From an uncultured Clostridia bacterium (GTDB lineage: Bacteria > Bacillota > Clostridia > Oscillospirales > Ruminococcaceae), in assembly GCA_947623585.1 (NCBI GenBank), contig CANQHA010000002.1:169566-233565 (forward strand): a stretch of 64,000 nucleotides of DNA, given 5' to 3'. This document shows, in pieces, positions 1 through 64,000 of the stretch. The position numbers were made by a program, and so were the translations under genes. The notes under the pieces are model-generated. The model was not told the origin of the DNA, did not search any database, and worked only from the letters and a program-made list of their open reading frames with translations. The stretch's first letter is position 1; each line of letters starts with the position of its first letter.

Positions 1-301
<301 letters not shown>

Positions 302-324
302 GCCGCAAAAAACGGTGAAAACCT

Positions 325-894
325 ATGTCTTTGCTTGAAATTTTTCTGATAGGCGTCGGTCTTTCGATGGACGCCTTTGCGGTCTCCGTCACGAACGGAA
401 TGTGCAAAAGCGGAAAAACCGCCGCGATATCGCTTATGTGCGGAATATGCTTCGGAGCCTTTCAGGGCATAATGCCGTCGCTCGGGTTTGCCCTCGGCTC
501 GACCTTTTCAAGGTATATCGAGCGCTTCGACCATGTGATAGCGCTGGTGCTTCTTTGCTATATCGGCGGAAAGATGCTTTTCGACGTCGCAAGGGGAGAG
601 AGCGAAAGCTCTGGAGCGGGAAAACTTAAAATCTCCGAGCTTATCTTGCAGGGAGTTGCCACAAGCATCGACGCGCTCGCGGTCGGCGTTTCGTTCGCCG
701 CGCTGATAAACGGCGCTCAGATGGTTTTTTCGGCGCTTTTGATAGCCGCGACAACGTTTGTCATCGCCGCCGCCGGGGTTTTCATCGGCAAAAAATTCGG
801 CAGCGCATTAAACAACAAGGCTCAGGTCGTCGGCGGACTGATCCTTATCGCCATAGGGGTGAAAATTTTTGTCGAACACACATTCTTCTCTTAA
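325..894 (+). CDS. mntP: Manganese efflux pump MntP
   Basis: A 189-residue integral membrane protein of the MntP (YebN) family, which exports Mn2+ from the cytoplasm. It has six predicted hydrophobic segments arranged as two homologous halves. Each half carries the family's acidic signature, GLSMDAFAVS near residue 15 and ATSIDALAVG near residue 115, whose Asp residues lie in the membrane and are needed for transport in the family. Length is typical. The 3' end overlaps the next gene by 26 bases, which suggests co-transcription. I see no yybP-ykoY manganese riboswitch in the short upstream gap. Confidence 0.93.
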   Translation: MSLLEIFLIGVGLSMDAFAVSVTNGMCKSGKTAAISLMCGICFGAFQGIMPSLGFALGSTFSRYIERFDHVIALVLLCYIGGKMLFDVARGESESSGAGKLKISELILQGVATSIDALAVGVSFAALINGAQMVFSALLIAATTFVIAAAGVFIGKKFGSALNNKAQVVGGLILIAIGVKIFVEHTFFS

Positions 895-1543
895 ACTTGC
901 AATATTCGACCTCGACGGCACCGTGCTCGACACGATAGCCGATCTCAGCGACGCCGTTTGCGCCGCGCTTGAAAAAAACGGTTTTCCGCCGAGAAGCCCC
1001 GCCGAGGTGATGAGCTTTGTCGGAAACGGAGTTCTAAAGCTGATAGAGCGTTCGCTGCCCGAGGGGCATAAAGACCCCGAGACCGCGGCTTTGGTCTGCG
1101 AAGACTTCAACGCCCATTACGCCGCCCATTATGCGGACAAGACCCGCCCTTATGCGGGAATGCCCGAGCTTTTGAAAAGCCTTAAAGAGCGGGGCATAAA
1201 GCTGGCGCTTTTGTCAAACAAGCCCGACGCGTTCACAAAAGGTCTCGCCGAAAGGTTTTACCCCGATATTTTCGACGTCGTAAGGGGAAGCGGCGAAAAC
1301 ACTCCGCGAAAGCCCGACCCGACCGCCGAGCTTGAAATTATCGCGGAATTTTCCGCAAAGCCCGAGGAGTGCGTTCACGTCGGAGATTCCGACACCGACG
1401 TTATGACCGCACTGAACGCGGGAATAAGGTGCGTCGGCTGCACATGGGGCTATCGTTCGCGGCAAACGCTTGAAAGCGCCGGAGCTTTTGCGGTGGCGGA
1501 GAGTGTTTTTGAGCTTTCAAAATTTTTTGAAAAAAACAGTTGA
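869..1543 (+). CDS. HAD-family phosphatase, phosphoglycolate phosphatase-like
   Basis: A 224-residue haloacid-dehalogenase phosphatase. Motif I FDLDGTVLDT near residue 13 supplies the Asp nucleophile, motif II is LLSNKPD, motif III is PRKPDP, and motif IV is HVGDSDTDV. The helical cap lies between motifs I and II, so it is a subfamily-I enzyme resembling Gph/PpaX. The substrate could be 2-phosphoglycolate or a related small phosphate ester; sequence alone does not decide it. The start overlaps the end of mntP, consistent with translational coupling. The product is cytosolic. Confidence 0.85.
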   Translation: MSNTHSSLKLAIFDLDGTVLDTIADLSDAVCAALEKNGFPPRSPAEVMSFVGNGVLKLIERSLPEGHKDPETAALVCEDFNAHYAAHYADKTRPYAGMPELLKSLKERGIKLALLSNKPDAFTKGLAERFYPDIFDVVRGSGENTPRKPDPTAELEIIAEFSAKPEECVHVGDSDTDVMTALNAGIRCVGCTWGYRSRQTLESAGAFAVAESVFELSKFFEKNS

Positions 1544-1571
1544 AAAATTTTTTCGGATATGTTATTATAAT
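1540..1571 (+). promoter_or_regulatory. Candidate promoter of the pheST T-box transcript
   Basis: TTGAAA at 1540-1545 and TATAAT at 1566-1571 lie just upstream of the T-box leader. The spacer is 20 bases, longer than ideal, so the -10 is convincing but the -35 is uncertain. The -35 hexamer overlaps the end of the preceding phosphatase gene. Confidence 0.45.
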
Positions 1572-1592
1572 TCACAGCGATCGATTTGAAAC

Positions 1593-1829
1593 GCGATGAC
1601 TGAGAGAGTAAGCCGCGCGGGTTTTCAGAGAGGGCGGCGCTTTTTGCTGAAAGCTGCCTATTCTCAACCGGCTGAAGTTCACTCACGAGCGGTTCCGCTG
1701 AAGCCATTTTTCGGGTTGTAGGCGGAAACGATTCCGCGGCGTTAACGCGGGCGGGAGTGTTGGCTCCCTGAGGGTGGTTTATAAGCATAGCTTAAGGTTA
1801 TGTCCCGTTTCGGCGGGACATTTTTGTTT
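1593..1829 (+). promoter_or_regulatory. Phenylalanine T-box leader of pheST
   Basis: A T-box riboswitch that senses uncharged tRNA-Phe and controls pheST by antitermination. The Stem I start carries the TGAGAGAGTA motif at 1601-1610. The specifier loop contains GAAGTTCACTC, with TTC (Phe) at 1678-1680. The T-box proper, AGGGTGGTTT at 1771-1780, includes TGGT able to pair with an ACCA tRNA end. It is followed by a strong terminator. The specifier codon agrees with the downstream phenylalanyl-tRNA synthetase genes, so the assignment is internally consistent. The T-box sequence departs from the common AGGGTGGNACCGCG after the first eight bases. Confidence 0.9.
1801..1829 (+). terminator. T-box regulated terminator
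   Basis: TGTCCCG-TTTC-GGCGGGACA forms a GC-rich hairpin followed by TTTTTGTTT. It is the terminator alternative to the T-box antiterminator. About 215 further bases separate it from pheS; they hold small hairpins (GGAGA/TCTCC at about 1839-1854, GGGCGC/GCGTCCC near 2007-2024) and the pheS ribosome site. Confidence 0.88.
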
Positions 1830-2045
1830 GAGACGAAAGGAGAATATTATCTCCCCGACAGTTCTTTTGACTACCGCGCTGTTTATAGTTTTTTTGCTTT
1901 AGGGCAAAAAAGCCGGCGGTGAAACCGGTTCTCGTTTTTGTATCGGAGCCATCGTCGCATGGGCGCTGCGGTCAGTCTTTGCAAAGTTAAAAAATAAGGG
2001 CGCTTAAGCGTCCCTCGGAAAATATACCGAAAGGAAGAAATATCA

Positions 2046-3065
2046 ATGAAACAAGCACTTGAGAAAATTGAGCTTGCCGCAAAGGAGCAGCTCGCAAAGG
2101 TGGCGGATTCGGCCGAGCTTGAAGCCCTGCGGGTTAGGTTTTTGGGCAAAAAAGGCGAGCTCACCGCCATTTTAAAGGGCATGGCGGGGCTTTCCGCCGA
2201 GGAAAGACCTGTTATCGGTCAGCTTGCAAACAAGGTCCGCGCCGATATCGAGGAAGCCGTTGAAAGCCGCGCCGCCGAGCTTAAAGACGCCGCGATCCGG
2301 CTTAGGCTGAAAGAGGAAAAGCTCGACGTTACTCTGCCCGGAAAAGCTCCGAAGCTCGGCAGGCTTCACCCGATGGACACCGTCATGCGCGAGATCGAGG
2401 ACATTTTCATCGGCATGGGCTTTGATATTGTCTCGGGCCCCGAGGTCGAATACGATTACTATAACTTCGAGGCGCTGAATATCCCCCGCGATCACCCCGC
2501 GCGCGACACTCAGGATACCTTTTACATCAGCGACAATATTTTGTTGCGCACTCAAACCTCTTCGGTGCAGATCCATGTAATGGAGAACCGCAAGCCTCCG
2601 ATAAGAATAGTCTCGCCCGGGCGAGTTTACCGCTCGGACGCCGTTGACGCCACTCACAGCCCTATTTTCCACCAGATAGAGGGGCTTGTCGTCGATAAGG
2701 GAATAACCATGGCAAACCTCGTCGGCACTCTTGATATGCTCATGAAGCGGCTTTACGGCGACGAGTGCAAAATAAGGCTCAGACCCCACCACTTCCCGTT
2801 CACCGAGCCCTCGGCCGAGGTAGATATCGTTTGCTTCAACTGCGGCGGCAAGGGCTGCCCGATGTGCAAGGGCGAGGGTTACGTCGAGCTTTTGGGCGCG
2901 GGAATGGTCCACCCCAAGGTTTTGAAGCAGTGCGGAATAGACCCCGAGGAATATTCGGGCTTTGCGTTCGGTCTCGGGCTTGAGAGAATAGTAATGGGAA
3001 AATACGGGATAAACGACCTCAGGCTTCTCTATGAGAACGACCTTCGTTTCCTCGAGCAGTTCTGA
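2046..3065 (+). CDS. pheS: Phenylalanyl-tRNA synthetase alpha subunit
   Basis: Catalytic alpha subunit (339 residues) of the class II alpha2beta2 enzyme that charges tRNA-Phe. The N-terminal coiled-coil tRNA-binding arm spans about residues 1-90. Class II motif 2 is seen in SPGRVYRSDAVDATHSP and the following FHQIEG, and motif 3 in GFAFGLGLERIVMGKYG near the C-terminus. A Cys-rich insert CFNCGGKGCPMCKGEG lies between them, as in many bacterial PheS. The ATG at 2046 follows AAAGGAAG. pheT begins 17 bases after the stop, and both genes are governed by the upstream T-box. Confidence 0.97.
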   Translation: MKQALEKIELAAKEQLAKVADSAELEALRVRFLGKKGELTAILKGMAGLSAEERPVIGQLANKVRADIEEAVESRAAELKDAAIRLRLKEEKLDVTLPGKAPKLGRLHPMDTVMREIEDIFIGMGFDIVSGPEVEYDYYNFEALNIPRDHPARDTQDTFYISDNILLRTQTSSVQIHVMENRKPPIRIVSPGRVYRSDAVDATHSPIFHQIEGLVVDKGITMANLVGTLDMLMKRLYGDECKIRLRPHHFPFTEPSAEVDIVCFNCGGKGCPMCKGEGYVELLGAGMVHPKVLKQCGIDPEEYSGFAFGLGLERIVMGKYGINDLRLLYENDLRFLEQF

Positions 3066-3082
3066 TTAAGGAGGGAAAAACT

Positions 3083-5470
3083 ATGGATCTTTCAATGAAA
3101 TGGCTTGCCGACTACGTCAAGGTCGATGTTCCGGTAAAGCAGTTCTGCTATGACCTCACCATGACCGGCTCAAAGGTCGAGGGCTACACCGTTGAGGGCG
3201 AAAAAATTAAAAACGTCGTCGTCGGAAGGCTTCTTTCGGTAGTCCCGCATGAAAACTCCGACCATCTCGTCGTCTGTCAGGTCGATGTCGGGCAGGACGG
3301 CCCGATACAGATAGTCACCGGCGCCAACAACGTCAAGGCGGGCGATCTTGTTCCCGTCGCGCTCGACGGTTCGCAGCTTCCCGGCGGACCCATCAAAAAG
3401 GGAAAGCTGCGCGGCGTCGAATCAAACGGAATGCTTTGCTCTTTGGGAGAGCTCGGGCTGACCGCCCACGACTTCCCCTATGCCGTTGAGGACGGAATTT
3501 TCATTCTGCAGGAGGACTGCAAGCCGGGCGACGACATTCACGACGCGATAGGCTTAAACGACACCTCGGTCGAGTTTGAGATAACCTCGAACCGCCCCGA
3601 CTGCCTCTCGGTGATAGGTCTTGCCCGCGAGGTCGCGGCGACCTATGCGATACCCTTTGTCGAGCCCTCGCCGAAATATACCGGAACGGCCGGCAAGGCG
3701 AGCGACACCGTCAGCGTTTTCGTCGAGAACGAGAATCTCTGCAAAAGATATATCGGCGGCGTAGTCAAAAACGTAAAGATAGCGCCGTCGCCCCGCTGGC
3801 TCAGAGAGCGCCTTCGCGCTTCCGGCGTCAGACCTATAAACAACCTCGTCGATATAACCAACTATGTCATGCTTGAATACGGCCAGCCGATGCACGCTTT
3901 CGACGCGCGCTTCATCAAGGGCGGAGAGATCCATGTCCGCAACGCCCGCGAGGGTGAGAGCATCACCACTCTTGACGGAACGGTGCGCAGTCTTTCTCCC
4001 GAAATGCTCGTCATCGCCGACGTCGAAAAGCCGGTCGCGGTCGCGGGCGTCATGGGCGGAGAATACAGCGGCATCATGGACGATACCGTTGACGTAATAT
4101 TCGAGTCCGCTTGCTTCGACGGAGCTTCGGTGAGAAGGACCTCGAAAAAGCTCGGAATGAGGACCGATTCCTCGGCTCGCTTTGAGAAGGGGCTCGACCC
4201 CGAGGGCTGTATGCCCGCAATACTCAGAGCGTTCGAGCTTGTCGAGCTTCTTGAGTGCGGCAGCCCCGTCAAGGGAGTTATCGACTGCAAAACATCTAAG
4301 CCCAAAAACAACGCCGTTGATTTTGACCCGCGCTGGATAAACCGCTTCCTCGGCACAAATATCTCCCGCAGGAGCATGGAGACCTATCTTAAGCGCCTCG
4401 GTTTTGAAGTCGTTTTGGATAAAGTCATCGTTCCGTCGTTTCGGGTCGATATCGAGTGCAAGGCCGACGTCGCCGAGGAGGTCGCGAGATTTTACGGCTA
4501 TAACAACATCGCCGGGGCCGAGCTTATAGGCGTTGCCAACGCCAAGCTGACCGACGCTCAGAAGCTGAAGCGCAGCGTTGAAAACGCCTGCACCGCTTTG
4601 GGCCTCAGCCAAATCGAGACCTTCAGCTTCATCTCCCCGAAATACTACGACAAAATAAACCTCCCCGCCGATTCAAAGCTGAGAAGCTCGGTAACTATAA
4701 CAAATCCTCTCGGCGAGGATACCTCGGTCATGCGCACCACCGTTCTGCCCTCAATGTGCGAGGTTTTGGCGCGAAACTATAATTACCGCAACGCCGAGGC
4801 CGCGCTGTTCGAGTTCGGCACCGAATATCTTCCGACCTCTCCCGAAAGCCTCCCCGAAGAGCCCGACCGCCTTTCGATAGGTATTTACGGCGGAGGAGCC
4901 GACTTCTATTCCTTAAAGGGCGTCGTCGAGGAGATCTATGAGAGCCTCGGCATCGCGGGGGTCGAATATTCCGCCGCCGACGAGGGCTGCGGCTTCGACG
5001 AGCTTTCGATGTTCCACCCCGGAAGAGTTGCGGTCGCAAAAATCGACGGCAAGCCGATGGCTATATTCGGGGAAATGCACCCAGACGTTTTGGAAAACTA
5101 CGGCTTCGGCACAAGGGTCTACTGCGCAAAGCTCAACATCACCGAGCTTTTGGCGTTAAAGCCCGCCGCAAAAGCCTATAAGCCGCTGCCGAAATACCCC
5201 GCCGCGACAAGGGATATCTCTTTGATATGCGACGACGAGCTTCCGGTCGCCGAGCTTGAAAAGCTGATAAGCAAGGCCGTCGGAAACGTTCTTGAAAAGA
5301 TCAGGCTGTTCGACGTTTACAAGGGCGAGCAGATCGCGGGCGGCAGAAAATCGGTCGCTTTCTCGATAGTTATGCGCTCGGCCGAGGGCACCCTGACCGA
5401 CGAGCAGGCCGACGCCGCAGTCAAACGCGTCAAAAAGGCGCTCGACGGAATCGGCGCCGAGGTGAGATAA
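3083..5470 (+). CDS. pheT: Phenylalanyl-tRNA synthetase beta subunit
   Basis: Beta subunit (795 residues, normal length) of phenylalanyl-tRNA synthetase. The order is an N-terminal EMAP/OB-type tRNA-binding domain (about residues 40-150, with NSDHLVVCQVDVG), the B3/4 editing domain (about 210-380), the B5 domain, a catalytic-like domain, and a C-terminal ferredoxin-fold anticodon-binding domain starting near KPLPKYPAATRDIS. It pairs with PheS and hydrolyses mischarged Tyr-tRNA. The ATG at 3083 has AAGGAGGG upstream. It is co-transcribed with pheS. Confidence 0.97.
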   Translation: MDLSMKWLADYVKVDVPVKQFCYDLTMTGSKVEGYTVEGEKIKNVVVGRLLSVVPHENSDHLVVCQVDVGQDGPIQIVTGANNVKAGDLVPVALDGSQLPGGPIKKGKLRGVESNGMLCSLGELGLTAHDFPYAVEDGIFILQEDCKPGDDIHDAIGLNDTSVEFEITSNRPDCLSVIGLAREVAATYAIPFVEPSPKYTGTAGKASDTVSVFVENENLCKRYIGGVVKNVKIAPSPRWLRERLRASGVRPINNLVDITNYVMLEYGQPMHAFDARFIKGGEIHVRNAREGESITTLDGTVRSLSPEMLVIADVEKPVAVAGVMGGEYSGIMDDTVDVIFESACFDGASVRRTSKKLGMRTDSSARFEKGLDPEGCMPAILRAFELVELLECGSPVKGVIDCKTSKPKNNAVDFDPRWINRFLGTNISRRSMETYLKRLGFEVVLDKVIVPSFRVDIECKADVAEEVARFYGYNNIAGAELIGVANAKLTDAQKLKRSVENACTALGLSQIETFSFISPKYYDKINLPADSKLRSSVTITNPLGEDTSVMRTTVLPSMCEVLARNYNYRNAEAALFEFGTEYLPTSPESLPEEPDRLSIGIYGGGADFYSLKGVVEEIYESLGIAGVEYSAADEGCGFDELSMFHPGRVAVAKIDGKPMAIFGEMHPDVLENYGFGTRVYCAKLNITELLALKPAAKAYKPLPKYPAATRDISLICDDELPVAELEKLISKAVGNVLEKIRLFDVYKGEQIAGGRKSVAFSIVMRSAEGTLTDEQADAAVKRVKKALDGIGAEVR

Positions 5471-5555
5471 GGCGTTTTTCGCGTGAGATTTCGGTTCTCA
5501 TGCCAAAACGGGCGAGCGAAATTTATTGAATATTTACAAATATTTCAAATAGGTC

Positions 5556-5584
5556 TTGTTATTTCGCCGCAAATGCGTTATAAT
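5556..5584 (+). promoter_or_regulatory. Promoter of ireB
   Basis: TTGTTA, a 17-base spacer and TATAAT lie about 55 bases upstream of the IreB start. This is a good sigma-A match. Confidence 0.7.
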
Positions 5585-5637
5585 ATCAAAAGGTATTCGC
5601 CGGAGCTTCAAATATCAAAACAGGAGGGCTGACTTTT

Positions 5638-5892
5638 ATGCTTAACGACCGAACAATGACGTTTTCCGTCAAGCAGGACCGCGAGGACGAGATAAAGAAT
5701 ACGCTGAAAGCTGTTTACGACGCCCTTTATGAAAAGGGATATAACCCCGTGAACCAGATAGTCGGCTATATCCTTTCGGAGGACCCGACCTATATCACGA
5801 CCTATAACAACGCTCGCAGCCTGATACGTCACATCGACCGAGACGAGCTTTTGCAGGAAATGGTAAGAAGCTATCTCAACGCCGACAAATAG
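5638..5892 (+). CDS. ireB: IreB family regulatory phosphoprotein (DUF965)
   Basis: An 84-residue cytosolic protein of the IreB/YrzL (DUF965) family. In Enterococcus IreB is a small substrate of the Ser/Thr kinase IreK and negatively affects cephalosporin tolerance. The sequence aligns end to end with the family: the MTFSV segment near the N-terminus, [19 protein letters not shown], and [16 protein letters not shown]. The ATG follows AGGAGGG. It has its own promoter and terminator, so it is monocistronic here. The usual neighbours (alaS, yrrK, yrzB) are not adjacent. Confidence 0.93.
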
Positions 5893-5903
5893 GAGAATAA
5901 GAA

Positions 5904-5934
5904 AAATCGGGGATTTGCTCCCCGATTTTTTGTT
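5904..5934. terminator. Bidirectional terminator between ireB and the DUF1836 gene
   Basis: AAATCGGGG and CCCCGATTT form a stem with an ATTTGCT loop, flanked by A-tracts on the left and T-tracts on the right. It can therefore stop transcripts from ireB (+) and from the convergent minus-strand gene. Confidence 0.85.
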
Positions 5935-6564
5935 TTATTTAAGCGGAGTTTCCTTCGGCACGACTTCCTTAAAGGTCTTTCCTTTCAGCCTTACCAGCTT
6001 TTCGGTGATCACCCTTGAAAATCCGGCGATTAGCGCCTCCTGAATAACGAAGCTCGAAACAAGGTTCTCGCCGCTTTTTTGCGGGTCAAGAACGTCCGTC
6101 GCGCACTCTCTTACGATATTCGTGAAAAGCACCGTGGCCTCGTGGTGCTTTTTTATATAGTCAGAGTAAAGCTGCTGAACGTCCTCCTCGCGCATTTCGG
6201 TCGAAAGCATCTCCTTGACGATGTTTATGCTCACCGCCTGCTTCAGCGTGAAAATTATTATCAGATATGCTATATGCACCCTGTAATATTTTTTCTTGAC
6301 CGGCGCGGGCATGATCTTTAAGCGGACATAGTTGTTCACCGCCGCCGCCGAGAATATCTTTGCGTCCGATTGGTCCGAGTCGTCCTCGGGCTCCTTTCCG
6401 TCGGTCGGCGATATCAGCCCGAGATACTGTGAAAGCAGCACCAGCACCTGATCCATATAAAGCCCGATATCGGGGATATTTTCCCAGCTCGGAAGCCTGA
6501 ACCCCGAGACTGCTTTTTCCCATCTTATCAGCTTGTGAGCGATAAGCTCCTTATCGTAAACCAT
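5935..6564 (-). CDS. DUF1836 domain protein, probable DNA-binding regulator
   Basis: A 209-residue DUF1836 protein. The N-terminal part has the hallmark LPSWENIPDIGLYMDQVLVL, followed by an acidic linker and the MerR-like segment FSAAAVNNYVRLKIMPAPVKKKYYR, which resembles a winged helix-turn-helix. The C-terminal half is helical with no predicted membrane segment. The family is widespread in Clostridia and assumed to bind DNA, but its targets are unknown. It lies in the same direction as the GH130 gene upstream, separated by 84 bases that contain a CCCGCCG/CGGCGGG inverted repeat (about 6599-6629), so linkage is uncertain. Confidence 0.8.
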   Translation of the reverse strand: MVYDKELIAHKLIRWEKAVSGFRLPSWENIPDIGLYMDQVLVLLSQYLGLISPTDGKEPEDDSDQSDAKIFSAAAVNNYVRLKIMPAPVKKKYYRVHIAYLIIIFTLKQAVSINIVKEMLSTEMREEDVQQLYSDYIKKHHEATVLFTNIVRECATDVLDPQKSGENLVSSFVIQEALIAGFSRVITEKLVRLKGKTFKEVVPKETPLK

Positions 6565-6648
6565 AACAAAACTCCGTTTCCGTCAAAAGACGGATATGCC
6601 CGCCGTGTTTTTTGAAAGCGCGGCGGGTAGATTTTTTGAAAAAGTGTT

Positions 6649-7671
6649 TTATCTTCTGCCGAGGTCGTGGTCGTTCCAGCCGGCTCCGTCGTTTTCCTTG
6701 ATGTAATCTACGAGGGTATCGACGGTGGTGAAAGCAAGGCCGACATAGCTGTCGGCGCAGCCGTAATAAAGGGCGATCCTGCCGGTGGCGTCGTCCTGAA
6801 GCGTCGAGCAGGGGAATGTGACGTTCGGAACGAAGCCTCTCTCCTCATACCACTGCTCGGGGGTGAGAAGATATCTCTTCGAGCGGTAAAGCACCTTAGA
6901 GGGCTCGTCGATGTCGAGAATAGCTCCGCCGATGGTGTAAACATAGCCGTTGCAGGTGTTGCAAACGCCGTGATAGATGAGCAGCCAGCCCTCCGAGGTC
7001 TCGATCGGGTTTGCTCCGCCGCCGATCTTCATGCCTTCCCACCAGTTGCCCGAGGGACCCATTACATGACGGTGCTTGCCCCAATAAACCATGTCGGGGC
7101 TTTCCGAGATGAAGATGTCTCCGAACGGGGTGTGACCCGAATCCGACGGGCGGGAGAGGAGTTTATACATTCCGTTTATCTTGCGGGGGAAGAGAACGCC
7201 GTTTCTGTTGAAAGGAATAAAGGGATTCTCAAGCCTTTCAAAGTGCTTGAAATCGTGAGTTTTTGCGATGCCGAGCGAGGCGCCGTAGAAATCTTGGCAC
7301 CAGACGATGTAATAGTCGTCCTCGATTTTGATAAGTCTCGGGTCGTACTGATAGAACGGAATGGCGCTTTCGCCCTTTTCGTTCACCATGGGAATGACGT
7401 TGTTTTCATATTCCCAGTGGATTCCGTCTTTTGAACGACCGAGGTATAAAAACGGAACGCCGTCTGTCGCCTCGGCTCTGAAAACGCCGATGAAGCCGTC
7501 CTCATAGGGGACGACCGAGGAATTGAAGATCCTTGCAATGCCGGGAAGCGGGTTGCGGTCGATTATCGGGTTCTCGGAATAGCGCCAGATAGGAAGATTA
7601 TGACCCTCGGGTCTTTCCTGCCAAGGAATATTCGGCAAGGTCGTGCCGTTGATAATTTTTACTGTTGACAT
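6649..7671 (-). CDS. Glycoside hydrolase family 130 beta-mannoside phosphorylase
   Basis: A 340-residue GH130 enzyme. Members phosphorolyse beta-1,4-mannobiose, mannosyl-glucose or longer beta-mannosides to mannose-1-phosphate. Features typical of the five-bladed propeller include NSSVVPYEDGFIGVFRAEA, YLGRSKDGIHW, QYDPRLI, and GGGANPIETSEGWLLIYHG. The lack of a signal peptide places it in the cytosol. Overall similarity is to the mannooligosaccharide phosphorylase branch (Ruminococcus RaMP2-like), but the exact substrate cannot be read from sequence. It has its own promoter, and no mannan transporter or GH26 gene lies nearby. Confidence 0.88.
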   Translation of the reverse strand: MSTVKIINGTTLPNIPWQERPEGHNLPIWRYSENPIIDRNPLPGIARIFNSSVVPYEDGFIGVFRAEATDGVPFLYLGRSKDGIHWEYENNVIPMVNEKGESAIPFYQYDPRLIKIEDDYYIVWCQDFYGASLGIAKTHDFKHFERLENPFIPFNRNGVLFPRKINGMYKLLSRPSDSGHTPFGDIFISESPDMVYWGKHRHVMGPSGNWWEGMKIGGGANPIETSEGWLLIYHGVCNTCNGYVYTIGGAILDIDEPSKVLYRSKRYLLTPEQWYEERGFVPNVTFPCSTLQDDATGRIALYYGCADSYVGLAFTTVDTLVDYIKENDGAGWNDHDLGRR

Positions 7672-7729
7672 TTAAAGGCGTCCTTTCGTTTAAAGTCGTT
7701 GTCGGTTCAGAAAAATCTCTGACAGAAAC

Positions 7730-7758
7730 AGTATACCATGTTTCGGTCATTATTTCAA
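7730..7758 (-). promoter_or_regulatory. Promoter of the GH130 gene
   Basis: On the minus strand TTGAAA, 17 bases, TATACT with an extended -10 TGG. It sits about 60 bases upstream of the GH130 start. Confidence 0.75.
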
Positions 7759-7796
7759 GATGTATTTGTTAAAAATAAAAAAATTTTTCTAATCTC

Positions 7797-7825
7797 TTGA
7801 CACAGGTAATCTAATATGATATATT
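7797..7825 (+). promoter_or_regulatory. Strong promoter of degV
   Basis: TTGACA at 7797-7802, a 17-base spacer and TATATT at 7820-7825 with TGA in front (extended -10). It lies about 80 bases upstream of the chosen degV start and overlaps a palindromic operator. Confidence 0.82.
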
Positions 7826-7829
7826 AGAT
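7809..7829 (+). promoter_or_regulatory. Palindromic operator over the degV -10
   Basis: ATCTAATAT-GAT-ATATTAGAT is a perfect 9-base inverted repeat that covers the -10 hexamer. A dimeric repressor (for example of TetR or MarR type) bound here would block polymerase. The regulator is not identified in the window. Confidence 0.65.
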
Positions 7830-7907
7830 GTAGTGATATTTGAAACCGCTTTTTCTGATATTTTCCACAAAATAATATATAAAGGCTGTCGAAAGGAGAA
7901 AATTTTT

Positions 7908-8765
7908 ATGGGTTACAGAATTTTTGTCGAATCTTCGGCTGATTTCACGCCGAAAATGTTAAAATCGTTCGGGCTCGACCTTGTTCCGCTGAAGCTGATA
8001 AGGGGCGAGCAGACCATGAGCAACGAGGAGATGGACCCCAAGTATTTTTACGATCTTGAGCGCTCCGGCGAAACGATGACTACCTGCGCCGCAAACGTAA
8101 ACGACTATATCGAAGCGTTCGAGCCCCACCTTAAAAACGGACAGGATATACTTCTTCTGGGCTTCACCTCGGGGCTGAGCTCATCGGTGAACAACGCCGA
8201 GCAGGCCGCCTGCGAGCTTCGAGAGAAATATCCCGAGCGAAAGATCTATATTATAGACACGAAGTGCGCGAACTACGGTCAGGGGCTTCTTGCCGATCTC
8301 GTCACGAGAAAAAAGGCCGCCGGGGCGACCATTGACGAAGCGAAAGCATACGCCGAAAAAATGATGCTGAAAATATATCACGTTTTCACGGTGCCGTCGC
8401 TGATGTATCTCAAAAAGGGCGGAAGGATCTCCGCCGCGACCGCTATTGCGGGGACGGTTTTGGGAATAAGGCCGGTGCTTTACGTTCAGGACGACGGAAA
8501 GATCTATGTCGCCGGAAAGGCGAGGGGCCGCCGCGCTTCGATAAAGGCGCTTTACGACGCTTTTGAGAAGCACGCCGTGAACCCCAAGAGCCAGAACGTT
8601 TATATTTCGCACGCCGACTGTCCCGAGGACGCCGAGGAGCTCGCCTCGATGCTTAGAGGAAAGGTCAAGAGCGTCACGATCGGATATATAGGGCCGGTTT
8701 TCGGCTGCCACTGCGGCCCCGAAGCGCTGTCGCTTTATTTCATCTGCGACGAGCGCAAGCCCTGA
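7908..8765 (+). CDS. DegV family fatty-acid-binding protein
   Basis: A DegV/FakB-type protein (285 residues) that binds a fatty acid and, in the family, presents it to the FakA kinase for phosphorylation. The N-terminal domain has YRIFVESSADFTPKML, the substrate loop GFTSGLSSSVNNA is present, and the C-terminal domain contains IRPVL and ends with GPVFGCHCGPEALSLYF. The ORF track starts at 7833, but the ATG at 7908 is preceded by GAAAGGAGAAAATTTTT and the protein then begins exactly at the family N-terminus. Transcription is from the TTGACA promoter with the overlapping palindrome. Confidence 0.9.
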   Translation: MGYRIFVESSADFTPKMLKSFGLDLVPLKLIRGEQTMSNEEMDPKYFYDLERSGETMTTCAANVNDYIEAFEPHLKNGQDILLLGFTSGLSSSVNNAEQAACELREKYPERKIYIIDTKCANYGQGLLADLVTRKKAAGATIDEAKAYAEKMMLKIYHVFTVPSLMYLKKGGRISAATAIAGTVLGIRPVLYVQDDGKIYVAGKARGRRASIKALYDAFEKHAVNPKSQNVYISHADCPEDAEELASMLRGKVKSVTIGYIGPVFGCHCGPEALSLYFICDERKP

Positions 8766-8777
8766 CAGAGATATGCT

Positions 8778-8802
8778 GCCCCCTCGAAAAGAGGGGCTTT
8801 TT
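8778..8802 (+). terminator. degV terminator
   Basis: GCCCC(C)TC-GAAA-AGAGGGGC hairpin followed by TTTTTG, just after the degV stop. Confidence 0.8.
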
Positions 8803-8890
8803 GCAGGTGGGCATAGGTGCGGGGGATGGGGAGGAGATTTGCAGGTGAGGCATGTTATATTTGCGTTTGGCGGGCGCCCAACCGACCTGT

Positions 8891-9120
8891 AAAAAGGTAT
8901 TCGCAAAATCCCGCCTCGGGGCGGAATTTTAGCGAATGCTATCGCTCATCACCCCACCCCCGCCGCACTTTCTACGGATAGGGACAAATGAAGAAGCCCC
9001 CGCCCCTCGAGGGGCGGGGGCTCTCATACTTAGCCTTTCCGCAGGCAACATAGCGGGGGTGGGGTGATAGACGATATCATTCTTCTTACCCGCGTGAGCG
9101 GGGAAGAAGAATACCTTTTA
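8891..9120 (+). repeat. Structured intergenic repeat, copy A
   Basis: First of six related elements. It is bounded by AAAAAGGTATTC and GAATACCTTTTA. The left side hairpin is built from TTCGCAAAAT...CCGCC pairing with GGCGG...ATTTT.GCGAA. The inner stem is TCACCCCACCCCCGC against GCGGGGGTGGGGTGA, and the centre is a perfect palindrome beginning GCCCCCGCCCCTC. The right side hairpin is ATTCTTCTTACCCGC against its complement. A weaker outer pair, TTTGCGTTTGGCGG on the left and CCGCCGACCGCATG on the right, extends it. A second GAATACCTTTTT end occurs at 9210-9222. The whole 8766-9228 gap has no gene. Confidence 0.8.
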
Positions 9121-9228
9121 CCCTCTTAGTCTGATTTCCGCCGACCGCATGTATAAGCCTGCAAACCGTCAGCTTTGCGCTGCGACGGCTTCGCGTGAGC
9201 GGGAAAGATTGAATACCTTTTTCCCCCC

Positions 9229-10404
9229 TCATATCGCCTCGCTGACGGATATCTCTCCGATCCTTATCGCGACGACGTTATAGTCGCTGTCGGTCGGCAC
9301 GAGGGTATAGATCATCGACTTTTCGACCGAATCAATCGAATCTATCCAATAGGTTATCGGCAGCTTGTAATCGACGGTGACTTCGATAACGCCGTTGTTC
9401 TCGACAAAAGAGGTCACCTCGGGGTAGTAAGCCGGAGACCTCGGGAAAGCCGGTATAGTATACATTCCGGTGTTCTCGTCGAAGTCAAACGAAATTTCGA
9501 CGTCGCCGACGGTTTTGTGAGTATAGCTGAGCCCCGGGCCGAACAGCTTGTTTATTCTTCTGTCGACGTCGATATACGAAACCTTATAGTTTCCGCCCGA
9601 GTACTCATAATATACCGAGGGGTTGAAGATGATGTCCCAGCAGGCGGCGGCGATGACCACGTCTTCGTTGAGCGACGACGCTCCGTCAAAGATAGGGGCG
9701 TCCGAGGCTACGAGCGGCATCAAAAAGTCTTCAAAATATTCCTCACGCTCCGAGGTATCTTTGCTGTTTTCGATAACCTCGGCGATCTTAAAGCCGGTCG
9801 CGATGATGCCGATGATCGTAAAAACGAGCACGAAAAGCCCGAATATAGTCTGCGCGGCATGAGAAAAGCTGACGTTTCGCGAGACCGTCGCGGGGACGGA
9901 ATACTCGTCCGGCTCGGTAAGGTCGGCGGCGTCCTCGTCGAGGGCTTCTTTGAGGTCTTCCTCGATCTCCCAGTCAAACTTGAACCTTTCGCGCAGGCGT
10001 TGTTTTTCGCTTTCGGTGATCTTTCGCTCGACGAATTCCTCATGAGGCATCTCGGGCTTGTCTTTTTGTTTTTCTTCCGCCGAGGGCTTCTTTTCGGGCT
10101 TGCTTTCCGGCTTGGGCTCCTTTTTCCGAGGCTTTTTCCCCTCGGGCTTATCCGCCTTGCTTTCGACCTCTTTAGGCTGCTCGTCGGATTTTTTATCGTC
10201 GGTTTTCTGCTCGTCCGGTTTTTGCTCGTCCGATTTTGCTTCGCTGACCGCGCTTTCGACCTGAGCCTCGGCGTTTGATTCGCCCGAAGATTCGGTATTA
10301 TCCGCGCCCTGAGCCTCTTCCGAGGTCGCGACTGCGCCCTCGCCCTGCTCCAGAACGGCCTCGTTTTCTTTTGAGGCTTTTTTCTTTTTGTTCTTTTTCA
10401 TCAT
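9229..10404 (-). CDS. Membrane-anchored protein with long charged N-terminus, function unknown
   Basis: A 391-residue protein I do not recognise. Residues 1-125 are low complexity and rich in Lys, Glu, Ser and Pro, with repeated DEQKPDEQK-type units. About 60 acidic, likely helical residues follow. A single membrane segment lies near 190-210 (TIFGLFVLVFTIIGIIATGF). The remaining 180 residues are a folded, Tyr-rich domain likely outside the cell, since no signal peptide precedes the cytosolic tail. The gene begins with two adjacent ATGs after GCGAGGACAG; the second (10401) has better spacing. It is followed by proA upstream on the same strand with a 16-base gap, so it may be the last gene of the proline operon. 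Confidence 0.65.
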   Translation of the reverse strand: MMKKNKKKKASKENEAVLEQGEGAVATSEEAQGADNTESSGESNAEAQVESAVSEAKSDEQKPDEQKTDDKKSDEQPKEVESKADKPEGKKPRKKEPKPESKPEKKPSAEEKQKDKPEMPHEEFVERKITESEKQRLRERFKFDWEIEEDLKEALDEDAADLTEPDEYSVPATVSRNVSFSHAAQTIFGLFVLVFTIIGIIATGFKIAEVIENSKDTSEREEYFEDFLMPLVASDAPIFDGASSLNEDVVIAAACWDIIFNPSVYYEYSGGNYKVSYIDVDRRINKLFGPGLSYTHKTVGDVEISFDFDENTGMYTIPAFPRSPAYYPEVTSFVENNGVIEVTVDYKLPITYWIDSIDSVEKSMIYTLVPTDSDYNVVAIRIGEISVSEAI

Positions 10405-10420
10405 CTGTCCTCGCTTTGAA

Positions 10421-11671
10421 TTATTGACGTATCTGTCCGTTTCCGTTTATCAGATATTTTACCGTCGTGAGCTCTTTAAGGCCCATCGGGCCCCTTGCGT
10501 GCAGCTTTGCGGTCGAAATGCCTATCTCGGCACCGAGCCCCAGCTCGAAGCCGTCGGTAAATCTCGTTGAAGCGTTGACGTAAACCGCCGCCGCGTCGAT
10601 GCTCCGCTGAAATTCCTCTGCGGCGGGCAGGCTGTCGGTGACTATGCACTCCGAGTGGCCCGTCGAATATTTTCTTATATGGTTTATCGCGTCATAGATG
10701 TTGTCAACGACCTTTACCGCCAAAATATAATCGAGATATTCGGTCGCCCAATCTTCCTCACTTGCGGGCACAACGCAGTCGCCGAGTATCATTTTTGTTA
10801 TCTCGCAGCCGCGTATTTCGACCTTGTGCGCGTCGAGACGCTTTTTCAGCTTCGGAAGTATCTCCTCGGCGATATCCCGGTGCAAAAGAACGGTCTCGCA
10901 GGCGTTGCAGACGCCCGGGCGCTGAGTTTTCGCATTGTCGATAATATCTATCGCCATGGGAATGCTCGCCGCCGAATCGACATAGATATGGCAGTTTCCG
11001 ACGCCGGTCTCTATGACCGGAACGGTCGAATTTTCAACGCAGGCTCTTATCAGCCCCGCGCCGCCCCTCGGAATCAAAACGTCGATATATCCGTGGGCTT
11101 TCATCATCGCGTTCGCGGCTTCTCTCGAGGTGTCCGAAAGAAGCTGGATGCAGTCTGCGGGAAGACCCGCTTTTTCAAGGCAGGAGCGCATTATCTCGGC
11201 AAGAAAAACGTTTGTGTCCAAAGCGTCGCCCCCTCCGCGAAGTATCGCCGCGTTGCCGGATTTTAGGCAAAGCGCCGCCGCGTCAACGGTTACGTTCGGG
11301 CGGGATTCGTAAATTATCCCGACGACCCCGAGCGGCACGCGTATCTTTCTGACCCTAAGTCCGTTCGGTCTTGTCTCTCCCGAAACTATTTCTCCGACCG
11401 GATCGGTAAGCGATATCACCTGCAAAACTCCCTCGGCGATGCCCTCAATCCTCTTTTCGTTGAGATAAAGCCTGTCGGCAAGCGAGCTTTTTAAGCCCTT
11501 TGCCTCGGCTTTTTTAACGTCGCCGCGGTTCACGGCTATGATATCGCGCTTTTTTTCGCAAAGCTGCTCCGCGATGAGCTTTAGCGCGAGATTCTTTTTT
11601 CCCGAGTCGGCGGCCGCAATTTCCCTTGAAGCCTCTTTTGCGCGAAGCCCGACGGGTTCAAAATCAAACAT
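10421..11671 (-). CDS. proA: Gamma-glutamyl phosphate reductase
   Basis: A 416-residue glutamate-5-semialdehyde dehydrogenase, the second step of proline synthesis, which reduces gamma-glutamyl phosphate with NADPH. The aldehyde-dehydrogenase fold is clear: GVVGIIYESRPNVTVDAAAL, ILRGGGDALDTN, the catalytic Cys region RPGVCNACETVL, and the C-terminal signature TRFTDGFELGLGAEIGIST. Length is normal. It overlaps the GNAT gene by 8 bases and belongs with proB in the same minus-strand operon. Confidence 0.96.
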   Translation of the reverse strand: MFDFEPVGLRAKEASREIAAADSGKKNLALKLIAEQLCEKKRDIIAVNRGDVKKAEAKGLKSSLADRLYLNEKRIEGIAEGVLQVISLTDPVGEIVSGETRPNGLRVRKIRVPLGVVGIIYESRPNVTVDAAALCLKSGNAAILRGGGDALDTNVFLAEIMRSCLEKAGLPADCIQLLSDTSREAANAMMKAHGYIDVLIPRGGAGLIRACVENSTVPVIETGVGNCHIYVDSAASIPMAIDIIDNAKTQRPGVCNACETVLLHRDIAEEILPKLKKRLDAHKVEIRGCEITKMILGDCVVPASEEDWATEYLDYILAVKVVDNIYDAINHIRKYSTGHSECIVTDSLPAAEEFQRSIDAAAVYVNASTRFTDGFELGLGAEIGISTAKLHARGPMGLKELTTVKYLINGNGQIRQ

Positions 11672-12173
11672 TTTCGCACCTCGATTCTTTTTCGCTAAGT
11701 CCGTATAAAATCATTTCGGCCTCGTCGCCATAGGAGTCGGTGACGATCATCGACCCCTCGCGACTCATTCCGAGCTTTTTCATCAGCCCGACCGACCTGA
11801 TCGGGTCGGTGGTCTCGGCGATGAATTTTTTGACCGAAAGCTCCCTGAATCCGTAATCTATTACCGCCGAAAGCGCTTCAAAGGCATAGCCCTTCCGCCA
11901 AAACGCGCGGTTGAACACCCACCCGAGCTCATAAGTCCCGGGCGAGGTCGGGTTAAATAGGATATATCCGATCACCTTTCCGCCTTTGAGCTTTGCCGCA
12001 AGTGCGCCCTGCTTTTTGATGCAGAAGCCGTTCAGAAATTCCTCGGTCTGTTCTTTTGAAAACGGCGGTTCTAAAAATTTCATTGTCTCGGCGTCGCCGA
12101 GAATTTCATGAAGGTCTTCGGCGTCGCGCGGCTCAAACCGCCTGATTTCAAGCCGCTCGGTAGTGATAATCAT
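11664..12173 (-). CDS. GNAT family acetyltransferase, RimJ/RimL-like
   Basis: A 169-residue N-acetyltransferase of the Acetyltransf_3 type. It starts with TTERLEIRRFEPRDAEDL. The acetyl-CoA loop region is ELGWVFNRAFWRKGYAFEAL, followed by the helix and strand AVIDYGFRELSVKKFIAETT. The substrate may be a ribosomal or other N-terminal amine or a small molecule. It is wedged between proB and proA: its ATG lies one base after the proB TGA and its end overlaps proA, so it is translated with them. A role in proline metabolism is not implied by the family. Confidence 0.85.
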   Translation of the reverse strand: MIITTERLEIRRFEPRDAEDLHEILGDAETMKFLEPPFSKEQTEEFLNGFCIKKQGALAAKLKGGKVIGYILFNPTSPGTYELGWVFNRAFWRKGYAFEALSAVIDYGFRELSVKKFIAETTDPIRSVGLMKKLGMSREGSMIVTDSYGDEAEMILYGLSEKESRCENV

Positions 12174-12174
12174 A

Positions 12175-12960
12175 TCAGTTTTTCGTTCCGGCGGCGAAAA
12201 GCGTGCCGATTATCTTTCCGTCAAAAACGTCGTAGAGATTGTCGGCCCGGTCGCCGTTTATGATGAGCATATCTATCCCGCTCGCGTTGGCGATCCTCGC
12301 CGCCCTAATCTTTGTTGACATTCCGCCGGTGCCGAGCGTCGTTCCCGCGCCCGAGGCTGATCTTTCAATGTCCTCGGTTATCTTCTCGACACGCGAGATC
12401 AGCTTTGCGTCGGGGTTGGTCCTCGGGTTTTTGTCGTAAAGTCCGTCGATGTCCGACATTATGATGAGCAGGTCGGCGTTCACAATCACCGAGACTATCG
12501 CGGCGAGGCTGTCGTTCTCTCCGACCTCAAGCTCCAGCTCGTCGATGGCGACGACGTCGTTTTCGTTCACAATGGGTATCGCGCCCGAGGCGAGAATTCT
12601 TTCAAGCGCGTTGACGACGTTTTCCTTGCGCTCGTCTGAAAGAACGTATTTTGTCAAAAGCACCTGCGCGACGGTGATGTTGTATTCTCCGAAAAGGCGG
12701 TCGTACATATTCATCAGCTCGCACTGGCCGACGGCGGCGCAGGCCTGCTTTGAGGGGGTGTCTTTAGGTCTTGAGGTCAGGCCCAGCTTTGCCATGCCGA
12801 GGCCGATCGCCCCCGACGTCACAAGTATTATCTCTCTCCCCGAATTTTTTATATCCGAGAGGGTCTTCACAAGGGCTTCGATGTGTCTCAGGTTAAAGCT
12901 GCCCGAGGCGTGCGTCAGCGTCGATGTGCCGACTTTTACGACGACTCTTTTTTTATACAT
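12175..12960 (-). CDS. proB: Glutamate 5-kinase
   Basis: A 261-residue glutamate 5-kinase, first step of proline synthesis (ATP + glutamate to gamma-glutamyl phosphate). Amino-acid-kinase motifs are KVGTSTLTHASG, LVTSGAIGLGM, IVNENDVVAIDE, GENDSLAAIVS, and GTGGMSTKIRAARIA. There is no C-terminal PUA domain, as in other short Firmicutes forms. The ORF track begins at a TTG; I choose the ATG at 12960, preceded by GGTGAT, an extended Shine-Dalgarno match. It lies 4 bases after the dehydrogenase stop. Confidence 0.95.
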   Translation of the reverse strand: MYKKRVVVKVGTSTLTHASGSFNLRHIEALVKTLSDIKNSGREIILVTSGAIGLGMAKLGLTSRPKDTPSKQACAAVGQCELMNMYDRLFGEYNITVAQVLLTKYVLSDERKENVVNALERILASGAIPIVNENDVVAIDELELEVGENDSLAAIVSVIVNADLLIIMSDIDGLYDKNPRTNPDAKLISRVEKITEDIERSASGAGTTLGTGGMSTKIRAARIANASGIDMLIINGDRADNLYDVFDGKIIGTLFAAGTKN

Positions 12961-12964
12961 TTTA

Positions 12965-13933
12965 TCACCGCTTTGCAACGTTGTTTTTCTCTTTTCCCGA
13001 AAGGTATGCGAGCAGATTTTCTCTCACCAAGTCCACAAGCCGAATGCGCGTTTCAAGCGGCGCCCAAGCTATATGCGGGGTGATGAAGCAGTTTTTTGCG
13101 CCCAGAAGCGGGCAGTATTTATCCATCGGCTCGACGGTGAGAACGTCGGCTCCGAAGCCGGCGATTTTTCCCTCGTCGAGGGCTTTTCTCAGCGCCGGCT
13201 CGTCGATAGTTCCGCCTCGCGAGGTGTTTATCAGAAGCGCGGTATTTTTCATCAGCGAAAGGGTCTTTTCGTTGATCAGCTTCTCGGTCTCGGGGGTCAG
13301 CGGGCAGTGCAGCGTGACTATATCCGATATTTTAAGAAGCTGCTCGAGGTTTGTGACATGGATCCCGTCACGGTTTTCGGGCGGGGTCCTTGTGCAGACG
13401 GCGACGTTCATTCCGAAAGAGAGGGCTATCTTAGCGACTGCTTTTCCTATCGCCCCGTAGCCGATTATTCCTATCGTTTTGCCCGAAAGCTCGAAAAGCG
13501 GCGGTCCGAAATGAGTGAACAGCTTTGAAAAGCACCATTCTCCGTGAGAGGTGTATTCGGAATACTTCGAGACGCTCGAATAGTGGTGAAGTATCAGCGC
13601 AAAGGTGTGCTGCGCGACGGAGCTCGTCGAATACCCCGGAACGTTTGAAACGACGGCACCGCGCTCCTTTGCGGCGGCGACGTCAACGTTATTGTAGCCG
13701 GTTGCGAAAACGCCGACGAATTTTAAATTCGGGCATTTTTCAAAGACCTCACGTGATATCATGCACTTGTTCGTCAAAACGATCTCGGCGTCTTTAATAC
13801 GATCGGCGACCTCGTCGGGCTTTGAATAGGCGTAAACCTCGGTGTCGCAAAGCGAGGTCAGCGGCTCGAGCGAAACGTCGCCGTCGGTGACGGTCGAAGC
13901 GTCCAAAATGACGGCTTTTTTCTTCTCGCTCAT
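12965..13933 (-). CDS. D-2-hydroxyacid dehydrogenase
   Basis: A 322-residue NAD(P)-dependent D-isomer-specific 2-hydroxyacid dehydrogenase, glycerate/hydroxypyruvate reductase-like. The Rossmann motif is KTIGIIGYGAIGKAVAKIA. The catalytic Arg lies in LLINTSRGG, the Glu in VLTVEPMD, and the His in ITPHIAWAPLETR. The ATG at 13933 directly follows the upstream gene's stop (TGATATG) and has GAGGA upstream; the ORF-track start five codons earlier overlaps that gene without a ribosome site. It sits in the proBA operon; the substrate is not determined. Confidence 0.9.
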   Translation of the reverse strand: MSEKKKAVILDASTVTDGDVSLEPLTSLCDTEVYAYSKPDEVADRIKDAEIVLTNKCMISREVFEKCPNLKFVGVFATGYNNVDVAAAKERGAVVSNVPGYSTSSVAQHTFALILHHYSSVSKYSEYTSHGEWCFSKLFTHFGPPLFELSGKTIGIIGYGAIGKAVAKIALSFGMNVAVCTRTPPENRDGIHVTNLEQLLKISDIVTLHCPLTPETEKLINEKTLSLMKNTALLINTSRGGTIDEPALRKALDEGKIAGFGADVLTVEPMDKYCPLLGAKNCFITPHIAWAPLETRIRLVDLVRENLLAYLSGKEKNNVAKR

Positions 13934-13934
13934 A

Positions 13935-14372
13935 TCAGTGATCCTCAAACGCGTTTTTAATAACGTCGTTGCCGTCGTCGGCCAGCTTTTGCATTTCCGA
14001 TCTCACCAGCTTGTCGATGTCTTCAAGGTCGTCGGCGTCGGGCGCAGGTCCTTCAGATGGATTCTCCTGCAATTTTTTCGCTTTTTCTGCTTCGCGCCGG
14101 GTCCGCCATTCTCTCAGGCTGACAAAAATCAGCGCCGCAAACAAAACGATCTCGCAAATCCCAACGGCAAGCGCGGTGAGGTTGTCATGATAAAACTGAA
14201 GTATCAGCGTCGCGTCGCAGATAAGCGCCCATATCAGCGAGGAGACCTCTTTTTTTCTGAAATAGATGAGCAAAAACACGACGGTGGCGAATATGCAAAA
14301 TCCGATGTGTATTCCGGTCGGCACCGGAGTAAACCGGCTCCTGAGCATTTCGGTCTGTGAGGGCAGGAACAT
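13935..14372 (-). CDS. Small membrane protein, function unknown
   Basis: A 145-residue protein with two or three membrane segments (GIHIGFCIFATVVFLLIYF, then SLIWALICDATLILQFY and LTALAVGICEIVLFAALIFV). A charged cytosolic tail of about 50 residues, probably helical, follows. I do not recognise the family. The ATG at 14372 follows AAAGGAAG, better than the TTG start of the ORF track. It is the first gene of the operon leading to the dehydrogenase, proB, GNAT and proA, transcribed from the promoter at 14404-14432. Confidence 0.7.
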   Translation of the reverse strand: MFLPSQTEMLRSRFTPVPTGIHIGFCIFATVVFLLIYFRKKEVSSLIWALICDATLILQFYHDNLTALAVGICEIVLFAALIFVSLREWRTRREAEKAKKLQENPSEGPAPDADDLEDIDKLVRSEMQKLADDGNDVIKNAFEDH

Positions 14373-14403
14373 AAAAACAGCTTCCTTTCGCAATATTTAG
14401 AAC

Positions 14404-14432
14404 AGTATAGCACATATTGAGAAAAAATGCAA
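14404..14432 (-). promoter_or_regulatory. Promoter of the proBA operon
   Basis: Minus strand TTGCAT, 17 bases, TATACT with TGC before it (extended -10). A conserved repeat module with a perfect hairpin begins seven bases upstream of the -35. Confidence 0.8.
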
Positions 14433-14586
14433 GATGGGTGATGTGACCTAAACGGTCACATCAAGAAGATAGAAATTAGAGGTTAGAGGTTAGAGTATCA
14501 AGGTGTCGCCTGCGGCGAGGATTCAAAATGCGGGGGATAATGAGCGGGGTAAGATGTAAGGCGAGGGGCGGGCGACGTTTGGCAGG
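14433..14586 (-). repeat. Companion module of the structured repeat, next to copy B
   Basis: The block reads, on the plus strand, TGATGTGACC-TAAAC-GGTCACATCA (hairpin at 14439-14463), then AGAAGATAGAAATTAG. Tandem TTAGAGG heptamers follow, then CAAGGTGTCGCCTGCGG. A near-copy lies at 17185-17339 and an inverted, diverged copy at 27150-27231. In all three cases the hairpin is immediately upstream of a promoter -35. Confidence 0.75.
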
Positions 14587-14814
14587 AAAAAGGTATTCAA
14601 TCATTCCATCTGGCGATAGAATGATTTCATGCTATCGTCTATCACCCCACCCCCACTATGTTGCCTGCGGAGAGGATAAGTATGATAGCCCCCGCCCCTC
14701 GAGGGGCGGGGGCTTCGCATTTGTCCCTATTCGTAGAAAGTGCGGCGGGGGTGGGGTGATTTAAAATAGTATGAAATCTTTACCTCGTGAGAGGGAAAGA
14801 TTGAATACCTTTTA
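14587..14814 (-). repeat. Structured intergenic repeat, copy B
   Basis: Bounded by AAAAAGGTATTC and GAATACCTTTTA. The left arm hairpin is AATCATTC against GAATGATT. The inner stem is ATCACCCCACCCCC against GGGGGTGGGGTGAT, and the central palindrome is identical to copy A. The right arm is AATCTTTaCCTC against GAGGgAAAGATT. The interior single-stranded parts match copy A in reverse complement (GTTGCCTGCGG on the left, TTGTCCCTATTCGTAGAAAG on the right), so the centre is inverted relative to copy A. Confidence 0.8.
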
Positions 14815-14870
14815 CCCGCTCGGGCGGAGCTTCCGCCAAACGCAGGTATAACGCGCCTCACCTGCAAATC

Positions 14871-15185
14871 TTACTCTTCCCCCTGCTTTTCCTCCGCCAG
14901 CTTTCTCATTCTTTCCCTCGCGGCAAGGTCCTCGGCCATGAGGTCAAAAACGGCGTCTTCCGAGAGGACGCCCCTTTTCAGACCGTGCGGAAAAAGCCCC
15001 GCGTCGTCGGCACGAAGGTCGTCGAGCCATTCTCCGCCCGAATAATATTCAAAAAGCTCCTTCATGCCGCCGAGCGCGGCCTCATATTTTTCAAGCGCGG
15101 AGCTGAGCTGTGAGACAGCCTCCGACGACTCGTCAAGAAGCCGCTCCATTTTTCTCACGCGCTCGGTCCTTGAAGATATATCCAT
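14871..15185 (-). CDS. DUF4298 domain protein
   Basis: A 104-residue cytosolic protein of the DUF4298 family. The first 45 residues form a helical hairpin or coiled coil (ERVRKMERLLDESSEAVSQL), followed by the conserved ELFEYYSGGEWLDDLRADDAG and LKRGVLSEDAVFDLM. The function of the family is unknown. The gene lies 19 bases after the P-type ATPase and is probably co-transcribed with it. Confidence 0.85.
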   Translation of the reverse strand: MDISSRTERVRKMERLLDESSEAVSQLSSALEKYEAALGGMKELFEYYSGGEWLDDLRADDAGLFPHGLKRGVLSEDAVFDLMAEDLAARERMRKLAEEKQGEE

Positions 15186-15204
15186 TTTTTCCTCCGAAAT
15201 CTTC

Positions 15205-17109
15205 TTATTTTTCTTTTCGAGCAGTTACGCCGAGCGAAAGAATCCTCGGCAAGACCGCCGATACGACTTCAACTGCCGAACCCGCGACAATTCCTATCGA
15301 ACAGCCCGAGAAAACGCAGAGAAGCGCCGCAGTCAAAAGCGCGGCCGCCCTTAAAACGGCAAGCGCCGAAAGGCTCAGCTTTTCTAATTTTTCGGCCGAG
15401 GCGGAAAGCGAAAGCGCGTGCATGACGTCTCTTAAATCGTTTCGCAAAAGCACCGCCGAGGCGCTCTTTTTTGCCGCCTCTGCTCCCGAAGCGAGCGCAA
15501 AGGAAAAATCAGCGGCTTTAAGCGCGGCGCAGTCGCCGACGCCGTCGCCTATCATTATGACCGCTCCGCTTCCGCGAAGCCCGCAGACATACTTCATGAT
15601 ATCCTCGCCCGAAAGCTCGGCTTCGCAGCCCTTTGCGCCAAGCTCCGAGGCTTCGCTTTCAAGCGCTTCGCCCATGCCGCCGGTCGCAAGGTATGACGGT
15701 ATGCCGCGCTCGGAAAGCATTTTCACCGCCGCCGAGGCGTTGGGCTTTATTCTGTCCGAAACCGCAATCAGCCCCAAGGCTTCGTCGGCGCGAAACAGCG
15801 CAAACACTGTCTTTTTGCCCTCGCCGAGCCGAGGATATTCCCCGGCGAACGGCGAAACGTCTTCATAAAGCGACGAAAGCTCGACCCTGCCGCCGTCTAC
15901 GATACCGGTCAGCTTTCCCGCAAGGCGCTCGGGCGCAATGCAGGGCGGAACGGCTATGCCTTTCAAGCGGCACTGCTCGGTCACCGCCTCAAACGGCGGC
16001 TCGTAAAACTCCGCGCAAAGCGCGGCCGCAAGGCGAATCACCGAATCCTCGTCTAAGTCTGAAAGGCTCACGACATCGCAAACGCTCAGCTTGCCGACCG
16101 TCGCCGTCCCGGTTCTGTCGATGACCGCGCAGCCGACCTTTTCAAGCCTTGAAAGCGCCGACGGGTCTTTGAGCAGAATGCCCTCGGTCTCGGCCTTTGA
16201 AGCGGCGGAGAGATCTACCCTCGCCCTTGCAAGAGAAAAGCCGCAGGGGCAGAGCAAAATGAGCGTTGCGATCGCAAAGAACGCGCCCGAATCTGCTCCC
16301 GCCAAGAAAGAGACCGCCGCCGCAATAATTATCGCGAGCGCGCAGCCTATCAGCCCGCAAGCCCTCGTAAAGCGCCTCGTGAAGCCGTTCTGAAGCGGCT
16401 TCTGCGCGGTTTTATAAGAGTATATGAGCCGGTCGAGGCGGCTTTCGCCGCCCAGTGCGCGGGCTGTCAGAAAGCCGCTGATATTTCTTGAACCCGCAAA
16501 AACATAATCGCCCTCGCTTTTGAAAGCCGGCGCCAGCTCGCCGGTCACCGCCTTTTCGTCGAGGTCGGAGCGTCCGGCAATTATCTCGGCGTCGCAGGGG
16601 ACCGCGCTGTCGGGGCGTATCGTCAGAATGTCCCCCTCTTTGACCTCAGAGGCGGGCAGCCTTTCCTCGGCACCGTCTCTGAGAACGGTCGCCTCGCAGA
16701 GCTTCATCGACTCCAAAAGCGCAAGCGCGGATTCCTTGGGCTTAGTCTTCGACGAGGCGTAATCACCAAGCAGCGAAAGCAATATCGCCGCGGAGCAGGG
16801 CGCGAACAAAAGCCGCTCGGCGCCGCGCTCGGTGAAAACTATCATGAAAATCTCATAGAGCGAAAAGCTCAGCCCGAATATCACCGCAAGAACGACGAAA
16901 AATTCTTCGTTGAGGCGCTGCGACCGAAAAACGGAAAAGCCCCGCAAAAAGACCCTTCGGCCGAAAAACGCCGACGGCAGAAACAAAACAAGCTCGATCA
17001 GCGCCGCCAAAAAGGGCGCTCCGCCCAAAATACCCGACGCCGTGAACGCGCAAAGCAGCGCAAACGACGCAAATACCGCTGATATCCCCCAAACCGACGG
17101 CCTCGGCAT
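15205..17109 (-). CDS. P1B-type ATPase with degenerate catalytic motifs
   Basis: A 634-residue P-type ATPase related to Cu+/heavy-metal exporters. Membrane helices lie in the N-terminal 120 residues, the actuator TGE is near 189, CPC in the ion-binding helix near 287, and the phosphorylation loop near 331. There is no N-terminal HMA domain. Several motifs deviate: DKTGT is DRTGT, the HP of the nucleotide domain is absent (EFYEPPFEA), TGDN is TGGM, and GDGxND is GDGVGD. The Asp nucleophile remains. It could be a slow or regulatory transporter or a decaying copy, although the frame is intact. The ATG at 17109 with AAAGGAG is preferred over the ORF-track start 34 codons upstream. Confidence 0.85.
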   Translation of the reverse strand: MPRPSVWGISAVFASFALLCAFTASGILGGAPFLAALIELVLFLPSAFFGRRVFLRGFSVFRSQRLNEEFFVVLAVIFGLSFSLYEIFMIVFTERGAERLLFAPCSAAILLSLLGDYASSKTKPKESALALLESMKLCEATVLRDGAEERLPASEVKEGDILTIRPDSAVPCDAEIIAGRSDLDEKAVTGELAPAFKSEGDYVFAGSRNISGFLTARALGGESRLDRLIYSYKTAQKPLQNGFTRRFTRACGLIGCALAIIIAAAVSFLAGADSGAFFAIATLILLCPCGFSLARARVDLSAASKAETEGILLKDPSALSRLEKVGCAVIDRTGTATVGKLSVCDVVSLSDLDEDSVIRLAAALCAEFYEPPFEAVTEQCRLKGIAVPPCIAPERLAGKLTGIVDGGRVELSSLYEDVSPFAGEYPRLGEGKKTVFALFRADEALGLIAVSDRIKPNASAAVKMLSERGIPSYLATGGMGEALESEASELGAKGCEAELSGEDIMKYVCGLRGSGAVIMIGDGVGDCAALKAADFSFALASGAEAAKKSASAVLLRNDLRDVMHALSLSASAEKLEKLSLSALAVLRAAALLTAALLCVFSGCSIGIVAGSAVEVVSAVLPRILSLGVTARKEK

Positions 17110-17155
17110 GATGATTCTCCTTTCGCAAAACGCAGAATATGCTGTAATTGTATAA

Positions 17156-17184
17156 ATTATAGCATATTGCGGCAAAAAACGCAA
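17156..17184 (-). promoter_or_regulatory. Promoter of the P-type ATPase gene
   Basis: Minus strand TTGCGT, 17 bases, TATAAT, with TGC before the -10. The start of the companion repeat module, with its TGATGTGACC hairpin at 17192-17215, is 7 bases upstream of the -35, the same arrangement as at 14404-14463. Confidence 0.8.
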
Positions 17185-17339
17185 GATGGGGTGATGTGAC
17201 CTAAGGGTCACATCAAGAAGATAGGAATTAGAGGTTAGAGGTTAGAGTTTCAAGGTGTCGCCTGCGGAGAGGGTTTTAAAATGTGGAGGATAATGAGAGG
17301 GGTAAGATATACGTCGAGGAGCGGGCGACGTTCGGTGGG
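17185..17339 (-). repeat. Companion module of the structured repeat, next to copy C
   Basis: TGATGTGACC-TAAG-GGTCACATCA hairpin at 17192-17215, then AGAAGATAGGAATTAGAGG, tandem TTAGAGG units and CAAGGTGTCGCCTGCGG. It is nearly identical to the block at 14433-14586, including its distance to a promoter. Confidence 0.75.
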
Positions 17340-17574
17340 AAAAAGGTATTCAATCATTCCATCTGACGATAGAATGATTTCATGCTATCGTTTATCACCC
17401 CACCCCCGCAGTACGTTTGACGAATAGGGACAAATGCGAACGCCCCCTCCCCTTAAAAGGGGAGGGGGCGGCTCAGTTGCTCAAACCCGCAGGCACAGTA
17501 GCGGGGGTGGGGTGATGAGCGATAGCATTCGCTAAAATTCCGCCCCGAGGCGGGATTTTGCGAATACCTTTTTA
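17340..17574 (-). repeat. Structured intergenic repeat, copy C
   Basis: Bounded by AAAAAGGTATTC and GAATACCTTTTT. The left arm is the same hairpin as copy B (AATCATTC/GAATGATT). The right arm (GCTAAAATTCCGCC...GGCGGGATTTTGC) is the left arm of copy A in inverse orientation. The central hairpin is CGCCCCCTCCCCTT against AAGGGGAGGGGGCG. Together with the module at 17185-17339 it fills most of the gap 17110-17844; the rest, 17575-17844, holds only the permease leader. Confidence 0.8.
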
Positions 17575-17844
17575 CAGGTCACCTCGTCTCCCTCCAACCG
17601 CATGAACTCCCGCACTCCGCCACCTCACAATATGCCCTTCCTCTTTCCTCAAAAAATAACCCCTCTTCGTCAAAATATTCAGTTTTCGGGGTTGATTTTT
17701 GTTGACAAAAAATTATCACAAGATGTTGACATTTTTCGGAAATAGGAGTACCATATACATATGCTTTTATTTTAGGGGAATTTTCCCGAAAAGCAAAAAT
17801 GCGGATTTGATTCACGCTCCGCGCAAAAGAAAGGATTGACAAAA

Positions 17845-19284
17845 ATGGAAAAAGTTTTCAAGCTCAAAGAAAACGGCACCAATGTGAGAACCGAAATCGT
17901 TGCGGGCTTGACCACCTTCATGACGATGGCTTACATCATCGCCCTGAACCCGAACCTCATTGTCGGTTTCGGTCAGGGAGCCTTCGGCGGCTTCGGTGAA
18001 GACGGTACCGCGGCGTGGAACGGCGTCTTTATGGCGACCTGTCTTGCGTCTGCCATTGCCATGTTCTGCATGGCGTTTTTGGCAAACAAGCCCTTTGCGC
18101 TTGCCCCGGGTATGGGTCTCAACTCATACTTCGCGGTCGTTATCGCTCAGATAGCGGGCGCGGCCGGCTGCACATATCTTGCCGGTCTTCAGGCAGGTCT
18201 GTGCATCATTCTCATTGAGGGCATAGTTTTCCTTCTGCTCTCCGTTTTCAACATCAGGCAGAAGATCGTTGAGGCGATCCCGCTCGGAATTCGTCTCGGC
18301 ATCGGCCCGGGCATAGGTCTCATGCTCATGAACATCGGCTTCGGCTCGAACGCCGGCGTCGGCGCCGCAAGCGAGAACTACGTCATGCGCGACTTCTTCG
18401 GCGCGCTTGCCGCAAGGTCTGCAAAAGAAGCTCTCGGCGAATATTGGTCCACTATGGTGCTCACCGTTGTGACGATGTTCATCGGCCTCTTTGCTATAAT
18501 CATTCTTGCGCATTATAAAGTAAAGGGCGCAGTCCTCATCGGTATGCTTGCCGCTTCCGTAATCAACTGGATAGGTCAGTTTATCCTCGGCACCAACCCG
18601 TTCGCCTCTTTGGCGACCGCAAGCTGGCTGCCTCCGTTCGGCGACATGGCAAAGACCACCCTCTTCAAGTTTGACTTTGCCACCCTCTTCTCGATCGGTT
18701 GGGGAACGGTCGTCGTTCTCATCATCACCTTCTGCATCATCGATATGTTCGACACCATCGGCACCGTTATCGCGACTGCGAACCGCGCCAACATGGTTGA
18801 CAAGGACGGCAATATGCCTCAGATGCGTGAGACCCTTCTTTCCGACGCTGTCGGTACTGTTGTCGGCGCCTGCACCGGTACCTCTACCGTCACCACCTTC
18901 GTCGAGTCTGCTTCCGGCGTTGAGGCGGGCGGCCGCACCGGTCTTACCGCTCTTACCACCGGCATTCTCTTCCTTGCCTGCATGTTCATCAGCCCGATCG
19001 CCGCAATAATCCCCGCCGCAGCGACCTCCGCCGCTCTTATCTATGTCGGAATCCTTATGCTCAGCGGTCTCAAGAATATCGACCTTTCGGACATTGCCAT
19101 TTCCGCTCCTGTTTTCATCATGCTGCTTGCAATGCCCATCTCCGGTTCTATCGGCCACGGCATCGGTCTCGGTCTTATCACTTACACCGTCATCAAGCTC
19201 TGCACCGGAAAGATCAAGGAGGTTTCCTGGCTTACCATGGTCATCTCGCTTATCTTCCTGCTCAAGTTCTTCATCGTTGCATAA
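17845..19284 (+). CDS. NCS2 family purine permease (AzgA/PbuG type)
   Basis: A membrane permease of about 479 residues for hypoxanthine/guanine or adenine, using proton symport in the family. It has 12-14 membrane segments. Family landmarks are TEIVAGLTTFMTMAYI near the N-terminus, LAPGMGLNSYFA, GIRLGIGPGIGLMLMNIG, FCIIDMFDTIGTV and GTSTVTTFVESASGVEAGGRTGL, the last close to the canonical substrate-binding loop. I start at the ATG 17845 (GAAAGGA ten bases upstream) rather than 17836. A TTGACA at 17724-17729 probably belongs to its promoter but no clean -10 follows. No purine riboswitch core is visible in the leader. Codon use is more Thr/Ala ACC/GCC biased than its neighbours, suggesting high expression. 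Confidence 0.92.
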   Translation: MEKVFKLKENGTNVRTEIVAGLTTFMTMAYIIALNPNLIVGFGQGAFGGFGEDGTAAWNGVFMATCLASAIAMFCMAFLANKPFALAPGMGLNSYFAVVIAQIAGAAGCTYLAGLQAGLCIILIEGIVFLLLSVFNIRQKIVEAIPLGIRLGIGPGIGLMLMNIGFGSNAGVGAASENYVMRDFFGALAARSAKEALGEYWSTMVLTVVTMFIGLFAIIILAHYKVKGAVLIGMLAASVINWIGQFILGTNPFASLATASWLPPFGDMAKTTLFKFDFATLFSIGWGTVVVLIITFCIIDMFDTIGTVIATANRANMVDKDGNMPQMRETLLSDAVGTVVGACTGTSTVTTFVESASGVEAGGRTGLTALTTGILFLACMFISPIAAIIPAAATSAALIYVGILMLSGLKNIDLSDIAISAPVFIMLLAMPISGSIGHGIGLGLITYTVIKLCTGKIKEVSWLTMVISLIFLLKFFIVA

Positions 19285-19312
19285 TACATAAGGACTTAAA
19301 ACTGCATGACTT

Positions 19313-19347
19313 AACGCTCCGGACGAAAAATCGCCGGAGCGTTTTTT
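19313..19347 (+). terminator. Terminator of the purine permease gene
   Basis: ACGCTCCGG and CCGGAGCGT arms around ACGAAAAATCG, followed by TTTTTT. Confidence 0.9.
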
Positions 19348-19417
19348 ATTTCCGCTCGGGCGATTTTTTATTATTAAATTTTTCGGGAAAAGCGCCGCTC
19401 AAAAAAGCCGGCTTCTT

Positions 19418-20068
19418 TCAGGGCTTGATATTTTCGCCGAAAACCTTTTCGACCGCTTCAAAAAGCTCCGCCGGAGAGGAAATTTTCGGGGTGCCCTCAG
19501 GCGCGTTGCCATAGCCGTACGCCGCGTGTATAAATTTCACGCCCGCCTCCGCCGACGAGTTGAAATCGCCCATGGTGTCGCCGACATATACTGCGTCGTC
19601 GAGGTTATTTCTTTCGACCACCAGCTTAATATTGCCGCTTTTCGGAAGCCCGGTGCCGCCCCAGCACTCCTTGTCAGAGAAATATTTTCCAAGGCCGGTA
19701 GATTCGTAAAACGCCTCGATATAGCCCGACTGACAGTTTGAAACGCAGGCCAAAAAATACCCCTTTCGGCTGAGCGCGGAAAGCGCGGTTTCAAGCCCGC
19801 CGTAAACTTTTCCGCTGTGAGTTCTGAGATATTCGTTCTCCTCGTCGATGCAGGCGGTCATAATGTCAACGGCGTGCGCGGGGTCTATCTCGTCGAAATA
19901 TATGTGAGCTATCTCGACCATGGTTTTTCCCATAACCGCTCTTACGTCGGCGGTGGTGACGCGAAGCGGAATCCCCGCCTTTTTCAGCGCAAGATCATAT
20001 GCCTCGGCGACCTCTTTCGACGAATCCCACATGGTTCCGTCAAGGTCAAAAATTATTCCTTTTTTCAC
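19418..20068 (-). CDS. HAD-family phosphatase
   Basis: A 216-residue subfamily-I HAD hydrolase: IIFDLDGTMWDSS near the start (Asp nucleophile), LACVSNCQSGYIEAF (motif II), a Lys in GLPKSGNI (motif III), and VYVGDTMGDFNSS (motif IV). The CWGGTG segment before motif III is unusual. The ORF track begins 31 codons upstream; the GTG at 20068 follows AAGGAGCACAAA and places the nucleophile near residue 8, as usual. Its substrate is unknown. The promoter is divergent from the thioesterase gene. Confidence 0.85.
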   Translation of the reverse strand: MKKGIIFDLDGTMWDSSKEVAEAYDLALKKAGIPLRVTTADVRAVMGKTMVEIAHIYFDEIDPAHAVDIMTACIDEENEYLRTHSGKVYGGLETALSALSRKGYFLACVSNCQSGYIEAFYESTGLGKYFSDKECWGGTGLPKSGNIKLVVERNNLDDAVYVGDTMGDFNSSAEAGVKFIHAAYGYGNAPEGTPKISSPAELFEAVEKVFGENIKP

Positions 20069-20098
20069 TTTGTGCTCCTTAAACGTTATTTCAACGGT

Positions 20099-20127
20099 AT
20101 TATAATACTTTCGCGCCGCGATTGCAA
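20099..20127 (-). promoter_or_regulatory. Promoter of the HAD phosphatase gene
   Basis: Minus strand TTGCAA, 17 bases, TATAAT. Confidence 0.75.
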
Positions 20128-20145
20128 GTGGTTCAAAAAGCGCGC

Positions 20146-20174
20146 TTGAAATTTTCGGCAAGAGGTATTATAAT
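20146..20174 (+). promoter_or_regulatory. Promoter of the thioesterase gene
   Basis: TTGAAA, 17 bases, TATAAT; 27 bases upstream of the start codon. It is back to back with the minus-strand promoter at 20099-20127. Confidence 0.78.
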
Positions 20175-20201
20175 AAAACAAAACCCCGCAAGGAGGCCGC
20201 T

Positions 20202-20618
20202 ATGAACGCATATCGCAGAAAAATACAGTATTACGAGACCGATAAAATGGGCGTTACCCACCACTCGAATTATATACGCTTCATGGAGGAAGCCCGCGTT
20301 GACTTTCTTTCGCAGATAGGCTGGGACTATGACCGCCTTGAAAGCATGGGGATAATTTCGCCGGTAACCGCGGTCGATTGCCGTTTCAGGTCTCCGACGA
20401 CCTTTGCCGACGAAATAGTTATCGAGGTGACGGTCGAGGAGATAAAGGGCGCCCGCCTGAAAATAGGGTATATAATGAAAAAGCCCGACGGTTCGGTCGT
20501 CTGCAAAGCCGCCTCTGAGCACTGCTTCGCGACCCCCGACGGCCATTTGATCCGCCTCGCACGGGAGTACCCCGAGTTTTATAAAGCGCTTGAGGGGTTT
20601 TGCGAGAAAGGGGAGTGA
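20202..20618 (+). CDS. Acyl-CoA thioesterase, YbgC/4-hydroxybenzoyl-CoA type
   Basis: A 138-residue single hot-dog-fold thioesterase. The active-site signature IQYYETDKMGVTHHSNYIRF with the catalytic Asp is at residues 8-27, followed by MEEARVDFL. It hydrolyses acyl-CoA or acyl-ACP thioesters in the cytosol; chain length preference is unknown. The ATG follows AAGGAGGCCGCT. It is monocistronic, ending at the repeat-filled gap 20619-20979. Confidence 0.9.
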   Translation: MNAYRRKIQYYETDKMGVTHHSNYIRFMEEARVDFLSQIGWDYDRLESMGIISPVTAVDCRFRSPTTFADEIVIEVTVEEIKGARLKIGYIMKKPDGSVVCKAASEHCFATPDGHLIRLAREYPEFYKALEGFCEKGE

Positions 20619-20687
20619 GGGGTTACCGACAAATGCGGTGATAAAGCGGCAAATCGCAAGTTTGCGCCGGCGGCGCAGGAGCGGGGT

Positions 20688-20909
20688 AAAAAGGTATCCA
20701 TATTTTCCTCTGCCGGAAAATATGGATACTATCGTTTATCACCCCACCCCCGCCTTACTACCAGCGGAACGGTTAAATTAGTAAGGCCCCCGCCCCTCGA
20801 GGGGCGGGGGCTTCGATGTTTTTCCTGCCCGCAGGCAACACGCTGGGGGTGGGGTGACTTCCGATAGCATTCTTCTTACCCGCGTGAGCGGGGAAGATGA
20901 ATACCTTTT
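20688..20909 (+). repeat. Structured intergenic repeat, copy D
   Basis: Bounded by AAAAAGGTATCC and GAATACCTTTTC. The left arm is CCATATTTTCC against GGAAAATATGG. The inner stem is CACCCCACCCCC with its complement, and the centre is the same palindrome as copies A and B. The right arm is ATTCTTCTTACCCGC...GCGGGGAAGATGAAT. The left interior (CTTACTACCAGCGGAACGG) is the right interior of copy E inverted. Confidence 0.8.
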
Positions 20910-20979
20910 CCCCGCTCAGCAGAAGCCTCTGCCAACCGCTTGTATAAAGCTCCTACCCAAATCCCACTCTTCTTCCGTC

Positions 20980-22005
20980 TCACCCTATGTTGCCGATGCT
21001 CTTTGCCCATGCCTCGGCGGTGTCGTTGGCGAGATTAGACATATCGAACACATCGGTCATCGCCTCGTCGGCATAAAGCTCATATATCGTATCGGCAGCA
21101 ATGACCCCGACGAACGCGTCGTGGACGACATTGAAGGTCTGGGTCTCGGTATAGTCGCCGTCAACGATGTGAACGGTGAACTCGCAGATGTCGCCCTCGG
21201 TGAGGGTCTTGTCGGTGTCAAGGTCGAGCTTTCTCTCGTCGCCGTATCTGACCGAATAAGCGTCAACCGACATGACCGGCGCCTGATCCATTCCGTATAC
21301 GGTCTCGGGGTCGATAATCGCACCCTCGGTGACAAGATATCTCGTGACCTCCTTATAGACTATCCTGCCGCTGTCGTCGAGATAATACATCGAGCGTTTA
21401 TAATCCTGACCGTAGCTTTCGTCATAGCTGAATGTCACAACGACCGTCACGTCGTCCTGAGCGTCGGCGGAAACGATCTGCTCGTAAGGGTCGGGATACA
21501 TCATCTCCCAGAACGCGTCCACCTGCGCCTCATAGAAAATTGTGGGGATGACCGTGAGGGATTTTGTATAGCCGATGTAGTTGTCATACTCTGCCGCGAA
21601 GCCGTCGCCCGCAAGGCAGACGGTCTCGGACGTCCCGACCTCGTCGCTTGTGAAGACGAGCTGCACCGCAGGATAGCCGTTGTCGAGGGTGTAGAACTCA
21701 TAGTTATAGGTGCCGTAGACCGAATTGTCGTCGTTATAAAGCGTATAGTCGAGCGCGACGGTGCCGGCGTTATAAACAAGCTCGGCGATGTAATTTTTGT
21801 TTACGATGTCTTCAAGGGTGACGCTCAAAGCCTCGCCGCTTTCGTCGGGAGCAGCCTCGGTCTCGGCGTTTGTCTCTTGATCGTCAACCGCTGCGGTCGC
21901 CTCGCCGCCGGTTACGGTATCGTTTTTCTCAACGGTTTTTACGCAAGCTGCGAGGGACATTGCTAAAACGGCGGCAAGAAGCGCCGCTAAAACTCTCTTC
22001 ATCAT
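20980..22005 (-). CDS. Lipoprotein, function unknown
   Basis: A 341-residue secreted lipoprotein. It has a signal peptide with lipobox SLAAC (Cys at residue 21) and an acidic Thr/Glu linker to about residue 60. Two Tyr/Asp-rich beta domains follow (about 65-210 and 215-341). I do not recognise a family. The ATG pair follows TTAAGGAG. A candidate extended -10 (TGTGGTATAAT) lies on the minus strand at 22053-22058 without a clear -35. It appears monocistronic. Confidence 0.75.
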   Translation of the reverse strand: MMKRVLAALLAAVLAMSLAACVKTVEKNDTVTGGEATAAVDDQETNAETEAAPDESGEALSVTLEDIVNKNYIAELVYNAGTVALDYTLYNDDNSVYGTYNYEFYTLDNGYPAVQLVFTSDEVGTSETVCLAGDGFAAEYDNYIGYTKSLTVIPTIFYEAQVDAFWEMMYPDPYEQIVSADAQDDVTVVVTFSYDESYGQDYKRSMYYLDDSGRIVYKEVTRYLVTEGAIIDPETVYGMDQAPVMSVDAYSVRYGDERKLDLDTDKTLTEGDICEFTVHIVDGDYTETQTFNVVHDAFVGVIAADTIYELYADEAMTDVFDMSNLANDTAEAWAKSIGNIG

Positions 22006-22345
22006 TTGAATTATACTCCTTAAAATAAATATTGCACCATGTCGGCAAGAAGATTATACCACAAAAAGCCCTGCTTGTATACATTTTTCTGCGGCGAAAA
22101 ACCATCGCGCACGACATTGCCGAGCATAAAACGCAGTATTTCGGGCGCTGAGGTTGGCGCACCCGCGTTTTTGCGGGGCAATAGGCAAAGGGGAAACGTA
22201 GCGTAAACACTATGCTTAGGGAACGCCCTCTCTTGCAGGTCTCAACGATGCCAGCACTTTCTGCGGACGGCAAGCAATAACGCTTATTTTTTGAAAAAGG
22301 TTTAATCGAAAACTTTTAATTTTGAGGATACTCTTTCAAAACCCC
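22006..22345. other. Intergenic gap without recognised gene
   Basis: Between the lipoprotein start and the VanY-like gene end. Near 22050 there is the candidate extended -10 of the lipoprotein. The rest (about 22100-22340) shows no convincing ORF, RNA or hairpin. The listed ORF 21929..22273 (-) runs across the lipoprotein promoter and lacks a ribosome site. Confidence 0.5.
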
Positions 22346-23215
22346 TCACACCTCAAACGTTATGACATATCCTCCGGTGTTGTCTTCGGATATCACCGCG
22401 CTTTCAAACTTCTCAGGGACGTTGAGAACGCCCTTTGACTGGCGGCTTATGAGCCATTTTTTGCCGCCCGAGCGGTAAGAGTAAAACTTGCCGTTTTCAA
22501 GCGAGGAAAGATAGCCCTCAAGGGTCATCGAATTTTTCATGATAATCTCGGAGTGCGGCAGCCCGACGTATCTTATATGCCATGGCTCATAGTCGATACC
22601 GGTCTCGTTTTTTCCGAAAAGCGGATAGCGGATTATAAAGCCGTAGTCGCCGCATGAGCGGTTGACCCACTTTCCGGCTTCGCTTTTAATGAAGCCCTCG
22701 CCGGCGAAATATCTGACGTATACGTCGAGGGCGAGCCCCGCCTGATGTTCGCTTGCGCCGACCTTTTGAGCAAGGTCTCCGCCCTCCGCTATTTCCTCGG
22801 CCTGCTCCTCGGCGGTGCGGTATGAGCTTGAAACATAAAGTATCTGATCGAAGCGGCTTATGACCTCGGCGGAAAGCTCGGCAAAAGCAGAATTTGCGCA
22901 GGAATTCAGATAAACTCCGGTGTCCTTATATTCGGCGATGTCGGCGGAAAACCCCTCGGGCAGCAAAAAGTCGGTGTTGATCAGCATCATGGACTGATCG
23001 AATGTCACCCGCGGGTCGGCCTTGAAATCCTCGTCGGAAATTTCGAGCGTTTCGACGGAGCGCTCTTTCAGCTCGGCGGAATCGCCTATATGCGAAATGC
23101 GGTCGAAAAGCGCAAATCTTAACGGGTCGTTTATATAAAGAACCGCTGCCGCCGCAATTATCACTGCCGCGAGAATTATCGCCGTGATGATCGCGGCCTT
23201 TTTCTTAGACGTCAT
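22346..23215 (-). CDS. VanY-type D-alanyl-D-alanine carboxypeptidase
   Basis: A 289-residue membrane-anchored M15B peptidase that removes the terminal D-Ala from peptidoglycan stem peptides. One N-terminal membrane segment (residues 7-28) is followed by the catalytic domain. Motifs are SSYRTAEEQ, the zinc ligands in SEHQAGLALDVY, and EPWHIRYVG. It overlaps the sensor-kinase gene by 11 bases, and with the response regulator forms a three-gene unit that resembles vanRS-vanY. No vanHAX ligase genes are present, so it more likely tunes cell-wall cross-linking than giving glycopeptide resistance. Confidence 0.9.
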   Translation of the reverse strand: MTSKKKAAIITAIILAAVIIAAAAVLYINDPLRFALFDRISHIGDSAELKERSVETLEISDEDFKADPRVTFDQSMMLINTDFLLPEGFSADIAEYKDTGVYLNSCANSAFAELSAEVISRFDQILYVSSSYRTAEEQAEEIAEGGDLAQKVGASEHQAGLALDVYVRYFAGEGFIKSEAGKWVNRSCGDYGFIIRYPLFGKNETGIDYEPWHIRYVGLPHSEIIMKNSMTLEGYLSSLENGKFYSYRSGGKKWLISRQSKGVLNVPEKFESAVISEDNTGGYVITFEV

Positions 23216-25781
23216 TTCGGGTCTCCTCTCCCTGCTCGATGGGCTGAGCGGCCTCGCCCGAAGTTTCTTCGCGCGGGTCGGTTTCTTCGATAATATCCTC
23301 GTCTCCGCACTTTGCGATAGTCAGCTCGACCTTGAAGAGGTCGCCGTCAACGGTAACGCCGAAGCCGACGCCCTGCAAGTCGCAGAGGCTCTTTGCTATC
23401 GAAAGCCCCAAGCCGCTTCCCTCGGTGTTTCGCGAGGAATCTCCGCGAACGAACCGCTCGGCGAGGTCCTCGCCCGAGACCTCGAGCTTGAACTTAGAGA
23501 TGTTTTTGAAGCTGACGTTTATCCAGGGGCCGTTCTCCTCGGCCGAGATATAGACTCTGGTATCGCAAAGCGCGTATTTGCAGATGTTTCCGAGCAGATT
23601 GTCGAGCACCCGCCACATCAGTCTGCCGTCGAGCATTGCCGCCGCAGGCTTCTCGGATATCTTCACCACCGTTTCAAGGCGGCATTTTTCAAATCTTTCG
23701 GAGTATTCCGCGAGGGTCTGAGTGATGAGCAGGTTGACGTCGGTGCGCTCGGCGTTGACTGCGATGTTTCCGCTCGTCGCCTTTGAGACCTCTACAAGGT
23801 CCTCGATCAGCTTTTTCATTCGCTGAGCGTGGCGCTTCAACACCTCGACGTGCTCGCGGGCGCTTTCGGGCTCGATCTCGTCCTTTGAGAGGATATCGAC
23901 ATAGTTTACTATCGAGGTCAGCGGCGTTTTCAGATCGTGCGAGACGTTGGTTATAAGCTCGGTTTTCAGGCGCTCCGACCTCATTCTCTCATCGACGGCC
24001 TTTTTGACACCCTCGCCGACCCCCTCGAGCTCGTCGGCCATTTTTCTCAGGTCTCCGAACAAAAAGTTTCGGTCGATTTTTGCGTTAAGCTCGCCGCTCG
24101 AAATCTTTTTCGCATAGCTTCTCAGCCGCGCAAAGCCCTCGGCCCAGATCATCAAAAAGCAGGTCAGAAGAAAATGTATCGCGCCTAACAGCAAAATCGA
24201 GAAGAAATCGATGCGGCCCAAATCCGAAAGCGCCAAGGCGAAGATCTCCGCCGCGAATATCGCCGCCATTAAAAGAGGTATCTTCCATGTCAGCTTTATC
24301 GAGCAAAACGCGCGCTTTATAAACCTCAGCGCCAAAAGCAGCGCCCTGAAGATCATTCCGACAAAGCAGTATTTCCAGAAGGTTCCGGTCTTTATGCGCG
24401 TCGCAAGGGTCATAAGGGTCAGCGGCACAAAGAAGAACGCCGCAAATATTATCGCCGCTGCCGCCGAGACGGTGAAGATTCTGAGGCCGCCGCGCCAGAT
24501 ATCATAGGTGCAGTAGAGATAGCCCTCGTATAAGAAGTTTGCCGCGACCACGCCCGCCGCGATGAAAAGCTCGAACGGAATTTTATCGAACCATATCGGC
24601 GAGGGCTTATCCGAGCCGCTGCGATGACCGCTTGCGCAGCAAAGCCAGATCAGGATGACGGTAAGGATTATCGCCGAGACCGCGCAGATTATCGGATAAA
24701 AGCGGGAATATTCGGCTATTGCGTCTACGACCTTTGTCGCGGTATAGACCTTGTCGTTGACGGTCGGATTATCAGAAACGCAAAGGGTCACGGCGAGATA
24801 AACGTCGCTCGTCGGGGTGAATTCGCCCTCGAATTTGAGCGCAATGTCAACGAGAGCTATAAGGCTTCCGTCAGGTGCGATAAGCCTTATGCCGTCTTTA
24901 TCCTGCTGAACGACCGTGACGGCAAGACCGTTTTGAGGAGAATCGGCGCGGCTTGATTCGGTCTCCCAATCCGAGCTTACCATCGGGAAATAGTAGCCCG
25001 CGCCGTCGTCGCCTATCGCGTAGTATTCAAGGTTATAGCAATAGATGTCTACCGTTCTCTCAAAAATCTCGTAATCGTCGGTATATTCAAGACCGTCCAA
25101 CTGCACGTTGAAGGTGTTGATGTTGTCGGCGGTCGCTATCTCCCTGAACTCGGAAGTGATGTTGTTGCTGTGCGGGTCGTAGTGAAGAATAGTGCCGTAG
25201 AAGGTGCCGCTGTAAACACCCTCGTCCTCTAAAATCTCCCAAATTCTGTCAATAAAGCCGCCGCGGGCGCTGTCATAGTAATAGGTCTTTTCATAGTGCT
25301 GAGACTTGCTGCTCAGCGTTGTTATCATGCCGTTCGTAAAGCCCATGTCGGACTTATAATATCCCTCGACGTCGCCGCCGTCATAGCCCTCGAGGGTGCT
25401 GAAAATAACGGTGCCGTCCTGAGTTGAAAGGTTGAAGATGTAGTTGCTGTTTTCGGGGAGAAAATCCTTGAGATATTTGTCGGTCTCCTCGCGGTCATAG
25501 ATGAACTTTTTGCCGTCGAAGCGGATTATTCCCTCGTTGACGAGAGAATTTATTTTGCCGAGAAAATTCCGCGAGTTTTCCGAAGCTATTCTTGACGAGA
25601 CGCTTTCGGTGACGTTTTTGAGGAAGGTCTCGTGGCCGTCTTCAAAATAAACGTTGTTCTGAATACATACTATCAAAAGTATCGCGCTCATGAAGAAAAT
25701 GAACATAAACGCCGAAGCCAAAATGACCGCAAGCGCTTTCAGCCCGGCCCGCTCGCTGAGTTTTTTCTTTGAATTGCTCAT
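23205..25781 (-). CDS. Membrane sensor histidine kinase
   Basis: An 858-residue sensor kinase. One N-terminal membrane segment precedes an extracytoplasmic region of about 330 residues, followed by several membrane segments between about 370 and 560. A HAMP-like linker precedes HisKA with the phosphoacceptor His in TNVSHDLKTPLTSIVNYVD. The HATPase_c domain has an N-box (DNLLGNICKYAL) and the glycine-rich GSGLGLSIAKSL. It would phosphorylate the adjacent response regulator in response to an envelope signal. The multi-helix middle region is larger than in VanS. It ends with a short acidic tail that overlaps the VanY-like gene. Confidence 0.92.
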   Translation of the reverse strand: MSNSKKKLSERAGLKALAVILASAFMFIFFMSAILLIVCIQNNVYFEDGHETFLKNVTESVSSRIASENSRNFLGKINSLVNEGIIRFDGKKFIYDREETDKYLKDFLPENSNYIFNLSTQDGTVIFSTLEGYDGGDVEGYYKSDMGFTNGMITTLSSKSQHYEKTYYYDSARGGFIDRIWEILEDEGVYSGTFYGTILHYDPHSNNITSEFREIATADNINTFNVQLDGLEYTDDYEIFERTVDIYCYNLEYYAIGDDGAGYYFPMVSSDWETESSRADSPQNGLAVTVVQQDKDGIRLIAPDGSLIALVDIALKFEGEFTPTSDVYLAVTLCVSDNPTVNDKVYTATKVVDAIAEYSRFYPIICAVSAIILTVILIWLCCASGHRSGSDKPSPIWFDKIPFELFIAAGVVAANFLYEGYLYCTYDIWRGGLRIFTVSAAAAIIFAAFFFVPLTLMTLATRIKTGTFWKYCFVGMIFRALLLALRFIKRAFCSIKLTWKIPLLMAAIFAAEIFALALSDLGRIDFFSILLLGAIHFLLTCFLMIWAEGFARLRSYAKKISSGELNAKIDRNFLFGDLRKMADELEGVGEGVKKAVDERMRSERLKTELITNVSHDLKTPLTSIVNYVDILSKDEIEPESAREHVEVLKRHAQRMKKLIEDLVEVSKATSGNIAVNAERTDVNLLITQTLAEYSERFEKCRLETVVKISEKPAAAMLDGRLMWRVLDNLLGNICKYALCDTRVYISAEENGPWINVSFKNISKFKLEVSGEDLAERFVRGDSSRNTEGSGLGLSIAKSLCDLQGVGFGVTVDGDLFKVELTIAKCGDEDIIEETDPREETSGEAAQPIEQGEETRNDV

Positions 25782-25805
25782 GATAACCTCCGAATCAAAG
25801 GGCGC

Positions 25806-26501
25806 TCAGCCCTCGGTCTTATCGAACTTATAGCCTCTTCCCCAAACTACTTTTATATATCTCGGCTCGGCGGGGTTTATCTCGATCTTCTCGCGAATGT
25901 GACGGATATGCACGGCGATGGCGTTATCGACCCCGACGGGAACGTTGCCCCAGACCTTTCTGTAAATCTCGGAGGGCGAATAGACCACTCCGGCGTTTGA
26001 CATCAAAAAGTGAAGTATCTCGTATTCCTTTGCGGTCAGCTTTATCGGCTCGCCGTCAACAAAAACGGTGCGGTCGGCGTCGTTTATCTCTATCCCGCCG
26101 ATCCTTATCGCGTCTGGAGATTCGGGCAGGCTGCCGAGCATGACGTAGCGCCTGATGTGAGACTTTATTCTCGCCAAAAGCTCGATCGGGTTGAAAGGCT
26201 TGGTGATATAATCGTCCGCCCCGAGATTGAGGCCGACTATTTTATCGACGTCCTCGGATTTTGCCGTAAGAAAGATCACCGGAACGTTGGTGAACGAGCG
26301 AAGCTCGGAAAGGGCGGATATTCCGTCAACCCCGGGCATCATGATGTCCATCAGAACGCAGTGGATCTTTCGGGAACGCAGAATGTCGAGCGCTTCTGCT
26401 CCGTTATATGCTTCATAAAGATTGTAATCCTCACCGCTGAGGTAGATTTTCAGCGCCGAAACGATGTCGCGCTCATCATCGCAGATCAAAATATTGTACA
26501 C
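25806..26501 (-). CDS. OmpR/PhoB-type response regulator
   Basis: A 231-residue response regulator. The receiver domain has the acidic pocket CDDERD, the phospho-Asp in CVLMDIMMPGVDG, and Lys in FLTAKSED. The winged-helix effector shows LTAKEYEILHFLMSNAG and a C-terminal RHIREKIEIN...VWGRGYKF. I choose the GTG at 26501 (GAAGGAG upstream), which places the receiver at the N-terminus, instead of the ORF-track start. It is first in the operon with the kinase and VanY-like protein. TTAAGA repeats upstream of its promoter probably allow autoregulation. Confidence 0.93.
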   Translation of the reverse strand: MYNILICDDERDIVSALKIYLSGEDYNLYEAYNGAEALDILRSRKIHCVLMDIMMPGVDGISALSELRSFTNVPVIFLTAKSEDVDKIVGLNLGADDYITKPFNPIELLARIKSHIRRYVMLGSLPESPDAIRIGGIEINDADRTVFVDGEPIKLTAKEYEILHFLMSNAGVVYSPSEIYRKVWGNVPVGVDNAIAVHIRHIREKIEINPAEPRYIKVVWGRGYKFDKTEG

Positions 26502-26567
26502 AACTTCTTCTCCTTCACAGATTTTGTAAAAACCACTCAGCATCGCACAGCGAAATGCTTTAAGAAT

Positions 26568-26596
26568 ATGATATCATGAAGTTTATTAAGAAACAA
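26568..26596 (-). promoter_or_regulatory. Promoter of the two-component/VanY operon
   Basis: Minus strand TTGTTT, 17 bases, TATCAT with TGA before it (extended -10). Confidence 0.65.
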
Positions 26597-26605
26597 CCCT
26601 CAGAA

Positions 26606-26622
26606 TCTTAAAAAATTCTTAA
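26606..26622 (-). promoter_or_regulatory. Candidate response-regulator binding site
   Basis: Two TTAAGA hexamers spaced 11 bases apart (minus strand) end ten bases upstream of the -35. An 11-base direct repeat is the usual layout for OmpR/PhoB-family dimers, and the first gene downstream encodes such a regulator. Confidence 0.55.
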
Positions 26623-26660
26623 ATTTTTCAAAAAGCGGGAAAAAAGTTTTTGAAAAGGGC

Positions 26661-26689
26661 TTGCAATTTTCGGGCGAATCTGATATAAT
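26661..26689 (+). promoter_or_regulatory. Promoter of tRNA-Ser
   Basis: TTGCAA, 17 bases, TATAAT with TGA before the -10. Confidence 0.82.
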
Positions 26690-26719
26690 ACCGATTGTTG
26701 CGAATAAAGGTTATGACGA

Positions 26720-26811
26720 GGAGCAGTATCGAAGCGGTCATAACGAGCACGACTGGAAATCGTGTGACGGTGATAAGCCGTCCGAGAGTTCGAATCTCTC
26801 CTGCTCCGCCA
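26720..26811 (+). tRNA. tRNA-Ser (GGA anticodon)
   Basis: A 92-base class II tRNA. The acceptor arm is GGAGCAG paired with CTGCTCC, the anticodon loop CTGGAAA gives GGA, a long variable arm follows, the T-loop is GTTCGAATC, and an encoded CCA closes it. It is followed directly by a terminator. It reads UCC and UCU serine codons. Confidence 0.93.
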
Positions 26812-26819
26812 AAAGAAAA

Positions 26820-26850
26820 AAACTGCCGTCAGGGCAGTTTTTTTCTTTTG
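26820..26850 (+). terminator. tRNA-Ser terminator
   Basis: AACTGCC-GTCAG-GGCAGTT followed by TTTTT, extended by AAAAGAAA/TTTCTTTT flanks. Confidence 0.88.
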
Positions 26851-26881
26851 AGGGGAGATATTTTTTGGGGGAAAAGGGTGG

Positions 26882-27104
26882 AAAAGGTATCCATATTTTC
26901 CTCTGCCGGAAAATATGGATGCTATTTTAAGTCACCCCACCCCCCGCTGGACTTTCTACGGATAGGTGCAAATGAGCCGCCCCCTCCCCTTTGAGGGGAG
27001 GGGGCTCGCTAACTTAGCCGTTCCGCTGGTAGTAAGGCGGGGGTGGGGTGACTCCCGATAGCATTCATCTTCCCCTCGCGCACGGGGAAGATGAATACCT
27101 TTTA
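26882..27104 (+). repeat. Structured intergenic repeat, copy E
   Basis: Bounded by GAAAAGGTATCC and GAATACCTTTTA. The left arm is as in copies D and F (CCATATTTTCC/GGAAAATATGG). The inner stem is TCACCCCACCCCCC with its complement, and the central hairpin is GCCCCCTCCCCTT...GGGGAGGGGGC. The right arm is ATTCATCTTCCCC...GGGGAAGATGAAT. The interior TTTCTACGGATAGGTGCAAA matches copy A. It lies between tRNA-Ser and the MFS gene. Confidence 0.8.
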
Positions 27105-27149
27105 AGCGGCTGTTCAAGCTCCGCACGCATTATTCGCAAAAATAAAATA

Positions 27150-27231
27150 TGTCGCCAAAGGCGACACCTTGAAACTCTGACATCTAATTTCTGATTTCTG
27201 TCTTCTTGATGTGTCCGTTTAGGACACATCA
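27150..27231 (+). repeat. Companion module of the structured repeat, next to copy E
   Basis: Inverted and diverged copy of the blocks at 14433 and 17185: TGTCGCC/GGCGACA, ACCTTGAAACTCTGAC, TTCTGTCTTCTTGA, then the hairpin TGATGTGTCC-GTTTA-GGACACATCA (27207-27231). Relative to the other copies, both hairpin arms changed in a matching way. It ends 15 bases before the -35 of the MFS promoter. Confidence 0.72.
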
Positions 27232-27246
27232 TTCTATCGCTCCTTG

Positions 27247-27275
27247 TTGACAACTCAACCTTAAAGTGTTAAAAT
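27247..27275 (+). promoter_or_regulatory. Promoter of the MFS transporter gene
   Basis: TTGACA, 17 bases, TAAAAT with TGT before it. The conserved hairpin module is immediately upstream. Confidence 0.8.
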
Positions 27276-27306
27276 AAAAGACATCAAGGGAAAGGAGGCT
27301 TTTCAA

Positions 27307-28593
27307 ATGAAGCTGAACACCAAGCAGACCGTTCTTATCGGGCTTTCGTTTGCGTCGATACTTGCGTTCTGGCAGTTTTACGATCAGGTGATTCCGGTCA
27401 TACTCGAAAACCATTTCGGAGCGTCAACGCTTCTGACAAACGCCATAATGTCGATAGACAACATACTTGCGGTATTTCTGCTCCCGATATTCGGCGCCGT
27501 TTCCGACAAAACGAGGACCCGTCTCGGAAAGAGAACGCCCTACATACTTTTCGGAACGGTCGCGGCTGTTGCGATGATGGTCGTTTTGGCGGTTTTGACC
27601 GAGCAGAAGAGCTTCATAGGCTTCTTTGTCTGCCTGATGATACTTCTTGTAATAATGAGCGTTTACCGTTCTCCGGCAGTAGCATATATGCCCGACGTAA
27701 CGCCGAAGCCGCTGCGTTCAAAGGGTAACGCCGTCATAAATCTTGTCGGCTACATCGGAGGGATATTCTCGACGATTGCGATGACCTTTTTGGTCACAAG
27801 CTCGGTGAGCGACAACGGCTCGATAGCCTATAACAGCTTTATTCCGATATTCATAACCGTCGCGGCGTTCATGCTGATAACGGTGCTGATAATGACCTTT
27901 ACCCTCAACGAAAACAAGATCGTCCGCGAGGCGAACATCGAAGACTCCGCCGAGGAGGTCTCGTCGGGCAAAAAGCTCGAAAAGCCGGTATTTATAAGTC
28001 TGATATTCATTCTCGCGTCGGTGTTTTTGTGGTTCACCGCTTATAACGGCGTAACGACGTCTTTCTCGCGATATTTCGAGAACCGCTACGGCGTTGACGC
28101 CGGAGGCTCGTCGATCTATCTAACCGTTGCGACGATAGCCGCGATAGCCTCGTTCGTCCCTCTCGGGATACTCTCCTCGCACCTCGGCAGAAAAAAGACA
28201 ATTCTTCTCGGAATAGTCCTTATGACGGTCTGCTACGGCGCCATCTTCGTTCTTCCCGATACCGGCGCGCTCATGTATGTCATCTTTGCGGCGGTCGGAG
28301 TCGGCTGGGCGGGGATAAACGTCAATTCCTTCCCGATGGTCGTCGAGATGTGCCATTCCTCCGACGTCGGAAAATACACCGGATATTACTACGCCTTTTC
28401 GATGGCGGCTCAGATATTCACGCCGCTGTTCTCGGGGCTTTTGATAACCAAGCTCGGCTATAACGTGCTGTTCCCTTACGCCGTGATATTCTCGGTGCTG
28501 TCGTTTGTGACGATGTGCTTTGTTAGGCACGGCGATTCAAAGCCCGCCGCAAAAGGTTCGCTGCTCGAGCATTTTGACGTTGACGCCGATTGA
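27307..28593 (+). CDS. MFS transporter, SLC45/sugar-type
   Basis: A 428-residue permease with 12 predicted membrane segments. Landmarks are DQVIPVILENHFG, the A-motif-like GAVSDKTRTRLGKRTPYI after segment 2, YRSPAVAYMPDVTPKPLRSKG, and PLGILSSHLGRKK after segment 8. The pattern resembles bacterial SLC45/sucrose-type or GPH-like sugar carriers; the substrate is not determined. The ATG follows AAAGGAGG. It is monocistronic, with promoter and terminator on either side. Confidence 0.88.
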   Translation: MKLNTKQTVLIGLSFASILAFWQFYDQVIPVILENHFGASTLLTNAIMSIDNILAVFLLPIFGAVSDKTRTRLGKRTPYILFGTVAAVAMMVVLAVLTEQKSFIGFFVCLMILLVIMSVYRSPAVAYMPDVTPKPLRSKGNAVINLVGYIGGIFSTIAMTFLVTSSVSDNGSIAYNSFIPIFITVAAFMLITVLIMTFTLNENKIVREANIEDSAEEVSSGKKLEKPVFISLIFILASVFLWFTAYNGVTTSFSRYFENRYGVDAGGSSIYLTVATIAAIASFVPLGILSSHLGRKKTILLGIVLMTVCYGAIFVLPDTGALMYVIFAAVGVGWAGINVNSFPMVVEMCHSSDVGKYTGYYYAFSMAAQIFTPLFSGLLITKLGYNVLFPYAVIFSVLSFVTMCFVRHGDSKPAAKGSLLEHFDVDAD

Positions 28594-28609
28594 TTTTTTA
28601 ACATTTTTT

Positions 28610-28651
28610 CCGGATCGCGGAGCTTTTTCCGTGATCCGGTTAAAATTTTTT
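28610..28651 (+). terminator. Terminator of the MFS gene
   Basis: CCGGATCGCGGA and TTCCGTGATCCGG arms, then TTAAAATTTTTT. The remainder of the 330-base gap (28652-28923) holds only the ABC operon promoter. Confidence 0.85.
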
Positions 28652-28821
28652 ACTCGAATTTTCACTTTCGGACGGTTTATGCAGACAAGGTTCAAATTAC
28701 CGAAAAAAATTTTGAGCTCAAAGCAATATTTTGCCCCGCCGAAGCGTATTACATATATAAACTTTTTCGGGGCGTTTTCTGAAAAATCTATTAAATTTTG
28801 ATTACAAGTTCTTTAAAACTA

Positions 28822-28850
28822 TTGAAATATTCAATATATGGTGGTATAAT
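28822..28850 (+). promoter_or_regulatory. Promoter of the ABC export operon
   Basis: TTGAAA, 17 bases, TATAAT with TGG before it. The -35 lies inside the small palindrome TTGAAATATTCAA. Confidence 0.78.
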
Positions 28851-28923
28851 TGCTCTGTTAAAGTACAAGAAGTGGCTTTACTGCCCCAAGGGGTAAAAAT
28901 CATAAGAAAGGAGATGCGGCCTA

Positions 28924-29847
28924 ATGGCGGAAAAAACCGCGGAGCAAAAGCCCGCTATACAGATTCGCGGTCTGACCAAAATTTTCACGCTCGGCAAAGA
29001 AAAGGTCTATGCGCTGAACGGAATAGATCTTGACATTTATCCGACCGAGATAGTATGTCTGCTCGGAACCTCCGGCTCGGGAAAATCGACCCTGCTCAAC
29101 ATGATGGCGGGGCTTGAAAAGCCCACCAAGGGCGTCATAACGATCTTCGGCGAGAGGATCGACAAAATGAACGAGCGCAAGCTGGCGATGTTCCGGCAAA
29201 AATACATGGGCTTTGTTTTTCAGGCCTATAACCTTCTGCCGAACCTCACCGCGATAGACAACGTGAGCCTGCCACTTGCCTTTGCGGGGGTAAAAAAGAG
29301 CGTCAGAACAAAAAAGGCCAAAAAAATGCTGAAGCTGTGCGGCCTCGGCAAGAGAATGAGGCACAAGCCGACCCAGATGTCGGGAGGACAGCAGCAAAGA
29401 GTCGGAATCGCCCGCGCCTTTGTCGCTACGCCGAAGATAGTCTTTGCCGACGAGCCCACCGGAAACCTTGATACTCATACTACCATCGAAATTATGGAGA
29501 TGATGGTGAGAATGTCGAGAGAAAATCATCAGACGCTCGTGATAGTTACTCACGATATCGAGATCGCCGGATATGCCGACAAGATTTATCACATTATCGA
29601 CGGCAAAATAAGCGCGGTGGAGGACAACCGCGGCAAGCAGATAATTCCGGCGGACGCCGAAGCCGGCGCTGCCGAAGCTGTTCCAAAAGAAGAAACGCCT
29701 GTCGAAAGCGCCGTTTCGGAGCAAAACGAGCCGCCCGAAGATTCGGGGAAAAACCTTCCCGATACCGAGGACGATATCAGGATCGAGAATATTTTAAAGA
29801 ATTCAGGTTTATCGAACGAAATACATACGGAGGAAGAACAGATATGA
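28924..29847 (+). CDS. MacB/LolD-type ABC transporter ATPase
   Basis: A 307-residue ATP-binding subunit. The core matches the MacB/LolD/FtsE branch: Walker [16 protein letters not shown]-loop in [18 protein letters not shown], signature [16 protein letters not shown], Walker [13 protein letters not shown], and switch His in VIVTHD. The last 85 residues are an acidic, Glu/Ala-rich extension not found in standard members. It overlaps the next gene (ATGA), and with the permease at 32070 forms a mechanotransmission-type export unit. Confidence 0.92.
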
Positions 29848-32036
29848 AAAAGTTTATTGCATTGTTCATGAGTCTTGCGCTGATTGCCGGCATGAATCTA
29901 AATATATTTGCCGCAGCGCAAACAGCGCCCGAGATGAAGGCGAATTTGAAAATAGTAAGCGTTGCCGGCGCCGGTCCCGAATCAAACGTATCGGTAGCCG
30001 CGGGCGGCAGCTTTTTGGTCCAGTTCTCGGTGACCTCGGCCGAATCCTATGAAAGCGGCACGGCGGTCGCGACCGTTTCGGGCAGCGGCTTCACGGTAGA
30101 CGGTTCCGGCGCGAGCAGAGAATTCTCCGTCGAATCCGGAAACACCGTCATGGGCATTCCGATAAGATGCGAAGCGAGCACCAAAACGGGAAGATACCCC
30201 GTCACCCTCAACGTCGCATATTCGGCGGGCGGAAAAAGCGTTAATTTAACTCAGACGCTCAATATAAACGTCATGGGCGCTTCCGAGCCGGTCGAGACCG
30301 AACCCGGCGAGAACTATATCTCCCTCAACGTCACCTCAGCCCCGAACGGCGCGGTTTCCGCGGGCGAGACCTTTGATCTGGGCTTCAACGTTCAGCTTCT
30401 CAACACCGGCGTTTTCGGATATTCCGGCTTCTTAGGCGTCACAAACTGCGTCGCGACCGTCTCGGGCGAGGGCTTCAGCCTTGCGGGCGCGCTTGCCGAG
30501 CAGAACGTCGGCTTCGGAAACAACTATGTCACCGTTCTGGCCGACAAATCATTGAGCGACGGAAGACATCAGCTCACCCTCACCGTCACTTATAAATACG
30601 GCTCCGAGAGCGTTACCGCCACCAAGGCGATAAACGTCGATATCGTAAGCGATACCGAGACTATCGACGAATCAAAGGACGTCGCTTCGTTCAAGCTGGC
30701 CGCCGCCTCCATCCCCGAGGGCAAGGGGCGCTCAAACCTTTCGACAAAGCTGACGATGACCTTTGAAAACACCGCTTCTTACCCCGCCGAGAACGTCAAG
30801 GTCGTTTTGGCGAGCCTCGGCGACCTCATTCTCAACACCTATACCGACACCGTTGACGTCGGAAGCGTCAGCGCGGGTCAGAAGATAAGCGCGACCTTCC
30901 CGGTCAAATTCCCCGAATTCCCGAAAAGTCAGGTAACCCTTGTCGCAAAGGTCACGTTTGAGACCGCCGACGGCGAAAAAGAGCAGAGCTTCAACGTCTA
31001 TCTTCAGGCGACCGAGAAAAAAGAGGAGACCGCAAACCCCGAGACCGCGACTTTAACTCCTAAAGTAATCATCTCGAAATACGACGTCGATGTCGAGCAG
31101 GTAACCTCGGGCGAGGAATTCACCCTCAACTTCACGCTTGAAAACACCTCGGAGGAAAAAGACCTCAGAAACATGACGGTAAACGTCACCCCGCAGTCGA
31201 ACTACAACTCGGGCACCGGAACGTCGTCGGGACCTGTTTTCAGCTTCATCGACGGTACAAGCTCGTTCTATGAGGATCTTCTCGAAAAAAGCGGCACGCT
31301 TGAATTTTCGATTCGTCTGAAATGTTCGGCTTCCGCCGGAGCAGGAAGCTATCCCATCAAGATATCCTACAACTATGAGTATGCCAACGCGGGCGGATAT
31401 TCCTCCGGCACGGGAGACATGGATATCAACCTGCCTGTCGTTCAGCCTATCAAGCTGGATCTTCTTGAATGGACCCCGCCGACCGAATGTCCTCTTGAGG
31501 GCACGATGATAACCTTCCAGTATTACAACAAATCGCGCAACCCGCTCACCAGCCTTGCGATAAGCATGGAGGGCGACTTTACCATGGCGACCCAGAACGT
31601 CGGAACGCTCAACGCTTCGAGCGCCGATTACTTCTCCGGCATGATAACCCCTGTCGAGGGAGCCCAGGTGGGCGACGTTAAGACCGCGATACTCGTATTC
31701 ACGTTCGAGGACGCCGCAGGCGAAGAAAAGCGCAAGGAGGAGACCTTTGAGGTCACCATTACCGAAAGCATGGTCTCCGACATCGGAGGAATCGAGGGCG
31801 GAGACATGAGCTGGAGCGACCCGGGTCTCGGCGGCATGGGTGGCATGGGCGGAATGGAATTTGACGAAAACGGAATGCCTATAACCGGCGACAGCGTCGA
31901 GGAACAAAGCGGGCTTCCTCTTTGGGCGAAAATAGCGATACCCTCGGCCGCTGCGGTTATCGTTCTGATAGTCGTGATAGTCGTCGTTAAGGTCGTCAAG
32001 AAGAAAAAGGCCGCCGAGGACGAAGACGAAGAATGA
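29844..32036 (+). CDS. Large membrane-anchored surface protein of the ABC operon
   Basis: A 730-residue exported protein. It has a signal peptide (residues 1-24, cleavage near FAA-AQT), four or five repeated immunoglobulin-like/CARDB (COG1361-type) beta domains, and a Gly/Met-rich linker near 660. A C-terminal membrane helix (PLWAKIAIPSAAAVIVLIVV) and a KKKKAAEDEDEE tail follow. It lies between the ATPase and the permease and overlaps the ATPase gene by four bases. It therefore likely works as the extracellular partner of this transporter in place of a HlyD-type adaptor. The transported substrate is unknown. Confidence 0.8.
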   Translation: MKKFIALFMSLALIAGMNLNIFAAAQTAPEMKANLKIVSVAGAGPESNVSVAAGGSFLVQFSVTSAESYESGTAVATVSGSGFTVDGSGASREFSVESGNTVMGIPIRCEASTKTGRYPVTLNVAYSAGGKSVNLTQTLNINVMGASEPVETEPGENYISLNVTSAPNGAVSAGETFDLGFNVQLLNTGVFGYSGFLGVTNCVATVSGEGFSLAGALAEQNVGFGNNYVTVLADKSLSDGRHQLTLTVTYKYGSESVTATKAINVDIVSDTETIDESKDVASFKLAAASIPEGKGRSNLSTKLTMTFENTASYPAENVKVVLASLGDLILNTYTDTVDVGSVSAGQKISATFPVKFPEFPKSQVTLVAKVTFETADGEKEQSFNVYLQATEKKEETANPETATLTPKVIISKYDVDVEQVTSGEEFTLNFTLENTSEEKDLRNMTVNVTPQSNYNSGTGTSSGPVFSFIDGTSSFYEDLLEKSGTLEFSIRLKCSASAGAGSYPIKISYNYEYANAGGYSSGTGDMDINLPVVQPIKLDLLEWTPPTECPLEGTMITFQYYNKSRNPLTSLAISMEGDFTMATQNVGTLNASSADYFSGMITPVEGAQVGDVKTAILVFTFEDAAGEEKRKEETFEVTITESMVSDIGGIEGGDMSWSDPGLGGMGGMGGMEFDENGMPITGDSVEEQSGLPLWAKIAIPSAAAVIVLIVVIVVVKVVKKKKAAEDEDEE

Positions 32037-32069
32037 CCCCCGCAGTTTTTTAAGGAGTGAGTAAAGCAT

Positions 32070-33548
32070 ATGAGAATATTCGATGTGATCGGTTTTGCGC
32101 TCTCCAACTTTTTAAGAAGAAAGGCGCGGAGCGCGCTGACGGTTTTGGGCGTAATAATCGGCACCGCCGCGGTAGTCATAATGCTGTCCATCGGAATCGG
32201 CATGAACAAGGGCTTTGAGGACCAGATAAGCTCGTGGGGCGATCTCAGAGAAATAAACGTCTCCGAGATGTATGACCAATGGAACGAGGAGACCGAGCAA
32301 TACGAGGCGGTGGAAAACCGCATTCCCCTTGACGAGCAGACCGTAAGCGAGCTCAGAGAGCTTGACAACGTCAAGGCGGTCTCTCCGATGATCTGGGGCT
32401 GGGGAGCATACCTTATTAAAGACAACCGCGAAAAATGCAACTCGTCAAACATTCAGACCGTTGACGCCGCCACAATGTCCGAATTAGGATATGAGATACT
32501 TGAGGGAAGGCTTTTGAACGAAAGCGACGTCGGAACGACAAACTTTGTTATGTGCTATAACATTCCGTTCAACTTCTATGACCCAAAGACCCTCAAGGAT
32601 AACGAGTGGTTCTCAACCGTATATACCGGCAAGAACGACACCGAGCTGCCGTTCGACCCTCTTGACGAGAACATAAAATATCAGTTTACATGGAATTACG
32701 GCTTCGGAGAGCAGCAGATCGACTATTCAAAGCCGAGAATAATCCCCGAGGACGCCACCTGCGTCGGAGTGCTCGTTCAGAACTCTACAAACGTTGAAAA
32801 CTACGGTCAGGACCATGACACCTATATCTATATGGACGTCGAGGGCTATCGCGGGCTCAACGAGCGGCTTCAGAAAAACCGCAACAAATATTACGGCATC
32901 GAGGACGAGGACGTTTCGACCACAAGCTCGGTAATGTATATCAACGGCGTACCCGTTTCGGATAACGTTGCCGAGGGAAGACAATCCGTCTATGACCAGA
33001 TCACCGTTTTGGTAGACGACACCAAGCACGTTTTGGACGTCACCAAGGAGATAATGGCCATGGGACTTCAGACGGACTCGTCAATGGACTACCTCCAGAA
33101 GATGCAGGAGCAGACCAAGTTTTTGAGGACCGTTCTCGGCGCGATAGGCGCGGTAGCGTTCTTCGTTGCGGCAATATCCATCGCGAACACGATGGTCATG
33201 TCGATATATGAGCGCACCCGCGAGATCGGCATTATGAAGGTCATCGGCTGCAAGCTGAAGGACATAAGGGGAATGTTCCTTGTCGAGGCGGCGATAATCG
33301 GCGTAACCGGCGGCGTTTTGGGCGTCGGGCTGAGCTACATAGTATCGACGCTCGTGAACAAGCTGGCAAGCGGCGGCGCAATGGAGATGTTCGGCATCTA
33401 TTCCGCCGGAGCAGCGGTATCTATAATCCCGTTCTGGCTCGATCTTGTCGCGATACTTCTTGCAACGGTGGTCGGCGTTGTTTCGGGGCTTTACCCCGCA
33501 ATAAGAGCGACCCGGCTTTCGGCGCTCGAAGCCATCAAGAACGAATAA
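32070..33548 (+). CDS. MacB/FtsX-type ABC permease
   Basis: A 492-residue permease. The first membrane segment (residues 20-45, in ALTVLGVIIGTAAVVIML) precedes a large extracellular MacB_PCD domain (about 50-345). Three C-terminal membrane segments form the FtsX domain, with the conserved RTREIGIMKVIGCKLKDIRG loop and PAIRATRLSALEAIK at the end. It pairs with the ATPase at 28924; together they use ATP hydrolysis to move an extracytoplasmic substrate or signal. The ATG follows AAGGAGTGAGTAAAGCAT. Confidence 0.92.
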   Translation: MRIFDVIGFALSNFLRRKARSALTVLGVIIGTAAVVIMLSIGIGMNKGFEDQISSWGDLREINVSEMYDQWNEETEQYEAVENRIPLDEQTVSELRELDNVKAVSPMIWGWGAYLIKDNREKCNSSNIQTVDAATMSELGYEILEGRLLNESDVGTTNFVMCYNIPFNFYDPKTLKDNEWFSTVYTGKNDTELPFDPLDENIKYQFTWNYGFGEQQIDYSKPRIIPEDATCVGVLVQNSTNVENYGQDHDTYIYMDVEGYRGLNERLQKNRNKYYGIEDEDVSTTSSVMYINGVPVSDNVAEGRQSVYDQITVLVDDTKHVLDVTKEIMAMGLQTDSSMDYLQKMQEQTKFLRTVLGAIGAVAFFVAAISIANTMVMSIYERTREIGIMKVIGCKLKDIRGMFLVEAAIIGVTGGVLGVGLSYIVSTLVNKLASGGAMEMFGIYSAGAAVSIIPFWLDLVAILLATVVGVVSGLYPAIRATRLSALEAIKNE

Positions 33549-33564
33549 AAAGGAAATAAAAAGG

Positions 33565-33592
33565 GCAGCTCAGAAAATGAGCTGCTTTTTTT
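33565..33592 (+). terminator. Terminator of the ABC export operon
   Basis: GCAGCTCA-GAAAA-TGAGCTGC followed by TTTTTTT. Confidence 0.92.
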
Positions 33593-33622
33593 GTTCAGAT
33601 TTCCGAATATTTTCCTCGCATC

Positions 33623-33651
33623 TTGACATAACGGCTCGAATTGGATATAAT
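33623..33651 (+). promoter_or_regulatory. Promoter of glycogen phosphorylase
   Basis: TTGACA, 17 bases, TATAAT: a perfect consensus promoter. Confidence 0.88.
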
Positions 33652-33696
33652 ATAAAAACCGCATAACCGAAATTTTTACAGAGAGGATATGTTATT

Positions 33697-36108
33697 TTGG
33701 CTAAGAGCAACACCGTTAAAAGCGGATTCACTAAAGAAGACCTCAAGGAGAGATTTTTGCGGGTGCTCAGCAACAAATTTGAGGTCACCCCCGAAAACGC
33801 CTCCGATTCGCAGCTTTATGAGGCGCTCGCTTCGATAATCGTTCACATTCTCGTTGAAAAGCGCCGCCACTATACCAACCATGTTCACAGCGTTGGGCAG
33901 AAGCAGGTATATTACATCTCGATGGAATTTCTGATGGGGCGTTCTTTAAAGACGAACCTCTTCAATCTGGGGCTTACCGAAACCGTTGAAAGCATTCTCA
34001 AGGACTACGGCGTAAAGCTGAATTCTCTTTATGAGTGCGAGCCCGACGCGGGCCTCGGCAACGGCGGTCTCGGCCGTCTTGCAGCCTGCTATCTTGACGG
34101 TCTTGCGACCGACGGATATCCCGCGACCGGCTATTCGATACTTTACGAATACGGCATTTTCCGCCAGAAGATCGAGGACGGCTGGCAGGTCGAGCTTCCC
34201 GACAACTGGCTTCCCGGCGGCTCATGCTGGCTCGTTCCGAGAAAAGAACAGCAGATCGAGATACATTTCGACGGTACCCTCCGCGAATATTGGGACCAGC
34301 AGTATCACCACGTCACTCATGACAACTATACCACGGTCATGGCGGTGCCTTACGATATGTTCGTCTCGGGCTATAATTCCGACACCGTCTCAAAGCTGAG
34401 GCTTTGGAAGGCCGAGAGCCCCGCTTTCGACATGAATATGTTCAACTCGGGCAACTATGAAAAGGCGCTCGGTCAGAACATCGTCGCTCAGGCCATTTCA
34501 AAGGTGCTTTACCCCAACGACAATCACCTTGAGGGTCAGTCGCTGAGGCTGAGGCAGCAATATTTCATGTGCGCCGCTTCTATCGGAGATATCGTCAATC
34601 ACCACATGGCGACCTACGGCACTCTTGACAATCTTGCCGATAAAGTCGCTATCCAGATAAACGACACTCACCCCACCCTCGCCATACCCGAGCTTATGCG
34701 CGTTCTTTTGGACGACTGCGGCTATTCTTGGGACAGGGCGTGGTATATCGTTTCAAGATGCTTCGCATATACCAACCACACCGTAATGGCGGAGGCGCTT
34801 GAAAAGTGGAACACAAACCTTTTGCAGACCATCGTTCCGAGAGTATATTCCATAATCGTTGAGATCAACAACCGCTACTGCGGCGAGCTTTGGGAGAAAT
34901 ATCACGATTCAAACCTCGTCAACAGAATGTCGATAATAAGCGGCGGAATGGTGCACATGGCGAAACTCTGCGTCTGCGCCTCTCACCATGTAAACGGCGT
35001 CTCCGAGATACATTCTCAGATAATCAAGGATTCCGTCTTTAAGGACGAATATCAGAACACGCCCGACAAGTTCACGAACGTAACGAACGGAATAGCATAC
35101 CGCCGCTGGCTTTGCCAGTCAAACAAGCCGCTTTGCAAGCTGCTCGACGAGACCATCGGCGACGGTTATATGAAAAATGCCAACGAGCTCAAAAAGTTCG
35201 AGAAGTTCAAAAACGACCCCGCGGTGCTTGACCGCCTCGCCGATATCAAGCACAAAAACAAGGCCGCTTTCGCAAAATACGTCAAATCTCAGAGCGGCGT
35301 CATAATCGACCCCGACACGCTTTTCGACGTTCAGGTCAAGCGCCTCCACGAATATAAGAGGCAGCATTTAAACGTTCTCAACATCGTTTCAGAGTATAAC
35401 TATCTTCTTGCCAACCCGAACGCCGACGTCGTTCCGAAGACATATATCTTCGCCGCAAAGGCCGCCCCGGGCTATTACCTCGCGAAGCAGATAATCAAGC
35501 TGATATGGTCCTTGGGCGAGGAGATAAGAAAGAACCCCGCGATAAGAAACAAGTTAAACGTCGTTTTCCTTGAAAACTACAACGTTTCGCTTTCCGAGCT
35601 TTTGATGCCCGCCTCCGAAATATCCGAGCAGATATCTCTCGCCGGCACCGAGGCATCTGGCACCGGCAACATGAAGCTGATGCTCAACGGCGCTATAACT
35701 CTCGGCACGCGCGACGGCGCGAATATCGAGATCGGCAGGGTGGTCGGAGCCGACAACATCATCAACTTCGGCATGACCGCCGACGAGGTCGAGGCTCGCA
35801 AGCACAACTATTCTCCCGCGCAGATCTACGGCGCGAACCCGATAATCAACGCCGCGGTTGACAGAATAGGCTCGGGCATAAACGACAGCCGCTTTGACGA
35901 CGTCGTAAACTCCCTCAAATTCAGCGATCCTTACATGGTGCTTGCCGACTTTGATTCTTACCGCGACGCTCAGGCCTACGCCTCGGGACTTTACAGAGAC
36001 GTTCACAGATGGCAGTCGATGTCGCTCATGAACATCGCAAACGCCGGCGTGTTCTCTGCCGACAGGGCGGTAGACGAGTATGCCCGCAACATCTGGCACC
36101 TGAAATAA
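33697..36108 (+). CDS. glgP: Glycogen/starch/alpha-glucan phosphorylase
   Basis: An 803-residue family GT35 phosphorylase that releases glucose-1-phosphate from alpha-1,4-glucans in the cytosol. Landmarks are YISMEFLMGRSLKTNLFNLG, EPDAGLGNGGLGRLAACYLDG, NDTHPTLAIPELMR, the phosphate-site KRLHEYKRQHLN, and the pyridoxal-phosphate Lys in EASGTGNMKLMLNGA. It is full length. The start is a TTG at 33697 after GAGAGGATATGTTATT; the only nearby ATG is out of frame. It is transcribed alone from a consensus promoter, implying high expression. Confidence 0.95.
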   Translation: MAKSNTVKSGFTKEDLKERFLRVLSNKFEVTPENASDSQLYEALASIIVHILVEKRRHYTNHVHSVGQKQVYYISMEFLMGRSLKTNLFNLGLTETVESILKDYGVKLNSLYECEPDAGLGNGGLGRLAACYLDGLATDGYPATGYSILYEYGIFRQKIEDGWQVELPDNWLPGGSCWLVPRKEQQIEIHFDGTLREYWDQQYHHVTHDNYTTVMAVPYDMFVSGYNSDTVSKLRLWKAESPAFDMNMFNSGNYEKALGQNIVAQAISKVLYPNDNHLEGQSLRLRQQYFMCAASIGDIVNHHMATYGTLDNLADKVAIQINDTHPTLAIPELMRVLLDDCGYSWDRAWYIVSRCFAYTNHTVMAEALEKWNTNLLQTIVPRVYSIIVEINNRYCGELWEKYHDSNLVNRMSIISGGMVHMAKLCVCASHHVNGVSEIHSQIIKDSVFKDEYQNTPDKFTNVTNGIAYRRWLCQSNKPLCKLLDETIGDGYMKNANELKKFEKFKNDPAVLDRLADIKHKNKAAFAKYVKSQSGVIIDPDTLFDVQVKRLHEYKRQHLNVLNIVSEYNYLLANPNADVVPKTYIFAAKAAPGYYLAKQIIKLIWSLGEEIRKNPAIRNKLNVVFLENYNVSLSELLMPASEISEQISLAGTEASGTGNMKLMLNGAITLGTRDGANIEIGRVVGADNIINFGMTADEVEARKHNYSPAQIYGANPIINAAVDRIGSGINDSRFDDVVNSLKFSDPYMVLADFDSYRDAQAYASGLYRDVHRWQSMSLMNIANAGVFSADRAVDEYARNIWHLK

Positions 36109-36140
36109 GCCGGTTTTTCCGGAAAAGTTTCAATTTGGTA

Positions 36141-36169
36141 TTGCAATTTTCAGAACACTGTGATATACT
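36141..36169 (+). promoter_or_regulatory. Promoter of secG
   Basis: TTGCAA, 17 bases, TATACT with TGA before it. Confidence 0.8.
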
Positions 36170-36204
36170 TATGAAGATTCAATACTATTCTGGAGGAATT
36201 TCAA

Positions 36205-36456
36205 ATGGCAGTAGTTAATATTATAAGCGGTATCATTCTGGTTATCGCGAGCATAGCGATAATTCTCGCGGTGCTGTTTTCCGATACCAACAATTCGGGG
36301 CTCAATTCCGCTATCGGCGGTTCTCAGGATTCGTTCTTCGGGCGCAACGGCGGAAATACCCGCGAGGCGAAGATCAACAAAGCGACCGCGATAATCGTCG
36401 GCGTGTTCTTCGTAGTAGCCCTCGTGGTAAACGTAATATCCGCTTATCTTGGTTAA
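36205..36456 (+). CDS. secG: Preprotein translocase subunit SecG
   Basis: An 83-residue SecG, the small auxiliary subunit of the SecYEG channel. It has two membrane helices (residues 4-26 and about 60-81) around the conserved loop SGLNSAIGGSQDSFFGRNGG, followed by KINKATAI. The ATG follows GGAGGAATTTCAA. A terminator separates it from the small membrane peptide gene and ung. In many Clostridia secG precedes rnr/smpB; that linkage is absent here. Confidence 0.88.
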   Translation: MAVVNIISGIILVIASIAIILAVLFSDTNNSGLNSAIGGSQDSFFGRNGGNTREAKINKATAIIVGVFFVVALVVNVISAYLG

Positions 36457-36469
36457 AAAACAAGCCGCT

Positions 36470-36501
36470 GCCCCTCTGAAACAAGAGGGGCGGTTTTCTT
36501 T
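36470..36501 (+). terminator. Terminator after secG
   Basis: GCCCCTC-TGAAACAA-GAGGGGC hairpin followed by GGTTTTCTTT. Confidence 0.8.
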
Positions 36502-36514
36502 CGGAGGAAATTTA

Positions 36515-36613
36515 ATGAAAAAGCCTTTGATAGTCAGGGTGATAGTGATACTTTTGGCGGCGCTTATGATAATCGGCATAATAGCGACGTCGCTTTACGA
36601 GGTGCTGATGTAA
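36515..36613 (+). CDS. 32-residue single-pass membrane peptide
   Basis: This gene is too short for the ORF track. ATG at 36515 has GGAGG eight bases upstream. The product starts MKKPLIVRVIVILLAALM and continues IIGIIATSLYEVLM: a two-Lys N-terminus followed by one membrane helix. Its TAA shares a base with the ATG of ung (TAATG), so the two are translationally coupled. I do not recognise a family; it could be a small membrane regulator or a translation-coupling leader for ung. Confidence 0.6.
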   Translation: MKKPLIVRVIVILLAALMIIGIIATSLYEVLM

Positions 36614-37284
36614 TGGTAAGCATCGGAAACGACTGGGACGAGATCATCGGCGGCGAGTTTGAGAAGGAATACTACCTTAAACTGCGCGAATTTCTGAAGT
36701 CCGAGTATTCGTCAAGGCGGATATACCCGGGAATGTACGACATTTTCAACGCGTTCAAGCTGACGCCTTATTCTTCGGTCAAGGCGGTGATCCTCGGGCA
36801 GGACCCTTATCACGAGCCGGGGCAGGCGCACGGGCTCAGCTTTTCGGTCCGCGAGGGAACGCAGCTTCCGCCGTCTTTAAGAAATATTTATAAAGAGCTT
36901 GAAAGCGACCTCGGCATAAAGCCCGCGCGCGGCGGCGACCTCACCCCTTGGGCGAAGCAGGGAGTGCTTCTTTTGAACACGGCGCTCACGGTGCGGCAGG
37001 GTCAGGCGAACTCGCACAAGGGCATGGGCTGGGAAATTTTCACCGACGAGGTGATAAAAAAGCTGAATCAGCACAAAACGCCTGTCGCGTTTATTCTCTG
37101 GGGAGCGAACGCCCGCAGCAAAAAGGTTTACATCACAAACCCTATACACGGAATTTTCGAGTCGGCCCACCCGAGCCCGCTTTCGGCGAGCAGCGGCTTT
37201 TTCGGCTCAAGGGTATTCTCGCGCGTCAACAGATTTTTGGTCGAAAACGAGATACCGCCGATAGACTGGCGCGTAGAAAAATAA
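36613..37284 (+). CDS. ung: Uracil-DNA glycosylase
   Basis: A 223-residue family-1 uracil-DNA glycosylase that excises uracil from DNA. The water-activating motif GQDPYHEPGQAHGLSFSV is near residue 64, LLLNTALTVRQGQANSHKG lies in the middle, and the minor-groove loop HPSPLSASSGFFGS is near the C-terminus. The start overlaps the stop of the 32-residue peptide. It is the last chromosomal gene before the mobile island. Confidence 0.96.
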   Translation: MVSIGNDWDEIIGGEFEKEYYLKLREFLKSEYSSRRIYPGMYDIFNAFKLTPYSSVKAVILGQDPYHEPGQAHGLSFSVREGTQLPPSLRNIYKELESDLGIKPARGGDLTPWAKQGVLLLNTALTVRQGQANSHKGMGWEIFTDEVIKKLNQHKTPVAFILWGANARSKKVYITNPIHGIFESAHPSPLSASSGFFGSRVFSRVNRFLVENEIPPIDWRVEK

Positions 37285-37336
37285 TTCGCTCGGATTAAAA
37301 ATATTCATACGCAAAAAAGCAGACCGCAGGCGGGCA

Positions 37337-37348
37337 TCCAATAAAACA
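37337..37348 (+). repeat. Putative left terminal inverted repeat of the island
   Basis: TCCAATAAAACA, matched in inverse orientation at 49741-49752; the match extends with one mismatch to GC(A/T)TCC. It lies between ung and the recombinase stop, where the end of a serine-recombinase element is expected. Confidence 0.5.
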
Positions 37349-37384
37349 AGTTCACAATGTTTTCGGAGTGCGGCATGATTTCGG

Positions 37385-39322
<1,938 letters not shown>

Positions 39323-39330
<8 letters not shown>

Positions 39331-39709
39331 TGAGCACCTCCCTGTTTTTCTTGGAAATCCTTGCGGCTTTTCCTTCCCATTTTGTTTCTTCTTTCAAGCG
39401 CCCTTTGAGTGCATCGTTTACCTGAGCCATGCCCGCATGAAGCTCTGCGATGTCCTCGGCATAGAAATTGCCGGTGGTCTTCATGCGATAGGCAATCTGG
39501 TTGATGTTGCTGCCGATTTTGCTCACTGCGGCACACAGCTTTCGCAGCTCGGTGTAGTCCACATTGATGATGTAACCGTCGATCAGCATCTTGCGGGCAT
39601 ATGATCCGAAGTTGTGTGTCCCAAGCTCCGCCATCTTGGATTTGATGATCTGTTCCTCCTGATCGGTCAGGCAGATTTCCTTGCGGATAGGTCGTACTCT
39701 GTTTGCCAT
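39323..39709 (-). CDS. mobC: MobC-like mobilization relaxosome accessory protein
   Basis: A 128-residue ribbon-helix-helix protein of the MobC family. It starts RPIRKEICLTDQEEQIIKSKM and has the conserved AYARKML-like segment (SYARKMLIDGYI) and SKIGSNINQIAYRMKTTGN. MobC proteins bind oriT and help the relaxase nick DNA. The ATG follows AAAGGAGG. The relaxase gene that normally accompanies mobC is absent from the island, so it may have been lost or may be supplied in trans. Confidence 0.85.
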
Positions 39710-39754
39710 GTTCGATTCCTCCTTTGGCTGGCAATGATTTTCAGGTTAGAGGGT

Positions 39755-39918
39755 ATTTCCTTGCTATACAATGGACATCTCCGCGCCGTTTCGGTATATG
39801 CCATCGAAAATATCCCTCTATAAGACAACGGACATTTTTGCAGCGAATAACAGGGTACATTGAAAAAAATTTACCGAAGACGAGAATACCCCTCTACTTT
39901 ACAACGGACATTTTTTTG
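39755..39918 (+). repeat. Direct repeats upstream of mobC (candidate oriT/recombinase region)
   Basis: Repeated units with core ACAACGGACATTTTT preceded by CCCTCTA: at about 39812-39839 and 39889-39916, a weaker one ending TATACAATGGACATC near 39766-39780, and a fourth beyond the IS at 41350-41377. The unit spacing is 57 and 76 bases, and about 72-78 to the fourth once the IS is removed. The location next to mobC fits a mobilization origin or protein-binding array; this role is inferred. Confidence 0.6.
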
Positions 39919-40038
39919 TAGTGCTATCCTAAAATCGTACACATATGGGGTAGATTTTGTACAGAAGGTGGTATAATATAAGACATTAAAGAATCATCTT
40001 TCGCACAAGCACTCCCCAATGTGAACAGGAGGTTTAAA

Positions 40039-40392
40039 ATGAAGTACACTAAAGCTCAAAGATTAGACATCGGACGTAAACTCTATTCCGGTGAACTCAC
40101 TCGCCGTCAGGCAGCCGAAATCTATGACATCAGCGAACAGTCGGCACGAGACTATATGAGACTGTACCGCGATTCCGAACAGCTTCCACCGAAGCAGGCA
40201 GCAAAGCATTCGGTCTCAGCTCCGTCCTTTCAAATCCCGCCTGCCGGAATGGAAGAACTTGAATCAATGACAAAGGAACAACTCATTCAAGAGATTCTAA
40301 AGGCGCGAATCACGGAGGCCCGGCTAAAAAAAGGCTACGAAGTGAAGGGGGATGGTACGGTAATTCTGTACGGCAGCAAGAATATCAAGTAA
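40039..40392 (+). CDS. IS3-family transposase OrfA
   Basis: A 117-residue OrfA: a helix-turn-helix (YTKAQRLDIGRKLYSGELTR and QAAEIYDISEQSARDYMR) that binds the inverted repeats, then a Leu-rich helix (MEELESMTKEQLIQEIL) for oligomerisation. The ATG at 40039 follows AGGAGGTTTAAA and is preferred over the track start at 40021. A run of seven A (40326-40332) forms an A-AAA-AAA slippery heptamer near the end, and the -1 frame is open from there into orfB. Confidence 0.88.
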   Translation: MKYTKAQRLDIGRKLYSGELTRRQAAEIYDISEQSARDYMRLYRDSEQLPPKQAAKHSVSAPSFQIPPAGMEELESMTKEQLIQEILKARITEARLKKGYEVKGDGTVILYGSKNIK

Positions 40393-40394
40393 TC

Positions 40395-41255
40395 ATGGAA
40401 CTGTCGGGAGATTTCTCGGTAAAGCTGCTCTGTGAAACGACAGGCATACATCGCAGCAGCTTTTACAGCTGGAAAAAGCGGTTATCCAATCCGTCAAACA
40501 GGACAAGAGCATTTGTCAGTAATATCATGCTGTTTGAGGAGTATCATCTCAAATATCCGTCCCATGGATACCGTTGGCTGAACGCTAAAATACGGCTTGA
40601 TACCGGGATTGCCCTTTCCAATCCATACGCTTATAAATGCTGTAAAACGGCAGGAATCAAGAGCACGGCAAAGCATTATAAGTACAAAAAACCGGGCGAG
40701 CCTTATCGCATATTTCCGAATCTTTTGCTGTCTGAGATGCAGATCGACGGACCGTTACAATGCATAGTCAGCGATATGACTGCGTTTTACGTGAAGGGCG
40801 TCTATTATGAACTCACTCTCTACATGGACTTGTGGAACAATGAGATACTTAGCCATTCTCTATCGTCAAAGCGAGGAGACCGCATGACCTACATAAGCGG
40901 ACTGGAGGATCTGATTGAACTCAAAAAGCAGCACCCGGAATACAAAATGATTCTTCATTCAGACCAAGGTTCCGTGTATTCGTCCAAGGCTTTCAATGAA
41001 CTGTTGCCGATGTACGGCATTACCCGCTCGATGTCCCGTGCAGGGACGCCGACAGATAACGCGGCTATGGAAGCTATAAACGGTTGGATTAAAGCTGAGC
41101 TGTTTACAGATTTGCATATCACCGGTGAAAGGCCTGTGAAGAATGAAATTGATGATTACATTACATTCTTCAACGAACAGCGCCCGGCGTATTCGCTGGG
41201 GTACTTGACGCCGAAGCAGTTTAGGGAGTCCAATTATGCAGGAGGTGGTGTATAA
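40395..41255 (+). CDS. IS3-family transposase OrfB (DDE integrase domain)
   Basis: A 286-residue catalytic part with HTH_21 at the N-terminus (HRSSFYSWKKR, YPSHGYRWLNAKI) and an rve integrase core. The DDE residues lie in VSDMTAFYV, LHSDQGSVYSS and NAAMEAINGWIK. It is mainly produced as an OrfAB fusion by -1 frameshifting at 40326-40332: that frame reads without stop from AAA-AAA-AGG through to the ATG at 40395. It is intact, so the IS may be active. Confidence 0.92.
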   Translation: MELSGDFSVKLLCETTGIHRSSFYSWKKRLSNPSNRTRAFVSNIMLFEEYHLKYPSHGYRWLNAKIRLDTGIALSNPYAYKCCKTAGIKSTAKHYKYKKPGEPYRIFPNLLLSEMQIDGPLQCIVSDMTAFYVKGVYYELTLYMDLWNNEILSHSLSSKRGDRMTYISGLEDLIELKKQHPEYKMILHSDQGSVYSSKAFNELLPMYGITRSMSRAGTPTDNAAMEAINGWIKAELFTDLHITGERPVKNEIDDYITFFNEQRPAYSLGYLTPKQFRESNYAGGGV

Positions 41256-41345
41256 TTCACAATTTTCTTAGTCTAGTTTTTTTAAATTTGTGTACGATTT
41301 TTGTTGACTAGTGCACCTATAAATTGTAAAATTTTTGTGAACAGA

Positions 41346-41377
41346 AAATCCCCTCTCACTTTACAACGGACAATTTT
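41346..41377 (+). repeat. Fourth direct repeat, separated by the IS
   Basis: CCCCTCTCACTTTACAACGG followed by ACAATTTT matches the repeats at 39812 and 39889. The gap 41256-41667 otherwise holds the IS right end, a bidirectional terminator and the HTH promoter. Confidence 0.6.
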
Positions 41378-41513
41378 CCAACAAATGAGGGGTGATGGGA
41401 AAGAATATTTTGAGAGCAACGGTATCCTCCACTTTGAAAAGCCGAGGATGCCGCTGTTGCGTGGATACGGTTTTGGGAAGAATAGCAAGCAAATCCGCTG
41501 TCCGTACACAGCG

Positions 41514-41555
41514 GAAAAATGACCGCCCTCCACGTTGCGGAGAACGGCCATTTTT
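41514..41555. terminator. Bidirectional terminator upstream of the cargo operon
   Basis: AAAAATGACCG..CTCCAC and G.GGAG..CGGCCATTTTT pair in a long stem flanked by A and T tracts on both sides. It insulates the cargo operon from the IS. A second hairpin, TCCGCTGT-CCGT-ACAGCGGA, adjoins it at about 41493-41515. Confidence 0.75.
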
Positions 41556-41601
41556 GTCCGTGGGATAATCCCACACCCCTATAGAAAACTGTTAAAGTCC
41601 C

Positions 41602-41630
41602 TTGATTTTATTCGTGTTGTCGAGTATAAT
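41602..41630 (+). promoter_or_regulatory. Promoter of the island cargo operon
   Basis: TTGATT, 17 bases, TATAAT, 38 bases upstream of the HTH gene start. Confidence 0.78.
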
Positions 41631-41667
41631 ATACTTGTTGAATTATATGGAAAAGGGGCGATGGAAG

Positions 41668-41910
41668 ATGAAATATCTGTCTGTCCGGCAGACATCGGAA
41701 CGCTGGGGCATCTCTACCCGGCGCATACAGATTCTTTGCTGTGAAGGGCGCATCCCCGGAGCGGTGCGGATAGGTTACGCGTGGGCAATTCCTGATGACG
41801 AGCCAAAGCCGAAGGACGCGAGAATCAAGAGTGGAAAGTACATCAAAAACTGCTCAAAAAATGAAAAGCGAGCCGTCAATTCTGACAGTGACTCTAACCC
41901 TGAATCATAA
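41668..41910 (+). CDS. Small helix-turn-helix DNA-binding protein
   Basis: An 80-residue protein with an excisionase/MerR-like winged helix (YLSVRQTSERWGISTRRIQI, then GRIPGAVRIGYAWAIP) and a basic tail. Such proteins occur next to mobile defence genes. It may act as a controller of the operon or as a recombination directionality factor. I start at the ATG 41668 (AAAAGGGG nine bases upstream), which gives the family N-terminus MKYLSV; the track start at 41602 lies on the promoter. Confidence 0.8.
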   Translation: MKYLSVRQTSERWGISTRRIQILCCEGRIPGAVRIGYAWAIPDDEPKPKDARIKSGKYIKNCSKNEKRAVNSDSDSNPES

Positions 41911-41969
41911 ACCCCTTCACCAGTTCGAGGATACAAATTAGGAAGTATAGATTTGAAAGGACATTTTTC

Positions 41970-42515
41970 ATGGATTGGAATTTATTCTGGACGGCGTTTG
42001 GTGCAATAGGCGGAACTCTCGGAGCTATTGCAACAACAGCGGCAGTAGCTGTTGCTTTGTGGCAAACAAAATACGCGAACAAGAAAAAACTTAAAGTGGA
42101 GTTCTCAGACAATATTGTTGTCGTTCCGTCACAAGGCAATTTATCTCAGAAACGTGAGTACATCGGAATCACAGCTACAAATATTGGAAATCGGCGCATC
42201 AAAGTTTGTAATTGGCAAGTTCGTTTCCCCGACGGACATGGTGCTTTGATTGTTCAGGATATATCTCCGATAGGGAAAATGCTCGCGCCTGCCTGGCCCG
42301 TTTTGCTCGAACCGGAAGAGCAAGCCTCTCAATATTGGGAGAAGAAACTGTTCTATGCGTTCATAAAAGATGAAGCTCCTAAATACAAGAAGAGAAATAG
42401 CCGCCTTCTATGGATTGTAAAGGACAGCACCCAAAAAGAATACAGAATCAAATCACCTAAAACAATTGCAGAATATTTTGATGAGGCGGAGGCTTATTAT
42501 CATGCCCACCCTTGA
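41970..42515 (+). CDS. Membrane-anchored protein overlapping mod, function unknown
   Basis: A 181-residue protein with one N-terminal membrane helix (residues 7-31, WTAFGAIGGTLGAIATTAAVAVAL is the core region) and a basic KKKK stop-transfer. A beta-rich cytosolic domain follows (residues 40-140, including REYIGITATNIGNRRIKV). I do not recognise the family, although similar small anchored proteins occur in phage and defence contexts. The ATG follows GAAAGGACATTTTTC. The last 14 bases overlap mod, so its translation is coupled to the methyltransferase and it is probably part of the same system. Confidence 0.65.
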   Translation: MDWNLFWTAFGAIGGTLGAIATTAAVAVALWQTKYANKKKLKVEFSDNIVVVPSQGNLSQKREYIGITATNIGNRRIKVCNWQVRFPDGHGALIVQDISPIGKMLAPAWPVLLEPEEQASQYWEKKLFYAFIKDEAPKYKKRNSRLLWIVKDSTQKEYRIKSPKTIAEYFDEAEAYYHAHP

Positions 42516-44256
42516 ATGGATCGGAAAAGATAAAGTGATCAACCACCACCAAGAGGTTCCCTATCGGGTGCTGGAGCGGCGGTACAGCTTTGACGCGGAC
42601 GGGCAGCATGACGCCGACAACGGCAGTGAGAACATGATCATCCGGGGAGACAATCTGGAGGCGCTGAAGGCGCTGCTGCCCCGGTATGAGGGGCGCGTCA
42701 AGTGCATCTACATCGATCCGCCGTACAACACAGGCAACGAGGGCTGGGTCTACAACGACAACGTGAACGACCCCAAGATCAGGAAGTGGCTGGGCGAGGT
42801 GGTCGGTCGTGAGGGTGAGGACCTGACCCGCCACGACAAGTGGCTGTGCATGATGTACCCACGGCTCAAGCTGCTGCAAAAGCTGCTGGCGGACGACGGG
42901 GTTATCTTCATCAGCATTGACGATACGGAATACGCTAATCTTAAATTGATATGCGATGAGATTTTTGGGGTGAACTGCTTTGTTTCTAACGTCTCGTGGC
43001 AACGAACTTATTCTATGAGGAATGACGCAAAGGGGATGCCAGCTGAAGTTGAACACATATTGGTTTATAGCAAAAAAGCAAATTGGCAGCCGCAAAAGTT
43101 AGAACGCACAGAGACTATGGATTCCAAATATAAGAATCCTGATAACGATCCAAAGGGTGCTTGGAGAAACATAATTGCCAGTGCGCCCAATGCATCAACC
43201 CATCAAGGTATGGTTTATGCAATTCAAAATCCTATAACAGGTGAGTATGCTTATCCCCCGCAAGGACGATGCTGGAGTTTGGGACAAGATCAAATGTTAG
43301 AAGCTATGTGTCAATGGTGTGAGTATACTCTTGCTGATTTAGAAGATTACACTGAACGTGCTGCGGTTTGCAACTTGTCAGTTGAAGCAATTAGAAAAGA
43401 TGTCATGGCAATTGTTCTTAAAGATGACCTTTCTACGGCAAAGCGAAAGGCGGCAGGCATATACAAAAATGGTCCTCTCCCAGAATTTTTCTTCTCTCGA
43501 AATGGCTATGGGGCGTTAAGCCGCAAAGCCTACTTAAAACTGATGGGCGGACGTCCTATGACAAACTTATGGCCGTTTGAAGAGGCTGGCCATACAGATG
43601 AGGCTTCAAGACTGTTGAAGGTTATTTTTGATGGTACATCCGTTTTTGATACACCAAAACCGCCTCGTTTGATTGAGAGAATTCTACATATTGTGGGAGG
43701 TCGAGACACGCTCATTCTCGACTCCTTCGCCGGTTCCGGCACCACCGCTCACGCCGTTCTTAACATGAACAAGGCAGACGGCGGCAACCGTAAGTTTATT
43801 CTCGTCGAGATGATGGACTACGCCGATTCCATAACCGCCGAGCGGGTGAAGCGCGTCATCCGTGGCTACGGTGAGGGCAAAAATGCCGTAGAGGGTACAG
43901 GCGGCGATTTCAGTTTCTACGACCTCGGCGAGCCGCTTTTGATCGGCGAAAACCTCAACGAAGCCGTGGGGACGGAAAAGATACGGGAGTATGTGTGGTT
44001 CATGGAGACAAAGTCTCCCTACACTCCTGCCGAGAGCGATAATACATATTTCCTCGGACGCCACAACGACACGAGCTACTATTTCTACTATGAGCCGGAG
44101 CGGATCACTGTCCTCGACTATGCGTTCCTCTCCGGCGTCACGGAGAGATCCGGCGGAACCGTTATCTACGCCGACCGCTGCGCCCTCGGCGAGGACAAGC
44201 TCGCGCAGATGGGGATCGTGTTCAAAAAGATCCCCCGCGACATCAGCAGACTGTAA
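42502..44256 (+). CDS. mod: Type III restriction-modification methyltransferase (Mod)
   Basis: A 584-residue adenine-N6 methyltransferase of the beta class, in which motif IV precedes motif I. Motif IV is YIDPPYNTGNEGWVYND near residue 74 and motif I is LDSFAGSGTTAHAVLNMN near 410. The region between (about 150-395) is the target-recognition domain; its DNA is visibly more AT-rich than the conserved flanks, as after domain exchange. I start at the ATG 42502 (GGAGG upstream); the track start lies inside the preceding gene. Mod recognises the site and, with Res, forms the nuclease. res begins 15 bases downstream. Confidence 0.93.
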   Translation: MPTLEWIGKDKVINHHQEVPYRVLERRYSFDADGQHDADNGSENMIIRGDNLEALKALLPRYEGRVKCIYIDPPYNTGNEGWVYNDNVNDPKIRKWLGEVVGREGEDLTRHDKWLCMMYPRLKLLQKLLADDGVIFISIDDTEYANLKLICDEIFGVNCFVSNVSWQRTYSMRNDAKGMPAEVEHILVYSKKANWQPQKLERTETMDSKYKNPDNDPKGAWRNIIASAPNASTHQGMVYAIQNPITGEYAYPPQGRCWSLGQDQMLEAMCQWCEYTLADLEDYTERAAVCNLSVEAIRKDVMAIVLKDDLSTAKRKAAGIYKNGPLPEFFFSRNGYGALSRKAYLKLMGGRPMTNLWPFEEAGHTDEASRLLKVIFDGTSVFDTPKPPRLIERILHIVGGRDTLILDSFAGSGTTAHAVLNMNKADGGNRKFILVEMMDYADSITAERVKRVIRGYGEGKNAVEGTGGDFSFYDLGEPLLIGENLNEAVGTEKIREYVWFMETKSPYTPAESDNTYFLGRHNDTSYYFYYEPERITVLDYAFLSGVTERSGGTVIYADRCALGEDKLAQMGIVFKKIPRDISRL

Positions 44257-44271
44257 AGGAGGCGGCGCAAT

Positions 44272-46884
44272 ATGGAGATGAAAACATATCAGAAAAAGGT
44301 GATTGCCGACCTCGTTCGCTATCTGGAACTGCTGAACGAGACGCGTGACAGCGGTGCTGCGTTCTACCACTTCTGGCGCGAAAAGAGCGCACCGTCTCTC
44401 GGTATCTATCAGGACATCCTGCCGGGTGTGCCGAATTTGTGTTTCAAAGTTCCCACGGGCGGCGGGAAGACGTTCATCGCCTGCAATTCTGTGCGCACGA
44501 TTTTTGACGCTCTGCCCGTCACAAAGACGAAAGCGGTCGTATGGCTTGTGCCCTCCGACGCGATCCTCACCCAGACCGTCAAGGCGTTGAAAGATGTCCG
44601 CCACCCGTACCGGCAGAAGATCGACGTGGATTTCGGCGGGCGCGTTGAGGTCTATACGAAAGAAGAACTTTTGAACGGGCAGAATTTCAATCCCACCGCC
44701 GTCACGGAACAGCTTTCGATCATGGTGCTGTCTTACGACTCGTTCCGTGGTCGCGGCAAAGAAGTGCTGAAAGCCTATCAGGAGAACAGTAATCTTGCTA
44801 ACTTCGCGAAAGTGCTTGGCAAGCCGGAAAATCCCATCGAAAAGGCGGACGAGTCCGCGCTGTTTCAGATCATCAATCAGTTGTCGCCCCTCGTGATAGT
44901 GGACGAGAGCCACCACGCACGGTCTGAACTTAGCATCGAGATGCTGGCAAATTTCAATCCCTGCTTTGTGCTTGATCTGACGGCTACGCCGAAAAAGGAG
45001 AGCAATATCATCTCTTATGTGGACGCTGTGCAGCTCAAGAACGAGAACATGGTGAAGCTGCCCGTGATCGTCTATAACCGGGACAGTCAGACAGAGGTTC
45101 TGACCGACGCCATTGACTTGCGGAACAAGTTAGAGGAAATCGCCGTCGCGGAACAGAAAAAGACGGGACGGTATATCCGCCCTATCGCATTGTTTCAAGC
45201 TCAGCCAAAGGGCAAAGAGGACGCGACGACATTTGAAAAGCTGCGGGAAAAGTTGATTGGCGCCGGAATCTCTGCGGAGCAGATCGCGATCCGCACTGCC
45301 GATGTGAACGAGCTGAAAAATGTAGAGCTGATGTCGCCGAACTGTCCGGTGCGGTATATCATCACTGTCAATGCGCTCAAAGAGGGCTGGGACTGCCCGT
45401 TTGCCTACATATTGGCGTCACTTGCCAACAAGACGAGCCAAGTGGATGTGGAGCAGATTCTGGGGCGTATCCTCCGACTGCCGCATACTGTCCAGCACAG
45501 CCAGCCCGCGCTGAATATGTCCTATGTGCTGACATCCTCCAACGATTTCGATGAGACAGTTCGCCGCATCATTCGTGGGCTCAACAGCGCCGGATTCAGC
45601 GATAAGGATTACCGCCTGTCCGCGCCGGTCGCCCCGAAGCCGGTTGTTCCCCATGAGCCGGAACAGCTTGAGATTCAACAGCCGGAAGCGTCTGATGAGG
45701 ATAATTTCGACGATGTAGACGGCGAGGCGATTGGAAAAGAGCTGGAGCGGCGTCGTGCGCAGGGCGAGACACCCGATGTACCCCAGAAAGCAGTGGATAT
45801 GCTGACAGAAGCGGAAAAAGCGGGGCAGGACTACGACGAAGCGCGTAATGGTGCGGAGAATGATCCCTACACAAATGTCCTCCCGTGGGAGGTGCGTGAC
45901 AAGGTGACGACTTTCTATGTTCATCCGCAGTTTCGGGGCGATGTGGAGAATTTGATGATTCCACAGTTTTTCCATGTGGTGCCGGAGTCTCTTTTTACCG
46001 AAGGAACGCTGGAGCTGTTGGAAAAGGAACAGCTTGCGGAGGGCTTTACGCTGAAGGGCAAGGCATATGATATTGACTTCGGTTCTGCGGACGATGAGAT
46101 TGCCAAGGTCGATGTCCGGCAAAGCGAAGGCGGTCTACCGAAGGTGTTCAAGATGTCCAGCGCCGACCAGCGGTATTTCAAAGAGTATTGCAACAGCCTG
46201 CCGCCGGAAAGCCGTGTGCGTCAGTGCAAGGATATGATGTTCTCTCAGCTTAACAAAATGAACACGGTGGACGCCGCCGAGCTGAGGGCCTATATTGACT
46301 TGATCGTTGGGACGATGGACAAAGCCCAGCTTGCCGCTATGGAAAAAGCGCCGCTCGGCTACGCTGCGAAGATCAAGGCGAAGATTGAATTACTGCTGAC
46401 GGAGCATTACAAGGAAACCTTTGCCCGTTGGCTGGAGACGGAACGCATCGTCTGCCGTCCGTCGTACCGTCTGCCCGTGTGCATCCATCCGATGGACAAT
46501 ACGGACATGATCGGCGGGTCGCTCTATCAGGCGGAGGAAGACATGAATCAGCTTGAGCAGGACTTGGTGATGGAGCTGACCGCTCTGCCCAACGTCCGCT
46601 GGTGGCATCGGAACATTGCGAAGCACGGCTTTTGCATCAACGGCTTTATCAATCACTACCCGGACATTATGCTGATGACGAACAGCGGGAAGATCATTCT
46701 TGTCGAGACAAAAGGCGAGCATCTGAAAAACGATGACAGCCGCGATAAAATCGCCCTCGGTCAGGCATGGCGCAACGCGGCGGGCAGCCAGTTCAAATAT
46801 TACATGGTGTTCGCCGACGGTGCCGAACCGCTGCCGGGAGCGGTGGGGATGAAGCAGTTCATGGAAATCGTGAAAGACATATAA
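44272..46884 (+). CDS. res: Type III restriction endonuclease subunit (Res)
   Basis: An 870-residue Res subunit. The superfamily-2 helicase part has Walker A VPTGGGKTFIACNS near residue 62, motif II IVDESHHARSE (DESH), motif III LDLTATP, and motif VI EQILGRILRLP. The C-terminal nuclease shows the PD-(D/E)xK pattern YPDIMLMTNSGKIILVETKG. It needs Mod and ATP to cleave unmethylated DNA. Full length with no lesion, so the R-M system appears functional. The ATG follows AGGAGGCGGC. Confidence 0.94.
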   Translation: MEMKTYQKKVIADLVRYLELLNETRDSGAAFYHFWREKSAPSLGIYQDILPGVPNLCFKVPTGGGKTFIACNSVRTIFDALPVTKTKAVVWLVPSDAILTQTVKALKDVRHPYRQKIDVDFGGRVEVYTKEELLNGQNFNPTAVTEQLSIMVLSYDSFRGRGKEVLKAYQENSNLANFAKVLGKPENPIEKADESALFQIINQLSPLVIVDESHHARSELSIEMLANFNPCFVLDLTATPKKESNIISYVDAVQLKNENMVKLPVIVYNRDSQTEVLTDAIDLRNKLEEIAVAEQKKTGRYIRPIALFQAQPKGKEDATTFEKLREKLIGAGISAEQIAIRTADVNELKNVELMSPNCPVRYIITVNALKEGWDCPFAYILASLANKTSQVDVEQILGRILRLPHTVQHSQPALNMSYVLTSSNDFDETVRRIIRGLNSAGFSDKDYRLSAPVAPKPVVPHEPEQLEIQQPEASDEDNFDDVDGEAIGKELERRRAQGETPDVPQKAVDMLTEAEKAGQDYDEARNGAENDPYTNVLPWEVRDKVTTFYVHPQFRGDVENLMIPQFFHVVPESLFTEGTLELLEKEQLAEGFTLKGKAYDIDFGSADDEIAKVDVRQSEGGLPKVFKMSSADQRYFKEYCNSLPPESRVRQCKDMMFSQLNKMNTVDAAELRAYIDLIVGTMDKAQLAAMEKAPLGYAAKIKAKIELLLTEHYKETFARWLETERIVCRPSYRLPVCIHPMDNTDMIGGSLYQAEEDMNQLEQDLVMELTALPNVRWWHRNIAKHGFCINGFINHYPDIMLMTNSGKIILVETKGEHLKNDDSRDKIALGQAWRNAAGSQFKYYMVFADGAEPLPGAVGMKQFMEIVKDI

Positions 46885-46905
46885 TGTATTGAGGAAGGTG
46901 AAAAA

Positions 46906-47577
46906 ATGGCTACACAAAGATTATCGATATGCACGGTAAAAATCAAAAATTCTATTACTTGGGATGCGGTTGTAAATAACCTGCTCAATTTTATTTCAGA
47001 GGATATCCATTGTGAGGTGACAGAACAAACAGATACATATATCGGAGGTTGTTATATAGCTAAAGTAATGCAAAATCAAACTCAATATAATATTGAGACT
47101 GGTTCCTTTGAAACTACACCGGTTGCTCGGATGCAGATTCTTAGATTTGACATTTTCCCTTCCAAATGTCTAATGATGCTATGGGGGAAAAAGAAGGTCT
47201 CCACATTATTTACAACAGCCTTACAACAAGCAGCTATCAATAATTTGATTATTGACTACAACAAACTTGACTATAAGATTATGATTACCAAGTTATTCTC
47301 AAACTCAAAAGTAATTTTCACAAGAATGAATATTACAGATGTAGTGATTGAGCATGGCATTGTTGCCAATTGTAGTGTAAATTTGACTAATCAAGATAAT
47401 TCACATGGACTGGTTAGAAAATACCTTGACAATATATCTCAAATATCAGTTCAATTTGATGAGAACACCCCGACTTCCCTGATGATTTATTCAAGCGGGG
47501 CAATCGTTACCTATCGCAATAGGGATGATATTCCATCGGATATCATTGATGACATAATAACAATGATTGGGGGATAA
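46906..47577 (+). CDS. Unknown protein 1 of the AT-rich cassette
   Basis: A 223-residue soluble protein without recognisable motifs. It is predicted alpha/beta and rich in Ile and Asn, with no signal peptide or membrane segment. The middle carries RMQILRFDIFPSKCLMMLWG. The ATG follows AGGAAGGTGAAAAA, 21 bases after res. Codon use is AT-rich compared with mod/res and the host, marking a separate origin. Only 6 bases separate it from the next gene, so it is a member of a three-gene cassette in the same operon as the R-M genes. Confidence 0.75.
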   Translation: MATQRLSICTVKIKNSITWDAVVNNLLNFISEDIHCEVTEQTDTYIGGCYIAKVMQNQTQYNIETGSFETTPVARMQILRFDIFPSKCLMMLWGKKKVSTLFTTALQQAAINNLIIDYNKLDYKIMITKLFSNSKVIFTRMNITDVVIEHGIVANCSVNLTNQDNSHGLVRKYLDNISQISVQFDENTPTSLMIYSSGAIVTYRNRDDIPSDIIDDIITMIGG

Positions 47578-47583
47578 TAAAAT

Positions 47584-48525
47584 ATGGGAGAAGCAGCAAG
47601 AAAAATCGGCGAAAAACTCGAAAACTTTGGTAGCCTTTTCTTTACAGATCTAGGATGGACAGAAATTATAAGGGATAAAGAGATAAAATGTACCAGATCT
47701 TCCCATGGAGGAAAAAGGAGCCATGGAATTGATCTGCTATTTGAGACATATAACCCATATCTTTCTTGTAATCAGGGAATTGTTTTAGAATGCAAAAATC
47801 GGCAGATGCAATCAATAACGAAGGCTGAAATTGAAAAATGGGTCAAAGAGCTCATAAATTGTATTGAATGTGCCCAGTCTGCTCCAGAATTGAGCAGTTA
47901 TAATATGGCAGACTTTTCATTAAATACAGGGTTATTGGTTATTCATGCAAATGATAAGTTTGATAGGGAGAAATTCTATTCACATGTAAGTGGGATAAGC
48001 GTTCCACGAAGAAGATCTCCAATCAATATTTATATTGCCGCAAATGACAGAATTAACGAATGGACAAGCTTATGTAAAAAAATAGCGGAATTTGGGGAAG
48101 ATTTTAATTTGTTATATCCTAGTATAAACGGGTCAAGTAAGTTGTTGACAAAATCATTCTCTATTAATTCGCTTTTTTCCAAATACAATTTTGCTACTAG
48201 TAAATATTTTGAAGAAAGGCAAGGGTCAGGGGGACCCTATAAGGAGCCACATTCTCAAAGCATTTTAATCTTTCGAGATGAGGTTACAGCGAGCAATTTC
48301 AAATACGCGTGGAGTATGTTTAAGTATTATCAGTTACAAGGAGCAGACAGATATGTGTTTTTGTTTTATCCAATGGATTCTGGAGATGTAGAATATGTCA
48401 AAGAGCATTTCATTTCAACATTGAAAAGTGGTGACAATCCAATTAGTGAGCAAGAAGCGCAAAAAATTGTTATTGAATTTATAGACAATCGCTCGTTATC
48501 TCCCGTAGAGATAGGAGGAATATAA
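47584..48525 (+). CDS. Unknown protein 2 of the cassette, PD-(D/E)xK-like N-terminus
   Basis: A 313-residue protein. Residues 45-75 read HGIDLLFETYNPY, a short gap, then GIVLECKNRQ: an Asp on one strand and ExK on the next, the spacing of PD-(D/E)xK nucleases. ITKAEIEKWVKELINC follows as the expected helix. The remaining 200 residues are unassigned; a second domain starts near 210 (SQSILIFRDEVTASNFKYAW). It is probably the effector nuclease of the cassette; this is inference from the motif. AT-rich codon use. The next gene starts 2 bases after its stop. Confidence 0.75.
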   Translation: MGEAARKIGEKLENFGSLFFTDLGWTEIIRDKEIKCTRSSHGGKRSHGIDLLFETYNPYLSCNQGIVLECKNRQMQSITKAEIEKWVKELINCIECAQSAPELSSYNMADFSLNTGLLVIHANDKFDREKFYSHVSGISVPRRRSPINIYIAANDRINEWTSLCKKIAEFGEDFNLLYPSINGSSKLLTKSFSINSLFSKYNFATSKYFEERQGSGGPYKEPHSQSILIFRDEVTASNFKYAWSMFKYYQLQGADRYVFLFYPMDSGDVEYVKEHFISTLKSGDNPISEQEAQKIVIEFIDNRSLSPVEIGGI

Positions 48526-48527
48526 TT

Positions 48528-49637
48528 ATGTTTACGGAATATACAGATTGTACAGAGTTGATGAGACTCATTTCAGATCAAAAAATTAAACCTTCGGCAA
48601 TTAGAAGGTATATGGGTAAGCAGGGTGTAATGCTCACAGCTACAAGTGCATCCGATATAGCTAAGGATATTTATACAATTATGCTTGGCGGAAAGGAAAT
48701 GGAGCAAATTACGCATTTAGTCGCTAGTGAGGGAAATTACGAAAAATCTACATTGATAAATGCAAAGATGAACGATACCTCAAAATCAGGAATAGACATC
48801 CTTGATTGTTTTTCAGATGCAATTAATCGCTTAAAAGTCCAACCGTTTAGGAGCTTTTCTATAGACCAACCTATAAAAACAACAAATGAAGAATTAACCG
48901 TTTCATTTTCATATGTGCGAAATCTTCCGGGCAAAAATAGACTTATTGATTCGGAGAAACGAAGCGTAAAGATTAATATACGAAAGCGAGATGCAAATAA
49001 TGTGTCTATTGACATTCGGCACGCATCTTCGTTTGATGCTAAAAATGCGCTGGAATTACTTGATAAGATTGTTGCACCGATCGATGATAGTACTAATGAT
49101 AGCGACGTCAATCTTTCTCACGTTAATCTTGGAATATTGACTGACAAAAACAGAGTTGCTTTTTTTGATAAACTTTCTGCACACATTTTCAATGCTTGGC
49201 GCCTAAAAACAATTACAAGTATTACAGTACAACGAGGTACTTGGGCCGATGATGAGAATGAAGCAGAAGAAATTACTGATGATAGTGATCCAACAGGTAC
49301 TCTTGCTGGCATAAACCAAGCCGTGTTGAATGGAAGCGGGTTAAGGTCCAATTCGTTTGTTCAGAGTTCACTTGAACAAGGTTACATTATTTCTGCAATG
49401 AAATATAGATATGAATGCACAAAAGAAGCAGGAGAATTTATCGTTGGCATAAGTTCTCGAAGCAAAGATCTTAGAGTAGATATTGAAAAGTCATATTGTG
49501 ACGAAGATGGAAAATTATATATTCAACCGTTCCCTCGTTCACAGCAAGATGAGATTATACAACTATTTCAGAATGCGGCTAATTCTGTCTTTTTAGAATT
49601 ATGTAACGAGCAACAACATGCGCTTAATCCAATATAA
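48528..49637 (+). CDS. Unknown protein 3 of the cassette
   Basis: A 369-residue soluble protein not recognised. The first 60 residues are helical (TELMRLISDQKIKPSAIRRY), which could be a DNA- or partner-binding domain. A beta-rich middle (about 110-180) and an acidic stretch (DDENEAEEITDDSDPTG) precede a C-terminal region with a repeat-like IVGISSRSKDLRVDIEKSY. The ATG follows TAGGAGG located inside gene 2. It ends the operon before a hairpin terminator. It could be the sensor or specificity partner of the PD-(D/E)xK-like protein, but nothing in the sequence proves this. Confidence 0.75.
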   Translation: MFTEYTDCTELMRLISDQKIKPSAIRRYMGKQGVMLTATSASDIAKDIYTIMLGGKEMEQITHLVASEGNYEKSTLINAKMNDTSKSGIDILDCFSDAINRLKVQPFRSFSIDQPIKTTNEELTVSFSYVRNLPGKNRLIDSEKRSVKINIRKRDANNVSIDIRHASSFDAKNALELLDKIVAPIDDSTNDSDVNLSHVNLGILTDKNRVAFFDKLSAHIFNAWRLKTITSITVQRGTWADDENEAEEITDDSDPTGTLAGINQAVLNGSGLRSNSFVQSSLEQGYIISAMKYRYECTKEAGEFIVGISSRSKDLRVDIEKSYCDEDGKLYIQPFPRSQQDEIIQLFQNAANSVFLELCNEQQHALNPI

Positions 49638-49649
49638 TAATGAAGAAAC

Positions 49650-49692
49650 GCAGCCATACCCAGATGAATTTCCGAGTATGGCTGCTTTCCTT
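49650..49692 (+). terminator. Terminator of the island operon
   Basis: GCAGCCATAC and GTATGGCTGC arms with a 16-base loop, followed by TTTCCTT. Confidence 0.78.
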
Positions 49693-49740
49693 GTTGCACC
49701 CCTGTTTGGCAACTACCCAATATCACTACTGTTTCGATAC

Positions 49741-49752
49741 TGTTTTATTGGA
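49741..49752 (-). repeat. Putative right terminal inverted repeat of the island
   Basis: TGTTTTATTGGA, the inverse of the left copy at 37337-37348. It falls between the operon terminator and the chromosomal CorC-like gene. Confidence 0.5.
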
Positions 49753-49808
49753 AGCTGTCCCATGGGTCTGCTCTTTTTATATAATTGCGAATAATGCCGA
49801 TAAGCTCG

Positions 49809-51077
49809 TTATTCCTCCGGCTTTTCTTCCTCCGAAGCCTCGGGCTCCTCGGGGGAAACGGTTATTCTCACCCGAAGGATTCGCTGCTCGTCAACCGACA
49901 CCACCTTGAAGTGGAAGCGCCCGCAATCGACCTCTTCGCCGGGCTCGGGGATACGGTCGAGGTTTTCCATAACGAGTCCGCCGATAGAGTTGCAGTCGGT
50001 CTCGATCTCGTCGGGGTCAAGCTCGATGTCGGCAAGAAAATCTCTGACCGAGAGGTCGGCCGAGACCTCATATTCGTTCTCACCGATAGGCACAAACGAG
50101 GTGTCCTCCTCGTCGGTCTCGTCGTAAATTTCGCCGACGAGCTCCTCGATAATATCCTCCATGGTGACGATACCCTGCGTGCCGCCGTACTGATCGACGA
50201 CGACCGCCATATGAGTTTTAGCCCGCTGCATCTGCTGCATAATATCCGAGATCGGCGTGAGCTCGAATATGTAGAGCGGCTTTTGAATTATCTCGCGGAT
50301 ATCGCGTCTGCCGTTGAGATACATATCGAAAAAGTTTTTTTCGTGAATTATTCCGACGATAGAATCTATCGTTTTTTCATAGACGGGAAGCCTTGAAAAG
50401 TGCGAGGTTATAAAGGCGTCCTTGATCTCCTCGGGGCTTTGGTCGATCTCGACCGCCGAGATATTCACCCTCGGAATCAGAATTTCGCTGATGGTTATAT
50501 CCGAAAATTCGAGCGCGCTTTTAACGAGATCGCTTTCATTTTCGTCGAGAACGCCCTCGTCCTCGATCTCGTCGATGATATATTTCAGCTCCTCTTCGGT
50601 CATCGTCGGAGAATCCTTTGAGCCTCCGCAAAGCCTTATGACAAGATTTTTGAGCCGAATCAGAAGCCAAACGAGCGGCGTGAGGATTATCAGAAGTCCA
50701 TATAAAGGATAGGCTATGAACATCGACACCGTTTCCGAGAATTCGTTTGCGATGTTTTTGGGGATTATCTCGCCGAAGATGATGACCAAAACCGTCATCA
50801 CCGCCGTCGATACCGGCACATATTTCGCGCCGAAGCGCATTGAGATCATTACCGTTGCGACGGTGGTCGAGGCGAGGTTCACAACGTTGTTTCCGATTAA
50901 AATCGTGGTGAGTGTTTTGTCAAAATTGTCGGTAAGTTTAATAGTCATTTTAGCCCGCTTGTTGCCGTCCTCGGCATAGCTGCGTATGCGCACCTTATTG
51001 ACCGAAGAAAGCGCAGTTTCCGACGCAGAAAATAAAGCGGACAGTATCAGAAGTATGACTATTATGAACACGTCCAT
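49809..51077 (-). CDS. HlyC/CorC family membrane protein with CBS domains
   Basis: A 422-residue CNNM/CorC-type protein. The DUF21 membrane domain spans residues 1-165 (ALFSASETALSSVNKVRIRSY, ILIGNNVVNLASTT, FGEIIPKNIA). Two CBS domains follow (about 190-320, with ILIPRVNISAVE and AVVVDQYGGTQGIVTMEDI). A C-terminal CorC_HlyC domain contains CNSIGGLVMENLDRIPEPGE, and an acidic tail closes it. Relatives transport or sense Mg2+/Co2+. The ATG at 51077 follows AAAGG. It is transcribed alone from a TTGACA promoter and is intact despite the adjacent island. Confidence 0.92.
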   Translation of the reverse strand: MDVFIIVILLILSALFSASETALSSVNKVRIRSYAEDGNKRAKMTIKLTDNFDKTLTTILIGNNVVNLASTTVATVMISMRFGAKYVPVSTAVMTVLVIIFGEIIPKNIANEFSETVSMFIAYPLYGLLIILTPLVWLLIRLKNLVIRLCGGSKDSPTMTEEELKYIIDEIEDEGVLDENESDLVKSALEFSDITISEILIPRVNISAVEIDQSPEEIKDAFITSHFSRLPVYEKTIDSIVGIIHEKNFFDMYLNGRRDIREIIQKPLYIFELTPISDIMQQMQRAKTHMAVVVDQYGGTQGIVTMEDIIEELVGEIYDETDEEDTSFVPIGENEYEVSADLSVRDFLADIELDPDEIETDCNSIGGLVMENLDRIPEPGEEVDCGRFHFKVVSVDEQRILRVRITVSPEEPEASEEEKPEE

Positions 51078-51123
51078 TAAAGAAAATCAAACCTTTCCGT
51101 GTATATAGAAATACACATAATGC

Positions 51124-51153
51124 AGTATATCACACTCCTCGGCGGTTTGTCAA
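51124..51153 (-). promoter_or_regulatory. Promoter of the CorC-like gene
   Basis: Minus strand TTGACA, 18 bases, TATACT with TGA before it. A small GTGTAT/ATACAC hairpin (51102-51117) lies in the leader. Confidence 0.78.
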
Positions 51154-51396
51154 GGTAATTCGTGAAAAAGATACACCTGATTAGGCATTAAATTAAAAGT
51201 TTTCGGTCAAGACTTTTTCTAAAAGGCTTGTCGGGGTCAATGAAAGCTGGTTTTGTTGCTGCGTGGCTGCCCTCGGCGGCAACGATTGCCTCGGTTGTTT
51301 CGCAGACAAAACCCCGCGTTCATGGGGGCGAAGCCCCTCGCCGCGTCCGCAGACGCGGAACTCCCTGCGAAGCGAAGCGAACGACGTTTGCGGGCT

Positions 51397-51720
51397 AAAA
51401 GGTATCCATATTTTCCTCCGCCGGAAAATATGGATGCTATCGTTTAGCACCCCACCCCATTTGTTATGTACCTGAACGCTCCATGCGCACAAAAGCCCCG
51501 CAGGGGCTTTGTGCCACAGAAGCGGGTTTTGTCCAAGAGAACGAGCCGCCGATTCGGCATGGCGGCGAAGTTCGATTGGTTACAAAACCCGCTTCTGTTG
51601 CCCTCGAGGGGCGGGGGCGTTCGCTTTGCTACCTCTTAGACAAACGTGCGCCGGGGGGTGGGGTGGCTCAAAATAGTATGAAATCTTGCCCTCGGCAGGG
51701 AGCGATTGAATTCCTTATTT
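51397..51720 (+). repeat. Structured intergenic repeat, copy F (disrupted)
   Basis: The left end AAAAGGTATCC and left arm CCATATTTTCC/GGAAAATATGG match copies D and E. The right arm (AGTATGAAATCTTGCCCTC) matches copy B, but the right end is degenerate (GAATTCCTTATT). Only the right half of the central palindrome survives (CCCTCGAGGGGCGGGGGC). The left half is replaced by a GCACAAAAGCCCC hairpin (51486-51514) and an 83-base inverted-repeat unit. Most of the gap 51078-51714 is this copy and its degenerate flank. Confidence 0.72.
51516..51598. repeat. 83-base inverted-repeat unit nested in copy F
   Basis: ACAGAAGCGGGTTTTGT at 51516-51532 and its exact inverse at 51582-51598 enclose 49 bases with another small palindrome (GCCGCCGATTCGGCATGGCGGC). 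The 17-base perfect arms and the position inside a broken repeat suggest a separate small mobile or structural unit. Confidence 0.65.
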
Positions 51721-53376
51721 CCCCGCGGCCTGTCTGCGCTTGACTTCCTCGAAGCTGACGCCGAACTTCTCATAGATCGTCCGCGCATAGCCGAACTCCT
51801 GCGGCTTTGCGCGCTCGATGCGATAGAGGCGGCGGTTGTCGTCGGTCTCATCGACGGTGGTTATAAGGCTGACCAGCTTAGTGTCGCCCTCAACCTCGCC
51901 GTTTAACTTGTCAAGGCTTCGCGCAAGCTCTAAAAGGTGCGTCGCATAGACGCCTCTGACGCCGATGCAGCGGAAAATCTTCGTAAGCTCGGTGGCGATA
52001 TAAACGCACTCGGTCGGGGTGGTGGACTGTATCGACTCGTTGAGGAGCAAAAGACTGTATTTCGTCGCGGTGTCTATCGTCTCCTTGAACTGCTTGCACT
52101 CCTGAGTGAAGCGCGAGGTGTTGAGCCCGACCTCCTCCTCTTTCGGAAAGTGAGTGTAAATATAGTCTACCGGCGAAATTTCACATTCCGAGCAGGGAAC
52201 ATAAAGCCCCGCCTGAGCAAAGACCTGAATGATTCCGACCGCACGGGTATATGTAGTTTTGCCGCCGTTGTTGGCGCCGGTGAGCACGAAGAAGCGCCCG
52301 TCGTCGTCGAAGCGGCAGTCGTTTGTTATGATCTTGTTTTTCAGAGTGCCGAGCGGATCGCTGCCGACCATCTGAATGTAAAATGAAAGGTCAAAAACGT
52401 CCTTTGCGACCATTTTGCGCTCGTCCATCGGAAGGTATTTCGGTCTGCACATCGAAAGACCTCTCGCCCTGACCGCTTCGACAAGTTTTTTCGCGCCGAT
52501 GTAAAAGCTGAGCTGACTTTCAAACGTGAGGATATCCTCGGTGGACTTTTTGAAGTAAGCCCTGACCGCGGTGTCAAGATGGCTTATATACTCGGCGTTG
52601 ATGTCTTTTAATTCGCGGAAAAGCGGCGCTTCAAGGTCGTTCGTTCCGCCGTTTTCGTTGTAAAGCGAGTGGGTCTTTCCGATAGCGCGTCCGTTTTCTC
52701 CGCTTCTGCCGAAAAGCCAGTCGAAACGCCCCTGCTTTTTTAATCTGTCCGTCGAGACCGACATCAGCATCGCCTCGACCGGCCTCATCATATCGTCGAA
52801 GTTTATTCCGACGGTGACGCTTTTAACGCCCTTTGCAAGTATCTTCAGGCACTCGTCGGTCTCGCGCTTGACCTCGTCGAAATAGTCCGAGCCGTATACC
52901 GAGGCGAAATAATCAGAGAGGCTTTTAAGCGCCGAGGAGCGGAATTTGTCCTTATACTTCTCGCAAAAATCATAGCATTTGGTTATGCAGTCTATATAAG
53001 TTCTGAGGCTTTCAAAGCGCTGATTCAGGGCATAGAAGCTGTCGGCAAGCCCGAGCTTCTGAATGTTGACGTGCTCGTTCACATACATTTTGTGCACGTT
53101 TTCATAAAGCACCGCTTCGAGCGCGGGCACGCTCAGAAAATCCTCAAGAATGTCGAGACGGTAGTTTAAGGTCTCGGGGTCGGTCGAAAGCTGAGTGAAG
53201 ACCTTCATCGCGTTCATCGAATACTCGGGGCAGATCAGCCTTGAAAGCTGCTCAAGCTCGAGGTTTCCGATGTAATCCTGCGGCAGCCTTGAAAGCTCGG
53301 CGCCCCGGTCGAGGTGCAGCTTGCGCTTTTCCTCCGAGGGGTACATAAGATCGACCAAATGCATTTCTTCGGGCAT
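51715..53376 (-). CDS. MutS-related ATPase, not canonical mismatch repair
   Basis: A 553-residue protein with a helical N-terminal half (MutS core/lever-like, about 60-340) and a C-terminal MutS domain V ATPase. The Walker A is FVLTGANNGGKTTYTRAVG near residue 360. The Walker B equivalent is LLLLNESIQSTTPTE, with Asn instead of Asp, then YATHLLELARSLD. The mismatch-recognition domain of MutS is absent. Proteins of this type occur in Clostridia with unknown role. The ATG follows AAGGAGGAACATT, 13 bases after the GNAT gene, in the ackA operon. Confidence 0.85.
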   Translation of the reverse strand: MPEEMHLVDLMYPSEEKRKLHLDRGAELSRLPQDYIGNLELEQLSRLICPEYSMNAMKVFTQLSTDPETLNYRLDILEDFLSVPALEAVLYENVHKMYVNEHVNIQKLGLADSFYALNQRFESLRTYIDCITKCYDFCEKYKDKFRSSALKSLSDYFASVYGSDYFDEVKRETDECLKILAKGVKSVTVGINFDDMMRPVEAMLMSVSTDRLKKQGRFDWLFGRSGENGRAIGKTHSLYNENGGTNDLEAPLFRELKDINAEYISHLDTAVRAYFKKSTEDILTFESQLSFYIGAKKLVEAVRARGLSMCRPKYLPMDERKMVAKDVFDLSFYIQMVGSDPLGTLKNKIITNDCRFDDDGRFFVLTGANNGGKTTYTRAVGIIQVFAQAGLYVPCSECEISPVDYIYTHFPKEEEVGLNTSRFTQECKQFKETIDTATKYSLLLLNESIQSTTPTECVYIATELTKIFRCIGVRGVYATHLLELARSLDKLNGEVEGDTKLVSLITTVDETDDNRRLYRIERAKPQEFGYARTIYEKFGVSFEEVKRRQAAGK

Positions 53377-53389
53377 ATAATGTTCCTCC

Positions 53390-54100
53390 TTATCCGGCTA
53401 AATTCGCCTGTATCTCTGTCCAAACCGGTGTGAATCCCGAGCGTAAGGCGTTTTTGAATGAGGGTAAATTGTTCCAATTGCAGCTGTAAAAGGGCGCCTG
53501 CCCGATTTTTATTATCTCGTTCGCGAGCGCCGATGTAAGCGCCGCAGCGATTCCCTGCCTGCGGTATTCTTTTAAAACGTCGATGCCTATCTGCATCATA
53601 TTTTCCGCGTCCTGCGATGCCCCCGCGAGCCCGACGAGCTTTCCGCGGTCATAAGCCCCGACCGCGATTCTGTCGTTCTGCGGCCTTTTTGAGCAGAGCG
53701 CGTTCGACCACTCTGGAAGATAAAGCTCCCCGAAATCCTCGGGCAAAAGCAGGCTGGTCTCATATCGGCAGGGGAGAGGCGCGACCTCATCGCCCGACGG
53801 CAGAAAGAACACACATTCAAACTTCGGCTTAAGCCCCAAGGGCATGAGCGCCTCTGAGTTTATATATGAACCTCTCAGCGCGTCTGAGACTTCCTCAAGC
53901 CTATCCTCGCGAACCGAAACAGCGCTTCCGAAGCCGAAACTCACGGCCAGAAAATCGACCTGCTCGGGGTAAAAAACCTTTGCGCCCTCTCGCCGAGCCG
54001 ACGGGTAAAAGGTGTTCTCGGGCCTGAAAAAATCCTCGGGTTGACAGCCGACGTCTGCCGCCGACTGCCTCAGCGCGGTGTCAAAAAATCTGCGCTTCAT
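53390..54100 (-). CDS. GNAT family acetyltransferase
   Basis: A 236-residue protein with a divergent N-terminal half (residues 1-120) and a C-terminal GNAT domain. That domain shows IAVGAYDRGKLVGLAGAS, the acetyl-CoA motif MMQIGIDVLKEYRRQGIAAALTSALANEI, and PFYSCNWNNLPSFKNALRSGF. This matches the two-part acetyltransferases common in Firmicutes. The substrate is unknown. It lies 4 bases after the DUF1294 gene and 13 before the MutS-like gene. Confidence 0.85.
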   Translation of the reverse strand: MKRRFFDTALRQSAADVGCQPEDFFRPENTFYPSARREGAKVFYPEQVDFLAVSFGFGSAVSVREDRLEEVSDALRGSYINSEALMPLGLKPKFECVFFLPSGDEVAPLPCRYETSLLLPEDFGELYLPEWSNALCSKRPQNDRIAVGAYDRGKLVGLAGASQDAENMMQIGIDVLKEYRRQGIAAALTSALANEIIKIGQAPFYSCNWNNLPSFKNALRSGFTPVWTEIQANLAG

Positions 54101-54104
54101 TTTC

Positions 54105-54374
54105 TTACCTCACTGCAAGGGCGACAGCAATCGCGATATGCGCAACAAGCGCGAGAATATTTATCGCCCAAAAATATCGGTGCTTTGTCTTGTGATGAAA
54201 TATCTTCATTCCCAAAAGCCCGCCGAACGCCCCGCCGAAGACGCTCATGCATAAAAGCGTTTTTTCGCTTAAACGCCATGAGCCTTTTTTCGCTTTATGC
54301 TTGTCGGCGCCGTAGGCAAAAAACGTCAGCGCCGACAAAAAAGCGAACCATATCAAAGCAAGCCGCAGCGGCAC
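54105..54374 (-). CDS. DUF1294 membrane protein
   Basis: An 89-residue protein with three membrane segments. The family signature is YGADKHKAKKGSWRLSEKTL followed by GGAFGGLLGMKIFHHKTKH. The function is unknown. The start is the GTG at 54374 immediately after the ackA stop (TAAGTG), so translation is coupled to acetate kinase. Confidence 0.88.
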   Translation of the reverse strand: MPLRLALIWFAFLSALTFFAYGADKHKAKKGSWRLSEKTLLCMSVFGGAFGGLLGMKIFHHKTKHRYFWAINILALVAHIAIAVALAVR

Positions 54375-55586
54375 TTATCTGTTCTCCGCGATGACCGCAA
54401 GAGTGTCGCGCGCGATAAGAAGCTCCTCGTTTGTCGGAACGACCCAGACCTCGACCTTTGAATCGGGGGTGGAGATCTTCGCCAGCTTTCCGCGTATCTT
54501 TTTGTTGAGGTCGTTGTCGATTTTGATTCCGAAGTATTCCATGTCCTTGCAGACGTCGCCTCTTACCTCCCAAGAATTCTCGCCGATGCCTCCGGTGAAC
54601 AGAACCGCGTCAAGTCCGTTCATCGCGGCGGCATATGCGCCGATATACTTCTTGATCTGATACTGCAAAATGTCCGAGGTGAGGATTGCTCTTTCGTTGC
54701 CCTCGAGGCAAGCGTTCTGAATGTCGCGGTTGTCCGAGCCGATCCCCGAAAGGCCGAGGAAGCCCGACTTTTTGTTCATATATTCCGACATCTCGTGCGG
54801 GTCGAAGCCGTGCTTATCCATTACGAAAGTCACGGCGGAAGGATCGACAGCGCCGCAGCGAGTGCCCATTACTATGCCGTCAAGCGGGGTGAAGCCCATC
54901 GAGGTATCGACGGACTTTCCGCCGTCTACCGCGGTTATAGACGAGCCGTTTCCGAGGTGGCAGGAGACAATTTTCAAATCCTTGATGTCTTTTCCCATGG
55001 CCTCAGCGAGCGCGGCGGAAACAAAGCGGTGCGAGGTGCCGTGGAAGCCGTATTTGCGGACGTGATACTGCTTGTAATCCTCATAAGGCAGACCGAAGAG
55101 GAAAGCCTTGGGAGGCATGGTCTGATGGAAAGCGGTGTCGAAGACTACGACCTGAGGCGTGCCTTTCGGGAGGACCTTTGTGCAGGCCCGAAGCGCAAGG
55201 GCGTGAGGGTGGTTGTGCACCGGCGCAAGCTCGGAAAGCGCGTCGATCTGATCGATTACCTTCTCGGTGACCATGCAGGCGCGGTCAAAGACCTCTGCTC
55301 CCTGAACTATTCTGTGCCCGACGGCGGAGATCTCGCTCATCGAATCAATGACCTTGCCGTCGCCCGAGGTGAGGACCTCGACCAGCTTTTCAAAGGCCTC
55401 GGTATGCGTCGGGAAAGCGCAGTCCTGCTCGAAGACATAATTTTTGGACGGCACCTTGTGCGAGACGTGACCGTCTACGCCGATCCTGTCGCAGTTGCCC
55501 TTTGCGATGACGGATTCGTTTTCCATGTCGAGAAGCTGATATTTCAAAGACGAGCTCCCCGCGTTTACTACCAGAACAAGATTCAT
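54375..55586 (-). CDS. ackA: Acetate kinase
   Basis: A 403-residue acetate kinase making ATP from acetyl phosphate in fermentative acetate formation. Landmarks are VLVVNAGSSSLKYQLLDM at the N-terminus, the second signature GHRIVQGAEVF, VFDTAFHQTMPPKAFLFGLP, the ATP-site HLGNGSSITAV, and LFTGGIGENSWEVR near the C-terminus. The ATG follows AAAGGAAG. No pta gene is next to it; the operon continues with DUF1294, GNAT and the MutS-like gene. Confidence 0.97.
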   Translation of the reverse strand: MNLVLVVNAGSSSLKYQLLDMENESVIAKGNCDRIGVDGHVSHKVPSKNYVFEQDCAFPTHTEAFEKLVEVLTSGDGKVIDSMSEISAVGHRIVQGAEVFDRACMVTEKVIDQIDALSELAPVHNHPHALALRACTKVLPKGTPQVVVFDTAFHQTMPPKAFLFGLPYEDYKQYHVRKYGFHGTSHRFVSAALAEAMGKDIKDLKIVSCHLGNGSSITAVDGGKSVDTSMGFTPLDGIVMGTRCGAVDPSAVTFVMDKHGFDPHEMSEYMNKKSGFLGLSGIGSDNRDIQNACLEGNERAILTSDILQYQIKKYIGAYAAAMNGLDAVLFTGGIGENSWEVRGDVCKDMEYFGIKIDNDLNKKIRGKLAKISTPDSKVEVWVVPTNEELLIARDTLAVIAENR

Positions 55587-55624
55587 AGATAAAACTTCCT
55601 TTCAAAGAAAAATCATACATCATT

Positions 55625-55653
55625 ATTTTATACTATCGCCGAAGAAAAATCAA
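55625..55653 (-). promoter_or_regulatory. Promoter of the ackA operon
   Basis: Minus strand TTGATT, 17 bases, TAAAAT. It overlaps the T-tract of the upstream terminator. Confidence 0.72.
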
Positions 55654-55687
55654 GTCCCGCAGACGGTGTTTTGCTCCGACTGCGGGA
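55643..55687 (-). terminator. Terminator of the sigma/anti-sigma transcript
   Basis: On the minus strand TCCCGCAG and CTGCGGGA arms with a 17-base loop, followed by CTTGATTTTTC. It lies 110 bases after the anti-sigma-like gene and just upstream of the ackA promoter. Confidence 0.68.
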
Positions 55688-55798
55688 AAAATGAGGGATT
55701 ATTTTTAAAAAGCGAGAGAGTTCAAGAGGAAAGGCGTTTTGTTTGCATCGATCGGCGCTTGGGAAAGGGGAGGGAGGAGAGGGTGGGGGACTCCCTTT

Positions 55799-57133
55799 TC
55801 ACTCCCCCTCCACATACCTCTGCTCGATCGCCGGAACATAATACACCCCGTAATCGCCCTCGGCGTTTCCGCGCCAGCCCGCGGCCGAGCAGTAGAATTT
55901 ATAGTACGGAACGCCGTCGCCGCCATAGACGAGCTCGGCGTATTCGACGTCTTTTGAGGTCCTGCCCGAGTCCTCAAAGGGCGTCCAAACATATCCGCCG
56001 CTGTCGAGCAGCCCGAGCGCCTCGTCGAGGGTTATCGCCGGGTAGTCGCCGATTTTGCGGTACTGCTTTTCAAAAGCGCCCGGCACGCCATAGCAGATGA
56101 TCTCGCCGTCGTCCATGAAGTCGATGTTGTTCAGGCTGAAATTGATTATCGTTTTAACGATATCTTCTCGGTCGATCTCGGTCAGAGCGCCGTCATCATA
56201 GGTTGCAAGCTCGTCGAAGCAGGGGTGATACATTCCGACATAGCAGTTCTCGCTTTGCGAGGCGTTGACGGCGGTTTTTCCCGCTTCGTTTTTGCCGAGA
56301 AGCCATTCATATTTCACGAGCAGCTCGGGCGCGGCGTTCTCGGCTTCTTCACGAGAGGCGCCGAACCAAAACCCCACCTTTGCGCCGTCGGGCAGCTCAA
56401 AGCCCCCGTCGATGCTGATATCGGCCCGATAAAGCAGCGCGTCGGTCACGCGGATCTCAACCTTAACGCCGTTCTTTTCAAAGCTCATCATGGTCGGCTC
56501 GGCGTATTCCTCCGAGAGCTCGGTTTTGGTGCGTTCCGAGAGCTTTTCAAGCTCCTCGGGCGTAAGCCTGTTGTCTTTTATCTCGATTTCGTCGGGTTCA
56601 AAGCCAAAGCCAATCGCATAGAATCTCAAAGCCTCGAGCATAAAATCTCTGTCGACGTTTTCAATCATGCCGTTTTGCTCAAAGTTTCTTCGCATGACCC
56701 TCTCATAAACCGGCAGCGTATCGCCCTCGGAAATTTCAAGCTGCCGCCAAGGGTTTCCGCAGTCGAGGTTTGAAACGTCGCCCGCCGAATAGACCTCATC
56801 GCCGAGCGAGGCTTCTCCGACAGCGATTATAACGGTCGGAAGGCTTGAAGCCGGCGCTTTTGTCGTCGAGCCGTTCTCGGAAACTTCAGGCAAAACTGCG
56901 GCCGTCTCTGATCGCTCGGTAACGTCGGGCATTTGTTTTTCGAGCTCGATGTTCTTTGAAAGCGCCGCTCCCAAAAAAATCGCAAGCGCCGCGCAGGCGG
57001 CTGCTGCGCCGTATTTGAGGAACATCACGAAAGGCTTTTTACCGGGCTTTTTTGAGGTCTCGTCGGCCGCAGCTTCGTCCACGGTCTCGTCCGAAAGATG
57101 ATTCAGCGCTTCGATGAAATCCAGCTTTTTCAT
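55799..57133 (-). CDS. Membrane-anchored anti-sigma-like protein
   Basis: A 444-residue protein overlapping the sigma-factor gene by four bases (ATGA). It has a short cytosolic N-terminus (about 35 residues, FIEALNHLSDETVDEA, suited to bind sigma) and one membrane helix (FLKYGAAAACAALAIFLGAAL). A Thr/Ser linker and an extracellular domain of about 340 residues follow, rich in Asp, Glu and aromatic residues. No zinc-binding HxxxCxxC motif is present. The gene order and topology support an anti-sigma or signal-receiving role; the signal is unknown. Confidence 0.75.
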   Translation of the reverse strand: MKKLDFIEALNHLSDETVDEAAADETSKKPGKKPFVMFLKYGAAAACAALAIFLGAALSKNIELEKQMPDVTERSETAAVLPEVSENGSTTKAPASSLPTVIIAVGEASLGDEVYSAGDVSNLDCGNPWRQLEISEGDTLPVYERVMRRNFEQNGMIENVDRDFMLEALRFYAIGFGFEPDEIEIKDNRLTPEELEKLSERTKTELSEEYAEPTMMSFEKNGVKVEIRVTDALLYRADISIDGGFELPDGAKVGFWFGASREEAENAAPELLVKYEWLLGKNEAGKTAVNASQSENCYVGMYHPCFDELATYDDGALTEIDREDIVKTIINFSLNNIDFMDDGEIICYGVPGAFEKQYRKIGDYPAITLDEALGLLDSGGYVWTPFEDSGRTSKDVEYAELVYGGDGVPYYKFYCSAAGWRGNAEGDYGVYYVPAIEQRYVEGE

Positions 57134-57681
57134 ATCTCAAAGCCCTCCTTTTCAAGGTATTCCTTCAATCCTCGGCGGGTGCGAAAAAGCATACTTTTCA
57201 CCGCCGATTCGCTTACGCCCTGTCTTTTTGCGATATCTTTAAGGGCGTCGGCAAAATAATATCTCTGAACAAAAGCCGTGCGGGCGCTTTTTGAGACGGT
57301 TTTAAGATATGCGTCCACCGCTTCTCCCAAAAGAGATAAGTCGCAGCTTTGCTCGGTCTCAAAAATTATGTCTCCGAGCTCCTCGAGCGAGACTGTCAGC
57401 TCGGAGGAGATCCGTTTTTTCCGATGCTCGCGGCGATAAACGTCGATAGAAAGCTGCCGCGCCAGCTTGCCGAGATAGGTTTTAAGTATGTCGGGCCGCT
57501 GCGGAGGTATCGAGTTCCACGCCCGAAACAGCGTTTCATTCACGATCTCGCGCGCGTCCTCGAGGTCGGAAAGGATATTCAGCGCTATTTTTGAAAGATA
57601 TCCGCGATATTTGTTTTCGGTCTCCGAAAGCGCGGCCTCGTCGCGTTTCCAGAACAGCTCGACGATCATTTCGTCCTGCAC
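57130..57681 (-). CDS. ECF-type RNA polymerase sigma factor
   Basis: About 183 residues with region 2 (NILSDLEDAREIVNETLFRAW) and region 4 (LKDIAKRQGVSESAVKSMLF, then RTRRGLKEYL). It directs polymerase to a stress or envelope regulon. The ORF track starts at a TTG; the GTG at 57681 has GGGAAG eight bases upstream and gives a normal N-terminus, and an ATG follows at 57669. It is co-transcribed with the membrane protein downstream. Its own promoter motif is not evident in the short gap to the tRNAs. Confidence 0.88.
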   Translation of the reverse strand: MQDEMIVELFWKRDEAALSETENKYRGYLSKIALNILSDLEDAREIVNETLFRAWNSIPPQRPDILKTYLGKLARQLSIDVYRREHRKKRISSELTVSLEELGDIIFETEQSCDLSLLGEAVDAYLKTVSKSARTAFVQRYYFADALKDIAKRQGVSESAVKSMLFRTRRGLKEYLEKEGFEI

Positions 57682-57802
57682 GGTTTTCACTTCCCTTTTT
57701 CCTTTTACTATATATCCCGACAAAATCGCGCGGTCGGTTTCGCAAAATTATAAAAAATAAAATCGAGCCGAAAATTAAAATAGCAGCCCGAGGACGGATA
57801 TC

Positions 57803-57833
57803 AAGAAAAAACGCACCCCGAAAAAGGGTGCGT
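57803..57833 (-). terminator. Terminator of the tRNA-Gln pair
   Basis: On the minus strand ACGCACCC-TTTTT-CGGGGTGCGT followed by TTTTTTC. It begins right at the CCA end of the second tRNA. Confidence 0.88.
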
Positions 57834-57909
57834 TGGCTGCGGCACTAGGATTCGAACCTAGGGAATGCTGGAGTCAGAGTCCAGTGCCTTACCACTTGGC
57901 GATGCCGCA
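57834..57909 (-). tRNA. tRNA-Gln (CUG anticodon)
   Basis: 76 bases including encoded CCA. The acceptor stem is TGCGGCA with TGCCGCA and discriminator G. The anticodon loop CTCTGAC gives CTG, and the T-loop is GTTCGAATC. U1-A72 is typical of tRNA-Gln. Confidence 0.93.
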
Positions 57910-57930
57910 ATATTCGCTATATGGGGGCTT

Positions 57931-58006
57931 TGGCTGGGATAGGTGGATTCGAACCACCGGAATGACGGAGTCAAAGTCCGCTGCCTTACCGCTTGGCTAT
58001 ATCCCA
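57931..58006 (-). tRNA. tRNA-Gln (UUG anticodon)
   Basis: 76 bases including CCA. The acceptor stem is TGGGATA with TATCCCA. The anticodon loop CTTTGAC gives TTG, and the T-loop is GTTCGAATC. It is transcribed first in the tandem pair; the two tRNAs cover both glutamine codons. Confidence 0.93.
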
Positions 58007-58047
58007 AGACGCTGCGATTCGGCAAGGGCTTTTCACACAGCTTTGTT

Positions 58048-58076
58048 ATTATATCAAATCCTTTTGCAAAATGCAA
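58048..58076 (-). promoter_or_regulatory. Promoter of the tRNA-Gln pair
   Basis: Minus strand TTGCAT, 17 bases, TATAAT with TGA before it. Confidence 0.82.
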
Positions 58077-58112
58077 GGGGTTTGCGCAAATTTTTTTAAT
58101 TTTTTTGCGCCG

Positions 58113-59273
58113 TCAGTTTTCAAGAAGCGCGACCGCGTGCGCTGCCACGCCCTCTTTTCTGCCCGAAAAGCCGAGACCCTCCTCGGTGGTCGCCTTTATC
58201 GAGACGTTTTCAACGTCGGCGCCGATTGCCGAGGCGATGTTTTTTCGCATCTCAAAAATGTGCGGCGCCAGCTTCGGGGCTTGAGCGATAACCGTCGCGT
58301 CGATGTTTGCTATCTCATACCCTTTTTCCGAGACGAGCGCCGACACTCTTTTAAGAAGCTCTATGCTGTCCGCCCCCGAATATTTCGGGTCGGTATCCGG
58401 AAACAGCTTTCCGATATCTCCGAGCGCCGCCGCCCCGAGAATGGCGTCCATTATCGCGTGGGTCAGAACGTCCGCGTCCGAATGTCCCAAAAGGCCCTTT
58501 TCGTGAGGTATCTCCACCCCGCCGAGTATCAGCTTTCTGCCCGAGACCAGCTTGTGTACGTCGTATCCGTGACCTATCCTCATTTTACCGCCTCCGAGAT
58601 ATGCCTTTGCAAGCGCGATGTCGTCGCGCGTGGTCAGTTTTATGTTTTCATAGCCGCCGAGGGTCAGATGCGGCTTGATCCCCACCACGTCAAGAAGCTG
58701 CGCGTCGTCGGTATAATCACCGGCGGCGTTTTCAAGAGCATAGTTAAACAGCCCGAGCGAGAAGGTCTGCGGCGTTCTTACCGTGAAAAGGTTTTCTCTC
58801 GGCGGGCAGAAGCACCTTTCTCCCTCCGAATATCTCACGGTGTCTTTAAGAGGGGTGCAGATTATCGAGCTTGCGAATTCAAAAGCGTCGTCGATCGAGC
58901 GGCAAACGTCCTCTTTGCTGACGAGCGGGCGAGCGCCGTCGTGTATCAAAACTACGTCTCCCTCGGCGAGCGCCGCCGCGTTTTTAACGGATTCCGAGCG
59001 GGTATTTCCCGCAGGGGCGAAGACCGCCTCTAACCTTAGCCCCGAAAGCTCGGCGCGATAGACCTCCCAAAGCGCGGTCGGCGCCGCGACTATCAGCTTT
59101 TCGACATATTCGCAGCCGAGCACCGCTTCGGCGCTTCGGCGGATAACGCTTTTTCCGCAAAGAGAAATAAGCAGCTTGTTTTCGCCCATTCTGCTGCTTG
59201 AGCCGCCGCAGGCAAGAACTGCCGAGGTCCTTTTTCCGGCGGGAATAAACCGAGATATATCCAATGTGCTCAC
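58113..59273 (-). CDS. ispDF: Bifunctional IspD/IspF of the MEP isoprenoid pathway
   Basis: A 386-residue fusion. Residues 1-225 are MEP cytidylyltransferase ([39 protein letters not shown]). Residues 231-386 are MECDP synthase ([29 protein letters not shown], the IspF C-terminal [14 protein letters not shown]). The two enzymes catalyse non-consecutive steps around IspE. The fused form is known in several bacteria. It has its own promoter (TTGACA, 17 bases, TATTAT at 59291-59319). Confidence 0.95.
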
Positions 59274-59290
59274 CCCTTTTTGATACTTTT

Positions 59291-59319
59291 ATAATATATC
59301 CGCGCTGCCCGATTGTCAA
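59291..59319 (-). promoter_or_regulatory. Promoter of ispDF
   Basis: Minus strand TTGACA, 17 bases, TATTAT. Confidence 0.78.
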
Positions 59320-59398
59320 GAACGCAAAAATGTAATTTTTCTGTAATCATGCCGCCGAAATTGTAAACGAAGCGTAACAAATTGTAATCGCTCTGTTC

Positions 59399-59426
59399 TT
59401 GAATCCGCGAAAAAACGTGCTATACT
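59399..59426 (+). promoter_or_regulatory. Promoter of the NlpC/P60-like lipoprotein
   Basis: TTGAAT, 16 bases, TATACT with TGC before it (extended -10), 55 bases upstream of the start. Confidence 0.75.
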
Positions 59427-59481
59427 TAAATTATACCGAAAGAAGCGGTGTATACAATTTCTCAAAGGAGGCGTTTTAAAT

Positions 59482-60168
59482 ATGAAAAGCACAAAGCTCA
59501 GCATTGTAAACTCGGTCGTCGCGGGAATACTTATCTGCGCGATGCTCGCCGCCTGCGGAGCAGTTGAAAAGCAAAGCGCGGCGTTTTCCGACGGCGTGTC
59601 AAATTTGCCCGTTTCGGAGGATATGACCGAAAGCGCCGCCCCCGAAACTCAGCCTGCGACAAGCGAAGAAACGCCCGAGACCGAAGCGCCCGTTACCGAA
59701 GCGGAGGCGAGCGAGCCCTCGGAAATCTCTGAGCCCGAGCCGGCGGAAACCGAACCCGAGCCCGAGGAAGAACCGGTTTTTTCCGAATCCGACGCGGCGT
59801 CGATCGTAGTGGATACGGCGGCGGGGCTTCTGGGATATCCCTATAAATCGGGCGGCAGCTCGCCCGACGAGGGCTTTGACTCCTCGGGATTTACATATTA
59901 CTGCATGAGGGCCGCGGGCATAAATTTTCCCCGACAGATAAGCGGTCAGCTTGAATCGGGCATAAAAATCGCCTATCAGGATCTTATGCCGGGCGACGCG
60001 GTTTATTTCTCTCACGAGCCTGGCGAAGAAGCGGGCTTCTGCGGAATATATCTGGGCGGCGGACTTATAATCTATTCTCCGGTGCCCGACGAGTTCGTCA
60101 AAACCTCGAACATCACCACAAACTACTGGACCTCGAGGTTCGTCACGGGTATAAGACCCGAAAACTAA
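59482..60168 (+). CDS. Lipoprotein with inactive NlpC/P60-like domain
   Basis: A 228-residue lipoprotein with lipobox MLAAC (Cys near residue 25) and a Glu/Pro/Thr linker (about 45-100). The C-terminal fold is that of NlpC/P60 endopeptidases (LLGYPYKSGGSSPDEGFDSSG, then PRQISGQ, MPGDAVYF, GIYLGGG). The catalytic Cys of the DCSG motif is Ser (FDSSG). The HVGIY His is lost (FCGIY), and the third HA position is YS. It is therefore probably a wall-binding or regulatory pseudoenzyme. The ATG follows AAAGGAGGCGTTTTAAAT. Confidence 0.88.
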   Translation: MKSTKLSIVNSVVAGILICAMLAACGAVEKQSAAFSDGVSNLPVSEDMTESAAPETQPATSEETPETEAPVTEAEASEPSEISEPEPAETEPEPEEEPVFSESDAASIVVDTAAGLLGYPYKSGGSSPDEGFDSSGFTYYCMRAAGINFPRQISGQLESGIKIAYQDLMPGDAVYFSHEPGEEAGFCGIYLGGGLIIYSPVPDEFVKTSNITTNYWTSRFVTGIRPEN

Positions 60169-60210
60169 GCCATTTTCCATCCTCCTTACTTTCATTTTCA
60201 TAAAAAGCCG

Positions 60211-60245
60211 GCAGAGTCGTTCAAAAGCGGCTCTGCTGCTTTTTG
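60211..60245 (+). terminator. Terminator of the lipoprotein gene
   Basis: GCAGAGTCG and CGGCTCTGC arms around TTCAAAAG, followed by TGCTTTTTG. Confidence 0.8.
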
Positions 60246-60282
60246 TTGGCGCGTTAAGAAAACAGAGGGCAGAGGTCGGGAG

Positions 60283-60507
60283 TTGGATTGTCAAGATGTA
60301 ATAGTAAAGGGGACATTCTCCCAAAAATATTACATCATAACTGACGGCTCATTTGCGGAAATAGCGAGTTATGACGTGGAGCTGAAAAATGGCGAAAGGA
60401 TGGGCTATGGCTTACGAATCGAACGGCAAAGCATAAACGCAGGATATTGTCTGCAAGACAATCGGGTCGAAGAAGTTATTTTGCCAGAGCTAATTTACAC
60501 ACTTTAA
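60283..60507 (+). CDS. Small protein, DUF6514-like (tentative)
   Basis: A 74-codon ORF with a sensible product (TFSQKYYIITDGSFAEIASY, VELKNGERMGYGLRIE), reminiscent of DUF6514 proteins that share the YGI/YGL core. A rho-independent terminator follows 5 bases after the stop. There is no ATG near the N-terminus and no clear ribosome site: the frame begins at a TTG. It may be a gene whose 5' end was lost, or use an unusual start. Confidence 0.45.
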   Translation: MDCQDVIVKGTFSQKYYIITDGSFAEIASYDVELKNGERMGYGLRIERQSINAGYCLQDNRVEEVILPELIYTL

Positions 60508-60512
60508 GAACT

Positions 60513-60545
60513 GCCCTCAGGCAAACGCTTGAGGGTGGCTTTTTA
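60513..60545 (+). terminator. Terminator after the small ORF
   Basis: GCCCTCA and TGAGGG(T)GGC arms with a 10-base loop, followed by TTTTTAT. The gap 60546-60689 shows nothing else recognisable. Confidence 0.75.
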
Positions 60546-60689
60546 TCTATCCTTATTTCTTGATTTATACACATTAAACCTGTTCTTGCACTCAGCACTG
60601 CAAAGAGATTGTCGGGGCGTTTCGCCTCAAAGACCTTGGCTGCGTTTTTATTTTCCAACCCACATTTGGAAACCTAAATACCGCCTCTA

Positions 60690-60718
60690 TTGATTCAAAC
60701 CGGCATTTGGGATATAAT
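60690..60718 (+). promoter_or_regulatory. Promoter of the XRE regulator
   Basis: TTGATT, 17 bases, TATAAT. Confidence 0.78.
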
Positions 60719-60778
60719 TTAGTCACAGCAAAAAACAAAATCGCGATTGAGGTTGCTGAAACCGAAAGGAGATTAACT

Positions 60779-61663
60779 ATGGACTATTCACAGATAATCG
60801 GCAAAAATATAGCGGAATTCCGCAAAGGCAAGGCGCTCACTCAGGAGCAGCTTGGCGAAGCGGTCGGCGTTACGGGGCAGGCGGTATCGAAGTGGGAAAA
60901 CGGCGGTATGCCGGACGCATATCTTCTCCCCGAGCTTGCAAAAACGCTCGGTGTGAGCATCGACAGGCTCTTTGAACTTGAGCACAAAAAACATATCCCC
61001 ACCCCAGACGAGCTTTTGGAGCTTGTCGGCAGCTACGGCTTTGACCGCTTGCAGGCAAATGACGGCGAGGCTGTATTCAAACTGATTTTTGAAATGATTT
61101 TCAGACTGAATTACAGCGCTTTTAAGTGCGACGACTGCAGGAGCGTTTGGGATATAATCGACGAACAGGAGTGCGTTTTCCAGACTTCGCAGCTTGTCCT
61201 TGAGGAGGGTACGACCTATATCTCGCTTGTTAAGGATATGCCTTATATCTGCGTAACAAAGGACGAGCCGGGGCTCATTGATAAACTTCTTGACGAAAAG
61301 AATTATTGCGAGCTGTTCGGACTTCTTTCCGACCCGGACGGGCTTAAAGCCGCTATATTTACGCAGACCGCATATTTGGCGGGAGGAGCAAAATATACCG
61401 CCGACAAGCTCGCCGAGAAGATGCAAATTCAGCCCGAAAAATTCAGTGAGTTGCTGCCGCTGCTTGTCAGGTTCCGTTTTCTTGCCGAGGAGCAGTTAGC
61501 TGTTGACGAAAGCGAGTTCAAGATCTATTTTATCCAGCAAAACAATGAGTTCCGCCCGCTTCTGATGACGGCGTGGCTGCTGATAAATTCAAATTTGCGG
61601 CCGAGCTATCACGTCTATTGCCAGACCCGCGAAACAAGGCTTTTGGAGAAGAGGAAAGCGTAG
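60779..61663 (+). CDS. XRE-family transcriptional regulator with C-terminal extension
   Basis: A 294-residue regulator. Residues 5-62 are a Cro/C1-type helix-turn-helix (IGKNIAEFRKGKALTQEQLG, AVGVTGQAVSKWENGGMPDAY). The remaining 230 residues are an unassigned sensor-like region with a winged-helix-like part (AEKMQIQPEKFSELLPLLVR). The ATG at 60779 follows GAAAGGAGATTAACT and starts the family N-terminus; the track start lies on the promoter. Its targets are unknown; it may act on its own promoter. Confidence 0.85.
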   Translation: MDYSQIIGKNIAEFRKGKALTQEQLGEAVGVTGQAVSKWENGGMPDAYLLPELAKTLGVSIDRLFELEHKKHIPTPDELLELVGSYGFDRLQANDGEAVFKLIFEMIFRLNYSAFKCDDCRSVWDIIDEQECVFQTSQLVLEEGTTYISLVKDMPYICVTKDEPGLIDKLLDEKNYCELFGLLSDPDGLKAAIFTQTAYLAGGAKYTADKLAEKMQIQPEKFSELLPLLVRFRFLAEEQLAVDESEFKIYFIQQNNEFRPLLMTAWLLINSNLRPSYHVYCQTRETRLLEKRKA

Positions 61664-61705
61664 ACGTCTTCCAATATACTTTTCATAAGATTTTTACCGC
61701 GCATA

Positions 61706-61729
61706 AGCCCCCAATCAAGGGGGCTTTTT
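61706..61729 (+). terminator. Terminator of the XRE gene
   Basis: AGCCCCC-AATCAA-GGGGGCT followed by TTTTG. Confidence 0.85.
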
Positions 61730-61764
61730 GCATAGATGAACACGCCGCCGCGCGTATAGCTTTT

Positions 61765-61845
61765 CAGCCGCCCTGCAAGCTCCTCTTGAGTCATATCGTG
61801 CTGTCTGCGCAAATTTTTAATATTATTACCTATTTGCAGTTCCAT
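61765..61845 (-). pseudogene. 5' remnant of a second XRE regulator gene
   Basis: Minus strand. An ATG with AAAGGAAG upstream encodes MELQIGNNIKNLRRQHDMTQ and continues EELAGRL, the standard start of an XRE helix-turn-helix protein. Similarity ends there: the frame runs on into the complement of the terminator and coding end of the neighbouring regulator. The 3' part has been deleted. The start signals remain intact. Confidence 0.72.
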
Positions 61846-62015
61846 AAAAACTTCCTTTCAAAATTTCAAGCGCTTCAAATAACACGCGCCGGCCGGAATG
61901 TAAAGCGAATGTTCGGAAAAGCGAGCTTAGCCGCCGGTTGAAAAGATGTAAAATTTTAAGCGCTAAAAACGGCGAAGAGTGTGGCATGATCAATCAAAGC
62001 CGATTTTGTTCCCGC

Positions 62016-62044
62016 TTGCCCGCCCTCCTCAAAAAGTATATAAT
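62016..62044 (+). promoter_or_regulatory. Promoter of the sigma-like gene
   Basis: TTGCCC, 17 bases, TATAAT. The -10 ends 85 bases upstream of the ATG at 62130. Confidence 0.68.
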
Positions 62045-62129
62045 AAAATTACCCCGAATTTTTTCAAAACGCTAACCGGCGATAAAAGTTCGACACTATA
62101 TTTACGAAGATCTTCAAAGGAGCAAAATT

Positions 62130-63725
62130 ATGGATATCAAGACGGCTGCTGAGATGCTGCGGGACAATCTGCCAGCGATTTACGGCTATGCGGTGCGAAA
62201 CATTTTCGATTACGGCGACGCGGAGGACTTGGCGCAGGAAATCGTCTGCGAGGTGCTCGAATCGGTCGGAAATCTCAACGACGACCGCGCGTTTTGGGGC
62301 TATGTCTGGGCGACTGCGAAAAATACCCTTCGCGTGTACATTCGCCGCGAGCAGCAGAAGCGAAAGCATGAAAATGCGGCGGAAAAGGCGTTTTACCGGG
62401 AAACAATCATCCCCTCGCCCGAGGACGGCGTGCTCGACGCGTCGCAAAATGCCGAGGAGATCTATCTCATACGCCGCGAACTCTCGCTCCTCTCAAAAAC
62501 GCGGCGCGAGGTCTCCGTGCGATACTATATCCAAAATAAATCCTGCTCCGAAATCGCAGAAGAACTTGGAATCAGCGTCGAGGCGGTGAAATATCACCTT
62601 TTCAAGGCGCGCGCAAAGATGAAAGAAGGTTATTTTATGGAGAGAAAATTGGGCAAAAAGAGCTACGACCCCGGCAGATTTTCGGTGGATTTTTGGGGCG
62701 ATTGGAATCGTTATTCCGACTTTTTTAACAGGAAAATTCTCGGGGCGATCGCTTTGGCGGCATATTATGCCCCGGTCTCGGCGGAGGAGCTTTCTGTCGA
62801 GCTCGGCGTCGCGATGCCTTATCTTGAGGACGAAATCGAGGCGCTTTTGGCGGCGGAAATTATCAAAAAAATCGGCGGCAAGTATCAGACCAGCCTTGTC
62901 ATTCTGACCGGCGAATACGAAAAAGAGGCAGACAAAGCGCTTGAAAAACTTATAGCGCGCAGGGCGGAGGAAATATTTAATGATATTAGCAAAATAGTCC
63001 CCGAAGTGCGGGAACTTGACTTCAGCGGCAGGGGTTACGACGACAACAGGCTTTTGTTTATGCTTTTAAACATTGCCGTCGTAAACGGGTTTATCTACGC
63101 GCGAAATAAATCGCCCTACGGAGAGCCGCCTGCCCTTAAACTCGGCGGTCACGGCTAGTTATTCGGTCATGACAGCGGATATGACCACTGCAGATTTTTA
63201 GGCGCTACGATGCACACCGAGGTCCCGGAGAGCAGCTCATGGTTCTCGGCAGAAAATTACAGGGCGATCGTAAATTGCCAGCTCTGGGATCACTGGAGGT
63301 TCACGGAAAAGTCGAGGCTGATGGTTCGGGCGATTGATGAAAAATGCGCGGATGATCTCAGCGAGAACGAGCAGGAACAGCTTGAAATTCTCATCGACGG
63401 CGGATTCATCACGGTCGACGGCGGCGTTATGAAGATAAAATTCCCGGTATTTTCCGAAGACGCCTACAACAAATTGACCGAAAATCTTCTCAAGCCTGCC
63501 ATAGAAAAGGTCGCCGCGATGATGACCGACGTCTCGGACATCTGTGAAAAGATACTCGTCGCCCACGCCCCGGCAAGCGTTCGCGACCAATGCGGAGCCG
63601 TCGCGAAGATAAACCACCGCCCCGAATCTGGCGCGATACTGCTTGAGGAGCTCATAGCCCGCGGTAACCTTGCACTGCCGGCGGGGGAAGTCCCTATGTG
63701 TACGTTTGGGGTGAAGGGAAATTAG
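62130..63725 (+). pseudogene. Sigma-70 family factor with long C-terminus, interrupted by TAG
   Basis: The first part (342 residues) has sigma region 2 (YAVRNIFDYGDAEDLAQEIV) and region 4 (SCSEIAEELGISVEAVKYHL), followed by a C-terminal extension. A single TAG at 63156-63158 stops it after KLGGHG. The same frame then continues without a break for 189 codons (LFGHDSGYDHC, then the listed ORF from 63210), giving 531 codons in total, the size of long clostridial sigma factors with a C-terminal sensing domain. The start is an ATG after AAAGGAG. The 342-residue product may still be made and could work alone. Confidence 0.72.
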
Positions 63726-63793
63726 GTAGGCGCGAGCCGAGGACAATTAGGCAAGAGATTGAAATTATGAAAGCTGCTTGTCAATAAAATCAA

Positions 63794-63830
63794 ATCCGCT
63801 CTGTCTACCATGACAGAACGGATTATTCTT
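63794..63830 (+). terminator. Possible terminator after the sigma-like gene
   Basis: ATCCG..CTGTC and GACAG..CGGAT pair with a two-base mismatch, followed by TTATTCTTTG. Weak. Confidence 0.45.
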
Positions 63831-63838
63831 TGATTGAA

Positions 63839-63973
63839 ATGTGCAAAAACGAGGTGGACATTACACTCGGAGAAGCACGGGAGAAAGAGCCTGTTATTGA
63901 CAGGCTTGCGAAGGCCACAACAGAGCACAGAAGCGGCAAAAGCAGAGAAAAGTCGGCTGAGCAAGACCTTTAA
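63839..63973 (+). CDS. Short ORF, uncertain
   Basis: A 44-codon ORF (MCKNEVDITLGEAREKEPVI, then a Lys/Glu-rich end) without a clear ribosome site. The sequence looks protein-like (helical, charged) and may be the tail or a remnant of a larger gene, but nothing identifies it. Confidence 0.25.
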   Translation: MCKNEVDITLGEAREKEPVIDRLAKATTEHRSGKSREKSAEQDL

Positions 63974-64000
63974 CCAGCTTTACAGTCCTCTCCCCAGCTC

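What the first reader, a model, noticed from the sequence alone, without database searches (positions are those of the whole stretch)
59482..60168. NlpC/P60 lipoprotein lacking the whole catalytic triad
Seen: FDSSG instead of DCSG, FCGIY instead of HVGIY, and YS at the HA position, within an otherwise recognisable fold, with a clean lipobox, promoter and terminator. Inference: an expressed pseudoenzyme that binds peptidoglycan or inhibits a true endopeptidase.
Basis: partly seen in the sequence, partly recalled or inferred. Interest (0 to 1): 0.5.

Follow-up and report, generated by a model that had tools for sequence, protein, structure and literature searches.

The report
Dead wall-enzyme gene with RNA tail
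A gut bacterium carries a membrane-anchored relative of cell-wall-cutting enzymes whose cutting site has been lost in its whole family, and the gene's transcript ends in a conserved, probably regulatory RNA stretch that persists in sister species after the protein gene has disappeared.

Summary
The 228-aa ORF (59482-60168) is an NlpC/P60 lipoprotein with all three catalytic residues replaced (S134, F186, Y198). It belongs to one clade (support 100/98) of 28 homologues from six genera, all without the triad but with the D-(S/T)-R residues of the presumed peptide groove; dN/dS is 0.05-0.09 in close pairs. It is a real pseudoenzyme, most likely peptidoglycan-binding like mycobacterial RipD. Inhibiting a true NlpC/P60 is unlikely: the genome has no other.

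The larger finding lies outside the ORF. In all 31 genomes of the genus the locus has an OmpR/PhoB-type direct-repeat promoter (WalR-box-like), an unpaired anti-Shine-Dalgarno stretch (UCCUCC) and a terminator. The ORF is intact in 15, a stub in one, absent in 15. A species tree requires at least two independent ORF losses, leaving 100-200-nt transcripts with no recognisable gene. In 14 genomes an 18-mer of the 3' element is invariant while fourfold sites are 45% identical. This resembles a dual-function mRNA/sRNA, convergent with streptococcal csRNAs. Expression, RNA targets and protein ligand are untested.

The parts
59331..59347 (+). Upstream WalR-box-like direct repeat TGTAAT-N5-TGTAAT
   Evidence: Exact match to TGTWAH-N5-TGTWAH; 17 such sites genome-wide against 7 for the reversed-pattern control
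59362..59402 (+). Direct-repeat array TGTAAA-N5-CGTAAC-N4-TGTAAT-N5-TGTTCTTGA ending in the -35 element
   Evidence: Array upstream of all 16 genus copies (p <= 0.001 each against shuffles); degenerate pattern found in 27 of 31 genus genomes, control 0
59399..59426 (+). Sigma-70-like promoter TTGAAT-16-TATACT
   Evidence: 9 of 12 matches
59464..59471 (+). Ribosome-binding site AAAGGAGG
   Evidence: Sequence
59482..60168 (+). ORF of 228 aa: NlpC/P60 pseudoenzyme lipoprotein
59545..59556 (+). Lipobox LAAC (residues 22-25; lipidated Cys25)
   Evidence: Sequence; not kept in all relatives: Tyr in G020, a non-lipobox N-terminus in G005
59557..59781 (+). Acidic Pro/Glu-rich linker, predicted disordered
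   Evidence: pLDDT mostly below 50 for residues 35-100
59782..60159 (+). NlpC/P60-fold domain (residues 101-226)
   Evidence: AF2 model and Foldseek
59881..59883 (+). Ser134 at the nucleophile Cys position (S/A/T in the genus, N or S elsewhere)
60037..60039 (+). Phe186 at the catalytic His position (F in 27 of 28 homologues)
60073..60075 (+). Tyr198 at the third triad position (Y in 20 of 28; never H)
60169..60246 (+). 3' UTR, sRNA-like: unpaired pyrimidine-rich stretch plus terminator
   Evidence: z -6.1; conserved genus-wide
60179..60198 (+). Anti-Shine-Dalgarno element AUCCUCCUUACUUUCAUUUU
   Evidence: One copy per genome in 13 of 14 carriers, none in 294 sampled genomes of other genera; its 18-mer core is invariant in 14 genomes while fourfold sites are 45% identical
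60209..60238 (+). Intrinsic terminator hairpin, followed by CTTTTTG

Best explanation
One regulated transcription unit with two products. (1) The ORF makes a membrane-anchored lipoprotein whose long acidic linker holds an NlpC/P60 domain out in the wall. The domain cannot hydrolyse by the family's chemistry (no Cys, no His) but keeps the groove residues and so probably binds peptidoglycan stem peptides, acting as a wall sensor, tether or recruiter. (2) The 3' end of the transcript, or the whole short transcript where the ORF is lost, is an sRNA-like element: an unpaired UCCUCC stretch ahead of a terminator that would block Shine-Dalgarno sequences of target mRNAs. Both would be switched on by an OmpR/PhoB-family response regulator binding the 11-bp direct repeats. 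Shown computationally: loss of the triad, its single origin, purifying selection, genus-wide conservation of promoter and 3' element, ORF loss with RNA retention. Inferred: peptidoglycan binding, transcription, sRNA action in trans, regulator identity.
For: Triad absent in 28/28 family members, one clade at 100/98. dN/dS 0.05-0.09 in four close pairs. D133, Ser/Thr135 and R151 equivalents kept in 28/28. Fold confirmed. Direct-repeat promoter in all 16 genus copies and, by pattern, in 27/31 genomes with zero control hits. By script or by eye, promoter, UCCUCC and terminator in 31/31. No-ORF versions in G006-G016, G017, G022, G023; G023 shares the 5' and 3' UTR of the window gene. PheT tree: the RNA-only state needs 3 label changes, with two RNA-only clades nested among ORF bearers. 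18-mer invariant in 14 genomes against 45% fourfold identity. UCCUCC unpaired in the window fold. The variable hairpin of the RNA-only transcripts shows compensatory changes.
Against: No expression data. No convincing target: 14-nt complementary matches in the genome (17) do not exceed the reversed-pattern control (29). In ORF-bearing species the 3' element could instead pair with its own ribosome-binding site (predicted duplex -11.5 kcal/mol). No response regulator in the genome reaches the WalR cut-off (206.7 against 340 bits). Peptidoglycan binding rests on analogy. Gene neighbourhood is not conserved across genera, so no partner is suggested. The 3' element was not seen in other genera that carry the ORF. 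The repeat sites are only modestly enriched genome-wide (17 against 7).
Confidence: 0.5

Rival explanations
1. Pseudoenzyme only: a RipD-like peptidoglycan-binding lipoprotein. The 3' UTR acts only in cis, pairing with its own Shine-Dalgarno sequence to restrain translation, as described for icaR mRNA in S. aureus.
For: Predicted 5'-3' UTR duplex of -11.5 kcal/mol over the RBS region; published precedent of a 5'-/3'-UTR pairing that controls translation (PMC3868564).
Against: The element and promoter are kept in 15 genomes without the ORF, where there is no RBS of its own to control.
Confidence: 0.2
2. Dominant-negative inhibitor: the dead domain competes with, or dimerises with, an active NlpC/P60 endopeptidase.
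For: General pseudoenzyme logic; groove residues kept.
Against: No other NlpC/P60 in this genome. Extra copies in the genus are few and fall in only two of the 15 ORF-bearing genomes. It could still protect stem peptides from unrelated hydrolases.
Confidence: 0.1
3. Neofunctionalised enzyme: the active site is rebuilt around other residues, for example the Cys141/Cys187 pair conserved in the genus, giving a different chemistry or a disulfide switch.
For: C141 and C187 are invariant in all 15 genus copies and absent as a pair from the 13 relatives in other genera.
Against: No conserved general base next to Cys187 (its neighbour is Phe); the relatives in other genera lack both Cys.
Confidence: 0.07
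4. Decaying gene: the ORF is on its way out and the substitutions are neutral.
For: ORF lost in 15 genomes and reduced to a stub in one; lipobox lost in G020.
Against: dN/dS 0.05-0.09 and about 45 invariant residues across 15 copies; a single ancient loss of the triad followed by long persistence in six genera.
Confidence: 0.05

Closest known systems
RipD (Rv1566c) of Mycobacterium tuberculosis, non-catalytic NlpC/P60 peptidoglycan-binding protein
   Same: NlpC/P60 fold with the catalytic triad replaced; RipD retains peptidoglycan binding (PMC12067865; 4jxb among the fold matches).
   Different: Different substitutions (RipD Ala83-Ser132-Glu144); RipD has C-terminal pentapeptide repeats, absent here; the RipD model matches at 34 bits against a 215 cut-off. 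Independent origin likely.
Active Clostridia NlpC/P60 autolysins (Acd24020, Acd33800, diffocin hub hydrolase CD1368)
   Same: Same fold, 25-35% identity, target TM up to 0.90.
   Different: They have Cys-His-His; here all three are lost.
csRNAs of streptococci (CiaR-controlled small RNAs)
   Same: OmpR-family response-regulator direct repeats with 5-nt spacing next to the promoter, short transcript, unpaired anti-Shine-Dalgarno stretch, terminator (PMC3091779).
   Different: Repeat sequence TGTAAY rather than TTTAAG; one locus per genome; half the species carry a 205-244-aa ORF inside the transcription unit; no sequence homology claimed.
SgrS/SgrT dual-function RNA
   Same: An RNA-plus-ORF locus in which some species lack the ORF (Yersinia SgrS lacks sgrT; PMC4021124).
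   Different: SgrT is about 40 aa; here the ORF is a 228-aa folded lipoprotein and the RNA element lies in the 3' UTR.
WalR (YycF) regulon
   Same: Repeat matches TGTWAH-N5-TGTWAH (PMC9210968); that regulon controls wall-remodelling genes.
   Different: No regulator here passes the WalR model cut-off.

Membership tests
NlpC/P60 fold family (PF00877) | Sequence profile and fold | tested here: met
   66.5 bits against cut-off 23; Foldseek target TM 0.88-0.90
NlpC/P60 peptidases (active) | Cys nucleophile, His base, third polar residue (usually His) | tested here: not met
   S134, F186, Y198; none of 28 homologues has Cys or His at the first two positions
RipD | NCBIfam RipD model match | tested here: not met
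   34.3 bits against 215
RipD | Non-catalytic NlpC/P60 that binds peptidoglycan | not testable with these tools
   Non-catalytic by sequence; binding needs an assay
Lipoprotein | Signal peptide with lipobox Cys | tested here: met
   LAAC at residues 22-25; kept in 13 of 15 genus copies
WalR regulon | TGTWAH-N5-TGTWAH upstream | tested here: met
   59331-59347
WalR regulon | WalR orthologue in the genome | tested here: inconclusive
   Related regulators present, best 206.7 bits against cut-off 340; WalR identity is not established
csRNA (CiaR-controlled) | NTTAAG-N5-TTTAAG repeat | tested here: not met
   Repeat is TGTAAY/YGTAAC
csRNA-like sRNA (working principle) | Unpaired anti-Shine-Dalgarno stretch before a terminator | tested here: met
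   Folds; UCCUCC in 31/31 loci
Trans-acting sRNA | Separate transcript and mRNA targets | not testable with these tools
   No RNA data; target search inconclusive
Known Rfam RNA family | Rfam match | tested here: not met
   No match over this transcript at gathering or at E <= 1

The most novel reading that the evidence does not exclude
A protein-coding mRNA has turned into a small regulatory RNA at least twice within one genus: a response-regulator-driven transcript encoding a wall-binding pseudoenzyme acquired an SD-blocking 3' element, and the ORF was then deleted while promoter, leader remnants, anti-SD element and terminator were kept. That would be a natural series (ORF, stub, RNA only) of sRNA birth from a 3' UTR.
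Probability: 0.45. Interest if true: 0.72.

Novelty: new variant of a known kind. Interest (0 to 1): 0.58.

Why it matters
The protein gives a second, probably independent lineage of dead NlpC/P60 domains beside RipD, in organisms that mostly have no active NlpC/P60, so its role cannot be explained as regulating a close paralogue. The locus gives a testable natural series for how a 3' UTR becomes a free-standing sRNA, with intermediate states (15 ORF, 1 stub, 15 RNA only) in one genus. It also suggests that an envelope-type two-component system in these gut bacteria has an sRNA arm built like the streptococcal one.

Tried and rejected
Conserved gene neighbours as a clue to a partner: none across genera, only clade-specific synteny. 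Regulation by a bona fide WalR: no regulator over the model cut-off. Repeat-box genes as a wall regulon: 17 sites include one ahead of mreB, but the set is mixed and only about 2.4 times the control. mRNA targets of the 3' element: hits include ribosome-binding sites of ribosomal and recombinase genes, but the count is below control. Known RNA family: no Rfam match. Antisense gene reading AAGGAGG on the other strand: rejected because the reading frames are not conserved in RNA-only genomes and promoter and terminator point the other way (sequence). A first automatic table of promoter-UCCUCC-terminator missed many loci because its stem finder demanded perfect stems; the repeat found 28, and G000, G020 and G028 were checked by eye. 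Anti-AUG (CAU 5' of UCCUCC) is common but was not tested against chance, so it is only suggestive.

Full report
OBSERVATION. The ORF is at 59482-60168 (+), 228 aa, with an RBS, a lipobox (LAAC) and a disordered acidic linker followed by an NlpC/P60 domain. AlphaFold2, using an alignment of 15 orthologues, models residues 101-226 with pLDDT above 90; Foldseek finds solved NlpC/P60 enzymes, best 7cfl at target TM 0.88-0.90. Alignment with active enzymes shows Cys->Ser134, His->Phe186, His->Tyr198.

THE FAMILY. Fifteen of 31 genomes of the genus, this one included, carry a full-length copy; the other fourteen are 45-59% identical to the window protein. A sixteenth genome (G025) has a 75-aa stub with the domain gone. 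Thirteen more distant members lie in five other genera of the family. None of the 28 has Cys at the nucleophile or His at the base position. In a tree with 25 active relatives the 28 form one clade at 100/98, so the triad was most simply lost once, anciently. The nucleophile position is S, A, T or N; the base position is F in 27 and I in one; the third position is Y in 20. The Asp and Ser/Thr flanking the lost Cys, and the Arg of the PR motif, are kept in all 28. That these line the peptide-binding groove is my knowledge of NlpC/P60 structures, not tested here. Pairwise dN/dS in the domain is 0.047-0.085 for four close pairs. This is a selected protein, not a decaying enzyme.

WHAT THE PROTEIN DOES. 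The genome has no other NlpC/P60; in the genus the additional hits are few. A dominant-negative on a paralogue is therefore unlikely. The simplest reading is a membrane-tethered peptidoglycan reader. The precedent is RipD, which lost its triad and kept peptidoglycan binding (PMC12067865), though ours is not a RipD by the curated model (34 against 215 bits). Two cysteines, 141 and 187, are invariant in the genus and absent as a pair from the other genera; whether they bond is unknown.

THE PROMOTER. Upstream lies an array of 11-bp direct repeats ending at the -35 element, with a further repeat pair at 59331-59347. It scores p <= 0.001 against shuffles in each of the 16 genus copies (the stub included); a few members in other genera have similar arrays. 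It fits the WalR consensus TGTWAH-N5-TGTWAH (PMC9210968), but no regulator in the genome reaches the WalR cut-off, so only 'OmpR/PhoB-type' is claimed.

THE RNA. A degenerate form of the array finds 27 of 31 genus genomes with no hit for the reversed control, including genomes with no pseudoenzyme; the four missed (G003, G030, G017, G022) have a 5-nt middle spacer. In ORF-less genomes the promoter is followed by 100-200 nt without a recognisable gene, then a UCCUCC stretch and a terminator. Eleven of these (G006-G016) align closely and show a hairpin with compensatory changes. G023 has the 5' and 3' UTR of the window gene with the ORF removed. In ORF-bearing species the same UCCUCC stretch and terminator form the 3' UTR. 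By script for 28 loci and by eye for G000, G020 and G028, all 31 genomes have promoter, UCCUCC and terminator. In the clade that holds the window, an 18-mer (TCCTCCTTACTTTCATTT) is invariant in 14 genomes while fourfold sites of the ORF domain are 45% identical and only 1 of 26 shared fourfold columns is invariant. Two of the 14 (G017, G022) were found by this very motif, which makes the figure slightly circular for them; the other twelve were found by the protein or the promoter. The 20-mer occurs once per genome in 13 of the 14 carriers and in none of 294 sampled genomes of other genera. In the window the element is unpaired and the terminator strong (z -6.1).

HISTORY. On a PheT tree the RNA-only state requires three changes; two RNA-only clades (G006-G016; G017/G022/G023) are nested among ORF bearers, and G001 sits on a long uncertain branch. 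Since the ORF family also exists in five other genera and the 3' element was not seen there, the best reading is that the coding gene came first, the 3' element arose in this genus, and the ORF was lost at least twice, with the stub a third reduction.

COMPARISON. The design (response-regulator repeats, short transcript, unpaired anti-SD, terminator) equals that of streptococcal csRNAs (PMC3091779) with different repeats and no homology claimed. SgrS/SgrT is a precedent for ORF loss from a dual-function RNA (PMC4021124). A cis role by 5'-3' UTR pairing, as in icaR (PMC3868564), is possible in ORF species (duplex -11.5 kcal/mol) but cannot explain retention where the ORF is gone. No Rfam family matches, and a target search gave nothing above control.

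VERDICT. The pseudoenzyme is real (about 0.97). Peptidoglycan binding is plausible (about 0.55). The 3' element is a functional RNA (about 0.75) and acts in trans as an sRNA (about 0.5).

Noticed in passing
L031:1501-1725 (G025): The orthologue is reduced to a 75-aa lipoprotein stub ending in TGIRP, with promoter and 3' element intact: an intermediate between ORF and RNA-only states.
   Followed up: yes
L026 (G005) and L027 (G020): Anchoring varies: G005 has a hydrophobic segment without a lipobox Cys, G020 has Tyr at the lipobox Cys (LAAY).
   Followed up: no
window residues C141 and C187 (59902-59904, 60040-60042): Two cysteines invariant in the genus and missing as a pair in the other genera; possible disulfide or metal site.
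   Followed up: partly
L111:1501-1517: A TGTWAH-N5-TGTWAH site lies just upstream of mreB in the same genome.
   Followed up: partly
L098 (G162): Two tandem copies of the pseudoenzyme gene, one with a long SSEDNTSSDD-type repeat linker and a strong repeat-array promoter.
   Followed up: no
window 55799-57723 (-): Sigma-factor-like gene followed by a membrane protein gene, resembling an ECF sigma and anti-sigma pair; the sigma-like gene also lies near the locus in G019 and G025.
   Followed up: no
window 42466-46884: Two adjacent genes resembling a type III restriction-modification pair (methyltransferase and helicase-like subunit); judged by reading the translations only.
   Followed up: no
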